From contig NZ_JAGUQP010000003.1 of NCBI RefSeq assembly GCF_018704065.1, positions 1 to 64,000 on the forward strand: 64,000 bases of DNA, in the 5' to 3' direction. Below the pieces are notes generated by a model. The model was not told the origin of the DNA. It saw only the letters and a list, made by a program, of their open reading frames with translations, and made no database searches. This document shows positions 1 to 64,000 of this stretch, one piece after another (position 1 is the first letter of the stretch; every line of letters starts with the position of its first letter). Both the position numbers and the translations under genes were made by a program. The stretch is from Desulfovulcanus ferrireducens (GTDB lineage: Bacteria > Desulfobacterota > Desulfovibrionia > Desulfovibrionales > Desulfonatronovibrionaceae).

Positions 1-124
1 GACCAAAAGCTGAGTTACGGTGTCTTGATGCACCAGAAAGTTGAACGGTCTGTCACGCCTAAATTCTTATTTCTTTATCTCTTAAATTTGAAAACAGGTG
101 ATGTAAACATACGAGAAAGTTGAG

Positions 125-275
125 TTTCAATACTTTTGCAGAGCACAATTTCTGAAATTCATTACAAACGGCTTGGTCAACACATCTTGGCGAAGCTTGG
201 GGAATAGATGTGTCCAGGTCTTTGTCAGCTTTGAAGAAAATGTGCTCGTAAATTAACTCCCAAAGAGCATAGAAA
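125..275. repeat. Short, degenerate copy (A) of the fold-back repeat family
   Basis: This stretch carries the left-arm core (TCTGAAATTCATTACAAACG, near 151-170) followed by the ACACATCTTGGCGAAG segment. It then jumps directly to the right-arm core (AGATGTGTCCAGGTCTTTGT, near 206-225). The central part, about 100-140 bp present in the full copies at 28458, 30651, 40363 and 58664, is missing. The outer ends are poorly preserved, so the limits are approximate. It sits next to the 3' end of the lipoprotein gene. I see no coding sequence in 1-282. Confidence 0.75.
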
Positions 276-282
276 TGACGCC

Positions 283-639
283 CTAAGGTTTATCGCGCTC
301 AGGATTTTCATAAAAAACATACATGGTTGCATAATCACTTATCTCAAAATAGACCTTCTTCTCTCCAGGATCCACTTTGAGGTTAAAATTTTTATCTAAA
401 TATCCATAGCCGTAGCGATAAGATCTTGGCTTACGATCAGAGGTGCCATAAGCTGTGGACAATTTATCGATTTTAATAAACCTCTTAACCAACTTATCCC
501 CGGCATAAATGTCAAGTACCCCATCAGTCCCTGTCCAGTTTTGAATGGACCTGGACAGCCTGTTCTGGGTTTCCTGAGTACAGCCTATTAACGCTAAAAC
601 AAAAATTATAAAAAACAGAGTCTTGACTTTATTTAACAT
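283..639 (-). CDS. Small predicted lipoprotein of unknown function
   Basis: The 118-residue product begins with a lysine-containing n-region and a hydrophobic stretch ending in the lipobox-like LIGC (Cys about residue 20). It should therefore be exported, lipidated and membrane-anchored. The rest is a hydrophilic domain of about 95 residues rich in Tyr and charged residues, with no motif I recognise. The ATG lies just before the next gene's 3' end, and an AGGAG-type site (complement of ctcctcc) precedes it. It is probably the last gene of a minus-strand group with the NFACT gene upstream. A lipoprotein is well supported by the N-terminus; the function is unknown. Confidence 0.7.
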   Translation of the reverse strand: MLNKVKTLFFIIFVLALIGCTQETQNRLSRSIQNWTGTDGVLDIYAGDKLVKRFIKIDKLSTAYGTSDRKPRSYRYGYGYLDKNFNLKVDPGEKKVYFEISDYATMYVFYENPERDKP

Positions 640-670
640 TAAGCTCCTCCTTACATTCTAATTTCTTCTT

Positions 671-2155
671 TCAGACATCAACTTTGAGTCTATCTTCAAG
701 GCCCGGTTCTAGAGGCACAACCATAGTCTTTAAAACCTTATCAACCACTACCTGACCGAGTTCAAATCCTTTTACTTTTCGCACATCTTTAACCAGGGCA
801 CAGATTACCTTGGCCTGCCCGGCATCTTTTTGATAACTGAACAAACCAGCCAAAGCAGCAGCTTCCAGGATGCTTTTTTCTGGAACCTCTTGATCTTGAT
901 AGTCGCGCTTTAAAATGACGTGCGCCCCAGGCCCACCCTGTGCATGAAACCAAAGGTCAAAAGAACTGGCTCCAAAACTTAAAAGCTTGTGGTTGGCCTC
1001 TTTATTCTTTCCTCGCAAAATAATAAAACCTTCAGACGATCGATAAACACAGACTTTTAATTTTTGTAACTTTCTGGATAAAACAATGGGCTTAACTTCT
1101 TCTTTCTTCTTTTTTTCTATCTTCTGACCACCAATCTTTTGAACCTCGTCAAGTTCTTGAATCAATTGTCTCCTGCGCTGTTCAATAAATTTAAGCCCCC
1201 GCTCTCCTTTGGCTGCCCTGGCAAAAATTCTCTCCATGTTTTCTTTGATGCTCAAACTTGAGTCCAGGCTTAATGATATTCTCTTACCTTCCATATCAAT
1301 AACAGAAACCTGCTTTTCCTTGGCCCGGGCTTCAAGGCGGTATAAATTGGCCTGAATAAGAAGAGCTTTTTGTTTCTCCGCGACCATATTCTTAAGCCTT
1401 TGCTCGTCCTGCTCAAGCTTTTCCAACCTTCTGCGGATTCTTTTTATTTTATTCCGGTTCTCCTTTTGCTTTTCAAAAACCTGATTCACAAGTTCACTTA
1501 CTCTGGGAAAACCAAAAACGTAGGCAGCTTCTGAAGCTGAACTAAAACTCACAGCAGGAGTATCTTTAAGCCTCCAGCAAAGTACATTTAAATTTTGACC
1601 ATCCCTGTGATGGAGATAAAATTCGTTCACCTGGCCGGACATGATCCGAGCATATAACTTTTTACTTTCCTCCGGGTCCAGCTGGGCAAGAATTTTTCTA
1701 AGAGGCGGAGAGATCTGTGGGTATTCTTTCCAGATATCCTTACGGCTAAAAATTTCCTCTAACGAAGGCCAATAAACATTTTCATCATCACATACCTCTT
1801 GAACAAGAGCCAACCCCTGACAAAGATCCAAGAGTAAATACTTAAACGGCCCGGGGGACAGCTCTAAATATAACCTTCTTTTAGTCCAGATATTCTTTAC
1901 TTTTAAAATACGCCTGTTTTTTAGCTGCTTTCGCAGCCACATGACTTTGGCTGAAGGATTTAATGGATTTTCAGGCTTCTGAGGAGAAAGAAAAAAAAAC
2001 CCTCCCTTGCGGGAGGATCGTAAAATCAAATAACCACCTCGGCCTAAATCTATACTCCATAGTTCGCGTGCAGGTGAAAAAATTTTTCCAATACGCGATC
2101 CAGAAAACTTTTCTTTAAGTTCATCGGCTACAAAACGAAAAAAATTGGCCTCCAT
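671..2155 (-). CDS. NFACT-family protein (RqcH/FbpA-like)
   Basis: The 494-residue protein has the layout of the NFACT family. An N-terminal NFACT-N region spans roughly residues 1-200. A charged coiled coil spans roughly 230-340 (many Lys/Arg/Glu, including KRIRRRLEKLEQ). A C-terminal NFACT-R domain spans roughly 365-480, with the typical LWFHAQGGPGAHVILK segment. Bacterial members such as RqcH bind 60S-equivalent 50S subunits with stalled peptidyl-tRNA and add alanine tails for degradation; some were first named fibronectin-binding proteins. That role is inferred from family. It is shorter than typical Firmicute RqcH proteins (about 560-570 residues), so the HhH/N-terminal part may be reduced. 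The start ATG is 15 nt from the dksA stop, suggesting cotranscription with dksA. Confidence 0.85.
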   Translation of the reverse strand: MEANFFRFVADELKEKFSGSRIGKIFSPARELWSIDLGRGGYLILRSSRKGGFFFLSPQKPENPLNPSAKVMWLRKQLKNRRILKVKNIWTKRRLYLELSPGPFKYLLLDLCQGLALVQEVCDDENVYWPSLEEIFSRKDIWKEYPQISPPLRKILAQLDPEESKKLYARIMSGQVNEFYLHHRDGQNLNVLCWRLKDTPAVSFSSASEAAYVFGFPRVSELVNQVFEKQKENRNKIKRIRRRLEKLEQDEQRLKNMVAEKQKALLIQANLYRLEARAKEKQVSVIDMEGKRISLSLDSSLSIKENMERIFARAAKGERGLKFIEQRRRQLIQELDEVQKIGGQKIEKKKKEEVKPIVLSRKLQKLKVCVYRSSEGFIILRGKNKEANHKLLSFGASSFDLWFHAQGGPGAHVILKRDYQDQEVPEKSILEAAALAGLFSYQKDAGQAKVICALVKDVRKVKGFELGQVVVDKVLKTMVVPLEPGLEDRLKVDV

Positions 2156-2170
2156 TTGTTATACAGACCC

Positions 2171-2533
2171 CTAATCCCCCAAAAGGGCCTCTTCTTCCTC
2201 CTGCCTGCTTTTACATTTTATACATAGAGTTGTTACAGGTCGGGCCTTGAGCCTGGGGATACCGATCTCTTCACCACACTCTTCACAAATACCAAAGCTT
2301 CCATCCTCTATACGCTCTAGGGCTTCATTAATCTTACGAATCAATTTACGATCCCTGTCCCTTAAACGCAGAGTAAAGGCTCTATCGGATTCGGCTGTAG
2401 CCCTGTCCGCCGGGTCAGCATAGACCTGTACATCCTCAGTCATATCTTCAATGGTATCCTCGCCTTTTTTTTGAATCTCATCGCGCATCTGTTTTAACAA
2501 ATCACGGAAATATTCAATATCAGCCGGCTTCAT
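2171..2533 (-). CDS. dksA: RNA polymerase-binding transcription factor DksA
   Basis: The 120-residue protein has an N-terminal coiled-coil region with acidic residues near its tip (the ADPADRATAESD segment, about residues 39-50). It ends in a C-terminal four-cysteine zinc finger (CEECGEEI then CIKCKS, about residues 83-107). DksA inserts its coiled coil into the RNA polymerase secondary channel and works with ppGpp to tune rRNA and amino-acid promoters. The size and both motifs match the family. It is the first gene of a minus-strand unit with the NFACT gene and is divergent from the tRNA cluster. A GGAGGGTAAGAT ribosome binding site precedes the ATG. Confidence 0.93.
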   Translation of the reverse strand: MKPADIEYFRDLLKQMRDEIQKKGEDTIEDMTEDVQVYADPADRATAESDRAFTLRLRDRDRKLIRKINEALERIEDGSFGICEECGEEIGIPRLKARPVTTLCIKCKSRQEEEEALLGD

Positions 2534-2662
2534 ATCTTACCCTCCTACTAATTCTTATATTATGGTTGGGCGGATAACTTATAAGGTATAAAAAGTAAAG
2601 AGCTGACAAAATCTTTATCTAAAACCTTATCAAATTTGAGGAGATAAAAATACAATTTTTTC

Positions 2663-2691
2663 TTGACAGCTTAAAAAGCCTTGTATATTAA
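2663..2691 (+). promoter_or_regulatory. Sigma-70-like promoter of the tRNA cluster
   Basis: A consensus -35 hexamer TTGACA (2663-2668) is followed after 17 nt by TATTAA (2686-2691). An overlapping TATATT at 2684 is an alternative -10. This places the transcript start near 2697, just before the first tRNA-Gly at 2706. It is a sequence match only. Confidence 0.6.
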
Positions 2692-2705
2692 CCTGTTCTG
2701 CTTGA

Positions 2706-2780
<75 letters not shown>

Positions 2781-2813
2781 GTGCGGACTAAATTAAAAAA
2801 ACTCATAGAAATA

Positions 2814-2888
2814 GGCGGCATAGCCAAGTGGTAAGGCAGCGGTCTGCAAAACCGCCATTCTCCGGTTCAAATCCGGATGCCGCCTCCA
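2814..2888 (+). tRNA. tRNA-Cys (anticodon GCA)
   Basis: Acceptor GGCGGCA pairs with TGCCGCC. The anticodon loop reads TCTGCAAAA between GCGG and CCGC, giving anticodon GCA. The T-arm is TCCGG-TTCAAAT-CCGGA, and CCA is encoded. It sits between two identical tRNA-Gly genes and probably comes from the same transcript. Confidence 0.96.
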
Positions 2889-2996
2889 GAAAAAAATGAG
2901 AAGATAAGAAATTGAGAAGTTTGGAGAATATGATTAAAATTGCAACTACGGATTCTCCTAACTATTTGTCATCCCAACTTCTTATCTTCAAAAAAT

Positions 2997-3073
<77 letters not shown>

Positions 3074-3082
3074 CAGAAGACA

Positions 3083-3108
3083 CCCCGCCTAATGGCGGGT
3101 TTTTTTTT
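3083..3108 (+). terminator. Intrinsic terminator of the tRNA cluster
   Basis: A perfect 6-bp GC stem CCCGCC/GGCGGG with TAAT loop is followed by nine T residues (3100-3108). It begins about 10 nt after the last tRNA. Confidence 0.9.
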
Positions 3109-3168
3109 GCAGTTCTGTGTTGACCCAGGAGACAAAAAAAATTATGAGCCCAAGCGAAAATAAAATAC

Positions 3169-3951
3169 TTGGAGAGCTTCTTGTCTAAGATTAAATATCC
3201 ACTAGAAAACTCATTGGAAGAACTTCTTAGAATAGCCAACTCTAAATTCGAAACCTATTTTGAGCCTGTCAAAGTAGGTGAACACACCTTAGAAATCCTT
3301 CAAATCGCGGAAATGGACCAGTATATTGACAAGTTGGTCAACGAAGCCAGACCTGGTCAAAAAATAGAACTTCCCTTTTGGGCCAAAATCTGGCCAGCAT
3401 CTATTCTTCTCAGTTATTTTATCAACTCCATGCAGCCACCAACTACCCAAAAGACACTTTTGGAAATCGGGGCAGGCATTGGATTATGCGGACTTTTTGC
3501 GGCATTGAAAGGCTTTGACGTTGTCATTTCAGACTATAGTGATGATGCTTTGTTATTTACTAAGATTAATATATTGAAAAACAACCTGGAACACAAAGCC
3601 ACAGTGGCCAAAGTTGATTTCACCAAAGACCGCCTAAACCAAAAATTTGACTATATCCTCGGATCGGAAGTCTTGTACCAGGAGGAAAGCTACAGACCGT
3701 TGATCAAATTCTTTTCGGCCCATCTAAAAACAACTCCCCACGCCGAAGTAATACTTGCTAAAGATTATCGTAGGGCAGCCAAAAAATTCTTTCGTCTTGC
3801 CCCTAAGGACTTTAAAATAGCAGAAAAGACCATAGGATATCGCCAGGAAAGCGAGACCGACTCCCAAGGCGAAGAACGCTTTTTATGCACTATTTATCGG
3901 CTGCATCCCAAGTACATTTCCGAAGGTCCAAGGTCTAAGAGCAAAAACTAA
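3169..3951 (+). CDS. Class I SAM-dependent methyltransferase (protein-methyltransferase-like)
   Basis: The product has a Rossmann-fold methyltransferase core. Motif I EIGAGIGLCGLFAA is near residues 99-112, the acidic end of beta-2 is in VVISDYSDDAL, and the motif IV-like LGSEVLYQ follows. This pattern, with PFWAKIWPAS before it, resembles the METTL21/nicotinamide-N-methyltransferase-like group that often modifies proteins. The substrate is unknown. The start is unclear: the open frame offers TTG at 3169 without a good ribosome binding site. A well-placed AGGAG plus ATG at 3144 opens a frame one base off, which stops after 14 codons. It is 34 nt upstream of the YcaO-TPR gene and likely cotranscribed with it, ahead of dsrC. 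Confidence 0.8.
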   Translation: MESFLSKIKYPLENSLEELLRIANSKFETYFEPVKVGEHTLEILQIAEMDQYIDKLVNEARPGQKIELPFWAKIWPASILLSYFINSMQPPTTQKTLLEIGAGIGLCGLFAALKGFDVVISDYSDDALLFTKINILKNNLEHKATVAKVDFTKDRLNQKFDYILGSEVLYQEESYRPLIKFFSAHLKTTPHAEVILAKDYRRAAKKFFRLAPKDFKIAEKTIGYRQESETDSQGEERFLCTIYRLHPKYISEGPRSKSKN

Positions 3952-3985
3952 GTAACTTTAATAACTCAACCCGACAAACTCAGCC

Positions 3986-5725
3986 ATGAACACAAAAATC
4001 ATTCTTAAACCTTGCCCTAAAGGTTATTCTAAAGATCTGGACAAAGCTACTCCGCCCGAACATACAGTAGCTAAAGTCAAAGAAGTCCTGGCTAACTGGG
4101 GACAAGAAATCCTGGCTGAACTCAAACGCATAGATACCGGACGACTGGGCATCCCTGTATATATGAGCATCTGCGGCCCCAAAGCCCGGGGGGTAATGCC
4201 CACGCGCAAACAAATGGGCAAAGGTGCATCTCCTGCTCAGGCCCAAGCCTCCGCTTTAATGGAACTTGTTGAACGCTTTAGCTTTTTTAACTTTGTTCAA
4301 GATGAGAAAAGATTTCGCTTCCTAACCTGGTCTGAAGCAGAAAAGTCATTAGGTTCCAAATTATTGCCTGTGCAAGAAATCTTGCACTCTGTCCAGGAAC
4401 AAATGCCTCCATCTAATGCTAGGCAGATACTCGATCTTGTCCAGTGGAAATTTACCTCAGCCACTGAAATAGATACGGAAAAAGAGTGTTACCTGCCCTT
4501 TGATTGGTTTAAAAAATTAAATGAATTTAATGGCTCCTCAGCAGGCAACACAGCGGAAGAATCCATTCTACAAGGAGCGTGCGAATTAATCGAACGCCAT
4601 ACCTGTGCCATAATTGATGAACAGCGTCTCATCAGACCAACTATTGATCCAGACACATTTTCTGATCCTATTTTAAAAGAACTCTATTTAAAATTTAAAA
4701 AACAAGGGATTAAAGTCTGGCTCAAAGACTTTTCCCTGGACATGCCAGCCCCAACCGTAGGGGCTGTGGCCTATGACCCGAAAACCTTTCCAGCCTCCAG
4801 TGAAATTGTCTTTACCGCGGGCACAGCCACCTCTCCCCACAAGGCTGCTATTAGAGCGTTGACAGAAATAGCTCAACTGGCCGGAGACTTCGAGTCAGGA
4901 AGTAATTATGAAGCTTCTGGTCTGTCTAAATTCACCAGCCTGGACCAAATCCACTGGCTTACGCAAGGAGAAAAAATCGCTCTTGATAAACTTCCTAGTT
5001 TAGAAGACGACGATATTTATTTAGAACTCAAAAAATTGTGTAACAGACTGGCCTCCTTAGGTTTTCGCCTCTATTCCATTTCAACCTCCCACCCGGAACT
5101 CGGCATTGCAACGCATTATAATATAATCCCTGGCTTTCGTTTCAGGGAACGAACCAAAAACGCATCTCTAGGCCTTTTTGTAGGACGAATCATTGCTGAG
5201 GAAGAAGAGCCACAACTGGCCCTTAAAAAGTTAGACACCCTGGCAGAAATATATCCGCAAAGCTATTTCATACCCTTTTTTAAGGGACTCGCTTTTTTAC
5301 GGCTTAATAAACTCGAACTCGCAGCTGATCATTTTGCCAAGTCTGAACCTCTACAACCGGACAACGAAGAAAAAGGGCTAGCTGCATTTTACTACGCTTA
5401 TACCCTGACCCAGGCAGGTCGATGGTCTGAGGCTTTACCTCACCTTGATCGAGCCATAGCCCTTAGTCCTGATGTAAAAGAATATTATAACCTGCGAGGC
5501 GTTGCCCTTTTCAAGCAAAAGGAGTTTGAACAAGCAGCCAAAAACTTTCAGGAAGCCCTAAACCTCGACCAGGGCTCTGCTGTAGACTTAGCCAATCTTG
5601 GACTCTGCTACAAATTTTTGGGCCAAAAAGAAAAGGCCATAGAACTCTTGAGTGAAGCTCTAAAACTAGAACCAAACCTTGACTTCGCAAACAAACAGTT
5701 AAATGAATTATTAGATTTAAGTTAA
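3986..5725 (+). CDS. YcaO-domain protein with C-terminal TPR repeats
   Basis: The 579-residue protein has three YcaO ATP-binding signatures: GASPAQAQASALMELVERFS (about 80-99), GSSAGNTAEESILQGACELI (about 183-202) and TSPHKAAIRALTEIAQ (about 282-297). From about residue 400 to the end there are at least four TPR-like helical pairs, such as AAFYYAYTLTQAGRWSEALP. YcaO enzymes use ATP to activate peptide amides, giving azolines, thioamides or amidines; E. coli YcaO is linked to RimO-dependent methylthiolation of S12. No C-terminal proline-rich tail typical of azoline-forming YcaO is present. The gene sits between a methyltransferase and dsrC, so a protein-modification role near sulfite reduction is a reasonable inference. 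The substrate is not shown. Confidence 0.88.
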   Translation: MNTKIILKPCPKGYSKDLDKATPPEHTVAKVKEVLANWGQEILAELKRIDTGRLGIPVYMSICGPKARGVMPTRKQMGKGASPAQAQASALMELVERFSFFNFVQDEKRFRFLTWSEAEKSLGSKLLPVQEILHSVQEQMPPSNARQILDLVQWKFTSATEIDTEKECYLPFDWFKKLNEFNGSSAGNTAEESILQGACELIERHTCAIIDEQRLIRPTIDPDTFSDPILKELYLKFKKQGIKVWLKDFSLDMPAPTVGAVAYDPKTFPASSEIVFTAGTATSPHKAAIRALTEIAQLAGDFESGSNYEASGLSKFTSLDQIHWLTQGEKIALDKLPSLEDDDIYLELKKLCNRLASLGFRLYSISTSHPELGIATHYNIIPGFRFRERTKNASLGLFVGRIIAEEEEPQLALKKLDTLAEIYPQSYFIPFFKGLAFLRLNKLELAADHFAKSEPLQPDNEEKGLAAFYYAYTLTQAGRWSEALPHLDRAIALSPDVKEYYNLRGVALFKQKEFEQAAKNFQEALNLDQGSAVDLANLGLCYKFLGQKEKAIELLSEALKLEPNLDFANKQLNELLDLS

Positions 5726-5818
5726 AAATTATATATATTTTTTAAAATTTTGTTTCTAATTTTTTTCAATAATTACAGCCTGTTGCTTTTTTTAAAGTCC
5801 AAGCAAGTTAAAAAGGCA

Positions 5819-5925
5819 TTGACAAAAATCCTTTCTCCCATTTAAGGAATAAGGAGTTTGCATTGAAAAAATTACATGGCAAAATCCCCGAGGTTGGGAT
5901 TTAATGGTTACTGACTTTGTCAGTA
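5819..5925 (+). promoter_or_regulatory. Upstream and leader region of dsrC with two hairpins
   Basis: A TTGACA hexamer (5819-5824) is a candidate -35, but the -10 that would follow is weak. Two hairpins lie before the dsrC ribosome binding site. One is ATCCC/GGGAT at 5884-5900. The other is a perfect 7-bp stem TACTGAC/GTCAGTA with TTT loop at 5909-5925. They could stabilise or control the leader of this usually very abundant mRNA. dsrC itself has a near-perfect AAGGAGGT site. Confidence 0.4.
5863..5904 (+). CDS. Possible 13-residue leader peptide upstream of dsrC
   Basis: TTG at 5863 is preceded by AAGGAG with 6-nt spacing. The frame runs 13 codons (MKKLHGKIPEVGI) to TAA, and its end overlaps the first leader hairpin. 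It may be a translated leader or a chance match. I do not recognise the peptide. Confidence 0.25.
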   Translation: MKKLHGKIPEVGI

Positions 5926-5973
5926 TCTTTTGAGGTTAATTTTTTTTAAATCTATTTTAAGGAGGTAGTCAGT

Positions 5974-6291
5974 ATGGCAGTTGTAGAGTTCAAAGGAAAA
6001 AAATTCGAAGTAGATGAAGACGGTTTCCTGCAAAGATTTGAAGACTGGTGTCCAGAATGGGTAGAATATGTAAAGGAAAGCGAAGGTATCAAAGAGATCA
6101 CCGAAGACCATCAAAAAGTTATCGACTTCTTGCAAGATTACTACAAGAAAAATGGTATCGCTCCTATGGTTCGTATCCTGTCTAAGGTTACAGGTTACAA
6201 GCTGAAACAGATCTATGAGCTCTTCCCATCTGGACCTGGTAAGGGAGCCTGTAAAATGGCTGGACTGCCCAAGCCAACTGGTTGTGTATAA
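5974..6291 (+). CDS. dsrC: DsrC, sulfur-carrier partner of dissimilatory sulfite reductase
   Basis: The 105-residue protein matches the DsrC/TusE/DsrC-like family throughout. Its C-terminal arm keeps both redox cysteines: Cys93 in GKGACKMAG and the penultimate Cys104 in PTGCV, ten residues apart. In sulfate reducers the arm enters DsrAB, forms a trisulfide between these two cysteines, and is reduced by the membrane DsrMKJOP complex. The presence of both cysteines separates true DsrC from TusE-type proteins, which keep only the last one. The gene has its own leader and terminator and is not next to dsrAB here, as in other Desulfovibrionales. This is the strongest marker of lifestyle in the window. 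Confidence 0.97.
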   Translation: MAVVEFKGKKFEVDEDGFLQRFEDWCPEWVEYVKESEGIKEITEDHQKVIDFLQDYYKKNGIAPMVRILSKVTGYKLKQIYELFPSGPGKGACKMAGLPKPTGCV

Positions 6292-6312
6292 TTATTTTCT
6301 ATTAAGAAAAGA

Positions 6313-6342
6313 AAAAAGCGGGCCTTTGGGTCCGCTTTTTTT
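6313..6342 (+). terminator. Intrinsic terminator after dsrC
   Basis: A stem AAGCGGGCC/GGGTCCGCTT (one G-U pair) with a short T-rich loop is followed by TTTTTTT. It lies 22 nt after the dsrC stop and would insulate dsrC from moaE. Confidence 0.9.
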
Positions 6343-6381
6343 ATCTAAACTCTTACAACTCCAAAACAAGGAAGGAACAGC

Positions 6382-6762
6382 ATGGATATATCCAAAAAAA
6401 TTGCTGAAATGAAAAAAGAGCCCCTTTTCACTCAAAATGTGGGCATGATCCTAGTCCATAATGGTGTTGTTCGAGCCTGGTCCAGAAAAGACAAAGCCCA
6501 AGTCCAAGCCATAGAGGTAACGCCCGACTTTGAAAAAATCGAAGAGATCAGAAAAGAATTTGAACAAAAACCAGGCATATACAAAATCATCATTGAAGCT
6601 AAAAAAGGAACTTTGAAGCCGGGGGATGACCTATTATTTATAATTGTGGCTGGTGATATCCGGGAACATGTCAAGCCCGTATTGGCAGAAGTTTTAGATA
6701 AGGTGAAAAAAGAGGCTATTTCTAAAAAAGAAGTTGTCGATTCTCGGTCCACAACTCCTTAA
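6382..6762 (+). CDS. moaE: MoaE-like molybdopterin synthase catalytic subunit
   Basis: The 126-residue product resembles the MoaE family. It has an early VGMILVHNGVVRAWSR segment, a central region in which the protein touches substrate, and a lysine-rich DKVKKEAISKKE tail. MoaE with thiocarboxylated MoaD converts precursor Z (cPMP) to molybdopterin, needed for enzymes such as formate dehydrogenase. It is somewhat short, and no moaD is adjacent. Other Desulfovibrio genomes carry similar MoaE-like proteins. AAGGAA precedes the ATG. Its last 41 nt overlap the 3' end of the convergent glycosyltransferase gene. Confidence 0.7.
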   Translation: MDISKKIAEMKKEPLFTQNVGMILVHNGVVRAWSRKDKAQVQAIEVTPDFEKIEEIRKEFEQKPGIYKIIIEAKKGTLKPGDDLLFIIVAGDIREHVKPVLAEVLDKVKKEAISKKEVVDSRSTTP

Positions 6763-7549
6763 TCCTTTCGGCCTCCTCAAACTTACCCCTTTTCAGACAA
6801 CCAGAGATATAGATGCTGACCTTTTTTTCTAAAACCCTTTTCAGGGCCTCTTTTTTATCCTTACTCATTGGGAAAGTGCGCAACTTTAAAAGGGAGTAAA
6901 TGCGATAAAGATCCAGCCCTATTATTTTCCTGGACAATTGATCACAATGTCCGCCCCTTCTGATTACCAAGGGATAGGGGACCAGTGCTACAGGAAATTT
7001 GAGCTGGGTTCGAAGCCAGAGATCATAATCTTCACATGCGGTAAGCCTCTCATCAAAAAAACCAACTTCCTCCACGACTTTTCTGGAAAAAAGAACGCAA
7101 GAGGGACTAATTAAGCATAAATGCAGGGATTTTTCAAAAAACCATCCCCCGGGCTGAGTATGCTTGGACATAGGATTGACTCTTTTGCCCCGCCTAATCC
7201 AAATTTCCTGAGTCTGGGAAATGTGAAAACCTCCTTCGAGCATAAACTTAAGCTGCACCGAAAGTTTTTCCGGCAACCAATAATCATCAGAATCAAGTAA
7301 GGCTAGAAAGTCCCCTCTTGCCTTTTTAAGACCAAAATTACGCGCAGACGATACACCTTTATTTTCTTGATAAAAGTAATGGAACCTTTTATCTTTAATT
7401 TTTTCTAACAAGGCCCTGGTCTGATCATTTGAGCCATCATCCACCACGATCAGCTCCAGTTTTTTCCAGGTCTGATTAAGCACTGAATTTACGGCATCCA
7501 CAATATACTGGCCACGGTTAAAAGTAGGTATGATCACTGAAATCAACAT
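6722..7549 (-). CDS. Family 2 glycosyltransferase (GT-A fold)
   Basis: The protein opens with ISVIIPTFNRGQYIVDAVNSV, followed by LELIVVDDGSNDQT and, near residue 85, ALLDSDDYW. These are the nucleotide-sugar and metal (DxD) binding parts of GT2 enzymes. It probably adds a sugar in lipopolysaccharide or exopolysaccharide synthesis on the cytosolic side; donor and acceptor are unknown. I chose ATG at 7549 because homologues begin at this point. The alternative TTG 24 nt upstream lies in a palindromic repeat. The gene is divergent from the two GT4 genes and overlaps moaE at its 3' end. Confidence 0.9.
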   Translation of the reverse strand: MLISVIIPTFNRGQYIVDAVNSVLNQTWKKLELIVVDDGSNDQTRALLEKIKDKRFHYFYQENKGVSSARNFGLKKARGDFLALLDSDDYWLPEKLSVQLKFMLEGGFHISQTQEIWIRRGKRVNPMSKHTQPGGWFFEKSLHLCLISPSCVLFSRKVVEEVGFFDERLTACEDYDLWLRTQLKFPVALVPYPLVIRRGGHCDQLSRKIIGLDLYRIYSLLKLRTFPMSKDKKEALKRVLEKKVSIYISGCLKRGKFEEAERIKELWTENRQLLF

Positions 7550-7560
7550 TTTTTTAACAC

Positions 7561-7635
7561 GTTCAAGGTTCAAAGTTCAACGTTCTACGTTGATTGTCAG
7601 AGGTAAGTTTAAAACTTCAACTTTGAACCTTGAAC
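7561..7635. repeat. Palindromic GTTCAAC repeat between divergent glycosyltransferase genes
   Basis: A 17-bp segment at 7561-7577 is perfectly inverted at 7619-7635 (GTTCAAGGTTCAAAGTT / AACTTTGAACCTTGAAC). Extra GTTCAAC/GTTGAAC heptamers lie on both sides. The loop contains TTGATTGTCAGAGGTAAG (7590-7607), which recurs exactly, inverted, at 59099-59116, also next to GTTGAAC heptamers. The segment may be a dispersed repeat or a regulatory palindrome in a divergent promoter region. Confidence 0.7.
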
Positions 7636-7650
7636 ATTGAACGTTGAACC

Positions 7651-8769
7651 ATGAAAATTATCCAGGTTATTAATGTTCGCTGGTTTAATGCCACTGCCTG
7701 GTATGGGCTTTACTTAGGCAAACTGCTTCAGACAGCCGGCCATGATGTTTTGGTTCTGACCTTAAAAGATACAGAGCCCTATCATAAGAGCCTCAAGTGG
7801 GGGCTTGAAACAAAGTGTATTGATTTAAACACAAAAAATCCGATAAAATTTATTAGCTTATATAACGAGCTAAAAAAACTAATCTTTAAATTTAAACCGG
7901 ATATTGTCAATTGTCATCGCGGGGAAGCATTTATTCTCTGGGCTTTATTGCAAAGAAGGCTAAAAAACTTTTCGCTGGTTCGCACCAGGGGCGATCAAAG
8001 GCTGCCCAAAAAAAATCCTGTCAATATTTGGCTGCATAAGAGTTTGTGTCAGGCTGTAGTTACCACTAACTCATTTATGTTTAACCATTTCAGGCAAGAG
8101 TTTAAAATCCCAGCAGACAAACTCTATCTAATACCCGGCGGGGTTGATGAAAAAAAATTCTTTTTTGATGCCACAATCAAAGATAAAATACGCAATGAAC
8201 TAGAGTTTAGCAACGAGCATTTTGTTGTTGGGCTTCTGGGACGCTTTGACCGGGTCAAAGGGCAAAAAGAGCTGATTCAGGCAGTTGCAAGTTTATACCA
8301 CAAAAAGAAAATTGAAAACATAAGGCTGCTCTTGATAGGATTTTCTTCTGCACTGCCCGAAAAACAGATCAGAGATTGGCTCAGGGAATATGAGATTGAA
8401 AACATCACTCACATCACTGGACGAGCAAAAAACGTCCGTGACTATATTCTGGCATTGGATTTAGGTGTTGTTTCGTCATTGTGGTCCGAAGCAATTGCCA
8501 GGGCAGCCCTTGAAATCATGGCCTGCCAGGTTCCTTTAATCAGTACTCGGGTAGGAGTTATGCCCGATTTACTACCATCAGAGGCTCTAGTTCCCCCTGG
8601 CGATCCAGAAGAGTTGGCAAGATTAATCTATAAAGCCTTTTTTGATCACAATTTTTATACCCAACTAAAAAAGACAGCACGGAAGACAATGTCTAATCTC
8701 ACCAGCCAGGATTTCCTGCAGGCAACGCTTGACGTTTATAAGAAAGGGCTAACGGCAACGTCGAACTAA
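7651..8769 (+). CDS. Family 4 glycosyltransferase (GT-B fold)
   Basis: This 372-residue protein has an N-terminal Rossmann domain (KIIQVINVRWFNA, then PDIVNCHRGEA) and a C-terminal GT1/GT4 domain. The latter holds LYLIPGGVDEKKF (about 163-175), VVGLLGRFDRVKGQKELI and the E-x7-E region SEAIARAALEIMACQVPLIS (about 280-299). Such enzymes transfer sugars from nucleotide donors, commonly in lipopolysaccharide core or O-antigen building. The N-terminus is well matched at ATG 7651. The next gene starts 26 nt downstream, so they form a pair. Donor specificity cannot be read from the sequence. Confidence 0.9.
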   Translation: MKIIQVINVRWFNATAWYGLYLGKLLQTAGHDVLVLTLKDTEPYHKSLKWGLETKCIDLNTKNPIKFISLYNELKKLIFKFKPDIVNCHRGEAFILWALLQRRLKNFSLVRTRGDQRLPKKNPVNIWLHKSLCQAVVTTNSFMFNHFRQEFKIPADKLYLIPGGVDEKKFFFDATIKDKIRNELEFSNEHFVVGLLGRFDRVKGQKELIQAVASLYHKKKIENIRLLLIGFSSALPEKQIRDWLREYEIENITHITGRAKNVRDYILALDLGVVSSLWSEAIARAALEIMACQVPLISTRVGVMPDLLPSEALVPPGDPEELARLIYKAFFDHNFYTQLKKTARKTMSNLTSQDFLQATLDVYKKGLTATSN

Positions 8770-8795
8770 AAAAACTTCGAACTTTAAACTTAAAA

Positions 8796-9905
8796 ATGAA
8801 ACCAAAAATCGCTCTTCTTTTGCCCAAACTAAGCCTTTACGGAGGAGCAGAGCGCTTCTCTTATAATTTAGCCAGCTATCTTGCCCCTGACTTTGATGTC
8901 CATTTTATCTGCGCCAAAAAAGAAACAACTCCGCCCAGAGGAGTAAATGTGACATGTCTCGGCAGGCCTCCTCTGGGAAAGGCCATGAAAATCTTCTGGT
9001 ATGCCATGCGTGCGGAACTCTTTCTGCGTAAGCAACATTTCGACCTTACCGTGGGTCTTGGAAATACCTTCAGGCAAGATGTATTACGGCTTAGTGGCGG
9101 ACCAACAAAAATCTTCTGGGAGCTCAGTAAAAAAGCCTATCCAGAGGGATTTTCGAGAAAGTTCAAGATGTTTCGACGCCGCATCTCTCCGGGGAATAGA
9201 TTCACCCAGGCTATTGAAATGATTCAGTTGCGAAACAGTCAAAATCTAATAGCTGTTTCCCATCTAGTCCGGGACTGGACCATCAAAGCCTATCCTTTTC
9301 TTAGTAAAAAAGACTTTCAAATCATTTACAACCAACCTGATTTATCCAGGTTCTCTCCTGCCAAAGACGAAATAAAGCTAAAGCTTCGAGACAAATTTTC
9401 CCTGCCAAAAGATAAAATTATCGTTTCCACAGCAGGAACCAACTTTATGCTCAAAGGCGTAGCCCAATTAATCTCATCCCTAAACCTTTTACCAGATAAA
9501 TTCTATCTCATCGTGGCAGGGAAAAGAAATCCAGCCTATTTTTTACGTTTGGCCAGAAAGCTTAATGTAGTTGAACGAGTCAAGTTTATGGGACAAGTTA
9601 AGGACATGATCTCGTTTTACCGTGCAAGCGATATCTTTGTTCTGCCTACTTTTTATGATGCCTGCTCCAATGCTGTTTTAGAGGCCTTGGCGACTGGAAT
9701 CCCTGTTGTCTCCAGTCAAAATAACGGAAGTAGTATCTTTTTATCACAAGACTTGGTTATTAAAGACCCCACAAATCACATTGATCTGGCCGAAAAAATC
9801 CTCCTGGCCAGCAAACAAAAAAGGCTTGCCTTTACCTGGCCAGAGAACATCCGCGCTGGCCTTAGAGAATATAAAAAAACTTTTTTAAATATTCTTGGAG
9901 CCTGA
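8796..9905 (+). CDS. Family 4 glycosyltransferase (GT-B fold), second gene
   Basis: The 369-residue protein starts PKIALLLPKLSLYGGAERF, the glycine-rich acceptor loop of GT4 enzymes. It later has the donor-binding C-domain, with STAGTNFMLKGVAQLI, then DIFVLPTFYDACSNAVLEAL (about 285-304) holding the conserved E-x7-E. The pattern resembles heptosyl- or glucosyltransferases of the lipopolysaccharide core (WaaG-like), but I cannot assign one. It follows the first GT4 gene in the same direction and is probably cotranscribed with it. Confidence 0.9.
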   Translation: MKPKIALLLPKLSLYGGAERFSYNLASYLAPDFDVHFICAKKETTPPRGVNVTCLGRPPLGKAMKIFWYAMRAELFLRKQHFDLTVGLGNTFRQDVLRLSGGPTKIFWELSKKAYPEGFSRKFKMFRRRISPGNRFTQAIEMIQLRNSQNLIAVSHLVRDWTIKAYPFLSKKDFQIIYNQPDLSRFSPAKDEIKLKLRDKFSLPKDKIIVSTAGTNFMLKGVAQLISSLNLLPDKFYLIVAGKRNPAYFLRLARKLNVVERVKFMGQVKDMISFYRASDIFVLPTFYDACSNAVLEALATGIPVVSSQNNGSSIFLSQDLVIKDPTNHIDLAEKILLASKQKRLAFTWPENIRAGLREYKKTFLNILGA

Positions 9906-9950
9906 AGGGGCTGAGGAAATCAGTGAATAAAAAAATGAGAAGTTAGGGCT

Positions 9951-10697
9951 ATGAGAAAAAAAATCCACTTAAATCCTTTGCGCACCTACCGAGAACTTTA
10001 TGCTCCGGATAAAAATGAACTTGGATACCAGGTTGTGGTAGAGGAAAGCGATTTATGGATAGTAAGCCAAGTTGATTTAAAAAATGAAACCCTGGACCAA
10101 GTGATTAAACTCAGGGCACAGATAAAAGCTTACATTGATCTCCATCCTGAATTCTTGACCAGTCTAAAACCAGTTTCGGTCCCGAAAAGCGCTCCAAGCA
10201 TAATCCAGAAAATGGCACACGCAGGAAAATTGTTTGATGTCGGCCCCATGGCTGCGGTAGCCGGAGCTATAGCCCATGAGGTTGCCCAAAAATTTCACCC
10301 GCTTTCACCCAATCTTTTAGTTGAAAACGGTGGAGACGTGTATATGTATTCCACGAAAGATAGGAAGATTGGTCTCCTGGCCCACCCTGAAGATAATCTA
10401 TATTTAGGTCTCTTAATCCCCAAGCAAGATTTTCCCTGCGCCTTATGCTCGTCTTCAGCTACCATTGGCCATTCTCTAAGCCTCGGGCAGGGAGACCTGG
10501 TAGTTGTCAAGGCCAGAGATGGCGCCATAGCTGATGCTGCAGCTACAGCTTTAAACAATAAATTACAAAACAGAGGTTCGCTGTCCAGGGTTCTAAAGAC
10601 TGCTAAGGAGTGGAGGGGAAAAGGGGTGTCAGGGGTATTTGCCCAGTTGGATGAACATGTGGGCATATGGGGGGACATGGAGATAATTACACTTTAA
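9951..10697 (+). CDS. UPF0280 family protein (ApbE-like fold)
   Basis: The 248-residue product has the UPF0280 core. DVGPMAAVAGAIAHEVAQKF is near residues 97-116, ENGGDVYMYS follows, then CSSSATIGHSLSLGQGD and DGAIADAAATAL. The fold is related to ApbE FMN transferases, and members occur in methanogens and sulfate reducers, but no reaction has been firmly shown. No ribosome binding site is strong at the ATG. The gene may be the last of the glycosyltransferase unit and is convergent with dnaA. Confidence 0.85.
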   Translation: MRKKIHLNPLRTYRELYAPDKNELGYQVVVEESDLWIVSQVDLKNETLDQVIKLRAQIKAYIDLHPEFLTSLKPVSVPKSAPSIIQKMAHAGKLFDVGPMAAVAGAIAHEVAQKFHPLSPNLLVENGGDVYMYSTKDRKIGLLAHPEDNLYLGLLIPKQDFPCALCSSSATIGHSLSLGQGDLVVVKARDGAIADAAATALNNKLQNRGSLSRVLKTAKEWRGKGVSGVFAQLDEHVGIWGDMEIITL

Positions 10698-10728
10698 CCT
10701 CCATCCTCCCCCCCGTCTCACGGTTAGC

Positions 10729-12066
10729 CTACTGCTCAAGCCTTTCTATAATTTTTGCAAGTTGTCTGCCCAAAGGAGTTTGCTTGCTGATTTCGCGCTC
10801 CACATTGGCTATACCCTTCAACACCGTAGAGTGACGTCGATTGAATTGCTGTCCGATTTCTTTTAAAGAGTGGTCGGTATACTTGCGGGCAAGATAGAAG
10901 GCTGTATTGCGGGCCAAGACACATTGTTTCTTCCTGCTTTTTGAGCTTAAGGCTTCTACAGGCAAATCAAAGGCCCCCGCAACAAACTGTATAATTTTTT
11001 TCAAGTCAAAAGTTTGCTCCTCAAGGCCGTAATTTTTGAGTACCTGCCAGGCCAAATCCAAACTGATTCTTTCCTTGAGAAGTTTCGCCTTAAATATCAA
11101 GTTCTGCAAACAGCTCTCTAACTGCCGGACATCATTTTGAATCTTTTCTGCCAAAAGCTCGCCTACTTCTTCAGGAATACTTACCTGAAAGCTTCGGGCC
11201 TTGTTATGGACAATTTTTACTCTGGTTTCAAAATCCGGTTTTTCAATAACAGCCAAAAAGCCCTGGCACAGCCGAGAAACCAGGTGACCATCAACACCAT
11301 CCAACTCTCTGGGCAAAAATGTACTGGAAAAAACTACCTTCTTCCCCTGATTTTGCAAGGATTTGATGGTAGATAAAAACTCATTCTGCATCTTTTCCTT
11401 GCCCTGAAAAAAATGGATGTCCTCCAGCAGTAAGATATCAATGTTATCTCGGAACCTTGCCTTAAATTGTTCTATCTGTTTAGACTTGATGGCCATAATT
11501 AAGTGACAGGCAAATTCTTCCGCGGTCAAATAGGCAATACGCACATTTGACCTGTTACACTCGGAGCTAAGTTCTTTGCCCACGGCTTGGACCAAATGAG
11601 TTTTACCAAGCCCGGGACCAGAACAAAGAAAAAGTTGGTCCGAAGAAATAGACTGTGAGCAAAAAGTCTTGGATGCCACAAATGCCAATTCATTACAGGG
11701 GCCAACAACAAAATTATCAAAAGAGTAACGGAAGTTTATTGTTGTCTTGGGAACAGAAGTGTGAATAGGTAACCCTAGTTGCTCTTTTACTTTTGCCCGC
11801 CCCAGGTTTAGTGGCATTTTTTCAGGAGCCTTTTTGCTGGAACAGATTGAAATTTTGGGCGCAAGCCCCAGAACTTCTTTGGCTGCCTCCAAAATATGTC
11901 CCTTTAAGCGCTCTCTAACCCAACTAGCCACAAATTCATTCGGGGCCTCTAAAATGAGCTCCTGTCCCTTAAAATCGGCCTGAAGGGGTTTTATCCATAC
12001 TTGAAAAATGCCAGGTTTAAGGCATTTTTCAAGAATTTTCAGCATACGTTGCCAAGAATCATTCAT
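10729..12066 (-). CDS. dnaA: DnaA-type replication initiator ATPase
   Basis: All four DnaA parts are present in 445 residues. There is a helical domain I (about 1-70) and a variable linker. The AAA+ ATPase has Walker A GPGLGKTHLVQ (about 150-160) and Walker B ILLLEDIHFF. A DNA-binding domain IV ends in a DnaA-signature-like EIGQQFNRRHSTVLKGI. Some core residues differ from the usual forms: CSGPGLGK instead of a GG-containing loop, and LEDIHF for IDDIQF. The box VII region reads HLVSRLCQGF. dnaN, recF and gyrB are absent nearby. It may be the only DnaA or a second one, as some Desulfovibrio genomes carry two. Confidence 0.9.
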   Translation of the reverse strand: MNDSWQRMLKILEKCLKPGIFQVWIKPLQADFKGQELILEAPNEFVASWVRERLKGHILEAAKEVLGLAPKISICSSKKAPEKMPLNLGRAKVKEQLGLPIHTSVPKTTINFRYSFDNFVVGPCNELAFVASKTFCSQSISSDQLFLCSGPGLGKTHLVQAVGKELSSECNRSNVRIAYLTAEEFACHLIMAIKSKQIEQFKARFRDNIDILLLEDIHFFQGKEKMQNEFLSTIKSLQNQGKKVVFSSTFLPRELDGVDGHLVSRLCQGFLAVIEKPDFETRVKIVHNKARSFQVSIPEEVGELLAEKIQNDVRQLESCLQNLIFKAKLLKERISLDLAWQVLKNYGLEEQTFDLKKIIQFVAGAFDLPVEALSSKSRKKQCVLARNTAFYLARKYTDHSLKEIGQQFNRRHSTVLKGIANVEREISKQTPLGRQLAKIIERLEQ

Positions 12067-12613
12067 AACGGGTGGAAATAAACATTTTGCCCATCTTAAA
12101 GCAAGCTCAAAAAAGAAACTTTGGGAGAGTTTAGCCCTAAATTAATCTACAAGACAACATATTAATTTTATTAACCTTTTTTATTCGTTGATTTTATGGG
12201 CCTTTTTTCACCCCCTTTAACACCTGTATATAACAGGCTTACACTTGCCCCTCACTCTTCTTTCCACAGTCAACACAAAAATTTTCAACAGGAATAATTT
12301 TAATTTTTCTCCGATTTTCTTCAAATTTTAAAAAATATCTTAAATAAGAACAACAAAAGTGTAAAAGTCCATCATGATTCGTAATTCAAATAATGTCATT
12401 GATTAAATGTTAAGAGGATAAAGGGAGAAATCAAAAAAATCAGAAGACTTCGGAAGAACGATCATTAAACTTTAGGGTTAATGGCACAGGTCCGGTATTC
12501 CCCTGGAAGAAAGGGAGAGACAAGAGAGTAAATTTAAGGCTGAGTTATACTGGATTAAGAAATATAGTTGGAATTTACTCTCATCAACAAACTTAACTGA
12601 AAAATAATGTCAT
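12067..12613. other. 547-bp AT-rich intergenic region upstream of dnaA
   Basis: This gap lies between the 3' end of cheA and the start of dnaA. It is rich in A/T runs, but I find no exact DnaA box (TTATNCACA), only a distant TTTCCACAG near 12261. No open frame or RNA gene is evident. It must hold the dnaA promoter, which I cannot place with confidence. Confidence 0.5.
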
Positions 12614-15316
12614 TTAATTGACAAGTGTTGCCTGGGTAGTTGCCAAGCGATAGATTTCATGCGGATCTAAAATTAGAACGACATTACCGTCACCCATAAT
12701 GGTAGCACCCGAGATGCCAGGTAACTCACCCAAATAATGTCCCAGGGATTTAATAACAATTTCTTGTCTTTCTAGTAGGGCATCAACCACCAAACCCAAC
12801 CGGCGTTCATTGACCGAGATGATGACAATTGGCAAAATTTGACGTTCATCCTTTTCAACAGGCAGCTCTAAAAGTTTGGCCAATTCTACAATACCCAACA
12901 CTTCTCCACGCAAGGTAATGGCCTTTCTCTTGTTAACCTCACTTAACTTTGCTGCTTCTATCTTGGTTGTCTCTGATACAGCATCCAGAGGAATAGCATA
13001 ATTATCACCGGCGACCTTAACCATCAGGGCGTCAATGATGGCCAGGGTCAAAGGCAAAGTAATGGTAAACCTAGTCCCTTTCCCAACTTCTGACTGAACA
13101 ATAATACTTCCTTTTAAACTTTTTATGTTATTTCTGACCACATCCATCCCTACACCGCGACCAGAGATATCCGTAACCTTTTCTGCCGTAGAAAACCCAG
13201 GGGCAAAAATAAGATCAATAGCCTGATGATCATCCATATTCTGGGCTTCTTCTTCGCTGATAATCCCCTTTTTAACCCCATTCTCCCGCATTTTTTCCGG
13301 ATCAATGCCACGACCGTCGTCCTCAACCTCAATGACTACAGAATTTCCTTTATGCGCGGCTCTAAGCCATACTTTGCCGGTTGGAGGCTTACCCAAGCGC
13401 CTCCTCTCTTCTTCCGGTTCAAGTCCATGATCAATAGCATTGCGTATAAGATGGACTAGCGGATCGCCGATCAATTCTATCACGCTTTTATCAAGCTCTG
13501 TCTCTTCACCTTCTGTAATCAACTCGATTTTTTTTCCGCTTTTACGACTTAAGTCCCTGACCAACCTGGGAAATTTTGCAAAAACAGATTTCACCGGTAC
13601 CATGCGGACATTCATAATTGTCACTTGCAGATCATCAGAAATCCTTGCCATGGAATACGTAGTTTCAGTGAGTTTTTGAGCCACCTCCGCTGGATCTTTT
13701 CCCTCTTCCAATTCTTTGGCCAACATAGTAAAACGATTCCGATTGATAATCAGCTCGCCTATAAGATTCATCAAATGGTCTAACTTAGAGTGATCAACCC
13801 TGATGGTTGAGGAGATGGCCGGACTCGTTTTTGGTTTGGATGTTGGACTGGCTTTTCCTGAAACCTGTGTTTTGACTTTACTCTTTTTGAGCTCTGTTTT
13901 CTCCTGAACCCGCTCACCAGGCTCAGCAGCAATTTTTTCCTCTTTCTTCTCATCAGCCCTGTAATCTTCTGCCTCAACCTTTCCCTTTTTCTCCTTTTTA
14001 TTGAGGCCAGCCTTTAGTTTATCCAGCTCTTTCTGAAGCATATCCTTAAGGATATCTATTTCCTGACGCAGGAGATCGAGCATGAGAGAAAAATCCATAT
14101 CTGAATTTCGGCCCTGATCAACCAAGTCAGCGGTACGCTGGGCATACTTTTTTATTTCCTCAAGGCCCATATAGCCAGTGGAATTTTGGATGGTCACAAA
14201 AGATCGGTAAAGGGCGTCTATAAAATCCTTTTGGGTCGGATCTTGAGTCAGCTTATTTAAGGCTAAATCAATATTTTCAAATTGCTGTTTTACTGTGTGC
14301 TCGAAAATAAGCACATCTTCAGGATCTATTTCATTTAGTTCATATTCATCTTCGTCATTTTCTTCATTTTGGAGTTCTTCCTTAAGATCAGCAGAATCTT
14401 CGGACTCGTTTTCTTTAGCCACTGTATCTTGGTCATTAATTATACCCTCTAGTTTTGAAAGTAGATGCGAAATATCTTGAGGCTTTACCAGCCCTTTTTC
14501 TTTATCAATATTTCCAACCAGTTCCTCCATCATATCTACAGTTGACAAAAGCAGATCAACTAACTCCCTGCTAATCTCTATTTCGTTATTCCGTGCTTTG
14601 TTCAGCAAAGTCTCTGCTGCGTGGGTCAAAGCATTTAACTCTCTATAGCCAATAATGCCACTATTGCCCTTTATATTATGAAAATATCTAAAAATATCAT
14701 CTAACAACTCCTTTTCATCCGGTCTCTTTTCCAACTCCAGCAATGAAGAATTTATATTCTCAATAAGCTCCTTAGCTTCATCTAAAAAATCTACCAAGTG
14801 TTCTTCACTTGCCAGAGTTAAAGCATAAAAATCTTTTGTTTCTTCATCGGAATTACTCTCAACATCATTTCCTTCATCGGCATCGTTCTTACTTTTAACA
14901 TCATTTCCAGAGTTAATCTCTCTCCCCTCCAACAAATGTTCAATGTGCTCAATGATCGGTGCTGTATCTACATCTCCTTCATTGCCATACGCTTCCAAAT
15001 TATCAATCATCTCCCGCAGAGCATCTGTAGCTTCTAAAATCACATCCATAACCGTAGGGGTAAGCTTCATTTTGCCTTTACGCAACTCGTCTAATATATT
15101 TTCTCCCTTGTGGGCCAAGGCATTAATCTCTTTTAACCCCAGGAAGCCAGAAGCACCTTTCAAAGAGTGCATAGGCCGGAATATCTCATCTATAAGAGAC
15201 AAATTTTCCGGATCCTTTTCCAACTCCAACAGCTTTGGTTCAATAGTTTCCAAATGTTCCCTGGCCTCAACTACAAAATCAGCAAATATTTCCGGATCAA
15301 AAAAATCCTGACTCAT
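12614..15316 (-). CDS. cheA: Chemotaxis histidine kinase CheA with three Hpt-like domains
   Basis: The 900-residue protein starts with a phosphotransfer (Hpt) domain whose phospho-acceptor is His50 (PMHSLKGASGF). A second Hpt has His213 (YFHNIKGNSG). A third Hpt-like domain has Val374 where the His should be (SFVTIQNSTGY). A charged linker follows, then the dimerisation helices (HLMNLIGELIINRNRF) and the HATPase core (LIRNAIDHGLEPEEERRR, DDGRGID, GRGVGMDVV). A CheW-like regulatory domain is at the C-terminus. CheA autophosphorylates on receptor cues and passes phosphate to CheY and CheB. The extra Hpt domains and the inactive third one are unusual for a motility CheA. It is the last gene of the chemotaxis operon. 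Confidence 0.95.
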   Translation of the reverse strand: MSQDFFDPEIFADFVVEAREHLETIEPKLLELEKDPENLSLIDEIFRPMHSLKGASGFLGLKEINALAHKGENILDELRKGKMKLTPTVMDVILEATDALREMIDNLEAYGNEGDVDTAPIIEHIEHLLEGREINSGNDVKSKNDADEGNDVESNSDEETKDFYALTLASEEHLVDFLDEAKELIENINSSLLELEKRPDEKELLDDIFRYFHNIKGNSGIIGYRELNALTHAAETLLNKARNNEIEISRELVDLLLSTVDMMEELVGNIDKEKGLVKPQDISHLLSKLEGIINDQDTVAKENESEDSADLKEELQNEENDEDEYELNEIDPEDVLIFEHTVKQQFENIDLALNKLTQDPTQKDFIDALYRSFVTIQNSTGYMGLEEIKKYAQRTADLVDQGRNSDMDFSLMLDLLRQEIDILKDMLQKELDKLKAGLNKKEKKGKVEAEDYRADEKKEEKIAAEPGERVQEKTELKKSKVKTQVSGKASPTSKPKTSPAISSTIRVDHSKLDHLMNLIGELIINRNRFTMLAKELEEGKDPAEVAQKLTETTYSMARISDDLQVTIMNVRMVPVKSVFAKFPRLVRDLSRKSGKKIELITEGEETELDKSVIELIGDPLVHLIRNAIDHGLEPEEERRRLGKPPTGKVWLRAAHKGNSVVIEVEDDGRGIDPEKMRENGVKKGIISEEEAQNMDDHQAIDLIFAPGFSTAEKVTDISGRGVGMDVVRNNIKSLKGSIIVQSEVGKGTRFTITLPLTLAIIDALMVKVAGDNYAIPLDAVSETTKIEAAKLSEVNKRKAITLRGEVLGIVELAKLLELPVEKDERQILPIVIISVNERRLGLVVDALLERQEIVIKSLGHYLGELPGISGATIMGDGNVVLILDPHEIYRLATTQATLVN

Positions 15317-15487
15317 TCACATACTCTCCGCTTAAAATTAAAGACGAATGCTTTTAAAGGTAATCAAAAATTATGCCAACGAATCCAATAAACTAGTTCA
15401 TATATAATAAAATCTACTAAACTCGAATAATTTTCATAAAAAATTACATGCTATATTTACTCCTATGAAAAAAACTAAACCATATTC

Positions 15488-15859
15488 CTAGCCCAAAAGC
15501 ATTTTTACGTTACGTACCAACTTTTCAGGTTGTGCGGGTTTGACCATGTACAAGTTTGCTCCCAAGCTCAGTCCTTCCTGAATGTCTTTTTCCTGTCCTT
15601 CGGTTGAAAGAACAATAATAGGCAAATCACGATAAGCTTCTTGTTCTCGAATGTTTTTTATGAAAGTAAAACCATCCATTTTAGGCATATTGATATCTGA
15701 AATAACGAGATCGATATCCGGGTTTGAGTACAGTTTCTCCAAGCCGTCCAGTCCGTCTTCAGCGGTAGTTACGCGGAGACCTTCCTTTTTCATGATAAAA
15801 GCAACTAAATTTCGCACTGTCTTAGAATCATCAACAACCAGTACATGCTTTTTGGACAT
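15488..15859 (-). CDS. cheY: CheY-like single-domain response regulator
   Basis: The 123-residue receiver has the acidic pair Asp10-Asp11, phospho-acceptor Asp55 (ISDINMPKMDG), Ser85 in the switch position and Lys107 (MVKPAQ). It has no output domain, so it acts by binding a partner when phosphorylated by CheA. The size and spacing are typical of CheY. A GGGGGG-containing ribosome binding site (complement of cccccc at 15865) precedes the ATG. It lies between cheW and cheA in the operon. Confidence 0.93.
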   Translation of the reverse strand: MSKKHVLVVDDSKTVRNLVAFIMKKEGLRVTTAEDGLDGLEKLYSNPDIDLVISDINMPKMDGFTFIKNIREQEAYRDLPIIVLSTEGQEKDIQEGLSLGANLYMVKPAQPEKLVRNVKMLLG

Positions 15860-15873
15860 ACTACCCCCCTTAA

Positions 15874-16578
15874 TTAATCAATTAACTGTCCAACCAAACG
15901 ATCTATAGACAAAATCGCAATAAGCTTTTCTTTACCTTTTATCAGTCCGGAAATAAATTCGCCACTGATTCCTAGATTTACTTCCAAGCCCCATTCAATA
16001 TCTTGTTGGGCAACGCGATACATGGTGGCAATGGTGTCCACTAAAATTCCCAACTGTAATCCTCGATGTTTGCAAACCACAATAAATCTTTTCTCGTCAG
16101 CATCATGAACAATATTTAACAACCTATTAAGTCTGACAATCGGTGTAACTCGTCCCCTTAAATTAATTATGCCAGCAAGATAGTCAGGAGTTCCTGGCAA
16201 CTTTGTAGGCGAAACATAACGAACAACCTCGGATACAATTTCAACTGGCAAGGCATATTCTTGTTCATTTAAGAAAAAACTAACCAATTGTACGTCGACA
16301 CTTTTTTTCAGTGACTGCTCAACATCTATTTTCGCATCCGTCAATCGTACCTGGTGTTTGGTACCTTTCAAGTTCTTTTCTTGAGGCAATTCTCGGAGCA
16401 CTCCACTATCTTGGGACTCAAGAGCCACTTCCTCCTTTAATTCATTAAGTATTTTTTGATCGGCATGACCCAAATACTTTTGTAAAAATTGTTTTTCTTC
16501 AGGACTAAATTCCTGTAGTCCGCTCTTTTCCAATGAGTCAAAATCCTGTTCTTGAAAATATTCTTCTGGTGTTTTCAT
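15874..16578 (-). CDS. cheW: CheW-like coupling protein with N-terminal extension
   Basis: Residues about 95-234 form a CheW domain (VQLVSFFLNEQEYALPVEIV, then the LAGIINLRGRVTPIV signature and LGILVDTI). It couples receptors to the CheA regulatory domain. The first 95 residues are an acidic, lysine-rich extension not found in standard CheW proteins (about 150-170 residues). The extension resembles parts of the HEAT or Hpt proteins only in composition; its role is unknown. It is placed between parA and cheY. Confidence 0.92.
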   Translation of the reverse strand: MKTPEEYFQEQDFDSLEKSGLQEFSPEEKQFLQKYLGHADQKILNELKEEVALESQDSGVLRELPQEKNLKGTKHQVRLTDAKIDVEQSLKKSVDVQLVSFFLNEQEYALPVEIVSEVVRYVSPTKLPGTPDYLAGIINLRGRVTPIVRLNRLLNIVHDADEKRFIVVCKHRGLQLGILVDTIATMYRVAQQDIEWGLEVNLGISGEFISGLIKGKEKLIAILSIDRLVGQLID

Positions 16579-16642
16579 GTTTTGGTACTCTCAAAGCTTA
16601 AAATTCAAGAGCTAAAAATGGTATTCTTTGCACGTCTCTACT

Positions 16643-17392
16643 TCATGCCTTAATAATCTCTAGAGCAAGCTGCATATATTCTAAAGCACCCCTAGATTTC
16701 GGAGCATAGTCCAAAATGACCTTTCCTTTAGCACTAGCTTCTCTAAACTTCGTATCTGTATTAATTACCGTTGAAAACATCCTCGCACCCATCTTTTGAC
16801 GCAAAAGTTTTAAAACCCGCCTGCAAGCCCTTGCCCGGCGATCATACATGGTGGCCAAGGTACGATAATGGATAGGTCTTTTTAGAACTCTATTTAAAAG
16901 ACGCATCGTATCAAAAATAAGCTTAAGACCGTGCAAAGCCAAAAAATCTGTTTGAATGGGAATAATGACTTGGTCCGCTGCCACCAGCGCATTGACCAAA
17001 AGCACTCCCATTTGTGGCGGACAATCTATAAGGATATAATCATAATCGGTACTAATCTTCTTTATCCAATTAGTTAAAATCAAACCTTTACCCGGAACAT
17101 CTTTTAGATCCGACTCTAGATCTGAAAGTTGGATATGGCTGGGTACAAAATCAAAAGACTTTTGTTTGTAAATAACTCGTCTAACTTCACCCCCCTTAAA
17201 AATATCCAATGCAGACCAAGTAAATGTTCCAGGGAAAAACGATAGATGAATAGTGGCACAAGCATGGGGGTCCAGGTCCATAACCAGTACTCTTTTACCC
17301 AGCCGAGCCAAGGCAGCTCCTAAGCTCAAAGTGGTCGTGGTTTTACCCACCCCACCTTTCTGGTTAGCAATAGACAGCACCTGAGTAGACAT
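16643..17392 (-). CDS. ParA/Soj-family ATPase in the chemotaxis operon
   Basis: The 249-residue protein has the deviant Walker A motif NQKGGVGKTTTT (about 10-21), the switch region VMDLDPHACATIH and Walker B-like ILIDCPPQMG. These mark it as a ParA/MinD-type ATPase that switches between ATP dimers and monomers. Members encoded inside che operons (such as ParC in Vibrio or PpfA in Rhodobacter) position chemoreceptor arrays rather than segregating DNA, and that role is likely here. No ParB partner is adjacent. About 65 nt separate it from cheW. Confidence 0.9.
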   Translation of the reverse strand: MSTQVLSIANQKGGVGKTTTTLSLGAALARLGKRVLVMDLDPHACATIHLSFFPGTFTWSALDIFKGGEVRRVIYKQKSFDFVPSHIQLSDLESDLKDVPGKGLILTNWIKKISTDYDYILIDCPPQMGVLLVNALVAADQVIIPIQTDFLALHGLKLIFDTMRLLNRVLKRPIHYRTLATMYDRRARACRRVLKLLRQKMGARMFSTVINTDTKFREASAKGKVILDYAPKSRGALEYMQLALEIIKA

Positions 17393-17502
17393 TGGCTCAT
17401 ATTCTCACGCCAAAAGCGGAATAGCTCATAGCTTTAAATAGTTCCCTCAGGTTAAGAAGTTTTCAGATCCAGGCAGAATACCAACTTAATCCATTTAAGT
17501 TG

Positions 17503-17898
17503 TTAGAGTAAATGCTTAATCATATTATGCAGCGCCCGCCAATCATCATCATAAATATCAATAAATTTTAAGCCCAATTCATACTTGGTAAGCGGCAAAA
17601 CTTCTTTGACCCAGCCCACTTCAGCCACAGCCTTTAAGTATTGCCCCACATCGCTTTCAAAAACTTTAAAAAAGCTGGGATGAAATTTATTCAAACGAGG
17701 AATAAAAATTTTCACTTGTACCTTTTGTCCGGGAGAAAACTTTTGGGGAGATCTAATGCGTAAGCCTCCTGCACTAATATCCACACTTTCAAGACGATAC
17801 CATTTCTGCCGGCTTAAAGGAAAGACAAGCTCACATATTTCTACTTTATAATTTTTGGGCAACCGAACAAACTTACGCCGATCGTTTTGAACAGACAT
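17503..17898 (-). CDS. PilZ-domain protein
   Basis: The 131-residue product starts SVQNDRRKFVRLPKNYKVEI, which contains the RxxxR part of the PilZ c-di-GMP site. A SVDISAGGLRI motif (the D/NxSxxG part) follows near residue 50. PilZ proteins bind c-di-GMP and modulate flagella, exopolysaccharide or receptors. I chose ATG at 17898 because GAGGG lies 6 nt upstream. A longer reading frame starting at 18039 lies inside cheR and lacks homology. The start is 2 nt from the cheR stop, so the two genes are translationally close. An HD-GYP protein in the same operon would degrade c-di-GMP. Confidence 0.9.
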   Translation of the reverse strand: MSVQNDRRKFVRLPKNYKVEICELVFPLSRQKWYRLESVDISAGGLRIRSPQKFSPGQKVQVKIFIPRLNKFHPSFFKVFESDVGQYLKAVAEVGWVKEVLPLTKYELGLKFIDIYDDDWRALHNMIKHLL

Positions 17899-17899
17899 C

Positions 17900-18781
17900 T
17901 TATCCCTCTTTTTTGTACACAATAGCCCCTGGGTAATGAATTGGCTTAAAGGCTCTAGATATATTGTGCAGCGACTCAGAGTGCCCGATGAATAAATAAC
18001 CTCCGGGCAGCAAATTGTCATAAAAAGAAGCAATGACATTTTTCTTCATTTCATCATCAAAATAAATAATAACATTACGACAAAAAATAATATGCGATCG
18101 CTCAACCCGTTTAACCTGAAATCTATCACTTAAATTAAGCTGTCCAAAAGAAACAAGCTTCTTAACCTCGGGCTTAACCCTGTACTTCCCATTTCCTTCA
18201 TCAATAAAGTATTTGGCAATTATTTCTTTTGGAGTTGTACGCAAGGAGTACTGACTATAAACACCTCTTCTGGCACTCCTTAGGACTCCTTCAGATAGAT
18301 CATTGGCAGTAATCTTAATCTGCCAAGAATTTATCTCCAACTTTAGAACCTCATGTAAAATCATAGAAATAGTGTACGGCTCTTCACCAGTAGAACAACC
18401 GGCAGACCAGATATGCAACTTCTTTTGACCCTTGGCCCTTTGCTTGTCCAAAACTTCCTTTAGGATTATGTCCTGAAATACTTTAAGCTGGGGAGGGTTA
18501 CGATAGAAGCTGGTTTCATTCGTGGTTATAACCTCAAAAAGACGATTCAACTCCTGCTTGCGTCCTGGATCATACTTTAAAAAATAATAATATTCACCAA
18601 AACTCTTTAAGTTTAGTTCTTTTAACCGATTGATTAGTCTATTTTCTAATAGGTATTTTCGATTGTCGTTTATATAAATTCCACTCTGCTCGTAAATAAA
18701 ATCGCGAAGTTGGAAAAATTCCTTATCGGTAATTTTTAAATCATTTCTTAAAGTAATTGTCTTGGAAAATAATGAAGCCAT
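17900..18781 (-). CDS. cheR: Chemotaxis protein methyltransferase CheR
   Basis: The 293-residue protein has the CheR N-terminal helical domain (about 15-75, FFQLRDFIYEQSGIYIND) and a SAM-binding core. The core contains TNETSFYRNPPQ, WSAGCSTGEEPYTISMI (about 123-139) and IIFCRNVIIYFD. CheR methylates glutamates on chemoreceptors, and CheB reverses this. Both are in this operon, so the system has adaptation. No receptor gene is in the window. It starts 5 nt after the HEAT gene's stop. Confidence 0.96.
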   Translation of the reverse strand: MASLFSKTITLRNDLKITDKEFFQLRDFIYEQSGIYINDNRKYLLENRLINRLKELNLKSFGEYYYFLKYDPGRKQELNRLFEVITTNETSFYRNPPQLKVFQDIILKEVLDKQRAKGQKKLHIWSAGCSTGEEPYTISMILHEVLKLEINSWQIKITANDLSEGVLRSARRGVYSQYSLRTTPKEIIAKYFIDEGNGKYRVKPEVKKLVSFGQLNLSDRFQVKRVERSHIIFCRNVIIYFDDEMKKNVIASFYDNLLPGGYLFIGHSESLHNISRAFKPIHYPGAIVYKKEG

Positions 18782-18785
18782 TTTA

Positions 18786-20723
18786 TTATTCCTTTTCCAT
18801 AGCTTCTTGGATCTTATCTAAGGCCATTTCTGCTGCGTTCAGAACTTCTTCATTGTCACTATCCAAAACATCGATTAAAGCTCGAAAAGCAGCTCGCCCC
18901 CCAATTTCGCCCAGGGCCTCAATGGCTTTAATCCTAACCAACTCACTTGGACTTTGAAGCAAATTAATAATCGGGGGCAAAGCTTCCTTCACCTTTCTTA
19001 GTCCCAAGGCCTCCAGCGCCCTGACCTTTACCCAGTCATCCTCATCCTCTAAAGCCTCAAGTAAATAAGGTATACTTTCTTTATGCGAACATTTACCCAT
19101 TAACTCCACTAAAGTCAGACGTACTTCTCTGTTTTCGTCATAGAGCTTGTCCGATATTATTTCCAAAACCCCATTACGCTCCTCACACACACTGGCAATG
19201 GCTTCCAAGGCAATTTTGCGTACATCAGGAACCTCGTCCTCCAAAGCCTGCTTCAACTCTTCTAAACACTCCCTGGCCCCTAATTTACCAAAACCATACA
19301 CAGCCATTAACCGGTACATTGGATCTGGACTAGAAAACATCTGTTTAAATTTTGCCAGCACCTTTTCTCCGCCAATGCCCAGAATCGCATCCAGAGCTGC
19401 TTCTTTAACATCATCCCACGGATGGTCTAAAAATTCGAACAGTTTGTCCACGACCTGTTCATCTCGTAATTTTTGGCCTAAAAACTTCAAAGCACACTTA
19501 ATCACGTCGCCGTCGGTATGCTTTTCAAGGACATGAACAAAAAAGTCACGGGCTTCATGGCCGGCAATATTCATAAGAACAAGACTCAACTCCCTTTGTA
19601 TATCCCTGTGCTTCTCCCAAAAAATATCCATGAGTAACCTGGCTGCCTCTTTACCGCCTATTCGGCCCAAAACCTTGATACAAATTATGACCTGGGGATC
19701 ATGATCGGATTTAAGGCCCGAAACTAATTCTTCATTTATTCCAATACCCTCCAAAGCAGCGATAATTTTCATCAACCGTTCGTGATCCTTATCAGGATCT
19801 AACTTGGCAGCCAGAGCCAAAATTTTTTTCGTTGCCCGTTTGTCGCCGACAAAACTCAAGCCTGAAATAGCAGCGTCCTGGATTTCCTCCTCATCATCAT
19901 CTAAAGCCACTAAGAGATACTCATTGAACTTTTCTCGTTCAGCCTCAGAAAGAAAGGTCAATGACTTACCACCCAAAATATTGACTAAGGCTTTTATTAT
20001 TTTATTCCGCAAAGCTGTTGACGAGGAATCAAGCTTTTTTAAAAGCAGAGGAACAGATTTAATGTTGCCCATCTCGCCTAAAGCATCAACTATCATTGAC
20101 CCGACTAGTTCCGAGCTCTTGTCCAAGGCCCCGATCAAAGCCTTAATAGAAGAATCATCCCTAATCTTTAACAAAGCCTCAATAACGGCGAATTGTACCC
20201 ATTCATCGTCTTCTTCCAGAGCCTGGTGTAAACATGGTGCAGCCTCTTTTATTTTCAAATTACCCAAACTTACAGCGGCCTGATAACGGACATTGATTTC
20301 TGGATCTCTTAATAAAGCCTCGCACAGTGGAAGCACAACCAAATGCGAGTTACTTGTACCCAGGATGTCTGCGGCAAAAATTCTGACATCCGGATCAGGA
20401 TCTTTAAGGAGATTAATCAAGCTCTCCAAATCCTCATGTCCTATATGGCGTAATATATCCATGGCCAGGTTTCTGATAGAAGCGCTATCGCTTCTCAGCA
20501 GAGGGATCAGACCGTTAACTGCTCTTCTCCCGCCTATTTTGCGCAACGCCAGTTCGGCAGCTTCTTGCACACCAACATTGTCACTTTGCAACAAAGTTAT
20601 TAGTAAAGGTACAGCTTCTTGACAGTTTAAGTCTCTGGCAGCAAAAGCACCTTCTCTTTGTTCATCGCAACTTTTACTCCGCAATAAATCCAAAACCTTA
20701 TCCTTTGTCATTTGCTGGGACAT
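18786..20723 (-). CDS. HEAT-repeat protein of the chemotaxis operon
   Basis: About 645 residues are built from a run of roughly 20 HEAT/PBS-lyase-type repeats of about 31 residues, with D/P-x-V/I-R-x-x-A-x-x-x-L signatures (DPDVRIFAADILG, EVRLTLVELMG, DDWVKVRALEALGL). Such repeats form a solenoid for protein binding and carry no enzymatic motif. I chose ATG at 20723 because GGGAG lies 6 nt upstream; the GTG at 20738 is the alternative. Its position between cheB and cheR suggests a scaffold for the adaptation enzymes or receptors, which is inference. Confidence 0.9.
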   Translation of the reverse strand: MSQQMTKDKVLDLLRSKSCDEQREGAFAARDLNCQEAVPLLITLLQSDNVGVQEAAELALRKIGGRRAVNGLIPLLRSDSASIRNLAMDILRHIGHEDLESLINLLKDPDPDVRIFAADILGTSNSHLVVLPLCEALLRDPEINVRYQAAVSLGNLKIKEAAPCLHQALEEDDEWVQFAVIEALLKIRDDSSIKALIGALDKSSELVGSMIVDALGEMGNIKSVPLLLKKLDSSSTALRNKIIKALVNILGGKSLTFLSEAEREKFNEYLLVALDDDEEEIQDAAISGLSFVGDKRATKKILALAAKLDPDKDHERLMKIIAALEGIGINEELVSGLKSDHDPQVIICIKVLGRIGGKEAARLLMDIFWEKHRDIQRELSLVLMNIAGHEARDFFVHVLEKHTDGDVIKCALKFLGQKLRDEQVVDKLFEFLDHPWDDVKEAALDAILGIGGEKVLAKFKQMFSSPDPMYRLMAVYGFGKLGARECLEELKQALEDEVPDVRKIALEAIASVCEERNGVLEIISDKLYDENREVRLTLVELMGKCSHKESIPYLLEALEDEDDWVKVRALEALGLRKVKEALPPIINLLQSPSELVRIKAIEALGEIGGRAAFRALIDVLDSDNEEVLNAAEMALDKIQEAMEKE

Positions 20724-20883
20724 AACCAACTCCCACACGATACCCTTAACTTAGGGAATTTTGAATTATTTTAACTTACTATTTAACAATAAACTTAGCC
20801 AAAATTATCATTTTTTGTCTAGATATAAACTAATACAAATCTTAATAAACTAAAAAACTCTATAATCTTATCCAAATAACAAC

Positions 20884-21942
20884 TCACTCATATAAAAATG
20901 ATATTATTGTCTGCGGCATTTCCTCTACGTCAACAACAGCATCAGCCAAATTTCCTTCTACAATAGCTTTGGGCATACCATAGACTACACAAGACTCTTC
21001 GCTCTGGGCAATCGCTTTCCCACCTTTCTTCTTCAGTTCCTTTATACCTAAAAAACCATCGTTACCCATGCCTGTCAAAATCACTCCCAGCCCCCTTTTT
21101 CCCACACCAGTGGCAACAGAGGCTATGAGTACATCAGCCGAGGGTTTATACAACACATGACGAGGCTCAGAGTCTACTAACACATCAATACGGCTCACCT
21201 TCTGATCTATTTTCATATGCTGACCACCTGGGGCAACAAAGACATGGCCGGGCTTAACCACATCCCCATTCTCTGCCTCTTTAACCTTAAGCTTACAGGA
21301 TTCATTCAAACGCTTGGCAAAGGGTCCGGTAAAAGCCTTTGGCATATGTTGAGCGATTAAAATACAGGCTGGAAAATCCGCTGGAAGTTCTGATAGTACC
21401 TTTTGAACCACCGGAGGCCCACCAGTAGACACTCCAATAGCTACTATATCTCTGATAAGACTCCCTTTTGGAGTAGCTATTTTTTTCTGTTTTTTGGTAG
21501 TGTCAGAAACCTTCTTCTTAACACGCCTGATAACCTTAAGTTTATTTTTTCTCTTGGCTACAGATTTAACCTTGGCTCTTAGTTCGTGCTCGATCTTGAC
21601 GATTTCTAAACTGACCATGGATAATTGCTTAGGTATAAAGTCAACGGCTCCATATTCCATAGCCTTCAAGGTCGCCTCTGCCCCTTCAGTAGTTAAAGAA
21701 CTGACCATGATCACCGGCCTGGGCATTTCCATCATGATGTGCTTTAAAGCTGTTAACCCATCCATTTTGGGCATCTCAATATCCATGGTCACTACATCAG
21801 GGTCGTATTTGCGCACCATTTCCAAACCTTCCTCCCCATCACGAGCAACAGCCACTACTTCAATCTGAGGATCCTTTTTCAACATTGTGCTTATGGCTTT
21901 ACGCATGAACGCAGAGTCATCAACGACCACAACTTTTATCAT
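20884..21942 (-). CDS. cheB: Protein-glutamate methylesterase CheB
   Basis: A receiver domain (phospho-acceptor Asp54 in VTMDIEMPKMDG) is joined by a basic linker to a methylesterase. The esterase contains the three catalytic elements: Ser in IGVSTGGPP, His in IAQHMPKAF and Asp in TGMGNDGFLG. It removes methyl groups from chemoreceptors and deamidates them when phosphorylated by CheA. The start was set at ATG 21942 because AGGAG lies 7 nt upstream; the ATG six codons earlier lacks a site. The HD-GYP gene stop is about 30 nt upstream. Confidence 0.95.
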   Translation of the reverse strand: MIKVVVVDDSAFMRKAISTMLKKDPQIEVVAVARDGEEGLEMVRKYDPDVVTMDIEMPKMDGLTALKHIMMEMPRPVIMVSSLTTEGAEATLKAMEYGAVDFIPKQLSMVSLEIVKIEHELRAKVKSVAKRKNKLKVIRRVKKKVSDTTKKQKKIATPKGSLIRDIVAIGVSTGGPPVVQKVLSELPADFPACILIAQHMPKAFTGPFAKRLNESCKLKVKEAENGDVVKPGHVFVAPGGQHMKIDQKVSRIDVLVDSEPRHVLYKPSADVLIASVATGVGKRGLGVILTGMGNDGFLGIKELKKKGGKAIAQSEESCVVYGMPKAIVEGNLADAVVDVEEMPQTIISFLYE

Positions 21943-21972
21943 CCTTTCACTCCTACTCATCTTACGAATTGG

Positions 21973-23469
21973 TTATGAGCTATGCAAAACTTCTTTTAAT
22001 CTCGAAATCAAAGCTCCACTTTTTAACCCGTCCATACCCGCCTTTCTGACTAATTTGAGCCATTTTTCAACTAATTCTTCGTCCCATTGTCTGCCCGCGC
22101 CCTCTTCTAAAATTTTCTCTACCTCAGGCAAAGGTAAAGCTTTACGGTATGCTCGATCAGAAGTCATGGCTTCAAAAGCATCCACTACAGAAATAAGTTT
22201 GCCCAAAAAAGGTAGTTCCTCTCCTTTGAGTCCATCTGGATAGCCAAGACCATCAATACGTTCATGATGATGATATACAAGAGGGAATATATCTTTTAGA
22301 GTCCACACCTGAGATAAAATTTCTCTACCAATTAGCGGATGCTCTTTCATAATAGCAAACTCTTCCTCTGTCAGACGCCCTGGTTTGTTTAAAATATGGT
22401 CTGGTATACCTATCTTGCCAATATCATGAAGCACCCCTGCAGTATATAATTTTTCCAATTCAGAACTAGATAATCCCAAATTCGAGCCCAGTACCAAAGC
22501 ATAGGAAGCTACATTTTCAGAATGTCCTTTGGTATAATAATCTTTTGCCTCCACTGCCTTGGCATAGGAACGGATTATATCCATATTCATATCACGCAAC
22601 TTAGTATACATTTTCGCATTTTGAAAAGAATTCGCAGCATGTGAAGCAAAAATAGATAAAAGTTGAACATCCCTAGGAGTAAACAATTCTCTATCCTTCT
22701 CCCGAATCAAAGCTACCACACCTACTTTTTGCATCTGACTCATCAACGGAACAATTATTAATGAATAGGGAAAATTATCAAAACCCTTTTCTTGAAAAGT
22801 ATATCTGTCAATTAATTGCGAACGACCACCATCCAATACATCTTGAGATTTTTGTTGGACAAAAGAAAATATTTTTGTGTTAATACGAAAAATTTTTCCT
22901 CTAACTACAGATTTAACTAATTTTTTACTCTCATTAACTAGAAAAAGTACTACACTGTCAGGACGAAAATTTTTCTGAATATGACTAACAAATTCATACA
23001 CCAATGACTTTAAATCCAAGTGACTATTCAAGGCATTACTAAGATTGAGCACACGCACAACACTGCTCAATCTTTTTCTCTCCAACCTCTGTCTTCTAGC
23101 TTTAATGCTTTTATTTACCTTAACTAAAAGATGATTTATATTGAATGGTTTGGGCAAATAATCGGCTGCGCCCATTTTCATACACTCAACAGCAGTCTCA
23201 ATAGTCCCAAAGCCGGTCATAACCACAAAGTCTACATCTATTTTTTTCTCTTTAACCGCTTTAAGTAACTCCAGCCCGTTCATTTTAGGCATTTTCAGAT
23301 CAGAAATAACAAGATCTATATCCTGCTCTTTGGATAAAATCTGTAGAGCATCTTGACCATCTGTTGCCTGCAAAACCTCATAACCTTCATCCTGTAAGAC
23401 ATCTTTACAGATATCCCTCAGGCTTTCTTCGTCATCAACAACCAAAACCTTAAAAATCTTCTTATTCAT
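21973..23469 (-). CDS. Response regulator with GAF-like and HD-GYP domains (c-di-GMP phosphodiesterase)
   Basis: The 498-residue protein has a receiver domain (Asp57, VISDLKMPKMNG). Then comes a GAF-like segment of about 140-290 and a C-terminal HD-GYP domain. The last contains VLHDIGKIGIPDHILNKPG and HHERIDGLGYPDGLKGEELP. HD-GYP enzymes hydrolyse c-di-GMP to GMP. The full set of metal ligands appears present. It is the first gene of the chemotaxis operon and links it to c-di-GMP control together with the PilZ gene. It is divergent from tRNA-Pro. Confidence 0.93.
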   Translation of the reverse strand: MNKKIFKVLVVDDEESLRDICKDVLQDEGYEVLQATDGQDALQILSKEQDIDLVISDLKMPKMNGLELLKAVKEKKIDVDFVVMTGFGTIETAVECMKMGAADYLPKPFNINHLLVKVNKSIKARRQRLERKRLSSVVRVLNLSNALNSHLDLKSLVYEFVSHIQKNFRPDSVVLFLVNESKKLVKSVVRGKIFRINTKIFSFVQQKSQDVLDGGRSQLIDRYTFQEKGFDNFPYSLIIVPLMSQMQKVGVVALIREKDRELFTPRDVQLLSIFASHAANSFQNAKMYTKLRDMNMDIIRSYAKAVEAKDYYTKGHSENVASYALVLGSNLGLSSSELEKLYTAGVLHDIGKIGIPDHILNKPGRLTEEEFAIMKEHPLIGREILSQVWTLKDIFPLVYHHHERIDGLGYPDGLKGEELPFLGKLISVVDAFEAMTSDRAYRKALPLPEVEKILEEGAGRQWDEELVEKWLKLVRKAGMDGLKSGALISRLKEVLHSS

Positions 23470-23563
23470 AGACGACTATATTTCTTAATATTTTAATTTG
23501 TTAACTAAACAGCAAACGACAACTTGCTTTTTAAACCATCCTATTATAGTATTATAAAAGTAA

Positions 23564-23641
23564 CGGGATGTGGCTCAGTTTGGCTAGAGCGCAGCGTTCG
23601 GGACGCTGAGATCCGGGGTTCGAATCCCCGCATCCCGACCA
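23564..23641 (+). tRNA. tRNA-Pro (anticodon CGG)
   Basis: The 78-nt gene has acceptor CGGGATG paired with CATCCCG and anticodon stem CAGCG/CGCTG around the loop TTCGGGA, giving anticodon CGG. The T-arm is CGGGG-TTCGAAT-CCCCG, and CCA is encoded. A weak promoter candidate (TTGCTT near 23524, TATAGT near 23545) precedes it. It stands alone. Confidence 0.95.
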
Positions 23642-23655
23642 TTTTAGAGCCTAGA

Positions 23656-23685
23656 TTTGGGGGTTGATAACTCCTAACCCCCAAA
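23656..23685 (+). terminator. Hairpin after tRNA-Pro
   Basis: A perfect 10-bp inverted repeat, TTTGGGGGTT / AACCCCCAAA with a 10-nt loop, lies 15 nt after the tRNA. There is no clear T run, so it is only a possible terminator or processing barrier. Confidence 0.4.
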
Positions 23686-23709
23686 TTCCAAATACCCGCT
23701 CCCCAAATC

Positions 23710-25038
23710 CTACTTTCTGCCAATGCAAAAATAAGCAAATCCTTTTTCAGCCAAAAGCTCTGGTAAATACAAATTTCGTCCGTCAAAAATTATCGGCGCG
23801 GATAACTCTTTTTTAATTATTAAAAAATCAGGATTTCTAAACTGGTTCCATTCGGTAACAACAGCCAAGGCATTGGCCCCTTTTAAGGCAGCATATTGCT
23901 CATCCACTATCTCCACTAACTCATTGTCCTTAAGTATCTTTCTAGCGTTCTCACCTGCCACGGGATCAAAGGCCCGGATACGCATTCCCCTGGAGGTCAA
24001 CTCTTCAATGATTTCCAAGGATGGAGCTTCCCGCATGTCATCCGTGTTGGCCTTAAAAGCTAATCCCCATAAGGCCAGAACCTTCCCTTCAACCCCACCT
24101 TGAGGATCAAAATAATCTATGATTTTCCGGGCCAACACCCTCTTCTGTCTTTTATTTACACCGTCCACTGCTTCTAAAAGTTTGGGTTGGTACCCACTTT
24201 CATTGGCAGTTTGAATCAATGCCTTGACGTCCTTGGGAAAACACGAACCACCATAACCAACACCTGGATAAATAAAATGATACCCAATACGGTGATCCGA
24301 GCCTATGCCTACGCGCACATCACGCACATCAGCGCCGACGCGCTCACAAATATTAGCTATTTCATTGATAAAAGAAATCTTTGTGGCCAGCATGCAATTG
24401 GCTGCATATTTAGTCATCTCAGCACTTCGCACAGACATAACAATCAATTTATCCCTGGTACGCGCAAAAGGAGCATACAAAGCCTTTAGAAGCTCTGCAG
24501 TGCGTATATTATCAGTCCCTACGATCACCCGGTCCGGCTTCATAAAATCATTAACAGCATCGCCTTCTTTTAAAAATTCCGGATTGGAAACAACATCAAA
24601 CTCCAGGTCCATATTTCTTCTGTCCAGTTCTTCCTGAATTATGGACCGTACCTTATCGGCAGTACCCACAGGCACTGTAGATTTGTCCACGACTATTTTA
24701 TAATCTTCCATATGTTGGCCTATATCTTTGGCCACCTGGAACACATAAGATAAGTCAGCACGGCCATCCTCTTTGGGTGGAGTGCCTACACAGATAAAAA
24801 CAAAAAGAGAGTTTTTAAGCCCCTCTCTTATGTCTGTGGTAAAAAAAAGCCTGCCCTCAGCGTAGTTTCTCTTGACCAGCTCCTCTAAACCTGGCTCATA
24901 GATATGCACTTGTCCGTTTTGTAGTCTTTCGACCACTTGCGGATTTATATCCACACAATAGACTTTATTCCCCATTTCGGCAAAACAGGCAGCAGAAACA
25001 AGTCCTACATATCCTGTGCCCACGATACATATATCCAT
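23710..25038 (-). CDS. ugd: UDP-glucose 6-dehydrogenase
   Basis: The 442-residue product has the N-terminal NAD-binding motif [15 protein letters not shown] (about 7-21), the catalytic cysteine in [10 protein letters not shown] (near residue 262) and a C-terminal UDP-binding domain. Ugd oxidises UDP-glucose to UDP-glucuronate with 2 NAD+, for surface polysaccharide. I chose ATG at 25038, where GGAGG lies 6 nt upstream; the upstream ATG adds 13 residues unlike the family. A related GDP-mannose dehydrogenase is less likely. It is not next to the glycosyltransferase cluster. Confidence 0.93.
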
Positions 25039-25391
25039 GTAACTTCCTCCTCCAAACAGTTGAAAATTAGCTTTCATGAAACGAATACCGTCGGTGACAG
25101 GGAAAACTACCTCTTTTTACCATGTACCTGAGTTAATTCCTCTCAACTTAACCCGTTCACTACAAAAAAATCATGCTCCAAGCGCTTTTTTGCAAGTAAC
25201 CAGAAGTTAAAGATTTTAAAAGCTGAAATCATTTTTACCAATCATTTTAGTATGTCACGAGCATGTTCAGTTTTTTTATCTAGGCAGTTTATCCTGTTAG
25301 TCAGACTAGAATTTAGAAAAAAATTAATATAATTGAGTACAAATAACAAGTATTCAGTTAACAAATGAAATCTGATAAAAAGGAGTGCCAG
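25039..25391. other. Divergent intergenic region between ugd and mtaD
   Basis: This 353-bp gap should hold both promoters. On the plus strand a perfect -10 TATAAT lies at 25328-25333, but the region 17 nt upstream is a poor -35. No riboswitch motif I know, including the SAH riboswitch that sometimes precedes SAH-cycle genes, is recognisable. No coding frame is supported. Confidence 0.4.
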
Positions 25392-26642
25392 ATGACCATT
25401 CTAATCAAAAACATCCTTCTCGATGATAAACAGGTAGATATCTATATTCGACAGAACCGTTTTGAAAAAATTGGGACAAATTTGAATGAGCAGGCTGATG
25501 TGCTTATAGATGGACAGGATAAAGCCATCTTACCCTCGTTTATCAATAGCCATACCCATGCAGCTATGACTCTTCTAAGGGGGTATGCTGACGATTTGGA
25601 ACTCCATACCTGGCTTACAAAGTATATCTGGCCTTTTGAACAAAACCTCACCCAGGAAGATGTGTATTTGGGAACCAAATTGGCCTGTTTGGAGATGATT
25701 AAGTCCGGAACCACTTTTTTCAGTGACATGTATTGGTATATGCCCGGTACATTACAGGCTGTTGAGGATATGGGTCTACGCGCCGCCCTTTCTTCTGTTT
25801 TCATTGATTTTAATGATCCCAAAAAGGCAAAAAAATTCAGGAAACGAACCAGGGAGTTTTTTGCTGAGCATACGGATACGGAAAGAATAATTTTCACTCT
25901 AGGTCCGCATGCCATTTATACTGTATCCAAAGAATCGTTGATCTGGCTCAAAGAATTTGCCCAGGAAAAAAATCTTCTTATTCATATACACATTGCTGAG
26001 ACCAAAAAAGAGGTAGATGATTGCCTTAATGAACATGGTCTGACACCGGTGCGTTACTTAGAAAAAATTGGTTTTCTAGGCCCGAATATCATTTCCTGCC
26101 ACAATATCTGGGTTGACGAGGAGGAGATGGATATTCTGGCAAAGCATGAGGTAAAAATCGTCCATAATCCGGTATCAAATATGAAGCTTTGTTCCGGCAT
26201 TTTCCCTTACGCGAAGCTAAAAGAGCGTGATTTATGTATCGGCCTGGGTACCGACGGTTGCGCGTCCAATAATAACCTGGACATGCTTGAAGAGATGAAG
26301 GTGGCCACACTTTTGGCCAAAATATCCTCCAATGATCCAACGAATTTTACAGCTAAAGAGGCCTTTGACTGCGCCACTATTAACGGAGCCAAAATCTTTG
26401 GCCTGGATATCGGAGAAATTGCTCCAGGCAAACTAGCTGACTGTATTCTGGTTGATTTAAATCACCCGCAGCTTGTTCCCAACCATAACCTGATTTCGAA
26501 CATGGTCTACGCTGCAAGTGGCGAGTGTGTACACACCACCATTTGCAATGGTCAAATTTTGATGCATGACAGGCAGGTGCCCGGCGAGAAAGAATTGATT
26601 GCAGAAGTCAAGGATAGAATCAGTAAAAAGTTAAGAAAATAG
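25392..26642 (+). CDS. mtaD: 5-methylthioadenosine/S-adenosylhomocysteine deaminase
   Basis: The 416-residue amidohydrolase carries the family metal ligands: HTHAAM near residue 53, HIHIAETKKEV, SCHNIW and GTDGCASNNN with its catalytic Asp. MtaD deaminates S-adenosylhomocysteine to S-inosylhomocysteine and methylthioadenosine to methylthioinosine. It relieves product inhibition in cells with heavy methylation. The start is ATG 25392 because AAGGAG lies 6 nt upstream; an in-frame ATG 27 nt earlier lacks a site. Related chlorohydrolases/guanine deaminases share the fold, but overall match favours MtaD. Confidence 0.92.
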   Translation: MTILIKNILLDDKQVDIYIRQNRFEKIGTNLNEQADVLIDGQDKAILPSFINSHTHAAMTLLRGYADDLELHTWLTKYIWPFEQNLTQEDVYLGTKLACLEMIKSGTTFFSDMYWYMPGTLQAVEDMGLRAALSSVFIDFNDPKKAKKFRKRTREFFAEHTDTERIIFTLGPHAIYTVSKESLIWLKEFAQEKNLLIHIHIAETKKEVDDCLNEHGLTPVRYLEKIGFLGPNIISCHNIWVDEEEMDILAKHEVKIVHNPVSNMKLCSGIFPYAKLKERDLCIGLGTDGCASNNNLDMLEEMKVATLLAKISSNDPTNFTAKEAFDCATINGAKIFGLDIGEIAPGKLADCILVDLNHPQLVPNHNLISNMVYAASGECVHTTICNGQILMHDRQVPGEKELIAEVKDRISKKLRK

Positions 26643-26697
26643 AAAGATGAGGTATTAAAAGACAAAATGAGCAGCCCCTGAGGCTAGGATATACCTT

Positions 26698-26777
26698 GCC
26701 ATGAGGCTCGCTACTAAAATTTACTTTTGCACGCGTATTCGCTAAGCCTCGTGGCCTTTTGAGCTCGAGGTCAAAAG
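26698..26777. repeat. Tandem hairpins between mtaD and cobO
   Basis: GCCATGAGGCT (26698-26708) pairs with AGCCTCGTGGC (26745-26755) with one wobble. Directly after it CTTTTGA (26756-26762) pairs with TCAAAAG (26771-26777). Neither is followed by a T run, so they do not look like terminators. They could be RNA processing sites or a remnant repeat. Confidence 0.4.
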
Positions 26778-26805
26778 ACACTGCTAAGTTGAGGACAAAA
26801 TTAAA

Positions 26806-27312
26806 ATGCTTATTATTTACACAGGTCAAGGCAAAGGAAAAACTTCTGCTGCAACGGGGCAGGCCATAAGAGCCTTGGGACAAGGCCTTGTTGTCGTTTT
26901 TGGCCAGTTTCTTAAACGAGATGGCCAAGCCGGGGAACAGAAGATACTAGGAAACCTTTTGGGGCAAAACTTTTGGGCTTCTGGTATCGGTTTCTTTCGC
27001 CAGGAAACCGAAAGGAAAAAACACCAAAAAAAGGTTCTGGAACTTCTACAATGGGCAGAGCAAAAAGTAGATTCTGGCATAGATATGCTCATTTTGGATG
27101 AGGCTATCTATGTTTTAAATATGAATCTACTGCAAAGACAAGATATAGAGAATCTTATCACCCATTGTAGAGAACATGATGTGCATTTAGTTCTTACAGG
27201 CAGAGGGGCCCCTGAATGGTTGATTGAGCAGGCTGACCTGGTTTCAGAAATAAGGGAAGTTAAGCACCCGTATCGAACAGGAATCAAAGCCCAAAAGGGA
27301 ATTGAATTTTGA
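26806..27312 (+). CDS. cobO: Corrinoid (cob(I)yrinic acid a,c-diamide) adenosyltransferase
   Basis: The 168-residue protein has the P-loop GQGKGKTSAATG (about 7-18) and Walker B region LILDEAIYVLNMNL of the CobO/CobA/BtuR family. It moves the adenosyl group of ATP to cob(I)alamin or cob(I)yrinate. The ATG has no obvious strong ribosome binding site, but the motif position leaves no room for a longer start. Cobalamin biosynthesis fits the nickel/cobalt importer elsewhere in the window, although they are unlinked. Confidence 0.93.
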   Translation: MLIIYTGQGKGKTSAATGQAIRALGQGLVVVFGQFLKRDGQAGEQKILGNLLGQNFWASGIGFFRQETERKKHQKKVLELLQWAEQKVDSGIDMLILDEAIYVLNMNLLQRQDIENLITHCREHDVHLVLTGRGAPEWLIEQADLVSEIREVKHPYRTGIKAQKGIEF

Positions 27313-27321
27313 GTTTGTTGT

Positions 27322-27346
27322 GTTTATCCCGCCTTTGGCGGGATAA
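27322..27346. terminator. GC-rich hairpin between convergent cobO and AmrS genes
   Basis: TTATCCCGCC and GGCGGGATAA pair perfectly around a TTT loop in the 40-bp gap between the two stop codons. It is symmetric and may serve both directions, but neither side has a clear T run. Confidence 0.5.
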
Positions 27347-27352
27347 CAAAAG

Positions 27353-28366
27353 CTATTCCCACCGTCCCGCAATCTCATGCCCACAAAACTCGCATTTACC
27401 TTCCTTTAAGTGCTGATCGGTTATTTGAAATCCCATTCTGGTGATAATTTTCTTACTACAGGCCGGACAGTAGGTATTTTCACCACTATGCCCGGGTACA
27501 TTTCCGGTATAGACATAGTCCAGGCCTGTCTCCTTACCGATTGTATAAGCCCGCTCCAGGGTGGAGATAGGTGTTGAAGGTCTGTCGGTCATTTTATAGG
27601 CCGGATAAAATTTAGAAATATGCCAGGGCGTGTCTTGACTAAGATTGTGGTAGATAAATGAGGCTATCTTCTTTAGTTCATCATCCGAATCATTGAGGCC
27701 AGGGATAATAAGGGTGGTTACTTCCAGCCACCAACCCATTTTTTTTATCCTTTCCAAGTTTTTGAGCACTGGCTTTAGCTTGGCGCCGCAATAGTTCTGA
27801 TAAAATTTTTCAGTAAATGCCTTGAGATCAATGTTGACCGCATCAATATAGGGTTCAAGTTCTTCCAGACACTCGGGACTTTGAAAACCATTGCTGACCA
27901 GAATGTTTTTGATCCCTTCTTTCTGGGCCAGACGAGCAGTTTCCATAACCAGCTCAATAAAAATAGTCGGCTCAGAATAAGTATAGGAAATACTGGCAGC
28001 TCCATATTTTTGAGCAAGAAGAACAATTTCCTTGGCGGAAAGCACCTCACCCTGCACGGGTTTGTTTGGCTTGGGGCCTTGGGAGAGAGAATAGTTTTGA
28101 CAAAAAGTGCAGGAAAAATTGCACCCCATGGTGCCAATGGAAAAACTTTTAGTACCAGGATAAAAATGATACAGGGGCTTTTTTTCAATCGGGTCAAGAT
28201 TCATAGCAGCTACACGATCTTTGACCAAGGTCATTAGCTGGCCATTATCATTATAGCGTACCCCGCACTTCCCCCTTTCTCCAGGTTTAATCAGGCAAAA
28301 ATGACTGCATAAACGACATTGAACGATATCTTCTTTATACGGTTTCCATAAAATGGCCTGTTGCAT
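27353..28366 (-). CDS. amrS: AmrS-like radical SAM protein (AmmeMemoRadiSam system)
   Basis: The 337-residue protein holds an N-terminal region with CRLCSHFCLIKPGERGKCGVR (C-x2-C-x4-C-type pattern) and the radical-SAM cluster GCNFSCTFCQNY. At the C-terminus are additional Cys pairs (CPACSKK, CEFCG). This match is the radical-SAM member of the AmmeMemoRadiSam trio; in other bacteria it occurs with AMMECR1 and Memo proteins, whose joint function is not settled. Neither partner is adjacent. I chose ATG 28366 because AGGAGG lies 7 nt upstream. Confidence 0.88.
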   Translation of the reverse strand: MQQAILWKPYKEDIVQCRLCSHFCLIKPGERGKCGVRYNDNGQLMTLVKDRVAAMNLDPIEKKPLYHFYPGTKSFSIGTMGCNFSCTFCQNYSLSQGPKPNKPVQGEVLSAKEIVLLAQKYGAASISYTYSEPTIFIELVMETARLAQKEGIKNILVSNGFQSPECLEELEPYIDAVNIDLKAFTEKFYQNYCGAKLKPVLKNLERIKKMGWWLEVTTLIIPGLNDSDDELKKIASFIYHNLSQDTPWHISKFYPAYKMTDRPSTPISTLERAYTIGKETGLDYVYTGNVPGHSGENTYCPACSKKIITRMGFQITDQHLKEGKCEFCGHEIAGRWE

Positions 28367-28457
28367 AAGCAACCTCCTGAAAATAGACATTGGTTAAAGA
28401 TTTTAGTTTCAATAAAAAATTTTTATCAATGGAGCCACAAAGTTTATGGCAGGATTA

Positions 28458-28752
28458 CTCAACTTTCTGACATGATTAACATCCTCAAATTACTACACAA
28501 TTGAAGAGTGCATTTTCTGAAATGCATTACAAACGGCTTGGGTAACACATCTTGGCGAAGATTGCGGAAGCGCTGTGCATAGGGAGGTTGTTCCATCGAA
28601 CTTTCGAAACCCATCATAACAACAGAAAAGGCATTAAGTAACATTTTATTGACTAACCCCATTATGCACAGCCCGCAAGCAAGCCTTAGATGTGTCCAAG
28701 TCTTTGTCAGCATTGAAGAAAATGTGCTCGTAAATTAACTCCGAAAGTTGAG
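28458..28752. mobile_element. Fold-back repeat copy B (MITE-like, 295 bp)
   Basis: Ends are CTCAACTTTCTGA and CCGAAAGTTGAG. The left arm (GCATTTTCTGAAATGCATT near 28510, ACACATCTTGGCGAAG) and the right arm (GCACAGCCCGCAAGCAAGCC, AGATGTGTCC) are complementary in large part, so the whole unit can fold into one long stem. The flanks GCAGGATTA (left) and GCAAGATTA (right) match at 8 of 9 positions. The 84-codon open frame inside is not a gene. Confidence 0.85.
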
Positions 28753-28758
28753 GCAAGA

Positions 28759-29022
28759 TTATTTAACTAAGGTACCGTTTAAATTGACGTGGATATTAAT
28801 TTCCGGACTGATAATAACTTGCTCAAAGTCGCAAGTGTTTTCCTGGTCTTGCTCCATGGGTGAAACTTCTATAATAAAGTCACCTGTCCCAGACTCTTTA
28901 CCAATGAAGATTCCTGTTTGATTTTTTGTGCCGATAAAAATATCCTGTCTTTCTCTCGAAAGGACAGGACTGGCCGCAACCAAAAGGAATGGTAAGGTAA
29001 GGATAATTTTTTTGAGCCCCAT
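28759..29022 (-). CDS. Small predicted exported protein
   Basis: The 87-residue product begins with a signal peptide (KK, then a hydrophobic stretch ILTLPFLLVAASPVLS with a likely cut near residue 22). The mature part is about 65 residues, with IFIG repeats and no cysteine pair for zinc. I recognise no family. It has no close operon partner, and repeat copy B lies just after its stop. The signal peptide supports a real gene, though no expression evidence is available from sequence. Confidence 0.6.
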   Translation of the reverse strand: MGLKKIILTLPFLLVAASPVLSRERQDIFIGTKNQTGIFIGKESGTGDFIIEVSPMEQDQENTCDFEQVIISPEINIHVNLNGTLVK

Positions 29023-29130
29023 AATTTTACCTTGAATTTAGTCAAATAGACAAGTATTGTTTTTTAATTAAGCATGAACATAATAATTGTACAGGGATTT
29101 TTTTTAAAATACTCAAACTTAAATTAAGAT

Positions 29131-29507
29131 ATCTCAACTTTACGAGTTATCTAACACCCTACAATTTCTATCCTTTTGGAGATCGCATTTTCTGAAAATC
29201 ATTGCAAAGGACTTGGTAACAGAATCTGTGCCCAAACCCTATTTTAACCGCTGATTGAAAGTCCTGGTTTCTGAAAAGCATTACAAACGACTTGGGTAAC
29301 CCAATCTTGGTAGAAGCTTGCGGGAAAGCTGCGCATGGGAAGACTACCCCACAAATTTTTCGAACTACATCATGAATGCAGAAAATGTTTTGAATAACAT
29401 TTAACTAAAAACTCTCTTTATGCACAGCCCTTAAGTAAACCTTATATGTGTCCAACTCTTTGTTAACATTGAAGAAAAAGTACTCTCCATTTAACTCGTA
29501 AAGTTGA
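29131..29507. mobile_element. Composite fold-back repeat copy C (377 bp)
   Basis: The ends TCAACTTTACGAGTTA (29134-29149) and its exact inverse TAACTCGTAAAGTTGA (near 29492-29507) are perfect terminal repeats. An 8-bp ATTAAGAT flanks it on both sides (29123-29130 and 29508-29515). Inside, the left-arm core occurs twice: near 29188 and again near 29270. The second occurrence is preceded by GTGCCCAAACCCTATTTTAA, which matches the left end of copy E. So one copy seems to have been rebuilt by recombination with another subtype. It occupies most of the purM upstream region. Confidence 0.85.
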
Positions 29508-29547
29508 ATTAAGATTGTCAATAAATTTTATATATTAAGGAGAAAAG

Positions 29548-30594
29548 ATGAACAACAGAGATCGGGCTTATAAAGAAGCAGGGGTTGATATTCAGGCCGG
29601 AAATCGGCTTGTCCAAAGTATTAAATCCATTGTGGCCAGCACTTTTACCAAGGGTGTCATGACCGATATCGGAGGTTTTGGCGGACTTTTTCGCCCGAAT
29701 TTAAATCATATCCAAGACCCGGTTTTGGTAGCGTCCACAGATGGAGTGGGCACAAAGCTAAAATTGGCCTTTACCTTTGATATACACAACACCATTGGTC
29801 TTGATTTAGTAGCAATGAGTGTCAACGACATTGTTGTGCAAGGAGCTAAGCCTTTATTTTTTCTGGACTATTTTGCTACCGGCAAACTTGAGATTGAAAA
29901 AGCACAGCAAGTAATTGAGGGCATAGCCAATGGATGTAAACAGGCTGGATGTGCCTTGCTCGGGGGTGAAACAGCAGAGATGCCGGATTTCTATGCCCCT
30001 GGAGAGTATGATCTGTCTGGATTTTGTGTTGGTATTGTGGATAATAAAAAAATAATTGACGGGTCTGGAATAAGAAACGGGGACATCATTATTGGCCTGG
30101 CTTCCTCTGGGCTTCATTCCAACGGTTACTCTCTGGTCCGAAAGCTCTTGGCCGACTCTAGTCTGAAAGGTGATGATACTTTTCCCGGAACAGAACAAAA
30201 AGTAAGTGAAGTTCTTCTCGAACCAACCAAAATCTATACGCCCGTTATTTTAAATCTACTTCGAGATATGGAAATCAAGGGACTTGTCCATATCACGGGA
30301 GGAGGCTTCTATGATAATATCCCCCGAGTTTTACCCAAGGGGTTAAAAGCGCGCATTACTTTTGGTCAATGGGCAATACACCCAGTTTTCAACTGGCTAA
30401 AAGATTTGGGAGGCCTCTCCTGGGAGGAAATGCTTCAAATCTTTAATTGCGGGATTGGATTTATGATTGTTGTTTCTCCAGAAATAAAAGAGGATGTTCT
30501 GTCCCGTTTGAACGCCTTGGATTGTCCGGCTTGGGAAATTGGACAAATTGATGCAAAAAAGGAAGGGGAAGAAGCGGTTCAAGTTTTGTTTTAA
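29548..30594 (+). CDS. purM: Phosphoribosylformylglycinamidine cyclo-ligase (AIR synthetase)
   Basis: The 348-residue protein has the PurM pattern: AYKEAGVDIQAGN at the N-terminus, STDGVGTKLKLAF near residue 62, LLGGETAEMPDFY, and HITGGGFYDNIPRVLP. It uses ATP to close FGAM to AIR, step five of purine synthesis, in the cytosol. TAAGGAG lies 7 nt before the ATG. The gene stands alone, with repeat copies on both sides; whatever promoter it uses lies close to or in the end of copy C. Confidence 0.96.
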   Translation: MNNRDRAYKEAGVDIQAGNRLVQSIKSIVASTFTKGVMTDIGGFGGLFRPNLNHIQDPVLVASTDGVGTKLKLAFTFDIHNTIGLDLVAMSVNDIVVQGAKPLFFLDYFATGKLEIEKAQQVIEGIANGCKQAGCALLGGETAEMPDFYAPGEYDLSGFCVGIVDNKKIIDGSGIRNGDIIIGLASSGLHSNGYSLVRKLLADSSLKGDDTFPGTEQKVSEVLLEPTKIYTPVILNLLRDMEIKGLVHITGGGFYDNIPRVLPKGLKARITFGQWAIHPVFNWLKDLGGLSWEEMLQIFNCGIGFMIVVSPEIKEDVLSRLNALDCPAWEIGQIDAKKEGEEAVQVLF

Positions 30595-30650
30595 CTTATA
30601 TGAGTTGCCGGGGAGAAAGGCCAAAAGCCCCTCCCCCATTTACCCAACAC

Positions 30651-30947
30651 CTCAACTTTCTGACACGATTAACATCCTCAAATTACTTCACAATTGAAGA
30701 GTGCATTTTCTGAAATGCATTACAAACGGGTTGGGTAACACATCTTGGCGAAGATTGCGGAAGTGCTGGGCATAGGGAGGTTATTCCATCGAACTTTCGA
30801 AACCCATCATAACAACAGAAAAGGCATTAAATATAATATTCTATTGACTAACCCCATTATGCACAGCCCGCAAGCAAGCCTTAGATGTGTCCAGGTCTTT
30901 GTTAGCATTGAATAAAATGCGCTCGCAAATTAACTCAGAAAGCTGAG
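30651..30947. mobile_element. Fold-back repeat copy D (MITE-like, 297 bp)
   Basis: Ends are CTCAACTTTCTGA and TCAGAAAGCTGAG. An exact 8-bp duplication CCCAACAC lies on each side (30643-30650 and 30948-30955), as expected for target-site duplication. The interior is nearly the same as in copies B and G. It sits between purM and the radical-SAM gene, after their stops. Confidence 0.9.
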
Positions 30948-30963
30948 CCCAACACTTCAAATC

Positions 30964-32214
30964 TTAACCCAAATAGGGGTTAAAATAACCGAAATTTACC
31001 CAGGGACAATTCTTTTTTATTCTTTTCAAAAAATTTTTAAGCCCTAGTCGCGGCCCCAGGTTAGCTTTGATGTGATCTAAATAGAGCTCTGGATCGATAT
31101 TTAAGTTGCGCATCTGGATAAAATCCAGCTTGGTCTCTTGAATTAAAGCAATCAGACTCTCAACCTCTTGTTCAGTGTCGTTTATACCCGGGAAAAATAG
31201 ATAATTTAAAGAGACAAAAAGATTATTTTTTTTAGCCTCACGAATGGACTGGACCACCTGGTCAAAAGTATAATTTTGCGGACGATAATAACTTGTATAT
31301 CTCTCCCTGTCCGCACTATTTAGACTAACCCGAATGGATGTTAGTCCGGCCAAGGCCAACGGAGCTATGGTTTCAGGCTGGCTGGCATTAGTATTGATAT
31401 TAATAGTCCCCTTACCTCCCTTCAAACGAAAAGCTTCAATAGCGGAAAGAATTAATTTTGCCTCAGTTAATGGTTCTCCTTCACACCCCTGCCCAAAAGA
31501 ATAAATAGGTTTCTTTTCTTTCTGTCCGTGCCAGGACATTATCTGAACTATTTCATCGCTGGTTGGGGTAAAATCGATTCTATTCTGCGTAGATGGAAAA
31601 CCAGAATCTTTTGGCTGAAGAGAAATACAGCCAATACAGCGGGCATTGCAAGACCTGGATGTGGGGAGTGGAGCCTCAAACCTACCCAGGGCCAAGTTTT
31701 TAGCTGCCGGGCAACAATAATTTAAGGCACACCTGGCAAGATGTTTCACCAGACGGTTACGAGGATATTTTTTTAAAAGTCTGTGTGCTCCGATATTGAT
31801 CTTCTTTTGTGGAATGTGGGCAAAAACCTGTCGCCTATCTTTGTCTATCTGTTTGGCTGCCACCCAAAATTTACCCTGAAAATATCCTACCGCTCCATAA
31901 GCAAAAAGAGGAAGCCTGGGAGCTCTCTCTCCTGTTAAATATGCTGGCAGTCCAGCTAGAGTGTAGCCCGGACAGACAAAAGCAGCTACGGCCGTCCCTT
32001 CAATAGCTTCGATATTGCCTGTTTGAGGATCAAACCCCAGGGCTCGTCTATCCGGCAATAAGTAAAGTTCGCTTTCAGGAGGTAAGGGAATGAGCTCATC
32101 AGGACGGGGCAAGGCAAAGTCATTTCCCTGGCGGCAGAGCATTTTTAAACCAGGCTCATCATAAATATTGCCCTGTTCATCAGCATAAACCAAGTTAGGA
32201 AGAAAATGTTTCAT
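30964..32214 (-). CDS. Radical SAM protein of unknown function
   Basis: The 416-residue product has a 4Fe-4S radical SAM site, SRSCNARCIGCISLQ (C-x3-C-x2-C, near residue 190), followed by SFGQGCEGEPL and INTNASQPE, which fit the SAM-binding core. A non-radical N-terminal part of about 180 residues contains a Cys pair (CALNYCCPAAK) and no motif I can name. Members are found in Desulfovibrio and related genomes as radical SAM proteins without known substrate. No obvious partner is adjacent. The start ATG matches a long N-terminal domain, but I see no strong ribosome binding site. Confidence 0.8.
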   Translation of the reverse strand: MKHFLPNLVYADEQGNIYDEPGLKMLCRQGNDFALPRPDELIPLPPESELYLLPDRRALGFDPQTGNIEAIEGTAVAAFVCPGYTLAGLPAYLTGERAPRLPLFAYGAVGYFQGKFWVAAKQIDKDRRQVFAHIPQKKINIGAHRLLKKYPRNRLVKHLARCALNYCCPAAKNLALGRFEAPLPTSRSCNARCIGCISLQPKDSGFPSTQNRIDFTPTSDEIVQIMSWHGQKEKKPIYSFGQGCEGEPLTEAKLILSAIEAFRLKGGKGTININTNASQPETIAPLALAGLTSIRVSLNSADRERYTSYYRPQNYTFDQVVQSIREAKKNNLFVSLNYLFFPGINDTEQEVESLIALIQETKLDFIQMRNLNIDPELYLDHIKANLGPRLGLKNFLKRIKKNCPWVNFGYFNPYLG

Positions 32215-32351
32215 TATACTTAAACCCTTGATTTAGAGCAGGCTAAGTCAAACCCGGCCCTACAATAACATTCGTAAAGAAAACTTTTACCATTGTAACA
32301 CATGGTGCAGAGTTGCCAATTGTGCACTGCGAGAACGATGGAACAAGAGAC

Positions 32352-32386
32352 AAAAAAAGGCAGAACCACTATTGTGGCCCTGCCTT
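32352..32386 (-). terminator. Intrinsic terminator of the rplM-rpsI unit
   Basis: Read on the minus strand, AAGGCAGGGCCAC pairs with GTGGTTCTGCCTT around AATA and is followed by TTTTT. It lies 25 nt after the rpsI stop. Confidence 0.88.
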
Positions 32387-32410
32387 TCATGAGGGGAAGT
32401 GTCATTTTTA

Positions 32411-32803
32411 CTAACGTTTTGAGTATTGGTACCTGGCTCTCGCACCGCGCTGGCCGTATTTCTTTCTTTCTTTGACTCGAGCATCGCGGGTCAAAAATCC
32501 GGCTTTTTTTAGTACAGGTCGAAGTTCAGGGTCAAAGTCTAGAAGAGCCCTGCTTATACCGTGCTTGATGGCTTGGGCTTGTCCGGCCAGCCCTCCTCCT
32601 TTAACATTGACCTTAATATCAAATTTACCTGCGGTCTTGGTCAACTCTAGAGGCTGTTTAATAATCATTTGCAAGGTGGCCCGAGGAAAATACTCATTAT
32701 ACGGGCGACCATTGACAATAATTTGACCACTCCCATTATAAAGCCTTGTGCGTGCAATTGATGTCTTTCTTCTGCCTGTACCGTAGAAAAAATCTTGAGT
32801 CAT
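32411..32803 (-). CDS. rpsI: 30S ribosomal protein S9
   Basis: The 130-residue protein has the S9 pattern: [16 protein letters not shown] at the start, [20 protein letters not shown], and the conserved basic tail ending YQYSKR that reaches the tRNA in the P site. ATG 32803 is chosen because GGAG lies 6 nt upstream; a start four codons earlier is possible but unlike the family. It is downstream of rplM, as in most bacteria. Confidence 0.97.
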
Positions 32804-32824
32804 AGCTATCTCCAACTATACTAT

Positions 32825-33253
32825 TTAGAATTCCAAAGCTTGAGGTTGTTGAGCACCATGTGGATGATCAGGGCCTGAATAAACTTTTAACTTTTTCAGC
32901 ATAGCCCGGCCTAGACGATTTTTGGGAAGCATTCCCCTAACGGCACGCCTGATCACTTCTTCCGGCTTGTTTTCCATCATTTCAGCTAAAGTCGTCTCTT
33001 TCAACCCCCCTGGATAACCAGTATGACGATAATACTTTTTCTTCTCCAGCTTTTGACCTGTAACCTTCACTTTCTTTGCGTTAACAACAACAATAAAGTC
33101 TCCAGTGTCAATATGAGGGGCAAACTCAGGCTTATGTTTTCCCCTTAGCCTTTTGGCAATTTCCGTGGCAATCCGACCCAAAGTCTTGCCTTGGGCGTCT
33201 ACTAAATACCAATTCTTCTGAATTTCTTCCGGCTTTGGGCTATATGTCTTCAT
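32825..33253 (-). CDS. rplM: 50S ribosomal protein L13
   Basis: The 142-residue protein has the family pattern [20 protein letters not shown], then [20 protein letters not shown] and [15 protein letters not shown]. It is an early-assembling 50S protein. AGGAG lies 9 nt before ATG. A strong promoter is upstream at 33287-33315 and a terminator follows rpsI, so rplM-rpsI is a two-gene unit. Confidence 0.97.
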
Positions 33254-33286
33254 ATGTCATTTCTCCTCGCTGAACTAAAGAGAGTC

Positions 33287-33315
33287 TCTATATTTTTTTT
33301 TAGCAAGTCTGTCAA
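33287..33315 (-). promoter_or_regulatory. Sigma-70-type promoter of rplM-rpsI
   Basis: On the minus strand TTGACA (33315-33310) and TATAGA (33292-33287) are exactly 17 nt apart. The distance to the rplM ATG is about 35 nt. Confidence 0.75.
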
Positions 33316-33508
33316 CTAAAAAAATAAAATAGAGCCTGAAGTTAAAATTTGTCAACCGGTGGATTTCAAGTTAATTCAGAAAGTAACACATTACTTTAAC
33401 CCCATGGCAAGGTAGAAAAAAGCCATAGATAAAAAAACTGAAACTTGACTTTTAACTTCAAACCCTAAAGTCTAAAAAAAATAAAAAAAACCGGGAACGG
33501 AGGAAAAA

Positions 33509-34753
33509 GTGCCTAGTATAAGAAAGAGTCTTTTGCAACTCATTTTTTCGGGATCCTTTATGAAAAGGTGGAATGATAAGTTAAGGCCCATGGAACTGGT
33601 AGAGGTCGACAAACAAGGCCATAAAATGATCCTGGCCTTTGTTCTTTATGTTCTGAACGCAAAAAAAGTACCGGAGGCAGAAAAGGATGCTCTAGCTGAA
33701 GAGATAATCCTGGGAGGGATTTTTGATTATCTTTACCGACTGGTTATCACTGATATCAAGCCCCCCATATTTTATAAGATCAAAGCTAACCCTGCCCATT
33801 ATTATCAACTGACACAGTGGGTCTTGGAGCAATTGCAACCCAGGGTTCAACCTTTGGGAAAAGACTTTTGGCATAAGCTGGAACATTATTTCACTAGTGA
33901 AGACAATACTTCTCTGGCTCGCAGAATTTTGGATGCAGCCCACATTTTTGCCAGTCAGTGGGAATTCAGTTTGATCAAGGAATTAAACAAAGAGGATGAA
34001 GAGTTAAAAGAGATTGAAGTAAATTTTTTTAACGGATTAAAAAGATACACTGACCTGGTTGGAGTACCCGAATTGATTAATGACCCAAAAACAGAACTGG
34101 CCAGATTCATCAATTTATCCGGACAACTCAGGTTTCAAAAAAGATGGTCCCAAACTCCGCGCATCCCAGAAACATCGGTTCTGGGACACATGTTCATTGT
34201 TGCCTGTTACGCCTATTTTTTTAGTCTTGCAGTAGGTGCATGCGCAAGAAGGCGACAGAACAATTTTTTTGCTGGTTTGTTCCATGATCTACCAGAACTT
34301 TTGACCCGAGATATCATCTCCCCGGTAAAACAATCTGTGAAACGAATTGGAAATCTAATCAAAGAGTATGAATGCAGAGAGCTTGACCGCAGGGTATTTA
34401 ATCTTTTAAGTGCAGGCGGCTACAAAGACCTGATACATAGACTTAAATATTTTCTGGGTATCGATATAGGCTCTGAATTTGATTCCACAATAATTGTCGA
34501 TGGTGAAGCCAGAATTGTAACCTGGGAACAGCTCCAAAACCAATATAATGAAGACCGGTTTGATCCCAAGGATGGATACTTGCTAAAAGTGTGTGATAAT
34601 CTGGCTGCTTTTATTGAAGCGTATACAGCCACCAGAAATGGCATTGTTAACGAACAACTACAGCAGGCCCAGTGGCGAATAAGGAATAAATATCAACAAA
34701 GCTCTTTAATAGATGGAGTACATATCGGGGCTTTGTTAGCAGACTTTGATTAG
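33509..34753 (+). CDS. HD-domain hydrolase (YfbR-like)
   Basis: The 414-residue protein has a C-terminal HD domain. SVLGHMFIVACYAYFF supplies the first His (near residue 227), FAGLFHDLPELLTRDIISP the HD pair (about 250-268), and KVCDNLAAFIEAY the last Asp. The pattern resembles YfbR-like 5'-nucleotidases, but the long N-terminal half (about 1-200) is not part of that family. An HD N-terminal part is also visible (KMILAFVLYVLN). The GTG start has a good AGGAGG-type site (GGAGGAAAAA). No operon partner. Fold-back copy E begins just after its stop. Confidence 0.75.
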   Translation: MPSIRKSLLQLIFSGSFMKRWNDKLRPMELVEVDKQGHKMILAFVLYVLNAKKVPEAEKDALAEEIILGGIFDYLYRLVITDIKPPIFYKIKANPAHYYQLTQWVLEQLQPRVQPLGKDFWHKLEHYFTSEDNTSLARRILDAAHIFASQWEFSLIKELNKEDEELKEIEVNFFNGLKRYTDLVGVPELINDPKTELARFINLSGQLRFQKRWSQTPRIPETSVLGHMFIVACYAYFFSLAVGACARRRQNNFFAGLFHDLPELLTRDIISPVKQSVKRIGNLIKEYECRELDRRVFNLLSAGGYKDLIHRLKYFLGIDIGSEFDSTIIVDGEARIVTWEQLQNQYNEDRFDPKDGYLLKVCDNLAAFIEAYTATRNGIVNEQLQQAQWRIRNKYQQSSLIDGVHIGALLADFD

Positions 34754-34759
34754 CTTATT

Positions 34760-35071
34760 AGCCTGTGGCCAAACCCCATTTTAACCGCAGATTGAAAGTC
34801 TTGGTTTCTGAAATGCATTACAAACGGCTTGGCTAACCCATCTTAGAGATGCTTGCGGAAAAACAGAGCATCGGGATGAATGGGCTAAATATTTTGCGAT
34901 GTTGACCATAACTATCGACAAAAAAAGAATATTTATTTACTCAAAATATCCCATTATGCTCTGTCCGCAAGCAAAATTTAGATGGGTCCAAGTCTTTGTA
35001 CCAGCATGAAAGAAACCAGAACTGAAATAAACCATGGAAATTAAGTTCATAAAAAGGTTTGGCTACAAGCT
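34760..35071. mobile_element. Fold-back repeat copy E, second subtype (about 312 bp)
   Basis: The ends are AGCCTGTGGCCAAACC and GGTTTGGCTACAAGCT, imperfect inverted repeats with two mismatches, and they differ from the CTCAACTTT ends of copies B, C, D, F and G. The interior shares the left core (TTTCTGAAATGCATTACAAA, near 34805) and the right core (CCGCAAGC...AGATGGGTCCAAGTCTTTGT). No target duplication is evident. It begins 7 nt after the HD gene stop codon. Confidence 0.8.
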
Positions 35072-35116
35072 CAGAAAAAGTGTAACTTGCCAATAAAAAA
35101 CATAAAGGGAGGCCTT

Positions 35117-35596
35117 ATGTTGTTACGCAAACGTGCTTGGGACATCATGCGGGATGATTTTCCTTATGTTGAGGAAGATGCCAGTCTGAGCAAAGTTATC
35201 AGAAAATTAAAGGAGAGTCAGGAAGAAAGTCCAGACAACAACTGTGTCTTGGTCTATTCCAAAAAGAAAAAATTTTTAGGTATAATTTCCATGTGGAATA
35301 TAATCCAGGCTATGGGTCCATGTCTGCTAAAAGAAGCAAAATTGGGAGAACAGGAAGCTGATTGGGATTTGGCCTTTCATCGAGCCTGTCGCACCTGCTC
35401 CCATGTTGGAATCGAGGAACTAATCCAAAAAGACGTCCCCGTGGTTAAACCCAGCGACCCCCTGGCCAGGATAATGGAAATTTTTCTTGATTACCGACGC
35501 GGACGCGCCGTAGTCGAGGAAGGAGGAAAAGTGATCGGCCTGATATTACTTTCTGATTTGTATAAAGAAATAGCCCGGGATGTTGAGAAGTGGTAA
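35117..35596 (+). CDS. CBS-domain pair protein
   Basis: The 159-residue product has two CBS motifs (residues about 10-65 and 100-155). Examples are DFPYVEEDASLSKVIRKLKE, then LGIISMWNIIQ, and VPVVKPSDPLARIMEIFL with KVIGLILLSDLYKEI. CBS pairs bind adenosine nucleotides and regulate other proteins. I chose ATG 35117 because GGGAGG lies just upstream; the TTG at 35087 has no site. The nearest partner, lon, is convergent, so it probably stands alone. Confidence 0.9.
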   Translation: MLLRKRAWDIMRDDFPYVEEDASLSKVIRKLKESQEESPDNNCVLVYSKKKKFLGIISMWNIIQAMGPCLLKEAKLGEQEADWDLAFHRACRTCSHVGIEELIQKDVPVVKPSDPLARIMEIFLDYRRGRAVVEEGGKVIGLILLSDLYKEIARDVEKW

Positions 35597-35637
35597 AAAA
35601 ATAAGCCAGGGTTTGTCCCTGGCTTATTTTTTATTTA
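35595..35637. terminator. Bidirectional terminator between the CBS gene and lon
   Basis: AAATAAGCCAGGG and CCCTGGCTTATTT pair around TTTGT, with an A run before and a T run after. Both strands therefore have a stem plus T tract. It covers the 3' ends of both genes. Confidence 0.9.
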
Positions 35638-38051
35638 TTATGCTCGTCTAGTTGAACGAGAGGCCAGATTTCATCAACATTTTCTACTGTTTTGACCTTA
35701 ACCTTCCGTCTGAGTTCTCTTGGTATATCTTCCAAGTCTTTTTTGTTCTGAGCGGGAATAATTACCTTTTTTACTCCCGCGCCTACAGCTGCCAGTATCT
35801 TTTCCTTAATTCCGCCTACAGGCAACACCCTTCCTCTCAGGGTAATCTCACCAGTCATGGCAATATCATTGCTGACAGATTTATTGGTCAAGGCAGAAAT
35901 AAGTGCTGTAACCATGGTTACCCCTGCCGAGGGACCATCTTTTGGAGTTGCTCCGGCCGGAACATGGATATGGATATCTTTTTTCTCGGCAAAATCATCA
36001 TCCAGATTGAACTTATGGGCTCGACTCCGAGCATAGCTCAAGGCAGCCTGAGCACTTTCCTTCATGACATCTCCCATCTGACCGGTAAGGATAAGTTTTC
36101 CTTTACCCGGCATTATGCTAACCTCAATATGGAGGATTTCGCCTCCATAAGGAGTCCAGGCTAAACCTAGAGCAACTCCAGGCGGAAGTTCCTTCTCTCG
36201 ATCTTCATCCAGAAACCGGGGGGGGCCTAAAAGCTTGTTCAGTCGCTTAAGTGTGATACGAAAAGGTCCTTTTTTCCCTTCTACCACCATCCTGGCTACC
36301 TTGCGACAAATATTGCCTATTTCTCTTTCCAGATTTCTCAGACCTGCTTCCCGGGTATAATATCTGATTGTTTTAGCCAGGACACTATCAGTAATCTGTA
36401 TGTCCTCAGGTTTAAGACCATTTTCTTTAATTTGTCTTGGCAAAAGATATTTTCTGGCAATTTTAATCTTTTCCTGTTCAGTGTATCCTGGAATTCGGAT
36501 AGTTTCCATGCGGTCGAGCAAAGCAGGTGGTATCGTATCCAGTATATTAGCGGTACATATAAACATAACTTTGGATAAATCAAAAGGAACATTCAAATAA
36601 TGGTCAGTAAAGCTGTAATTTTGTTCCGGATCAAGAACTTCGAGCAAAGCCGAAGAAGGATCTCCTCTGAAGTCAGTGCCCACTTTATCTATTTCATCTA
36701 GCATAAAAACAGGGTTTTTTGTCCCTGCTTCTTTCATCCCCTGAATAATTCGCCCTGGCATAGAACCAATATACGTCCGGCGATGCCCTCTGATTTCAGC
36801 TTCATCACGCATTCCACCCAAAGACATGCGTACAAACTTTCTATTTAAAGCCCGGGCAATAGACCTGCCCAAAGAAGTTTTACCTACTCCCGGAGGTCCG
36901 ACAAAGCAAAGGATAGGCCCTTTCATTTTGGGGTTTAGTTTTCGTACACTTAAATATTCCAGAATTCTCTCTTTGACCTTTTCCAGATCATAGTGGTCCT
37001 CGTTAAGAATTCTTTCTGCCTCTTTTATGTCGATGCGGTCACGAGAAGTCTTCTTCCAAGGTAGTTCAACCAGCCAATCCAGATAAGTGCGGATAACTGT
37101 GGCCTCAGAAGATTCGGGGTGCATGCTTTCCAGCCTTTTAAGCTGCTTTTCTGCTTCCTTTAACACTTTGGCCGGCAACCCTGCCTTCTTCAGTGCCTGG
37201 CGTAGTTCCTCTATCTCTTCGGCTCCCTCTCCGGTATCACCAAGTTCCTTACGAATCGCTTTAAGCTGCTCTCTTAAAAAATACTCGCGTTGGGCCTTGT
37301 CCATGCCTTCCTTGGCCATATTCTGAATCTTGGCCTGCATGGTGGCTACTTCTACTTCTTTGGCTAGCTGTTGATTGACCAGTCTAAGGCGCTCAATGGG
37401 ATCCTCACATTCCAGAATTTTCTGTGCTTCTGGCGTTTTCATACGCAGGTTTGAGGCAATGAGGTCAGCTAATCTACCATGATCATCAACACTATTTAAA
37501 ACAGCCATAATTTCTGTGGCATCAATTCCGCGCATGGTTAAAATGCGTTCACTTTGCTCTCTGGCTGCCCTAAGCAGAGCTTCTTCTTCAGGACCAAATT
37601 CTTTTACCTCTTTTTCTTTTATCAACTCTACTTCAACCAGATCAAAAGGCTCCTGCTGAAGAAACTCTTTGATCCTAGCCCGCCTTAGTCCTTGGACCAG
37701 CACTTTAAGCCGGCCATCAGGCATCTTTAGCATGCGCATAATCATGCCTACAGTACCTGTGTGATAGATATCATCCGGGCCTGGTTCATCTATCTTCTCG
37801 TCTTTTTGGGTACAAATTAATATGTATCTATTTTTATTTAGAGCCGCATCAACAGCCTGAATGCTCTTTTCGCGGCCCACAAACAAAGGCAGAATCATGT
37901 AGTTAAAAACCACGATATCTCGCACTGCTAAAAGCGGAAGAGTGGTAGGGATATCTAATTCATCAGTTTCGTGTTCATTTTTCTTTTCTTTGATAGGATT
38001 TTCACCTTGATCTTGCTCAGAAAACCGAGAATCAAACTTTTCTTCATTCAT
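35631..38051 (-). CDS. lon: ATP-dependent protease Lon
   Basis: The 806-residue protein has the LonA layout: a substrate-binding N-terminal domain (PLLAVRDIVVFNYMILPLFVGR), a AAA+ module and a C-terminal serine-lysine protease. The AAA+ module has Walker A GPPGVGKTSLGRSIA and Walker B-like PVFMLDEIDKVG. The protease Ser is in KDGPSAGVTMVT and the Lys in VGGIKEKILAA. It degrades damaged and regulatory proteins in the cytosol. I chose ATG 38051 because GGAG lies 8 nt upstream; the ATG seven codons earlier lacks a good site. Confidence 0.97.
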   Translation of the reverse strand: MNEEKFDSRFSEQDQGENPIKEKKNEHETDELDIPTTLPLLAVRDIVVFNYMILPLFVGREKSIQAVDAALNKNRYILICTQKDEKIDEPGPDDIYHTGTVGMIMRMLKMPDGRLKVLVQGLRRARIKEFLQQEPFDLVEVELIKEKEVKEFGPEEEALLRAAREQSERILTMRGIDATEIMAVLNSVDDHGRLADLIASNLRMKTPEAQKILECEDPIERLRLVNQQLAKEVEVATMQAKIQNMAKEGMDKAQREYFLREQLKAIRKELGDTGEGAEEIEELRQALKKAGLPAKVLKEAEKQLKRLESMHPESSEATVIRTYLDWLVELPWKKTSRDRIDIKEAERILNEDHYDLEKVKERILEYLSVRKLNPKMKGPILCFVGPPGVGKTSLGRSIARALNRKFVRMSLGGMRDEAEIRGHRRTYIGSMPGRIIQGMKEAGTKNPVFMLDEIDKVGTDFRGDPSSALLEVLDPEQNYSFTDHYLNVPFDLSKVMFICTANILDTIPPALLDRMETIRIPGYTEQEKIKIARKYLLPRQIKENGLKPEDIQITDSVLAKTIRYYTREAGLRNLEREIGNICRKVARMVVEGKKGPFRITLKRLNKLLGPPRFLDEDREKELPPGVALGLAWTPYGGEILHIEVSIMPGKGKLILTGQMGDVMKESAQAALSYARSRAHKFNLDDDFAEKKDIHIHVPAGATPKDGPSAGVTMVTALISALTNKSVSNDIAMTGEITLRGRVLPVGGIKEKILAAVGAGVKKVIIPAQNKKDLEDIPRELRRKVKVKTVENVDEIWPLVQLDEHNK

Positions 38052-38248
38052 GGCACTTACTCCATTCCTCATTCGTGATTCGTTAAGAAGAGTGGCTAGG
38101 CTTTCACTCTGCTCTCAATATGCTAATATGCTGCCAGTTCCCCTCTATGATGCGAATATAAAAACAAAACTTTGCTATCTATCACTACAATATAAAATAA
38201 TTAAAAATTCAACATGTTGTCAAAAAATGAAATTTTTTCTAACAATTT

Positions 38249-38521
38249 TTAGCCTCTTATCTCAAATTTATCGTAAGTCTTGTCATAATCAATGAATTCA
38301 CAATGAACACTCTCAACACGGCTCAATGGTGAACCCTGGAATAACCGTTTTTTTAACTCATTTAAATTTTCCTCATCACCCTGAGCCAAAATCTCCACCT
38401 GTCCCTCTTTCAAGTTCCTGACCCAACCGGTAAGATTCAGGTTTTTGGCCTGATCATGTGTCCAGGCTCGAAAATAAACCCCCTGAACCTTACCACTGAC
38501 AAGACAATGCATGCTTTTCAT
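38249..38521 (-). CDS. acyP: Acylphosphatase
   Basis: The 90-residue protein has the full family signature: HCLVSGKVQGVYFRAWTHDQA, with the phosphate-binding loop and Arg in YFR, and then LTGWVRNLKEGQVEILAQG with the catalytic Asn. It hydrolyses acyl phosphates. GGAGG lies 8 nt before the ATG. It lies between the RadC-like gene and lon and likely ends a minus-strand unit. Confidence 0.95.
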   Translation of the reverse strand: MKSMHCLVSGKVQGVYFRAWTHDQAKNLNLTGWVRNLKEGQVEILAQGDEENLNELKKRLFQGSPLSRVESVHCEFIDYDKTYDKFEIRG

Positions 38522-38592
38522 GGCTAAATCCTCCTTTTATTGCACAGATGAAAACTTTTTTTTCATTATCTCCCTCTCTGAGCTTACCTTCT

Positions 38593-39270
38593 TTACATTT
38601 TTCTCTCTTCTTGAAAACTAAAATAATTATCTCGAGTAATGATGATATGATCCAGGACTCGAAGTCCCAAGTCTTGAGCAATTCTTTGCAGCCTTTCGGT
38701 CAGTTGGAAATCTTGTGGAGAAGGTCTAGGATCACCTCCTGGATGATTGTGTAATAAAATCAACCCACTAGCCTTAAATTCCAACGCCAGGGCAATGACT
38801 TCCCTGGGGAAAACAAGGGCTTGATCAACAGTACCGGAACAAAGTTTTTCAAAGGCAAGAAGTCCGTTTTTGGTATCCACCAGAATGATCCAAAATTCTT
38901 CAATCTCTAAAAAACAAAGTCTGGTTCTAGCTAGGCTGGCAACTTTTCCCGGAGAATCCAAGACAATTTTAGGCTTGAAATCCGATTGCTCTAACCGGCT
39001 CCAAAACTCTCGCCATAAGAGCCAGAAAGTACTGACTCCATGTCCTATACCCGGAGTCTGCTCAAGTTCACTTGTTCTTGCAAAGAGAATTTCTTTAAAT
39101 GAGCCAAATCGACTCAAAAGCTCTTTTGCAAGAGGCTTAGTGTCCTTACGTGGTAGAGCATAGCCCAAAAGGAGTTCTAATACCTCATGATCCTCTAATA
39201 ATGATGGTTCTTTGCGTAGCTTTTCCTTTAGTCTCTTCCTATGTCCTAAATAATGAGGCTGATTTTTCAT
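38593..39270 (-). CDS. radC: RadC-like JAB/MPN-domain protein
   Basis: The 225-residue product has a helix-hairpin-helix region (about 60-80, ELEQTPGIGHGVS) and a C-terminal JAB1/MPN metal site LILLHNHPGGDPRPSPQD (near residue 175). This is the RadC/UPF0758 family, found in many bacteria; an early link to DNA repair was withdrawn and its function is not settled. I chose ATG 39270; the alternative TTG 30 nt upstream has no better site. It is between holA and acyP on the same strand. Confidence 0.88.
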   Translation of the reverse strand: MKNQPHYLGHRKRLKEKLRKEPSLLEDHEVLELLLGYALPRKDTKPLAKELLSRFGSFKEILFARTSELEQTPGIGHGVSTFWLLWREFWSRLEQSDFKPKIVLDSPGKVASLARTRLCFLEIEEFWIILVDTKNGLLAFEKLCSGTVDQALVFPREVIALALEFKASGLILLHNHPGGDPRPSPQDFQLTERLQRIAQDLGLRVLDHIIITRDNYFSFQEERKM

Positions 39271-39356
39271 ATTAATAGACACTATTTGGGGTTGGGGCAA
39301 GAGGTATTTCGTGATTAGCGATAGATCCTGCTACTCAATAAAACAATGAGGAAGCT

Positions 39357-40322
39357 TTAATTATGAAAATAATCTATTAATTTTGCTGTTAGGATTTCAA
39401 GTGCCTGTTCTGCTGTGTACTGGCCGGTTTTAACATTTACTTCAGCTTCCAGGGCCAGATCAAAAATAAGCGAAAGTTTTTTTAAACCAAGTTTTTGAGC
39501 CATGCTTTTCTTCTGACTCTTAAGTTTTGGATAAAGGGAGACGTGCTTTTCATCGCCCGTGACTAGCTGCCATAGTATTCTGGCTTCCCGAACCAACAAC
39601 CCTAAAAAAGGGAAAAAAAAATCTCCACCGCTTTGCTGCTCTCGCAGGACTTTGGACCAAAGCTTGATATCCTGACCTTTGGTCTGTACGCCCTTGAAAA
39701 AGGCGAATATATCTATATCCGCATAAGAATTAAGTACAGCAAGGTCAACAAGTTCAATGTGCTCACGCTGCCCTACGTAAAGTTCCAGCTTTTTAAGTTC
39801 GTTATTTAAAGTTGTACTGTCCTCAGGGGCCAGACTTACCATGACATTTAAAACCTGGGGAGTAATTTTTTTCCCATGTCTTTTGGCCCATTTTGTAATG
39901 TAATCTGGCAAACTAGCCCTGGTTAGTCCTGGATTTTGCCATATCCAGCCCTTTTTTTTGGCTATATCCCAGTATTTTTGCTTCTCAATGACCTTAGGAA
40001 TTTTAGGTTTGCCTCTCTCCCAGTTTTTTTCCAGACAAAAAAAAGGCCATATACAGGCCTTAAAACCTTTAAGATAGCGACTTAAATCTGACCAGAAGTC
40101 TGCCGGCAATTGTTCACAACGGCGCAAAATGATCACTTGGCCGGTACCAAAAAGATCAGGCTGACTTAAAGCCGACCAGAAGTTATCTGACAGGGGTTCA
40201 TCTCCCCAGAAGATTTTTTTGTTCCACTTTTTATGAGGGAAATTATCCAGCTGTCTCTGAATGTAATCTTGAATAAGACTTAAATCCGGACAGATACAAA
40301 AGGTAAAACCTGGTCGATTCAT
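39357..40322 (-). CDS. holA: DNA polymerase III delta subunit
   Basis: The 321-residue protein lacks classical Walker motifs, as delta does, and has a divergent HolA pattern. The N-terminal beta-strand region (GQVIILRRCEQLPADFWSDL) is followed by a helical part with STTLNNELKKLELY, ADIDIFAFFKGV and LKKLSLIFDLALEAEVNVKTG at the C-terminus. Delta opens the beta clamp in the clamp-loader complex. Its place after lptE-leuS fits the usual leuS-lptE-holA order in proteobacteria. Repeat copy F splits that unit here. Confidence 0.88.
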   Translation of the reverse strand: MNRPGFTFCICPDLSLIQDYIQRQLDNFPHKKWNKKIFWGDEPLSDNFWSALSQPDLFGTGQVIILRRCEQLPADFWSDLSRYLKGFKACIWPFFCLEKNWERGKPKIPKVIEKQKYWDIAKKKGWIWQNPGLTRASLPDYITKWAKRHGKKITPQVLNVMVSLAPEDSTTLNNELKKLELYVGQREHIELVDLAVLNSYADIDIFAFFKGVQTKGQDIKLWSKVLREQQSGGDFFFPFLGLLVREARILWQLVTGDEKHVSLYPKLKSQKKSMAQKLGLKKLSLIFDLALEAEVNVKTGQYTAEQALEILTAKLIDYFHN

Positions 40323-40362
40323 CAAATTGTAGGGGGTTAAATTGTAGAGTTTAAAACCTCAC

Positions 40363-40657
40363 CTCAAATTTCGGAGTTGTCTAACTCACTATAATTTCAA
40401 CACTTTTGGAGAGCGCATTCTCTGAAATGCATTACAAACGGCTTGGGCAACACATCTTGGCGAAGCTTGCGGAAAAGATGTGCATAGGGAGACTGCCCCA
40501 TAAAAATTGCGAGATATATCATGAATACAGACTATGCTTTGAATAACATTTAACCAAAAACACCATTTATGCACAGCCCGCAAGTAAGCCTTAGATGTGT
40601 CCAAGTCTTTGTTAGCATTGAAGAAAATGTGCTCGTAAATTAACTCCGAAAGTTGAA
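40363..40657. mobile_element. Fold-back repeat copy F (MITE-like, 295 bp)
   Basis: The ends TCAAATTTCGGAGTT (40364-40378) and AACTCCGAAAGTTGA (40642-40656) are inverted repeats. AACCTCAC (left) and ATCCTCAC (right) flank it, an 8-bp duplication with one mismatch. It sits between lptE and holA, genes that are close together in related genomes, so it is a likely insertion within an operon. The 71-codon frame inside is not a gene. Confidence 0.88.
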
Positions 40658-40669
40658 ATCCTCACTTTT

Positions 40670-41161
40670 TTAAAAACGATTTCCCAGACGATCCAACACC
40701 AGGTCCAAGGCCCTTTCCACGGCTTCTTCAGTAGCGACCTTTTTTTCGCTTTCATTATAAAAGGATTTATTTCCATTAATCAAACCAGAAGTCCAGATGA
40801 GTGTTTTATCCATGGCGGAGAACATGAGTACTTCTAAAACCACTCGGGCTACATATTTTATTGATTGATCATTTTCACCTTTAATACTGCTAGCCGTAGA
40901 AATCTCCTTGATGTTTACTCTTATCAGAACTTCCGCCTTATCCTTGCTCACCCACCTTACCTGGCCACGCCTGGTAAGTTCCTCTCGCAGATAAGACCTT
41001 ATCTTGGGCTCCAGCCACGACTCCTGTGAAGGATTAACTACTCGTGATATATATAGAGAAGTATAACCCCGCGGCAGGGTTACGGGAGAAAAGGAAGAAA
41101 AATGATAGCCACATCCACACAGTAAAAAAATCAACAAAAAGATAATTGGTCGTTGTTTCAT
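40670..41161 (-). CDS. lptE: LPS-assembly lipoprotein LptE
   Basis: The 163-residue product starts with a signal sequence ending in LLCGCGYHFS, a lipobox with the conserved GYxF/L of LptE. The remaining part is a beta-sandwich-like domain of about 140 residues, weakly conserved in this family. LptE plugs the LptD barrel at the outer membrane to deliver lipopolysaccharide. It lies after leuS, its usual position. Confidence 0.88.
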   Translation of the reverse strand: MKQRPIIFLLIFLLCGCGYHFSSFSPVTLPRGYTSLYISRVVNPSQESWLEPKIRSYLREELTRRGQVRWVSKDKAEVLIRVNIKEISTASSIKGENDQSIKYVARVVLEVLMFSAMDKTLIWTSGLINGNKSFYNESEKKVATEEAVERALDLVLDRLGNRF

Positions 41162-41262
41162 TGTTTAAAATTCAGGCATTAAAGGTAAAAAGGCTAACAG
41201 GTTAAGATAATAAAATTTTCTTTTAATCTATTCACCTATTAACCTCTTTACCTTTTCACCTT

Positions 41263-43761
41263 TTATTTAGCTACAATATTTACCAGCTTTTTAGGCACGA
41301 CAATAACTTTAACGATATTTTTGCCCTGGATATGTCTTTGCACATTGACGTCTGCCAAGGCTTTGCTTTTGATTTCATCCTCGCTTGCCTCTCTGGGAAC
41401 TGAAATTTTGGCCCTGAGTTTGCCATTGACCTGGATGATAATTAGAATCTCGTCCTTTACAAGGGCTTTTTCATCGTACTCAGGCCACGAGACTTCAGCC
41501 AGGCGGGTTTTATATCCCATCTGTTCCCAGAGCTCTTCACAAATATGCGGAGCAATGGGGGATAACAGAACCAGAGCCGTACTAATGGCAGATGACAGAA
41601 GCTTTTGTCCGTTTTCTGACTGCTTTAATTCTTCTTTCAAACCATACAGGGTATTGGTGAGTTCCATGATAGCGGCAATGGCCGTATTAAACTGAAACTT
41701 ATCTTTAACGTCCCGTGATACTTTGAAGATGGTTTCATGTTCCTTACGACGAAGCTCCTTTTCTGGCGAACTCAAGGAGTCACCATCTACTTCAATGGCT
41801 ACACCAACGGGAGATAAAATGGGTAAAAGTTCCTGAACCAAACGCCAGAGCCGGTTTAAAAATCTGTGTGCCCCCTCGATGCCCGAGTCACTCCATTCCA
41901 TGTCTTTTTCCGGTGGTGCTGCAAATAAGCAAAAAAGACGCACAGTGTCTGCGCCATAGCGATTAATCATCTCATCAGGGTCAACTACATTGCCCTTGGA
42001 CTTGGACATTTTGGCCCCGTCTTTTAAGACCATCCCCTGGGTAAGCAGATTGGCAAAAGGTTCATCAATCTCCATATACCCAAGGTCTCTCAGGGCTTTG
42101 ACAAAGAAACGGGAATAAAGAAGGTGTAAAATAGCATGCTCAATTCCACCAATGTATTGATCCACAGGAAGCCAGTATTTTAGAGCCTCTGGATCAAAGG
42201 GAGCGTCATCTTTGCGGGCATCAGTATAACGGGCAAAATACCAGGAGGACTCAACAAAAGTATCCATAGTGTCTGTCTCTCGCTTGGCCGGCCCATTACA
42301 TCTGGGGCAGGTGGTATGTAAAAACTCCTCATATTCGGGCAATGGAGACCGCCCATCAGGTCTTGTCTTGACATCTAAAGGTAAAACAACTGGCAAGTCC
42401 TCTTCTTTAACCGGCACAATGCCGCACTTTTCGCAATAAACCACCGGAATAGGTGCTCCCCAATACCTTTGTCTGGAAATATTCCAATCACGCAGACGAT
42501 AATTGACTGTCCTTTTACCCAAACCCTTTTCTTCCAGGTACTCAGCAAGCTTTATTTTGGCCTCTTCATTCGGAAGATTATTAAATTGACCAGAATTCAC
42601 CAGATAGCCCTTTTCTGTATAGGCTGCGTCCATTGTGTCCGGTTCAAGAACTGTGTCTTCCGGCTGAATGACCACCTTGATTGGCAGGTTATATTTCCGG
42701 GCAAACTCAAAATCACGCTGATCATGGGCCGGAACAGCCATAACCGCACCGGTTCCATATTCAACCAGGACGAAATTGGCCACATAAATGGGCATTTTAA
42801 TACCCGTTACAGGATTTATACAATAGCGACCAGTAAAAACACCTTCCTTTTCCAAATCCTCGGACGAACGCACTGTCCGGTCCATTTGGGCAACTTTTTG
42901 GATAAAAGCGCGCACATCCTGTTCCTGGTCTGTACCTTGAATTAACTTTTCCACCAGAGGATGCTCTGGTGCCAAACTCATAAAAGTTGCTCCATACAGG
43001 GTATCCTGACGGGTGGTGAAAACTGTTATGGACTCATCCATACCATCAACGCTAAAATCGATTTCCATGCCCTCGCTTTTACCGATCCAATTACGCTGCA
43101 TTGTAAGAACCCGTTCAGGCCAGCCAGAAGACAGTTTGGGCAGAAAATCCAGGAGTTCTTCAGCATAGTCTGTTATCCGTAAAAACCACTGCTCAAGCTC
43201 TTTTTGTTCCACCAGAGAGTCACAACGCCAGCATAAACCCTCTTCCACCTGCTCGTTAGCAAGGACTGTCTGACATTTAGGGCACCAATTAACTGGAGAT
43301 TTCTTACGATAAACTAAACCCTTTTCCAAAAACTTAAGAAAAAATAATTGTTCCCACTTGTAATATTTGGGGTGGCAGGTGGCCAGCTCTCTGGACCAGT
43401 CATAAGAATATCCAAGTCGCTTTAGTTCTTCACGCATATAGTCTATATTTTCATAGGTCCATTTGGCTGGATGCACATTTCGTTTAATGGCAGCGTTTTC
43501 TGCTGGCAGACCAAAGGCATCCCAACCCATAGGGTGAAGAACATTATAACCCTGCATACGCTTAAGCCTGGCCACGACATCACCTATGGAATAATTGCGT
43601 ACATGTCCCATGTGGATTCGGCCTGAGGGATAGGGAAACATCTCCAGTACATAGTACTTAGGGCGGTCATCCTTATGTGTAACTTGAAAATATTTCTCTT
43701 TCTCCCATATTTCTTGCCACTTTTGTTCTATTTCCTGGGGATTATAATTTTTCACTGCCAT
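41263..43761 (-). CDS. leuS: Leucyl-tRNA synthetase
   Basis: The 832-residue protein has the HIGH motif variant HMGH (residues 50-53, [13 protein letters not shown]), zinc-region cysteines ([12 protein letters not shown]), a CP1 editing domain with [12 protein letters not shown], and the KMSKS motif ([14 protein letters not shown]). A tRNA-binding C-domain follows. This is the full LeuRS layout, charging tRNA-Leu in the cytosol. ATG 43761 is favoured because GGAG lies 6 nt upstream; the upstream ATG adds four residues. Confidence 0.97.
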
Positions 43762-43960
43762 TTCCTTCTCCATCTAAGTTATAAGTTGTTGTTCAGCGCA
43801 ACCTTTTTTCAAATTGAACAACAAGTTGTCTGGCTCCTGTTTAGAATTTACAATATTATTTTTTAAATTTATTAAAAATGTATGGGATCAAACAAACAGC
43901 GTATTACAGATAATTTCTTGTAACTTTAACACATTCTGTAAAGTTGCAAGTTTTAACTGA

Positions 43961-44494
43961 CTAGTTTTCTCTTTTAAAAAAATTTAAAGCTTTAAACTTA
44001 AAACTTAAAGCTTTTTTATTTTGCTCATTTTGCTGCTCATCAACGGACCTTAATGTTAGATCATATTTTGGCCGCAAGACTAAATGGGTAAAACTCTTTT
44101 CCCATTTCTGAACTTCTTTTTTTATTATATCTTTTTCGCCTTTGACCGGGAGATAAACAATTGCATCAACATTATACTCCGGCCAGAAAAGAGAACCCCA
44201 CTTAGACATGGCCTGATCAAGTGGAAGATGAAAAATATTAATTAGATCAAAAATATTTAAGCACCACTGGTGCAAGTGCAAATTAGTCAGGCATTTGGCT
44301 AGGTCAGCCGTCCATGCCTCAGCCGGTTTATTAGGAGAAACATAGTAATGAAGCTCCCAGACTCGATTATCATGATGTGGCCAAGACTTAATAGTCGGAT
44401 ATGATGACTGATCTTGAATAAGCTCAGGCAAAAAAATGCGAGGTAAATCCGTAGGACAAGAATTAAAATCCCTTACAAATCCCAAATTTACCAT
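43961..44494 (-). CDS. Hypothetical protein downstream of nusB
   Basis: The 177-residue product has no motif I recognise. It holds several Trp and His residues (SWPHHDNRVWELHYY, LHLHQWCLNIF), a WxSLFWPEYNVD stretch and a lysine-rich C-terminus. Its start overlaps the end of nusB by 32 nt, so it is likely cotranscribed. A similar uncharacterised gene next to nusB would make sense in Desulfovibrio, but I cannot test this here. It may be a real lineage-specific protein. Confidence 0.6.
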   Translation of the reverse strand: MVNLGFVRDFNSCPTDLPRIFLPELIQDQSSYPTIKSWPHHDNRVWELHYYVSPNKPAEAWTADLAKCLTNLHLHQWCLNIFDLINIFHLPLDQAMSKWGSLFWPEYNVDAIVYLPVKGEKDIIKKEVQKWEKSFTHLVLRPKYDLTLRSVDEQQNEQNKKALSFKFKALNFFKREN

Positions 44495-44996
44495 TTTCTA
44501 CATCTCTAGCCACAGCATCGAGGATACCATTGACAAAGTTTCTGGAATTTTCATCCCCGAATAATTTAGAAAGCTCTACGGCCTCATTAATTGCTACCTT
44601 TAAGGGGATATCTTCTCGCTTGATCATCTCATAAAGAGCCAGCCTAAGTATAGTCAGTTCAATTTTGGCAATACGCTCGATCTTCCAGTTCCTGGAATAT
44701 GAGGCAATGATCTGGTCTAACTCTTTGTAATTCTGGCCAACTCCTTGAATTAATTCCCAAGCAAAGGAACTCTCTTTAGGTAGAGGAGTCTTGCTTGGAT
44801 CAGGAAAATTATCATAAGTGCGCTCTAAATGTTCCATGCTTTGATCGGAAAAATTCATAGAGTAAAGGACCTGAAAGGCATAAATACGCTGCGCACGCCT
44901 GGAATTTGAGCCTTTATTACTCTTAAGTCGATCCTGCTTTTCGCGAGACGCTCCGCTTTTTAATTCTGAAGAATTTTTGTTTTTTTGAAGATTCAT
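44463..44996 (-). CDS. nusB: Transcription antitermination factor NusB
   Basis: Residues about 32-170 match NusB (RRAQRIYAFQVLYSM, then KIERIAKIELTILRLALYEM and NEAVELSKLFGDENSRNFVNGILD). NusB with NusE binds boxA of rRNA leaders. The first 30 residues are a basic, low-complexity extension not usual for NusB. Part of it is encoded by a 22-bp sequence (44936-44957) nearly repeated at 45017-45038. It follows ribH, as in many bacteria. Confidence 0.95.
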   Translation of the reverse strand: MNLQKNKNSSELKSGASREKQDRLKSNKGSNSRRAQRIYAFQVLYSMNFSDQSMEHLERTYDNFPDPSKTPLPKESSFAWELIQGVGQNYKELDQIIASYSRNWKIERIAKIELTILRLALYEMIKREDIPLKVAINEAVELSKLFGDENSRNFVNGILDAVARDVENGKFGICKGF

Positions 44997-45048
44997 TGAT
45001 TTGTAAACTTCCCCCCGCTTTCCGCGGGACGCTCCGCTACATGCTTAT

Positions 45049-45519
45049 TTAAATTTGTTCAAGGACCCGAATCGTTTCCAAAACTGCTGCCGCTGCCTCA
45101 ACACCCTTGTTGCCTGCTTTACTGCCGGCACGTTCAATGGCCTGCTCCAGGGTGTCTGTAGTCAGGACGCCAAATCCAATGGGAGTTCCGGTTTCCAGTG
45201 ATGTCTGAGCAATGCCTTTGCTGACCTCGGCGGCCACATAATCAAAATGAGGAGTGGCTCCGCGAATAACCGCGCCCAGACAGATAATACCGTCATATTC
45301 ATTTTTCTGGGCCAATTTTTTAGCCACTACAGGCATTTCAAAGGCTCCGGGAATTTTGACAATGGTTAAATTCTCTCGCAGGGCCCCATGACGGACAAGA
45401 TAATCAACCGCCCCACCAACCAGTTTGTCCACGATAAAATCGTTGAACCGGCTAGCTACAAGGGCAAATTTTAAATCCTTGGCATCTAACTTGCCTTCAA
45501 TGATATTGATGTCTGACAT
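45049..45519 (-). CDS. ribH: 6,7-dimethyl-8-ribityllumazine synthase
   Basis: The 156-residue protein has the lumazine synthase signature: [14 protein letters not shown] at the start, [32 protein letters not shown] with the catalytic His, and [18 protein letters not shown]. It condenses the ribityl pyrimidine with a 3,4-DHBP carbon chain. The order ribD-ribE-ribBA-ribH-nusB matches riboflavin operons. I see no FMN riboswitch, which fits a location inside a longer transcript. Confidence 0.97.
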
Positions 45520-45582
45520 CTTAATACTCCTTCATTAAATGGCGAGTGATAACAATCGCACACATCACATGACTATTACTCA

Positions 45583-46788
45583 TTAACTCTTCATTTTCAA
45601 AAGATGACCCATTTTTTCCTTTTTGGTCTTTAAATAACAGAGATTTTCTTCACAAGGCTGCACTTCAATAGGCACCCTTTCCACCACTTCAAGACCATAA
45701 CCTTCAAGACCAATAATTTTCTTGGGATTATTGGTCATAAGACGCATTTTGCTTATCCCAAGGTCCACCAGGATTTGGGCCCCAATGCCATAATCCCTTA
45801 AATCCGGGGCGAACCCAAGCTCTAGATTGGCTTCAACAGTGTCTTTGCCCTGATCCTGCAGAGCATAGGCCCGAATTTTATTACCCAGACCGATTCCTCG
45901 GCCTTCCTGGCGCATATACAGAATGACTCCCTGTCCTTCCTGTTCTACCATTTGCATGGCAGTTGTCAGCTGATTGCCACAATCACAACGCAATGAGCCA
46001 AACACATCTCCAGTCAGACATTGGCTGTGCACTCTCACCAGAACTGGGTCATCTTTCTCCCACTCTCCCTTGACCAAGGCCAAGTGCGTATAATCATCTA
46101 TCTCACTCTCATAGGCAATGGCTTTAAAATGGCCATAACTAGTGGGAAGATCGGCTTCAGCGACTCTATGTACAAGAGAGTCAAATTTAGATCTATATCT
46201 AATAAGATCCTCAATAGTACAAATCTTTAAATTATGCTCAGCAGCAAACTTTTCAAGATCTGGCATTCTGGCCATATTCCCGTCGTCACGCATGATTTCG
46301 CAGATGACAGCAGCAGGTTTAAGTCCTGCCAGACGGGCAAGATCAACGCTGCCTTCAGTCTGACCGGCTCTGACCAACACGCCTCCCTTCCTGGCCCGTA
46401 AAGGGAACACATGGCCTGGGGTGGCGATATCATCAGGGGTTACATCGTCCTGCACAGCTGTAAGTATTGTTGTAGCTCGATCATAAGCAGAAATACCTGT
46501 TGTCACCCCCTGCTTGGCCTCAATGGACACAGTAAAAGCCGTACCAAACTTAGAGGTATTCTTTTGGGCCATCATGGGCAAACCCAATTTGTCCACCCAC
46601 TCGGGAGCCAGAGCCAGACAGATGAGCCCCCTACCGTATTTGGCCATAAAGTTAATGGCTTCAGGGGTGATTTTCTCCGCGGCAATGGTCAAGTCCCCTT
46701 CGTTCTCACGATCTTCGTCATCAACTAAAATAACCATCCGTCCCTGACGGATTTCTTCGATGGCTTCTTCAATAGTACATTTAGGCAT
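45583..46788 (-). CDS. ribBA: RibBA: DHBP synthase / GTP cyclohydrolase II
   Basis: The 401-residue bifunctional protein has the N-terminal DHBP synthase half ([32 protein letters not shown]). The C-terminal GTP cyclohydrolase II half has [20 protein letters not shown] with its zinc cysteines and [14 protein letters not shown]. It makes both starting compounds of riboflavin, from ribulose 5-phosphate and GTP. Both active-site sets look intact. Confidence 0.97.
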
Positions 46789-46899
46789 AGTAACCCCTCT
46801 GTTTATCAGTTTTGCTCATAGCTGACAGCTCGTGGCTTTTTTATAATTGACTTCAATTTAGTCGCTAACGCCCATGCCCCCAGGTCCTGTAAACATTGT

Positions 46900-47559
46900 C
46901 TAAAACCCGTGCTTCCTTAAAAAATCTAAGGTTAATCCTTGAGAAGACAGGGAGCGGGACTCGCCCTCCTGCCAGGGCTGAAGAATTCGATACACATACT
47001 TGCCTATAAGGTCAGTCTCCATATTCACCAGAGTGCCTGGCTTCCACGATGAGATGGTGGTTTCTTTTTGGGTAGCCGGTATAATATTTACTTCCAGATA
47101 ATCCTGGCCACAATTATTGACGGTCAGACTGATCCCGTCCAGAGCCACAGAGCCCTTGGGAATGACAAAAGGTGCCTGTTCTTTTGGAAAGCTTAAGCGA
47201 TAGACTCTGGACTCCCCGGCCCTCTTGATGGACTCTACCTTGGCCAGACAATCAACATGTCCGGAAACGAGGTGCCCACCCAACCTATCACCCAGAGCCA
47301 GGGCCCGTTCCAGATTAACTTTACTTCCAATCCCAAGAAGGTTCAGGTTTGTCCTGGATAAAGTCTCTTTTGAGGCATAAACCAAAAACCAATTGGCTCC
47401 AAAGTCTTCTACAGTTAAACAGACGCCGTTTACAGCAATGCTTTCTCCCAAGACATAGTCTTCCAGGACAAAAAGAGGGCTTATGCGGATTCTACTCTCT
47501 TTCCCTCTGGCTTCAATACCCTGGATTTCACCTATTCCCTGAATCAGTCCTGTAAACAT
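46900..47559 (-). CDS. ribE: Riboflavin synthase (alpha chain)
   Basis: The 219-residue protein begins MFTGLIQGIGEI and has two lumazine-binding repeats: ESIAVNGVCLTVEDF near residue 40 and KGSVALDGISLTVNN near residue 135. It dismutates two lumazines to riboflavin. The N-terminal start is fixed by MFTGL. It is between ribD and ribBA. Confidence 0.97.
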   Translation of the reverse strand: MFTGLIQGIGEIQGIEARGKESRIRISPLFVLEDYVLGESIAVNGVCLTVEDFGANWFLVYASKETLSRTNLNLLGIGSKVNLERALALGDRLGGHLVSGHVDCLAKVESIKRAGESRVYRLSFPKEQAPFVIPKGSVALDGISLTVNNCGQDYLEVNIIPATQKETTISSWKPGTLVNMETDLIGKYVYRILQPWQEGESRSLSSQGLTLDFLRKHGF

Positions 47560-47605
47560 AGATTTAGCTCGTGGCTAATAGTTTTTTATTAAACTCTATC
47601 ACAAA

Positions 47606-48802
47606 TTAGTTATCACGATTTTTCATAAGGCGTAAGAATATATCCGGCCCGATCCTGCTTAAATCTGTAAGCCGAAAATTTATGGCCTCATCCATTGACT
47701 CTACTTTGCGGCCACTAAAGCTTGAGGTGGCTGCATTATCACCTAAAATTTTGGGCGCCAGGAACAAGCACAGCTCATCCACCAAATCCTGCTCTAGAAG
47801 GCTTAAAGCCAATCTGCCCCCACCCTCGCATAAAGTATAATAAATTTTATATTCCTGAAACAAACGATCAAAACCACTCCGCAGATCAAATCCCCGCCTT
47901 TGAGATTCTACGTTCTGTTTTTCTGTGTCTTCACCTCGTTCTAACTTTCCTGCTTCCCAACTCCCCTGCTTCTCAGCTTCCAAAGGCAGCCCCCAGACCT
48001 GGCAGCCTAAACTCCTTAATCTCTCGGCCTGAGAAGAGCTGGCCTTTTCTTCAGTGGTCCAAAAAACAGTTTGCGCTGCCCTCTCAGACAGAAGATAAAA
48101 AGAATCATCCGTCTCAGGCAGTCTAGAGGTGACGATAACTGCCAGAGGCTGAGCCAATTCATCCCCTTCAAGCCGGCAAGTAAGTTTGGGGTTATCCGCA
48201 TAAAAGGTGTTGCCACCAACAATAACGGCTCCTACCTGAGAGCGCAAACGATGTACTTCTTCCCTGGCCTTATGACTTGTTATCCATTTAGAATGGCCGT
48301 TATAAGTAGCAATTTTCCCATCCAGGGTTGAGGCGATTTTAAGGTAAGAATAGGGTCTTTTCTCCTGGGTCCAGGCAATGAAGTCGGCAATAAGATCCCG
48401 GCACTCCTCCTCTAGAATACCTGCTTCAACCCGGACGCCATTGGCCCGCAAAAACTCGATTCCTCCTCCCTGGACATGCGGGTTGGGATCCCTCGCACCT
48501 ACAAAGACCTTTTTAATGCCAGCTTCTAAAATAGCTCTGGTACAGGGTGGGGTTTTACCATAATGATTACATGGCTCCAAGGTAACGAAAAGGGAAGTGT
48601 TTTTCAGGTCAACACCTTTGTTTCTGGCCTCAGTAATGGCCTCCACCTCGGCATGAGCTTGACCATAGGCCTTATGCCAGCCCCTGGCCACTATTTGTCC
48701 GTCCTTGACTATGACCGCACCAACACAGGGATTAGGCGCTGTTTTTCCCTTACCCTGTTTGGCTAGGTAGGCGGCCTGGAGCATAATCTGGTCTTTGTTC
48801 AT
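47606..48802 (-). CDS. ribD: RibD: riboflavin deaminase/reductase
   Basis: The 398-residue protein has an N-terminal zinc deaminase (HAEVEAI near residue 51, then EPCNHYGKTPPCTRAI) and a C-terminal reductase (PYSLKIASTLDGKIA variant YLKIASTLDGKIATY, VIVGGNTFYADNP). The reductase has an unusual charged insertion of about 30 residues near residue 300 (EAEKQGSWEAGKLERGEDTE). It handles the second and third steps from GTP. It is the first gene of the rib set, 20 nt after the dCMP deaminase gene. Confidence 0.95.
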   Translation of the reverse strand: MNKDQIMLQAAYLAKQGKGKTAPNPCVGAVIVKDGQIVARGWHKAYGQAHAEVEAITEARNKGVDLKNTSLFVTLEPCNHYGKTPPCTRAILEAGIKKVFVGARDPNPHVQGGGIEFLRANGVRVEAGILEEECRDLIADFIAWTQEKRPYSYLKIASTLDGKIATYNGHSKWITSHKAREEVHRLRSQVGAVIVGGNTFYADNPKLTCRLEGDELAQPLAVIVTSRLPETDDSFYLLSERAAQTVFWTTEEKASSSQAERLRSLGCQVWGLPLEAEKQGSWEAGKLERGEDTEKQNVESQRRGFDLRSGFDRLFQEYKIYYTLCEGGGRLALSLLEQDLVDELCLFLAPKILGDNAATSSFSGRKVESMDEAINFRLTDLSRIGPDIFLRLMKNRDN

Positions 48803-48822
48803 ACCTGTCTTACAAATCCGAA

Positions 48823-49281
48823 CTACGAATCAAAAGACAAGAGTTTAAATTTGATCCCGGCCTCTTTGAGCATTTGCTGAGCCAGTTCATCCGGATAGCC
48901 TTCCGCAAAATAGATGGCGGTGATGCCACAATTGATGAGCATTTTAGTACAGATAAGACATGGCTGGGTTGTGCAATAGATGGTGGCGTCCGCGATACTT
49001 ACGCCGTGGACTGCGGCCTGGATGATTATATTTTGTTCGGCATGTAACCCCCGGCACAGTTCATGTCTCTGGCCGGAAGGAATTTTTAGTCGTTCCCGTA
49101 AACAGCCAATGTCCAGGCAATGGGCAAGACCTGCCGGGGCACCATTATATCCTGTGGCTAGAATGCGCTTTTCCTTGACAGCTATAGCCCCTACCTTGCG
49201 CCTAAGACATGTGGATCTTTCCGCCACCAAGTGGGCGATGCGCATGTAATATTCATCCCAACTAAGTCTAGTGTCAGCCAT
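48823..49281 (-). CDS. dCMP deaminase-family protein
   Basis: The 152-residue protein is a zinc cytidine/deoxycytidylate deaminase: [13 protein letters not shown] holds the His-Ala-Glu motif and [17 protein letters not shown] the Cys pair (PCxxC). N-terminal [20 protein letters not shown] resembles ComEB/dCMP deaminases. It likely deaminates dCMP to dUMP for dTTP synthesis. The same pair of dCMP deaminase and ribD beside glyA occurs in Desulfovibrio. Confidence 0.92.
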
Positions 49282-49296
49282 AATATTATCGAAATG

Positions 49297-50538
49297 TTAC
49301 CAGGCAAACAGAGGAAATTCACGCGCAAATTTTTCTACTTCTTGCCTTACTTCATCCAATCTGGTGTCGTTCTCTCTGCTTTCTAAGGCTTTGACTATCC
49401 AGTCCACAATCTTATGCATATGCTCAGGCTTCATCCCCCTGGTAGTCAGAGCTGGAGTGCCAAGCCTGATCCCGGAGGTGACAAAGGGAGATCTTGTTTC
49501 AAAAGGAATTGTGTTTTTGTTTACAGTGATGCCCGCTTTATCCAGGGCAATTTCCGCTTCTTTGCCAGTTATGTCCTTGTTAGTTAGATCAACCAGGATA
49601 AGATGGTTGTCGGTACCTCCGGAAACCAGATTAAAACCGGCATCCACCAGATCTTTAGCCAAGGTTTTGGCGTTTTCAATAACCATTTTTTGATACTCTT
49701 TGAACTCTGGCTTTAGTGCCTCACCAAGGGCCACGGCCTTGGCAGCAATAATATGCATTAATGGCCCGCCCTGGATTCCGGGAAAAATTTGGGAATTTAA
49801 CATCTTACCAAATTCTTCCGAGCTCAATATCATGCCACCGCGCGGGCCACGCAAAGTTTTATGCGTGGTGGTTGTGGTAAAATGGGCAAAAGGGATCGGG
49901 GATGGATGAAGATCAGCGGCAATAAGACCTGCAATATGTGCCATGTCCACCATTAACTTAGCCCCAACCTTATCTGCAATCTCGCGGAATCTGGCAAAAT
50001 CTATGGTCCTGGGATAGGCACTGGCTCCTGCCACGATGAGTTTTGGCTTGTGCTCAAGAGCCAGTTTCTCCACCTGGTCATAGTCAATGGTCCCGGTCTC
50101 TTTTTGTACCCCATAAAAAACAACATTATAAAGTTTTCCCGAAAAATTGACCGGGCTGCCGTGAGTCAAATGACCACCATGTGAAAGGTTCATGCCCAGA
50201 ATGGTATCACCGATTTCTACGGCGCCGAAATAAACTCCCATATTTGCTTGGGAGCCGGAGTGTGGCTGAACATTAACATACTCGGCCTGAAAAAGTTTTT
50301 TAGCCCGCTCTCTTGCCAGATCTTCAGCCATGTCAACGAATTCGCATCCACCGTAATATCTTTTACCAGGATAGCCCTCAGCATATTTGTGTGTCATAAC
50401 ACTGCCCATTGCCTGGCGCACGGCAAGGGATGTAAAATTTTCCGAAGCAATAAGCTCCAGCTTGCTTATTTGTCGTTCTTCTTCCAGGGCAATAGCCTTA
50501 AATACTTCAGGATCTTTTCTCTTCAGTTCATCCATCAT
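49297..50538 (-). CDS. glyA: Serine hydroxymethyltransferase
   Basis: The 413-residue protein has the SHMT pattern: [46 protein letters not shown], and the PLP lysine in [15 protein letters not shown] (near residue 228). It interconverts serine and glycine with tetrahydrofolate. GGAG precedes the ATG by 10 nt; a second ATG follows at the next codon. It is after fabF in the long minus-strand train. Confidence 0.97.
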
Positions 50539-50660
50539 TATCTTATTTCTCCATGTTCAATGTACAATATACAAGTATTAAGCTGAAAGATAAGTGATTA
50601 CATTTACATAGATAATTTTATTTTTCCAACTTCCCTCTTATCTTCCTAACTTGCGACCCT

Positions 50661-51902
50661 CTATCCCTGAAACTTTCTAAATAAAATAGAGCCATTCGTG
50701 CCGCCAAAGCCAAATGAATTGCACAGGGCAAACTGAATTTCTTTCTCTATTGACTTGCCGGGACAATAATTAAGATCACATTCGGGATCAGGATGTTCCA
50801 GGTTAATAGTTCCGGGAATTTTACTCTCAAAAACGCTGAGTACACTAAAAACACTTTCAATGCCACCTGCTGCTCCGAGCGTATGACCGATCATGGATTT
50901 ATTAGCTGTAATAAGAATATCATAGGCATGTTGACCAAAAACTTTCTTAATGGCCCTGGTTTCACAAATATCATTTAATTTAGTGGAAGTGCCGTGGGCA
51001 TTGATATGGTCGATATCCTCAGGACTTACGTCAGCCTCTTTAAGAGCACTCTGCATCGCCTGAGCCATACCTGCACCACTTTCCTCGGGAGCAGTCATGT
51101 GATAGGCATCAGAAGAAGCTCCAAAACCAACAACTTCAGCATAAATCTTAGCCCCACGCTCCAGTGCATGCTCCAGGGATTCCAGAAGCAAAAAACCGCA
51201 TCCTTCACCAATGACAAATCCATCCCGATCCTTGTCAAAAGGACGGCTTGCCTTTTGGGGCTCATCATTGCGTGTCGATAAAGCTCTCATGGCGTTAAAG
51301 CCTGATACAGCCATAGGGGTTATTGTTGACTCAACGCCACCTGTAATCATGGCCTTGACTCGCCCCAATTTAATGTCAGAGTAAGCATACCCTATAGCAT
51401 GGAGGCCAGAGGCACAGGCTGAAGTAGTTGCCAGATTGGGGCCTTTGGCTCCTGTTGCAATGGAAACCTGTCCGGAAGCCATGTTTGAAATCAACTGTGG
51501 AATGTAAAATGGAGAAACTCGCCTGGGCCCGGATTTCATCAATTTTGTGTGAAATTCTTCAATGGTTTCTAAGCCTCCCAAGCCGCAACCCAAGATGACC
51601 CCCAACTCGTCTGCCTTCTCCTCTTGAGTGGACCAATTGGCATCTTCAACGAGCATTTTCGCTGCAGCAACTGCAAACTGGCAGAATCTGTCCAGCCTTC
51701 TGGCCAGTTTAGGAGACAGAAAGTCTTCAACCTTGAAATCCTTGACCTCGGCCGCAATTTTGGTCGCATAATCCTGACAGTCAAATCTGGTAATTTTATC
51801 GACTCCACTTACTCCAGCCAAAAGATTATCCCAGCTTTTTTGCAAATTGGGGCCAATAGGCGTTATGGCTGCCAGACCTGTGACGACAACCCTGTTGAGC
51901 AT
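50661..51902 (-). CDS. fabF: Beta-ketoacyl-ACP synthase II
   Basis: The 413-residue KAS has VVTGLAAITPIGPN, the active Cys in TTSACASGLHAIG (near residue 163), and the two histidines in HINAHGTSTKLND and NKSMIGHTLGAAGG. It elongates acyl-ACP chains with malonyl-ACP in the cytosol. It follows acpP, as in most fab clusters. Confidence 0.96.
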   Translation of the reverse strand: MLNRVVVTGLAAITPIGPNLQKSWDNLLAGVSGVDKITRFDCQDYATKIAAEVKDFKVEDFLSPKLARRLDRFCQFAVAAAKMLVEDANWSTQEEKADELGVILGCGLGGLETIEEFHTKLMKSGPRRVSPFYIPQLISNMASGQVSIATGAKGPNLATTSACASGLHAIGYAYSDIKLGRVKAMITGGVESTITPMAVSGFNAMRALSTRNDEPQKASRPFDKDRDGFVIGEGCGFLLLESLEHALERGAKIYAEVVGFGASSDAYHMTAPEESGAGMAQAMQSALKEADVSPEDIDHINAHGTSTKLNDICETRAIKKVFGQHAYDILITANKSMIGHTLGAAGGIESVFSVLSVFESKIPGTINLEHPDPECDLNYCPGKSIEKEIQFALCNSFGFGGTNGSILFRKFQG

Positions 51903-52033
51903 GACTACCTCGAAAAAAGTTTAAAGTTTTTTTTAAAGTTTAATGTTTAGAGTATAGATATAAACGATCACAGAACTTTAATTTAACGGGGTCTCTACCT
52001 TAAGAAATAATAACACGAAGCCGATAGTTTTTT

Positions 52034-52059
52034 GGGGTAGCCCCTAATGGGGCTACCCC
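52034..52059. repeat. Perfect hairpin between acpP and fabF
   Basis: GGGGTAGCCCC and GGGGCTACCCC pair over 11 bp with loop TAAT. It is 72 nt after the acpP stop, but the transcribed strand is followed by A rather than U residues. It could be an RNA processing or stability structure that sets acpP levels above fabF. Confidence 0.6.
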
Positions 52060-52131
52060 CTGTGATCTTATTTATCCAGACCGGTTTATTCCACCACTCA
52101 ATGTGCCTAAGAAGGATAACTGGTATCCAGA

Positions 52132-52362
52132 TTACTGATTGGCCTTAATGAAATCGATTGCGTCCTGCACTGTCCTGATTTGTTGGGCCTTCTCATCGTC
52201 GATTTCGATATCGAACTCTTCTTCCATGGCCATGATCAGTTCAGTGAGATCCAGGGAGTCCGCGCCAAGATCTTCCACAAATTTTGACTCTGGCTTTACT
52301 TCATCAGCAGAAACACCTAATTGTTCCACAACAATTTCTTTCACTTTTTCCTCAACTGACAT
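52132..52362 (-). CDS. acpP: Acyl carrier protein
   Basis: The 76-residue acidic protein has the ACP helix II motif [15 protein letters not shown], whose Ser receives phosphopantetheine (near residue 37). It starts [19 protein letters not shown] 52362 is chosen because GGAGG lies 5 nt upstream; four extra residues upstream are not in the family. It lies between fabG and fabF. Confidence 0.97.
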
Positions 52363-52545
52363 AGTTCCCTCCATGATTATTTTTGTTTAAAATGTAGCAT
52401 TATTAAATTTTAACAAATAAAAACATAAAAAATGTCGGGACTAGAGTGTAGAGTTGATAAATGTAAACTTTTAAAATGGAAAACTGGCTTTTCAACTTAA
52501 CACTCAAGCCTTCCAACTTCAAATTTTTTAAAGCCGAGTCTTCTA

Positions 52546-53289
52546 TTACAGGTACATTCCCCCATTTACGTTAATAACTTGCCCGGTAATATAGGAAGCC
52601 TCCTTTGAGGCCAGAAAAGCAATGGCTTCGGCTATATCTTCAGCAGTTCCAAAGCGTTGAAGAGGTATCTTGTTCAGATATTCATTTTGCAGATTTTCAG
52701 GAAGGCCAGCAGTCATATCCGTGGTGATAAAGCCGGGAGCAACAGCATTGACTGTAATGTTTCTTGAGGCCAGTTCCAGGGCCGCAGTCTTGGTCAAACC
52801 AATCATACCGGCCTTTGCTGCAGTATAATTGGCCTGTCCCGGGTTGCCTGCCTGGCCAGTGACAGATGTTATATTGATAATCCGGCCATAACGCTGTTTA
52901 ATCATGATCTTGGCCGCCTGTTGCAGGCAGACAAACGAGCCGGTAAGGTTTACCTGAATCACCTTTTCCCATTGTTCCTTATTCATGCGTATAAGCAACC
53001 CATCTTTGGTCATGCCGGCATTATTGACCAAGACTTCCAAAAAAACTTTTTTTCTAATTTCTTTCTCAAAAAAACTTACCACTTGATCCCAATCGCCAAT
53101 ATCCAGACAAAAAGCCTTGGCTTGCCCACCTTGGTCTGCAATCTGGGCACAGGTTTGCTCGGCCAGTTCGGGTTTACTCACATAAGTCAGAAAAATTTGA
53201 TACCCCATCTTGGCAAGACGTAATGCAGCGGCCTTACCTATTCCTCTTGATCCACCAGTAATTAATGCTGTTCTAACTAATTCTCCCAT
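52546..53289 (-). CDS. fabG: 3-oxoacyl-ACP reductase
   Basis: The 247-residue SDR enzyme has TGGSRGIGKAAAL, NNAGMTKDGLLIRM, and the catalytic Ser (ITSVTGQAGNPGQ) with YTAAKAG (Tyr-x3-Lys). It reduces beta-ketoacyl-ACP with NADPH. The NNAGMTxDxLLxRM segment is typical of FabG. It is in the fab cluster. Confidence 0.96.
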   Translation of the reverse strand: MGELVRTALITGGSRGIGKAAALRLAKMGYQIFLTYVSKPELAEQTCAQIADQGGQAKAFCLDIGDWDQVVSFFEKEIRKKVFLEVLVNNAGMTKDGLLIRMNKEQWEKVIQVNLTGSFVCLQQAAKIMIKQRYGRIINITSVTGQAGNPGQANYTAAKAGMIGLTKTAALELASRNITVNAVAPGFITTDMTAGLPENLQNEYLNKIPLQRFGTAEDIAEAIAFLASKEASYITGQVINVNGGMYL

Positions 53290-53341
53290 AAAAAGCCTCT
53301 TAATAATTTGAACTTCACCTCAGAACACAAAACTCAATACT

Positions 53342-54325
53342 CTAAAACTTTACAAGGGCAGCCCCCCAAGTAAAGCCTCCACCAAAGGCCACTAATAACA
53401 CACGATCGCCAGGAGCAATGCGTCCTTTTTGTTTTGCTTCGGCCAGTGCAATAGGTACAGAAGCTGCCGAAGTATTGCCATAATCCTGTACATTGACAAA
53501 AATTTTTTCAGGCGGAAACTCTAATTTTTTGCCCACCGCTTCTATAATGCGGTTATTGGCCTGATGAGGGATAAGTAGGTTAATATCCTCCACAGACAAA
53601 TTGTTCTTTTTCAAGATTTCAAGAGCAATATTAGACATGGAGCGTACAGCATGCTTGAACACGGTCTGGCCTTGCATCTGGACAAAAAAGTCCTCATCGG
53701 CCTTTTGACCAAAGGTCAAAGGGTATGCTGAACCGCCGCCCTTGACAGTTAATAGCTCCCCTAAGGACCCATCTGCTTTTAATAGAACATCTTCGAGTAC
53801 GGCTCCGTCTTCCCCAGAATTAGAAAGAATCACAGCTCCTGCGCCATCACCAAAAAGTACGCAGGTAGAGCGATCATTAAAATTGACTCTCGATGTAACC
53901 ACTTCTGAGGCTACAACGAGGACTTTTGCATCTGCATAGAGAGCACAAAAACCTCTTGCCAGGTCAAGGGCATAAATAAAACCAGTGCAAGCAGCATTTA
54001 TATCACAACTAGGAATATCTTTGATGCCCAATTTTTTTTGCAATACACATGCAGCACTGGGAATGTAACTGTCAGGCGTAAAGGTAGCCGTAATAATATG
54101 AGTTAAGTCTTGGGGTTCAAGGTGGGCATCCTGAAGGGCATTTTGAGCGGCAACCAAAGCCAGATCAGAACAGGCCTCATCCTCAACAATGTGCCGTTTT
54201 TTAATACCTGTTCTGGTTGTTATCCACTCATCCGAAGTATCCACTAATTTTTCCAAGTCGTCGTTGGTCAAAATCTTGTCCGGCACATAAAAGCCGAGAC
54301 CACAAATTTGCGTTTCTCTATCCAT
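53342..54325 (-). CDS. fabH: Beta-ketoacyl-ACP synthase III
   Basis: The 327-residue protein has the active Cys in DINAACTGFIYAL (near residue 113), His in LIPHQANNRII and Asn in YGNTSAASVPIAL. It starts fatty acid synthesis by condensing acetyl-CoA with malonyl-ACP. It lies after plsX. Confidence 0.96.
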   Translation of the reverse strand: MDRETQICGLGFYVPDKILTNDDLEKLVDTSDEWITTRTGIKKRHIVEDEACSDLALVAAQNALQDAHLEPQDLTHIITATFTPDSYIPSAACVLQKKLGIKDIPSCDINAACTGFIYALDLARGFCALYADAKVLVVASEVVTSRVNFNDRSTCVLFGDGAGAVILSNSGEDGAVLEDVLLKADGSLGELLTVKGGGSAYPLTFGQKADEDFFVQMQGQTVFKHAVRSMSNIALEILKKNNLSVEDINLLIPHQANNRIIEAVGKKLEFPPEKIFVNVQDYGNTSAASVPIALAEAKQKGRIAPGDRVLLVAFGGGFTWGAALVKF

Positions 54326-54473
54326 GTAAATGATCCTATTTTTTAAAGGCTAAAGCACAGGACACAAGACGTAAGCTAAAGATAATTTTTTCACAAGACG
54401 CACAAATTCAATCAAATTTTCCTATCTTAAATGAACTTTTCCTTCAGAACAAATAAATCACTCAACATTCAAT

Positions 54474-55520
54474 TTATGAACGCGGCAAGGCCCTCTTACC
54501 AAAGATGCTCAATTCTCTGTTGGCGGATAAACCTTCTACCAGATGTTCATTAGCCTGGTTTTTAATAAAGGTAGCGGCCATATGCACTGCATTTGTTATG
54601 GCCTTGCTGTTGGAGGAGCCATGACAGACAATGGCAATGCCTCTTAAGCCAAGAAGCGGGGCACCCCCATATTCAGCGTAGTCAATTCGGCGCCCAAAAC
54701 GCTTTAGGGCCCTGATCCCCAGGAGAAAACCAAGACGAGCCAAAAAACTTTTTTTTACCTCGGCCTTTAACAACTTGGTCAAAGATATGGCCAGGCCTTC
54801 CATAAGTTTCAGGGCAATATTGCCCACAAAACCATCGCAGACAACAATGTCTGCTTTGCCTGTAAATATATCCCGACCTTCTACATTGCCTATGAAATTT
54901 AGGGAAGACATCCTGAACAATTCAACTGCTTCCCTGACCAGCTTATTGCCTTTGCCCTCTTCCTCACCAATGGTTAAGATCCCGACCCGCGGTTTCTCTA
55001 TGTGCAACACATCCCGAGCCAGGACATCCGCCATGAGCCCGAATTGAACCAAATGGTAAGGCTTGCAATCCACATTGGCACCGACATCGATCAAAATGGT
55101 CGGGCCCTTTTCAGAAGGAATGATCGAGGCCAGGGCTGGGCGCTCAACACCTTTGATTCGCCCCAGAATAAACATGCCGCAGGCCAAAGTAGCGCCGGAA
55201 TTACCAGCACTGACTACACCATGGGCCTTACCTTCGCGCACCAACCTGAATGCCACCTCAATAGAGGTATTTTTCTTTTTGCGCAAAATCTCAGATGGCT
55301 TTTCTGACATGCCTGCGACTTCTGGAGCATGGACAACTTCAATATCTAACCCATTCGTTTTATGTTGTTTTAACTCCTGGGAAAGAATCTTTTCATCGCC
55401 GACTAGAATCAGAGAAAGCCGTTCTGCCCTGGCGGCCTTTAAAGCGCCTGGGATAACGACTTGGGGACCGTGGTCCCCTCCCATGGCATCGATAGCAATG
55501 CAAGGGGTTTGCTTAGGCAT
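54474..55520 (-). CDS. plsX: Phosphate acyltransferase PlsX
   Basis: The 348-residue product has AIDAMGGDHGPQVVIPGAL at the start, and VSAGNSGATLACGMFILGR and VVCDGFVGNIALK further on. PlsX makes acyl-phosphate from acyl-ACP for phospholipid synthesis. Its ATG overlaps the last 8 nt of rpmF, indicating translational coupling. The rpmF-plsX-fabH order is widely conserved. Confidence 0.96.
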   Translation of the reverse strand: MPKQTPCIAIDAMGGDHGPQVVIPGALKAARAERLSLILVGDEKILSQELKQHKTNGLDIEVVHAPEVAGMSEKPSEILRKKKNTSIEVAFRLVREGKAHGVVSAGNSGATLACGMFILGRIKGVERPALASIIPSEKGPTILIDVGANVDCKPYHLVQFGLMADVLARDVLHIEKPRVGILTIGEEEGKGNKLVREAVELFRMSSLNFIGNVEGRDIFTGKADIVVCDGFVGNIALKLMEGLAISLTKLLKAEVKKSFLARLGFLLGIRALKRFGRRIDYAEYGGAPLLGLRGIAIVCHGSSNSKAITNAVHMAATFIKNQANEHLVEGLSANRELSIFGKRALPRS

Positions 55521-55692
55521 CCTCGCGCCTTAAATATTGTCTCCCTTTATAATTGCCACAACCAGGACAAATGCGGTGGGGCAATGTGGCTTCGCCGCAC
55601 TCGCAGTAAATAAAATTGGGAGCAGAGATATGGTCATGAGACCTGCGCATACCTTTTTTGGATTTGGATGTTTTCTTCTTTGGTACAGCCAT
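55513..55692 (-). CDS. rpmF: 50S ribosomal protein L32
   Basis: This 59-residue gene starts MAVPKKKTSKSKKGMRRSHD, the L32 N-terminus, and has Cys30, Cys32, Cys42 and Cys45 (YCECGEATLPHRICPGCG), so it is the zinc-binding form. GAGGTGAAATC precedes the ATG. Its stop overlaps the plsX start by 8 nt. It was found by direct translation between yceD and plsX. Confidence 0.96.
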   Translation of the reverse strand: MAVPKKKTSKSKKGMRRSHDHISAPNFIYCECGEATLPHRICPGCGNYKGRQYLRREDA

Positions 55693-55771
55693 GATTTCAC
55701 CTCTTCTTAATGGTTAAACTCGAGTAGTTGAGTTGTGATGTTAAACGGATATGCTCTCAACCTTTACAATC

Positions 55772-56299
55772 CTAATTACCCTTAACTTTAAATTGTTTTA
55801 ACACAGCCAGCCGTGGGTCGCCAGCATTTCGCTCACAACTGCAAATTTTTTCATTCAAATTTTGACCACAATGTGGACAAAGACCCTTGCAGCTCTCTGA
55901 GCAAAGATACTTATCGGGCAAGGCAAGGACAAATTGTTCCCAAAATAAATGCTCTATATCAAGCTCCCAGGCCCCATCAATAAAGCGGAGCAGAGGTTTT
56001 TGAACATGGTCAGGTTCAACCGGCTCAAACTCCTCAAAAAGGCCAAAAGAGTAATCAACACCAACCCTCGCCTGCTCCAAACAGCGGTTACATGGCAAAA
56101 AAACAGAACCGCTGATTTTTCCCTGGATGTAAAATCCTTTTTTTTGGGGGATAATACTAAGCCAAACGACTAAACTTTCAGCCATAGCGCAGGGCAACTT
56201 GTTTTTCTCCCACAAGTACACCCACGCCTGGTCATCTTGAAAAGAAAATTCCCGGCCTTCTGCCGGGATGTCGGTCAAAGAGAGCCATTTTTTTTGCAT
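55772..56299 (-). CDS. yceD: DUF177 (YceD-like) protein
   Basis: The 175-residue protein has the YceD/DUF177 pattern: GSVFLPCNRCLEQARVGVDY near residue 70 and a C-terminal Cys-rich part, CSESCKGLCPHCGQNLN (CxxC-type). In plants the homologue affects 23S rRNA, and YceD is always next to rpmF, as here. ATG 56299 is used because GAGG lies 5 nt upstream; the GTG two codons before lacks one. Confidence 0.92.
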   Translation of the reverse strand: MQKKWLSLTDIPAEGREFSFQDDQAWVYLWEKNKLPCAMAESLVVWLSIIPQKKGFYIQGKISGSVFLPCNRCLEQARVGVDYSFGLFEEFEPVEPDHVQKPLLRFIDGAWELDIEHLFWEQFVLALPDKYLCSESCKGLCPHCGQNLNEKICSCERNAGDPRLAVLKQFKVKGN

Positions 56300-56510
56300 A
56301 ATCACCTCGGAAACAAGCTGTCTATATTGCGAATAATTTTCTTGTCAAGGAGTTTGCACTTGCTATTTTTGAGCAAGCAAGTTAGGAGAGTAAATTCTTT
56401 GGCATTGAGTGGATGAATTCGCGAGTTGCAAAAACCGTATGTTTTAGACCTCGCGAAATAAATTTTTGAGACAAATCAAAGATTTACATAACGAGTGAGG
56501 AGGTTCGGTT

Positions 56511-56711
56511 ATGGGAAAAGAATGTGCTATCTGCGGAAAGAAGCCTCAGGTTGGGAATAATGTCAGCCATGCCAATAATAAAACTAAAAGAAGATTTATG
56601 CCCAATCTGCAGAAAGTCAAGGCCCAATTACCCAGTGGACAGGTAAAGAAAATTAGCGTGTGCACCAGGTGCATTCGCTCCGGCGCTGTCGTCAAGCCAA
56701 TGGCAAAATAA
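56511..56711 (+). CDS. rpmB: 50S ribosomal protein L28
   Basis: The 66-residue protein has [24 protein letters not shown], then [12 protein letters not shown] and [12 protein letters not shown]. The four cysteines (CxxC plus CxxC) fit the zinc-binding form. AGGAGG lies about 8 nt before ATG. It is monocistronic, with a terminator after the stop. Confidence 0.96.
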
Positions 56712-56746
56712 AAAAAGGCGGCTAAACCAGCCGCCTTTTTTTATTT
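56711..56746 (+). terminator. Intrinsic terminator of rpmB
   Basis: AAAAGGCGGCT and AGCCGCCTTTT pair around AAACC, followed by TTTTTTTATTTT. It begins at the rpmB stop. Confidence 0.92.
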
Positions 56747-56775
56747 TGTAGAAATAACACCCTGGCCTAACTTCG

Positions 56776-56967
56776 CTATTTGTCCTTCCTGTAAAACTCG
56801 AAACACATCTCTTCTTTCCACTTATCAACCTCATCTTTATAAAATGTGAGGGGCATTTCCATTTTACACGACCTGCAAACTACCCTGGCTCCTGCTCACC
56901 GGCCAACGATCTGAACCGGCGAGTTACAAAATTTGCACTTTAATTCAGGGCCGTTAGCATCATTCAC
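56776..56967 (-). CDS. Small zinc-ribbon protein with in-frame TGA (selenoprotein candidate or broken gene)
   Basis: A 64-codon frame starts at GTG 56967, preceded at 6 nt by GGAGG. Its translation has Cys pairs CKFC (residues 11-14) and CRSC (31-34), spaced like a zinc ribbon, and ends at TAG. Codon 24 (56898-56896) is TGA. After it both halves stay in frame and continue with ordinary composition. Sixteen nt past the TGA the RNA can form UUUGCA/UGUAAA around loop GGUCG, resembling the GGUCU loop of the fdhF selenocysteine insertion element. It may be a selenoprotein, or a gene with a recent nonsense mutation. The protein function is unknown. Confidence 0.55.
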
Positions 56968-57108
56968 TTTATCCCTCCTCTTCTCTCCTAAATGCTACTA
57001 CTTAAGTGTCATCAATCTGTGAATCTTGTTGTAACTATCTATTTTGATTATCTAAGTTTGTGGCCAACTGAAAACTGCTCCCAGAGCGAAATTTGCGCAA
57101 AACATATA

Positions 57109-57339
57109 TCAATTTCTTAAGAGTTGTTTAAACTCTTCCACAGTTAATCCAACTTGTTTTATGATTTTCCGTAATGTGCCTTTTGCTATTTCTCGATGAT
57201 CCGGAACAACAATACGTCTATGAGGATACACGACTTGTCGTAGGATTATATGACTGCCTTTCTGCCTGTCTCTTTCATAACCTACCTTTGACAATGCTGA
57301 CACTACTTCTCGTCCCGATACTCTTGGAAGTATACTCAC
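57109..57339 (-). CDS. hicA: HicA-family toxin (mRNA interferase)
   Basis: The 76-residue protein has the HicA double-stranded RNA-binding-like fold signature: VSGREVVSALSKVGYERDRQKGSH with the catalytic His (near residue 30), IILRQ, and VPDHREIAKGTLRKIIKQVG. Toxins of this family cut mRNA during stress. It overlaps hicB by 4 nt and comes after it. The pair lies inside a repeat fragment (57055-57735). Confidence 0.93.
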   Translation of the reverse strand: MSILPRVSGREVVSALSKVGYERDRQKGSHIILRQVVYPHRRIVVPDHREIAKGTLRKIIKQVGLTVEEFKQLLRN

Positions 57340-57548
57340 ACTGCTACCTCTACAATTTCTTCATCAATGGATGGGGGAATAGGTTCATTGTGAGCTTTCA
57401 AACTTTCAATATATGCTTCAATTGCTTCTTGAATATTCGTTAACGCCTCAACACGTGTTTCTCCTTGAGAAATACAGCCAGGTAGAGAAGGAACCTCTGC
57501 AACAAAGATCCCATCTTCATCTTGTTCAATAATAACTCGATATTTCAT
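57336..57548 (-). CDS. hicB: HicB-family antitoxin
   Basis: The 70-residue protein has the HicB core: YRVIIEQDEDGIFVAEVPSLPGCISQG, then ALTNIQEAIEAYIE. It neutralises HicA and usually represses its own operon. It lacks a C-terminal DNA-binding domain, so it is a short form. GGAGG lies 5 nt before ATG. Confidence 0.93.
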   Translation of the reverse strand: MKYRVIIEQDEDGIFVAEVPSLPGCISQGETRVEALTNIQEAIEAYIESLKAHNEPIPPSIDEEIVEVAV

Positions 57549-57736
57549 AAATGCCTCCTATCTTTATTTGTTGGCTAACTATCAATAATAAAAGAATATT
57601 CGTTTATCCTGAATACTCCGTCAGCTCTGCCCGCAAGCAAACTATAGCTGGTTCCAGGAGTTTGCACCTGCATAAAAAAACAACCATCAAAATAGTCATG
57701 CAAACTTACCATCTTAAATGTGCTGGCTACAGACTC

Positions 57737-58615
57737 TTAAGCAAGCTGCTGAATCCCTTCCAGAACCCAGGAAGAGTTAGGCTCATCGGTTTGCCGACTA
57801 AAATGCCATACTTCGCGCACCTGCTGAGGATTACTTTGCTCTGGCTCTTCACGCATCAGAGCATCAAAGTAAACCGAGGCAATGGTTCTGCCCCCTTCCT
57901 CACGGACATCCAACAGCCTGGCGTTTACAAGCAAAATTTCTGTTTTGCCAGGATGCGGATCCTCCTGAGCCTGAGCCTTGATGAAAGCAAATACTTCCGG
58001 GCTTGTGAACTGCTTTATATCCTCCAGATCCCTTTTGTCCCAGGATTCCTGCATCCTTAAAAAGGCAGCCTTGGCCCCTTTTAAAAACTCCTGCTCATCA
58101 AAGCCGTCCGGGAGTTTTATTTCCGGTTCGGACGATAACTGCCCTCCTGAGCCCGTACGCAAATTGTCCCATGATGCTTCCGGACGGGTTGAAGACTCAT
58201 ATCTTGTTCCGGAATATGACGATATAGATGGTTCTTCAGCAGGTCTTTTCGATCGCATAAACTTAAAGATAAGAAAGATCACTCCACCAATGATCAACAA
58301 ATCCAGGAGGTTGGGACCATGAAATGGTCCACCAAAAAAAAGAGAGCCTAGCAGGCCGCCCATAGCAAGACCACCTAGAAAGCCCCACAATCCAGGACGT
58401 GAAAAGGTTGATCTCTGTCCACGGGAGTTGGCGTATGATTTACTAGTATAAGGTTTGGAAGGAATTTTTTTGGTATAGCTGCGATTATAACTTGGCCTGC
58501 TGCCAAAAGAACGCCCTCCGCCAAATCTTTTACCGAAGGCTTGGTGGTCAAAGTCCAGAAAAAAACTAAAAATCAAAACAGGAATCAAAATTATAAGCAT
58601 CTTCTTCCAATTCAT
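57737..58615 (-). CDS. Tim44-like domain protein, membrane-anchored
   Basis: The 292-residue product starts with a hydrophobic segment (about 5-21, LIILIPVLIFSFFL). A Gly/Ser/Arg-rich linker follows, then a second hydrophobic part (GFLGGLAMGGLLGSLFF, LLDLLIIGGVIFLIFKF, about 76-118). A C-terminal Tim44 domain spans about 175-290 (FDEQEFLKGAKAAFLRMQES, REVWHFSRQTDEPNSSWVLEGIQQ). In mitochondria Tim44 tethers Hsp70 at the import channel; bacterial members have unsettled roles. ATG 58615 has GGAGG 5 nt upstream. Confidence 0.9.
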   Translation of the reverse strand: MNWKKMLIILIPVLIFSFFLDFDHQAFGKRFGGGRSFGSRPSYNRSYTKKIPSKPYTSKSYANSRGQRSTFSRPGLWGFLGGLAMGGLLGSLFFGGPFHGPNLLDLLIIGGVIFLIFKFMRSKRPAEEPSISSYSGTRYESSTRPEASWDNLRTGSGGQLSSEPEIKLPDGFDEQEFLKGAKAAFLRMQESWDKRDLEDIKQFTSPEVFAFIKAQAQEDPHPGKTEILLVNARLLDVREEGGRTIASVYFDALMREEPEQSNPQQVREVWHFSRQTDEPNSSWVLEGIQQLA

Positions 58616-58663
58616 TATTTCCTCCGTATTCAACGTTCAATGTTCAATGTTCAATGTTGAAAT

Positions 58664-58958
58664 CTCAACTTTCTGACACGATTAACATCCTCAAATTACT
58701 ACACAATTGAAGAGTGCATTTTCTGAAATGCATTACAAACGGGTTGGGTAACACATCTTGGCGAAGATTGCGGAAGTGCTGTGCATAGGGAGGTTATTCC
58801 ATCGAACTTTCGAAACCCATCATAACAACAGAAAAGACATTAAATAATATTCTATTGGCTAACCCCATTATGCACAGCCCGCAAGCAAGCCTTAGATGTG
58901 TCCAAGTCTTTGTTCGCATTGAAGAAAATGCGCTCGCAAATTAACTAAGAAAGTTGAG
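58664..58958. mobile_element. Fold-back repeat copy G (MITE-like, 295 bp)
   Basis: Ends are CTCAACTTTCTGA and TAAGAAAGTTGAG. An exact 8-bp GTTGAAAT lies on each side (58656-58663 and 58959-58966). The interior is nearly the same as copies B and D. The left flank is a tandem GTTCAAT repeat (58636-58658). Confidence 0.9.
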
Positions 58959-59133
58959 GTTGAAATTCTTACGCTTACCTGAATCTGTGAAGTTGTACTA
59001 GCAAACATGGCATCTGGGGTCAGACCCCTTTGCTTTTCTTCTCTGTCCACTGCTCACTCATAAAACAAGTAATCGACGAAAATTAACGGATTCAGGCGCT
59101 TACCTCTGACAATCAACATTGAACGTTGAACAT
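58959..59133. other. Intergenic region with GGGGTCAGACCCC palindrome and dispersed repeat
   Basis: This gap between copy G and nikO holds GGGGTCAGACCCC (59016-59028), a palindrome often seen near REP-type transposase genes in Deltaproteobacteria. It also has the 18-bp CTTACCTCTGACAATCAA at 59099-59116, an exact inverse of 7590-7607. No gene is supported. Confidence 0.5.
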
Positions 59134-59856
59134 TTAAGCTTCTTCATGTTTATGCGGAATTTGACCTAAAGGATGGACATGGATGTGTTTATGCATCACC
59201 ACTGACTGGTCGTACACGAGCTTGCCCTGTTTCATTAAATATTGTTTTTTTGTGGTCTGGGCAAGAAAATCATAGTCATGGGAAATGATAATCTGTGCAA
59301 TGTCTAAATCTTGAATAATCTTGATAAGTTTTCGCCTGGTTTGTTCGTCCAGTCCTGTAGTAGGTTCATCAAAAATAAGTGCTTCCGGCTCCATGACAAG
59401 GACAGTGGCAATGGAGACCAGTTTTTTTTCTCCGCCAGAAAGGTTATGTGTAAACCGTTGTTCAAACTCGCTAAGGCCAAGCTTGGCCAGTATAGCACGG
59501 GCAAGTTCCTTGGCTTTTTCCGGAGAGTGACCCAGGTTTAACGGGCCAAATGCCACATCTTCCAAAACAGTTGGGTAGATAAGCTGGTCATCAGCATTTT
59601 GAAAAACAAACCCAATACGTGGCCTAATCTTTTGAAAGTCCTTTTCGCTCCTTATTATTTGACCGAAAATTTCAATCTGTCCGCTCCTGGGCTTAATCAG
59701 GCCCATGATGATGTGAGCCAGAGTTGTTTTGCCGCTACCATTGGGCCCAATTATACCTACCCGTTCTCCGGAGTAAAGCTCAAAGTTTAATTGATCGAGC
59801 AAAGCCGACCCATTTGGATAGGCAAAAGAGATATTTTTTAAAGAAACTAACTTCAT
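59134..59856 (-). CDS. nikO: Nickel/cobalt ECF importer ATP-binding protein
   Basis: The 240-residue ABC ATPase has Walker A GPNGSGKTTLAHI (about 37-49), the signature NLSGGEKKLVSIA, and Walker B EALIFDEPTTGLDEQ. A C-terminal His-rich tail (HKHIHVHPLGQIPHKHEEA) may bind the metal. With NikQ and NikM it forms the energy-coupled importer. It is the last gene of the nik unit. Cobalt versus nickel cannot be fixed, but the NikK/NikL-like genes favour nickel. Confidence 0.93.
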   Translation of the reverse strand: MKLVSLKNISFAYPNGSALLDQLNFELYSGERVGIIGPNGSGKTTLAHIIMGLIKPRSGQIEIFGQIIRSEKDFQKIRPRIGFVFQNADDQLIYPTVLEDVAFGPLNLGHSPEKAKELARAILAKLGLSEFEQRFTHNLSGGEKKLVSIATVLVMEPEALIFDEPTTGLDEQTRRKLIKIIQDLDIAQIIISHDYDFLAQTTKKQYLMKQGKLVYDQSVVMHKHIHVHPLGQIPHKHEEA

Positions 59857-59896
59857 AATAATAATAATGTTGAATGCTGAATAGCGAAGCGTTGAA

Positions 59897-60664
59897 TTAT
59901 TTAAAAAAAATAGGGTTTATATATTCCAGCATCAACAACACGGAGGCAAATATAGATGATGTCAGGAAAAAGGAAAAGTCTTTTTTGGTCAAGGAGAATT
60001 TGTGCAGAGAATAAAATTTTCCCTGGAAGCCCCGGCAGAGCATGGCCTTGTGCACCTGCTCTGCCCTGTCCCACGATCTGACGAGGATAAGGCCCAAAAG
60101 GCAAGCATAAGTTTTATAGGTGTGCAGGTTGGTTTTAGGGTTAAATCCCCTGACTTTCAGAGAACGTAACAGCCTTTTTTTTTCTTCTTCGAGGACAAAA
60201 ATATACCTGAATGAAAAAATCAGTAAATAGGTAAGCTTTTCTGGCAGGCCTAGCTGTTGCAAGGCATAGCCAATGGTAGGCACAGGGATGGTGGAAATAA
60301 GAGCAATAAAGATGGTCATAATTGCATTGGCTTTTAAAGTAATTTGCAAGGCCAAAATCAAACCCTCTTTGCTGGCAGATAAAGGGCCAAGAGAGAACAA
60401 GGTCTGCCCCGGATAGGAAAACGGGAGCACTGCCCAAAGAAAAAGTATAAATGTATTTATGACCAAGAGCCTGGATAGAAGCTTTTGCAGGGGAAGACAT
60501 GAAAGAAAATAGAGAATTACTGCACTGGCAATACCAGCAGAGAGGACAGGCAACGAAGAACTAAGAGCCAGGACAACTGACAAAATAAAAGCCTGGACCA
60601 GTCTTATTCGCGGGTCCAGGCTATGAATAAAAGATTTATAAGCTATAAACTCCTGCTCAAGCAT
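59897..60664 (-). CDS. nikQ: Nickel/cobalt ECF importer transmembrane protein
   Basis: The 255-residue membrane protein has five or so hydrophobic segments and the EcfT family coupling motif region, RSLKVRGFN with a second GFQGKF motif (ARG/ARG-type, here LKVRGF and LCRGFQG). It anchors the ATPase. The start ATG lies about 50 nt from the previous gene. It is the CbiQ/NikQ component. Confidence 0.9.
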   Translation of the reverse strand: MLEQEFIAYKSFIHSLDPRIRLVQAFILSVVLALSSSLPVLSAGIASAVILYFLSCLPLQKLLSRLLVINTFILFLWAVLPFSYPGQTLFSLGPLSASKEGLILALQITLKANAIMTIFIALISTIPVPTIGYALQQLGLPEKLTYLLIFSFRYIFVLEEEKKRLLRSLKVRGFNPKTNLHTYKTYACLLGLILVRSWDRAEQVHKAMLCRGFQGKFYSLHKFSLTKKDFSFFLTSSIFASVLLMLEYINPIFFK

Positions 60665-60712
60665 TTTAACCCGAATCTACGTAGTTCACTAATTAAATTT
60701 AATGTCCGCTCT

Positions 60713-61330
60713 CTACTTTTTGCTCTTGAAATACATGGCAATGCCCATAAGACCTAGAATATAGCCAATGCCCCCAAAAATGTCAGCAAAACTTATCGGC
60801 CTTTCCTGTAGAAGAGTAAGCTTTTCCATAACCGGCTTAAGTTTTCGATCCAGCACTTTGTTCAAGACCTTTTCCAGGCTGGCGGTATCTATGTTACTGG
60901 CTGCTACAACCTTTGACTGAACCTCAGTTTCAGATTTTTGGGATTCTACAGGCGTATCAATATCAGCAGTCTGTGCCGTATCTTCGGAAATTTCATCCCC
61001 AACAAGTTCATCAGCCGGGATAGGCCATGTGTTCTTGTGGCCCATACCAGCAATCAACTCAACTTCAAGATCCAATTTTTCTTTAATGGCCTTTTGAGGA
61101 ATAGGTATAGAAACCTCTCCCTGGTCATTAGTCTTACCCTGGACCAGAACTTGGCCGCTCTTTTTATCCAGGATCTTGACCAGGCAGTCTTGCGCCTTGT
61201 TGCCAGAGGCAAATTTTCCCGTACAATTGATTTTTCCCCCTTCTACCCAACAGAAAACATTTACCCGATGGGCCAGAGAGGAGCTAATAAAGCCTAATGT
61301 AAGAATGATGGTCAATAATAATTTAGCCAT
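60713..61330 (-). CDS. nikL: NikL-like exported membrane-anchored protein
   Basis: The 205-residue product has a signal peptide (LLLTIILTLGFISSSLAHR) and a beta-rich domain with Cys pairs (NVFCWVEGGKINCTGKF). An acidic linker follows, then a C-terminal membrane helix (FADIFGGIGYILGLMGIAMYF). NikL-type additional components of Nik importers have the same arrangement and lie in the same place. It follows nikM, 74 nt away. Confidence 0.8.
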   Translation of the reverse strand: MAKLLLTIILTLGFISSSLAHRVNVFCWVEGGKINCTGKFASGNKAQDCLVKILDKKSGQVLVQGKTNDQGEVSIPIPQKAIKEKLDLEVELIAGMGHKNTWPIPADELVGDEISEDTAQTADIDTPVESQKSETEVQSKVVAASNIDTASLEKVLNKVLDRKLKPVMEKLTLLQERPISFADIFGGIGYILGLMGIAMYFKSKK

Positions 61331-61403
61331 GTTAGTTCCTAGTTTTTGTTTTTGGGTTTCTGGTTTTTATTAAATAATCAAAACTCAATACACCTTCTCC
61401 GCT

Positions 61404-62000
61404 TCACCTTTTTTCTATCATTTCAGGCCGGACCTTGTGCAGAAAAGAAACCGTCAAGCTGGCAATTATGCCCTCCACGACCATGACCGGAATATGGGCA
61501 AGAATAATGAGTTTAGCTGCCGGCAAAAAAGCCTCCCCTGAAAAAGCTAGACTTATGGCCACCAAGAATCCGCTACCCAAAATACCCAGAGCACCCAGGC
61601 AGAAATTTACAAATATATTTTTTTTGAGCTTTACAGGCAAACTATAATAGAGCAAACCGCAGACAAGCGCTGGTCCTGCCATAATCACAGTATTTACTCC
61701 AAGGGCAGTGAGCCCTCCAAATTGAAACAATACTGCCTGCAAGAACAAAGCTACCAAAATAGCCAGAATGCAGGCTGGACCCAAAATAATTCCGGTCAAA
61801 CCATTCAGGACCAGGTGCATATTAGAGGGTCCAATGGGCACATGGATTAAAGACGCCACAAAAAAGACCGCTGACAGGATAGCGGTCTTGGGGATCTGAT
61901 TATAATCCAATTTTTTTAGGGCCCAGGCCGTGCCGATAACAGTTAGTCCGGCCCCGGTAAGCAGTACCGGAAGACTTAAAACACCTTCAGATATATGCAT
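61404..62000 (-). CDS. nikM: Nickel/cobalt ECF importer substrate-specific subunit
   Basis: The 198-residue protein starts MHISEGVLSLPVLL, the CbiM/NikM N-terminus in which Met1, His2 and nearby groups bind the metal. It has about six hydrophobic segments and the conserved HVPIGPSNMHLVLNGLTGIILG. It is the S component of the importer. The two families are hard to tell apart; neighbours favour nickel. Confidence 0.92.
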   Translation of the reverse strand: MHISEGVLSLPVLLTGAGLTVIGTAWALKKLDYNQIPKTAILSAVFFVASLIHVPIGPSNMHLVLNGLTGIILGPACILAILVALFLQAVLFQFGGLTALGVNTVIMAGPALVCGLLYYSLPVKLKKNIFVNFCLGALGILGSGFLVAISLAFSGEAFLPAAKLIILAHIPVMVVEGIIASLTVSFLHKVRPEMIEKR

Positions 62001-62053
62001 GTGTCTATCCTTATCAGGCCAGATCTATACAATGATCTGGCCTGTACTTGTTT

Positions 62054-62821
62054 TTACTTTTCTTGCCAATCCAGGAATTGGACCCAGAGTACAGCCCCAA
62101 TCTCAACATCCTTATCCTGGCCATCTTTTTTTATTTTAAAATCAGCAGTATTCAAGCCGGCAAACCCCCACCAACCAGCTCGAGGAGGAGTGTAAGTAAA
62201 TACACCATTGGCATCAGCCTTGACCACTTGAGTGATCATGTATTCCGAAGGAGCCTTTACCTTATGCCCCTGGTTGTAGAACTCGATTTCAACATCACAA
62301 TAAGGAACGGGTTTTCCATCTACCAGCACCTGGCCTTGAAAAGTATTTCCAGCATACAGACCAAAAGGACGGGTCAAGGGAATAATCTCTGTTTTCAAAC
62401 CAACGGGTTCATCCCAGCCTTCTTCATCGCCAAACGCAGCAACAATGGTTTTGGTGTAATGGATAATGAAACAGTCTTCTGCTGGCTCCCAATAAGGTTT
62501 GGGCTCCATATAAAATTTATAGACTCCGGGCCTTTTCACCTTAAACTTGGTTTCCCAGGCAGTATGACCCATGACCTTGGTCTTTTTGAGCTTAGAAAGT
62601 AAATCTTTGTTTTGGGAACCAACCTTAACACCAAATTTCGCAGGTTTAACCAGTTCCATGCCTATCATCTCAAAAGGATGAGAAAAGGATAATTTCAAAT
62701 CAACCACTTTATTCTCCGGTGCAACCATGGACTGGGAAGGAATGACCATGCCAAAATGGGCAAGACACACAGAAGGAATTAAAACCAAAAGAACAGGCAT
62801 AAAAAATTTAAAAATGCGCAT
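62054..62821 (-). CDS. nikK: NikK-like DUF4198 periplasmic protein
   Basis: The 255-residue product has a signal peptide ([19 protein letters not shown], cut near residue 21) and a DUF4198 beta-sandwich. The mature part starts with His (HFG), a trait of nickel-binding NikK, and has [12 protein letters not shown] and [16 protein letters not shown]. It is the first gene of a nikKMLQO-type unit. I found no NikR operator or cobalamin riboswitch in the 210 nt upstream, which is divergent from the macro-domain gene. Confidence 0.88.
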
Positions 62822-63031
62822 AAAAAAACCTCCGTTTTGATAATTAAAATATAACTACTTATAATGTAAAACTTATTTGAAAAACGTATCATTAGTCAAG
62901 AAAAAAATAAATTTTCTGTCTCCCGACTTGACGTTGAAAAAGCTATTCTTATTCTTTTCTTGACAAGTGATTTCTAGTTTGTTGAGTTTACCTGTCTTTT
63001 TTTTAAGTATAAATTTCAAGAATATTTAGCT

Positions 63032-63559
63032 ATGAACAACAAAATTCATATTGTTTATGGAAATCTTACCGAGGCAAACGTGGAGGCCATTGTTAATGCA
63101 GCCAATTCGCGCCTGGCTGGAGGTGGAGGCGTGGACGGGGCCATCCACCGGGCAGCCGGGCCAGAGCTTCTTCGGGCCTGCCAAAAAATCGTGGCTGAAA
63201 AGGGATACCTTCCCCCGGGCCAGGCGGTAATTACTCCGGGCTTTAATCTCCCGGCCAAATATGTTATTCACACTGTTGGCCCTATCTGGCACGGAGGGCA
63301 AGGTAGAGAGGAAAAGGTCCTGGACCAGGCTTATGCTTCCTGCCTTGAACTGGCCAGCGCACATGGGGTAAAAACTATTGCCTTCCCGGCCATTAGTTGT
63401 GGAACCTATGGCTTCCCCATGCAACTTGCCATCCCCATTGCCATAAACAGGTGCATAAAAGGGCTTGAACAAGGACTGGTTCAAGAAATTTATTTTTATT
63501 TATACTCAAAGGAGAGTTATGAGCTTTGGGATGAAATGGTGGATGAGTTGATGGGTTAA
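63032..63559 (+). CDS. Macro-domain ADP-ribose hydrolase
   Basis: The 175-residue protein has the macro signature: VEAIVNAANSRLAGGGGVDGAIHRAAG near residues 17-43 and then TVGPIWHGG and FPAISCGTYGFP near 129-140. Members such as YmdB release the acetyl group of O-acetyl-ADP-ribose or the ADP-ribose of proteins. The catalytic Asn and Asp are present. No DarT/SirTM partner is adjacent. Confidence 0.93.
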   Translation: MNNKIHIVYGNLTEANVEAIVNAANSRLAGGGGVDGAIHRAAGPELLRACQKIVAEKGYLPPGQAVITPGFNLPAKYVIHTVGPIWHGGQGREEKVLDQAYASCLELASAHGVKTIAFPAISCGTYGFPMQLAIPIAINRCIKGLEQGLVQEIYFYLYSKESYELWDEMVDELMG

Positions 63560-63648
63560 TGAGGCAAAGATTAAAAGCAATATTTAGTTTATTACCCCAT
63601 TAACCCATCAACCCATTTACTCATTTACTCAATTCAAGGAGCTAAAAA

Positions 63649-64000
63649 TTGGATATGACTATTAAAGGAACAACAATTCTAGCGGTTAAGGATGATCATG
63701 GCCTGGCCATGGCCGGTGATGGACAGGTTACTCTTGGTCAGGGCGTGATCATGAAACACACTGCGAGAAAAGTCAGGCGATTATATAAAGACCGGGTTGT
63801 GGCTGGATTTGCCGGGGCCACGGCTGATGCCTTTACTCTTTTTGAACGTTTTGAAGCCAAGCTGGAAGAATTTAGGGGCAATCTTGTCCGAGCCAGTGTG
63901 GAGATGGCCAAAGACTGGCGGACAGACAAGTTCCTGCGTCGCCTGGAAGCCATGCTTGTTGTGGGCAACATCGAGAATCTCTTGATTATCAGCGGCGCCG
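63649..64000 (+). CDS. hslV: ATP-dependent protease subunit HslV (start; truncated by window)
   Basis: The visible 117 residues match Hsl[21 protein letters not shown] with the catalytic Thr after Gly, [45 protein letters not shown], and [19 protein letters not shown]. HslV pairs with the HslU ATPase. AAGGAG lies 7 nt before a TTG at 63649; the in-frame ATG at 63655 is the alternative. hslU and the rest are beyond the window. A short leader of repeated ACCCAT/ACTCATT units precedes it. Confidence 0.95.

Follow-up and report, generated by a model that had tools for sequence, protein, structure and literature searches.

Does an in-frame TGA in a small zinc-ribbon gene of Desulfovulcanus ferrireducens mark a broken gene, a leaky stop or a codon for selenocysteine (Sec)? 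The gene lies on the minus strand at 56776..56967 of the 64,000-nucleotide stretch of DNA analysed here (the window), and the reverse complement of these positions reads VNDANGPELKCKFCNSPVQIVGR-TGA-AGARVVCRSCKMEMPLTFYKDEVDKWKEEMCFEFYRKDK-stop, with the TAG ending at 56776. The start, supported by sequence comparison, is a GTG (56965..56967, first base 56967) closely preceded by the ribosome binding site AGGAGG (56974..56979, read from 56979 to 56974). The TGA, read from 56898 to 56896, is codon 24, follows Gly-Arg and is flanked by two CxxC knuckles, Cys11-Cys14 (56926..56937) and Cys31-Cys34 (56866..56877), both invariant in 39/39 aligned members. A sequence-only reading had described this frame, its ribosome binding site, the two CxxC pairs and the TGA, together with a 6-bp stem with a GGUCG loop 16 nt further on; every detail was confirmed, and the strand, which had been left unstated, is minus. 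From cross-genome comparison, the locus is most probably a functional selenoprotein gene of a known family, encoding a 63-residue protein whose position 24 is Sec and belonging to subfamily B (GxU) of NF041197.

In a relative of the same genus (L004) an ATG stands at the place matching the GTG of the window gene; the automatic choice of our script for that relative was an upstream TTG, not the matching ATG. The downstream neighbour is a convergent rpmB (PF00830, 89.4 bits), and the interval between the two genes holds a palindrome that resembles a terminator, GGCGGCT-AAACC-AGCCGCC, with runs of A and T beside it (56717..56735, no strand assigned). Upstream, on the same minus strand, a hicB-like antitoxin gene is followed by a hicA toxin gene, in the order hicB-hicA (57112-57548; PF15919, 46.7 bits; PF07927, 65.9 bits).

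With Sec entered as Cys, the window protein scores 42.5 bits with NF041197 (NF041197.2, CxxC_Se_CxxC, "dual CXXC motif small (seleno)protein"), for which the cut-off is 40, and shares with that family and its OS_HP3 form a small size, two CxxC pairs, Sec or Cys between them and a hairpin over the second CxxC. The family divides into two subfamilies. In a tree of 84 members a fully supported branch separates A from B (100/99, from only 52 columns). Members of A usually carry R-x-U or R-x-C and often a C-terminal tail of the C-D-R-[IL] type (C-D-R-I), are Cys proteins in many species and reach up to 88 bits with NF041197, mostly far above its cut-off. For B, a profile was built from an alignment of 39 members of the window gene's type, all of which are matched by NF041197; the eight B members whose scores were taken gave 29-46 bits, straddling the cut-off. 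The window gene scores 83.4 bits with the B profile and 33.7 bits with the A model (stop unread). It falls on the B side of the tree with the motif G-R-U, which places it outside OS_HP3 (RxU, subfamily A), and has a different C-terminal helix. In the same genome, C1:50457-50615 (locus L052, also L080) carries another selenoprotein gene with a TGA, this one of subfamily A; its product, ...HHTUQEIILYCRSC..., scores 81.8 bits with NF041197 (Sec again entered as Cys), 73.3 bits with the A model and 27.1 bits with the B profile.

A recent review lists NF041197 twice, as OS_HP3 with the motif RxU, credited to Zhang and Gladyshev 2007, and as hypothetical protein DW with the motif GxU (SMF39960.1) (PMC13188914, 2026). 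The deep-Sep study introduced the latter from Desulfosarcina and described homologues with Sec and with Cys as well as SECIS-like structures (PMC12013277, 2025); the species it comes from also has OS_HP3, entered separately (PMC13188914, PMC12013277). The window protein has the GxU motif within the dual CxxC framework, as the DW form does. Judging from this motif and the published description, subfamily B is very probably hypothetical protein DW, which resembles it in its motif, in its NCBIfam family, in having both Sec and Cys homologues and in occurring beside OS_HP3 in Desulfosarcina. B could instead be a truly undescribed selenoprotein family distinct from both NF041197 and DW, given that the tree sets it apart with full support and that several of its members score under the cut-off of NF041197 (29-39 bits). 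We regard this as unlikely, since PMC13188914 puts DW in NF041197 with GxU, which fits the motif of B and not that of A, and since DW was entered apart from the OS_HP3 of its species and has Cys homologues, like B. The suggestion of the sequence-only reading that this would be a new type of selenoprotein stands in one part only: Sec lies in neither a CxxU nor a UxxC motif, but the claim to novelty is not supported, as NF041197 (42.5 vs 40 bits) covers the window protein and PMC13188914 names an RxU and a GxU form of that family. The window gene is a new member of a catalogued, uncharacterised family of small zinc-ribbon selenoproteins from sulfate reducers that had previously been predicted computationally.

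How the TGA is used can be judged from its fate in relatives. A first search of 101 genomes (the source genome and 100 relatives) gave matches in 31, most of them interrupted by a single in-frame TGA. The B profile was then run over 395 genomes of the phylum, counting as clear relatives those with at least 49 bits; the next match, at 37 bits, belongs to the sister subfamily. Among the 52 clear B matches, 50 have the in-frame TGA, and both relatives that lack it (L087 and L101) have Cys exactly at its position, in GKC-ENSKVVC and GKC-DHSKVVC. The in-frame UGA thus aligns with UGA or Cys in every clear relative, as expected of a bacterial selenoprotein, and the earlier proposal of selenocysteine at codon 24 is strongly supported. 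The residue G22 of G22-R23-U24, the motif with a CxxC on either side, is invariant among the aligned members. Furthermore, dN/dS 3' of the TGA is 0.11-0.19 among the window gene and the two relatives closest to it, a rough value from only 35 codons. Together, the TGA in 50/52 clear relatives and the purifying selection after it indicate, at the level of sequence comparison, that the TGA in the window gene is there beyond chance and that the protein is conserved past it.

These data also bear on the idea that the UGA is a programmed or leaky stop, with a 23-residue peptide as the main product and read-through inserting, for example, Trp. UGA is the leakiest of the stop codons, and the upstream part alone would make a conserved short peptide with one CxxC. 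Against this, Cys is the sole sense codon found at the TGA position in clear relatives, and Trp never occurs there.

In the case of selenocysteine, a hairpin following the UGA would be expected to direct insertion. The candidate SECIS element (56863..56879, minus strand) starts 16 nt after the TGA and consists of the stem UUUGCA/UGUAAA (56879-56874 and 56868-56863; 6 bp with one G-U pair) and the loop GGUCG (56873-56869), so that the codons of the second CxxC knuckle lie inside it. Taken by itself, the hairpin of the window gene is too weak to prove anything: it has -3.1 kcal/mol and, compared with synonymous versions of its coding sequence, a z-score of -0.36, and a 49-nt stretch of the window gave a z-score of -0.02, with a best fold that differs from the proposed hairpin. 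We therefore relied on family-wide tests. Synonymous recoding, in which the peptide was kept fixed and codons were redrawn by G+C content, gave mean z-scores of -2.08 for 57 B genes with Sec and -1.76 for eight A genes with Sec, as compared to -0.40 for 23 A genes with Cys and -1.33 for B genes with Cys, of which there were only two in the sample. Sec and Cys genes differ in hairpin z-score with a Mann-Whitney p of 2e-7, which is not a true probability as the sequences are related. This contrast, a strong downstream hairpin where the gene has TGA and a weaker one where it has Cys, is a further argument against a leaky stop.

Covariation points the same way. Across 46 B sequences a 7-pair helix was paired in 89.1% of cells, and 38 cells had changed on both sides of the helix. 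Shuffled controls had 13.0 ± 4.3 such cells (0 of 500), and helices slid to other positions had 3-25. The compensatory changes sit in the outer pairs and in the loop-closing pair, outside the Cys codons, which answers the worry that the stem merely reflects those codons. Taken across the family, both covariation and recoding identify a SECIS element at a fixed distance from the TGA, although it is weak in the window's own copy, and from these comparisons we conclude that the family hairpin is real and maintained together with the UGA, in line with the hairpin put forward from the window alone. A covariance model of the hairpin found its sole match in the window at the site in the selenoprotein gene, with Cys-type control loci also scoring weakly; the model is too small to find A-type SECIS elements reliably.

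The sequence-only reading had likened the loop to that of E. coli fdhF. Indeed, in both elements the UGA is followed by a short stem whose apical loop is of the GGUCU type, the window's GGUCG differs from GGUCU by one base, and two members (L007 and L082) have exactly GGUCU after UGCA. The likeness does not extend to the family as a whole: CGGAG or AGGGA loops are found in many members, and a shifted 6-bp stem occurs in one lineage. The family hairpin also lies several nucleotides further from the UGA than in fdhF. The shifted stem, GGURAG-GUGY-CUYRCC, is closer to the UGA, occurs in eight B genes (L081, L083, L084, L085, L088, L094, L099 and L105) and shows a G-C/A-U compensatory exchange of its own. 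In five of these eight genomes the B gene is immediately preceded, on its own strand, by a topA-like gene.

The machinery for Sec insertion, whose presence the sequence-only reading had proposed to check, is in place: the source genome has SelA (557.6 bits), SelB (409.8 bits) and tRNA-Sec (83.1 bits). SelA was found in all 52 genomes with a clear B gene vs 356 of 395 overall. Two incomplete genomes, G105 (79% complete) and G141 (67% complete), have a subfamily A match with a TGA and no SelA match, probably because the contigs concerned are absent. With SelA in every genome that has a clear B gene, and given the Cys exchange and the hairpin, a leaky stop seems to us very improbable. Least tenable is a plain nonsense mutation, which would make the gene a small zinc-ribbon pseudogene; we give this next to no chance. 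In its favour, Cys codons form part of the stem, and the window's hairpin is no stronger than synonymous codons give. Against it, the same TGA recurs in 50/52 relatives across many families of the phylum, residues past the TGA are conserved and the stem covaries outside the Cys codons; the conserved TGA and its exchange with Cys led us to reject a nonsense mutation.

Reading codon 24 as selenocysteine, we asked what the protein might look like. An AlphaFold2 model (pLDDT 76, pTM 0.47) has strands at 17-21 and 28-31 between the knuckles and a helix at 40-62, so that a beta-hairpin joins the Cys11/14 and Cys31/34 knuckles, as in a zinc ribbon. The four Cys of the two knuckles probably bind one zinc, and with medium confidence the model places Sec at the tip of the beta-hairpin, apart from the zinc ligands. 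Comparisons with known folds returned generic relatives. Foldseek gave no match at E <= 0.001 (best ZifS, 0.096), VIA-align reached a Z of at most 3.8 with mostly generic zinc ribbons, a sequence profile against solved structures found generic zinc fingers (best E 0.009), and the window protein had no Pfam match above cut-off. A similar CxxC-beta-hairpin-CxxC layout occurs in Lar (PF14354), LysW, the N-terminal ribbon of RPB9 and ZifS, but matches to Lar and other small zinc ribbons are weak and generic; PF14354 matches 21/39 B members weakly, with a best value of 5.7e-6. We know of no Sec in Lar restriction alleviation proteins or in other small zinc ribbons.

Gene neighbourhoods were compared across the phylum, and no neighbour of the B gene is conserved throughout, which indicates a stand-alone function. 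Local associations occur; the dsr, plsX and topA names used here were given from sequence and not by profile. In seven genomes (L086, L092, L093, L096, L097, L109 and L111) the B gene adjoins convergent dsrP-, dsrO-, dsrJ- and dsrK-like genes, which would belong to the sulfite reduction membrane complex. Within the window gene's family, plsX and its neighbour gene adjoin the B gene. In two further genomes (L091 and L100) a gene for a YkgJ-like cysteine-cluster protein ends just upstream of the B gene, at about -750 to -54 from the TGA, and relatives of this gene are found near the B gene in other genomes.

The mechanism that we favour from the cross-genome comparison is that SelB and Sec-tRNA(Sec) would read the UGA at codon 24 as selenocysteine, directed by the hairpin that starts 16 nt downstream. 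The product would be a protein of 63 residues with two CxxC knuckles, a beta-hairpin presenting Sec at its tip in G-[RK]-U, according to the model, and a C-terminal helix. In such a small stand-alone protein, the exposed selenolate may react with such partners as thiols, disulfides, peroxides or reduced sulfur, while the zinc ribbon may serve as a scaffold or docking surface. For the selenol, a redox role is our best guess, one to which we give roughly even chances; a redox or nucleophilic function is what one would expect of a selenoprotein by default.

The gene is a clean case of Sec read-through which ordinary annotation would cut to 23 residues, in a family that is widespread in its phylum. 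To the earlier predictions we add the division into A and B, paralogues that occur together in one genome, the marked preference of B for Sec, and statistical support for the SECIS element, including a second hairpin register. The single NCBIfam model misses part of B, as its cut-off falls in the middle of the range of B scores. While subfamily A often has Cys, B has Sec in 50 of 52 genomes, a contrast that is worth testing and that suggests that selenium probably matters chemically in B. It is conceivable, though we would bet against it, that B is a nearly obligate-Sec protein with new chemistry, in which a single selenolate stands at the tip of a zinc-ribbon hairpin with no Cys partner nearby in sequence and outside any CxxU or UxxC motif. 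If this were true, the chemistry of B might lie, for example, in selenium- or zinc-dependent redox sensing, or in the handling of reduced sulfur in sulfate reducers.
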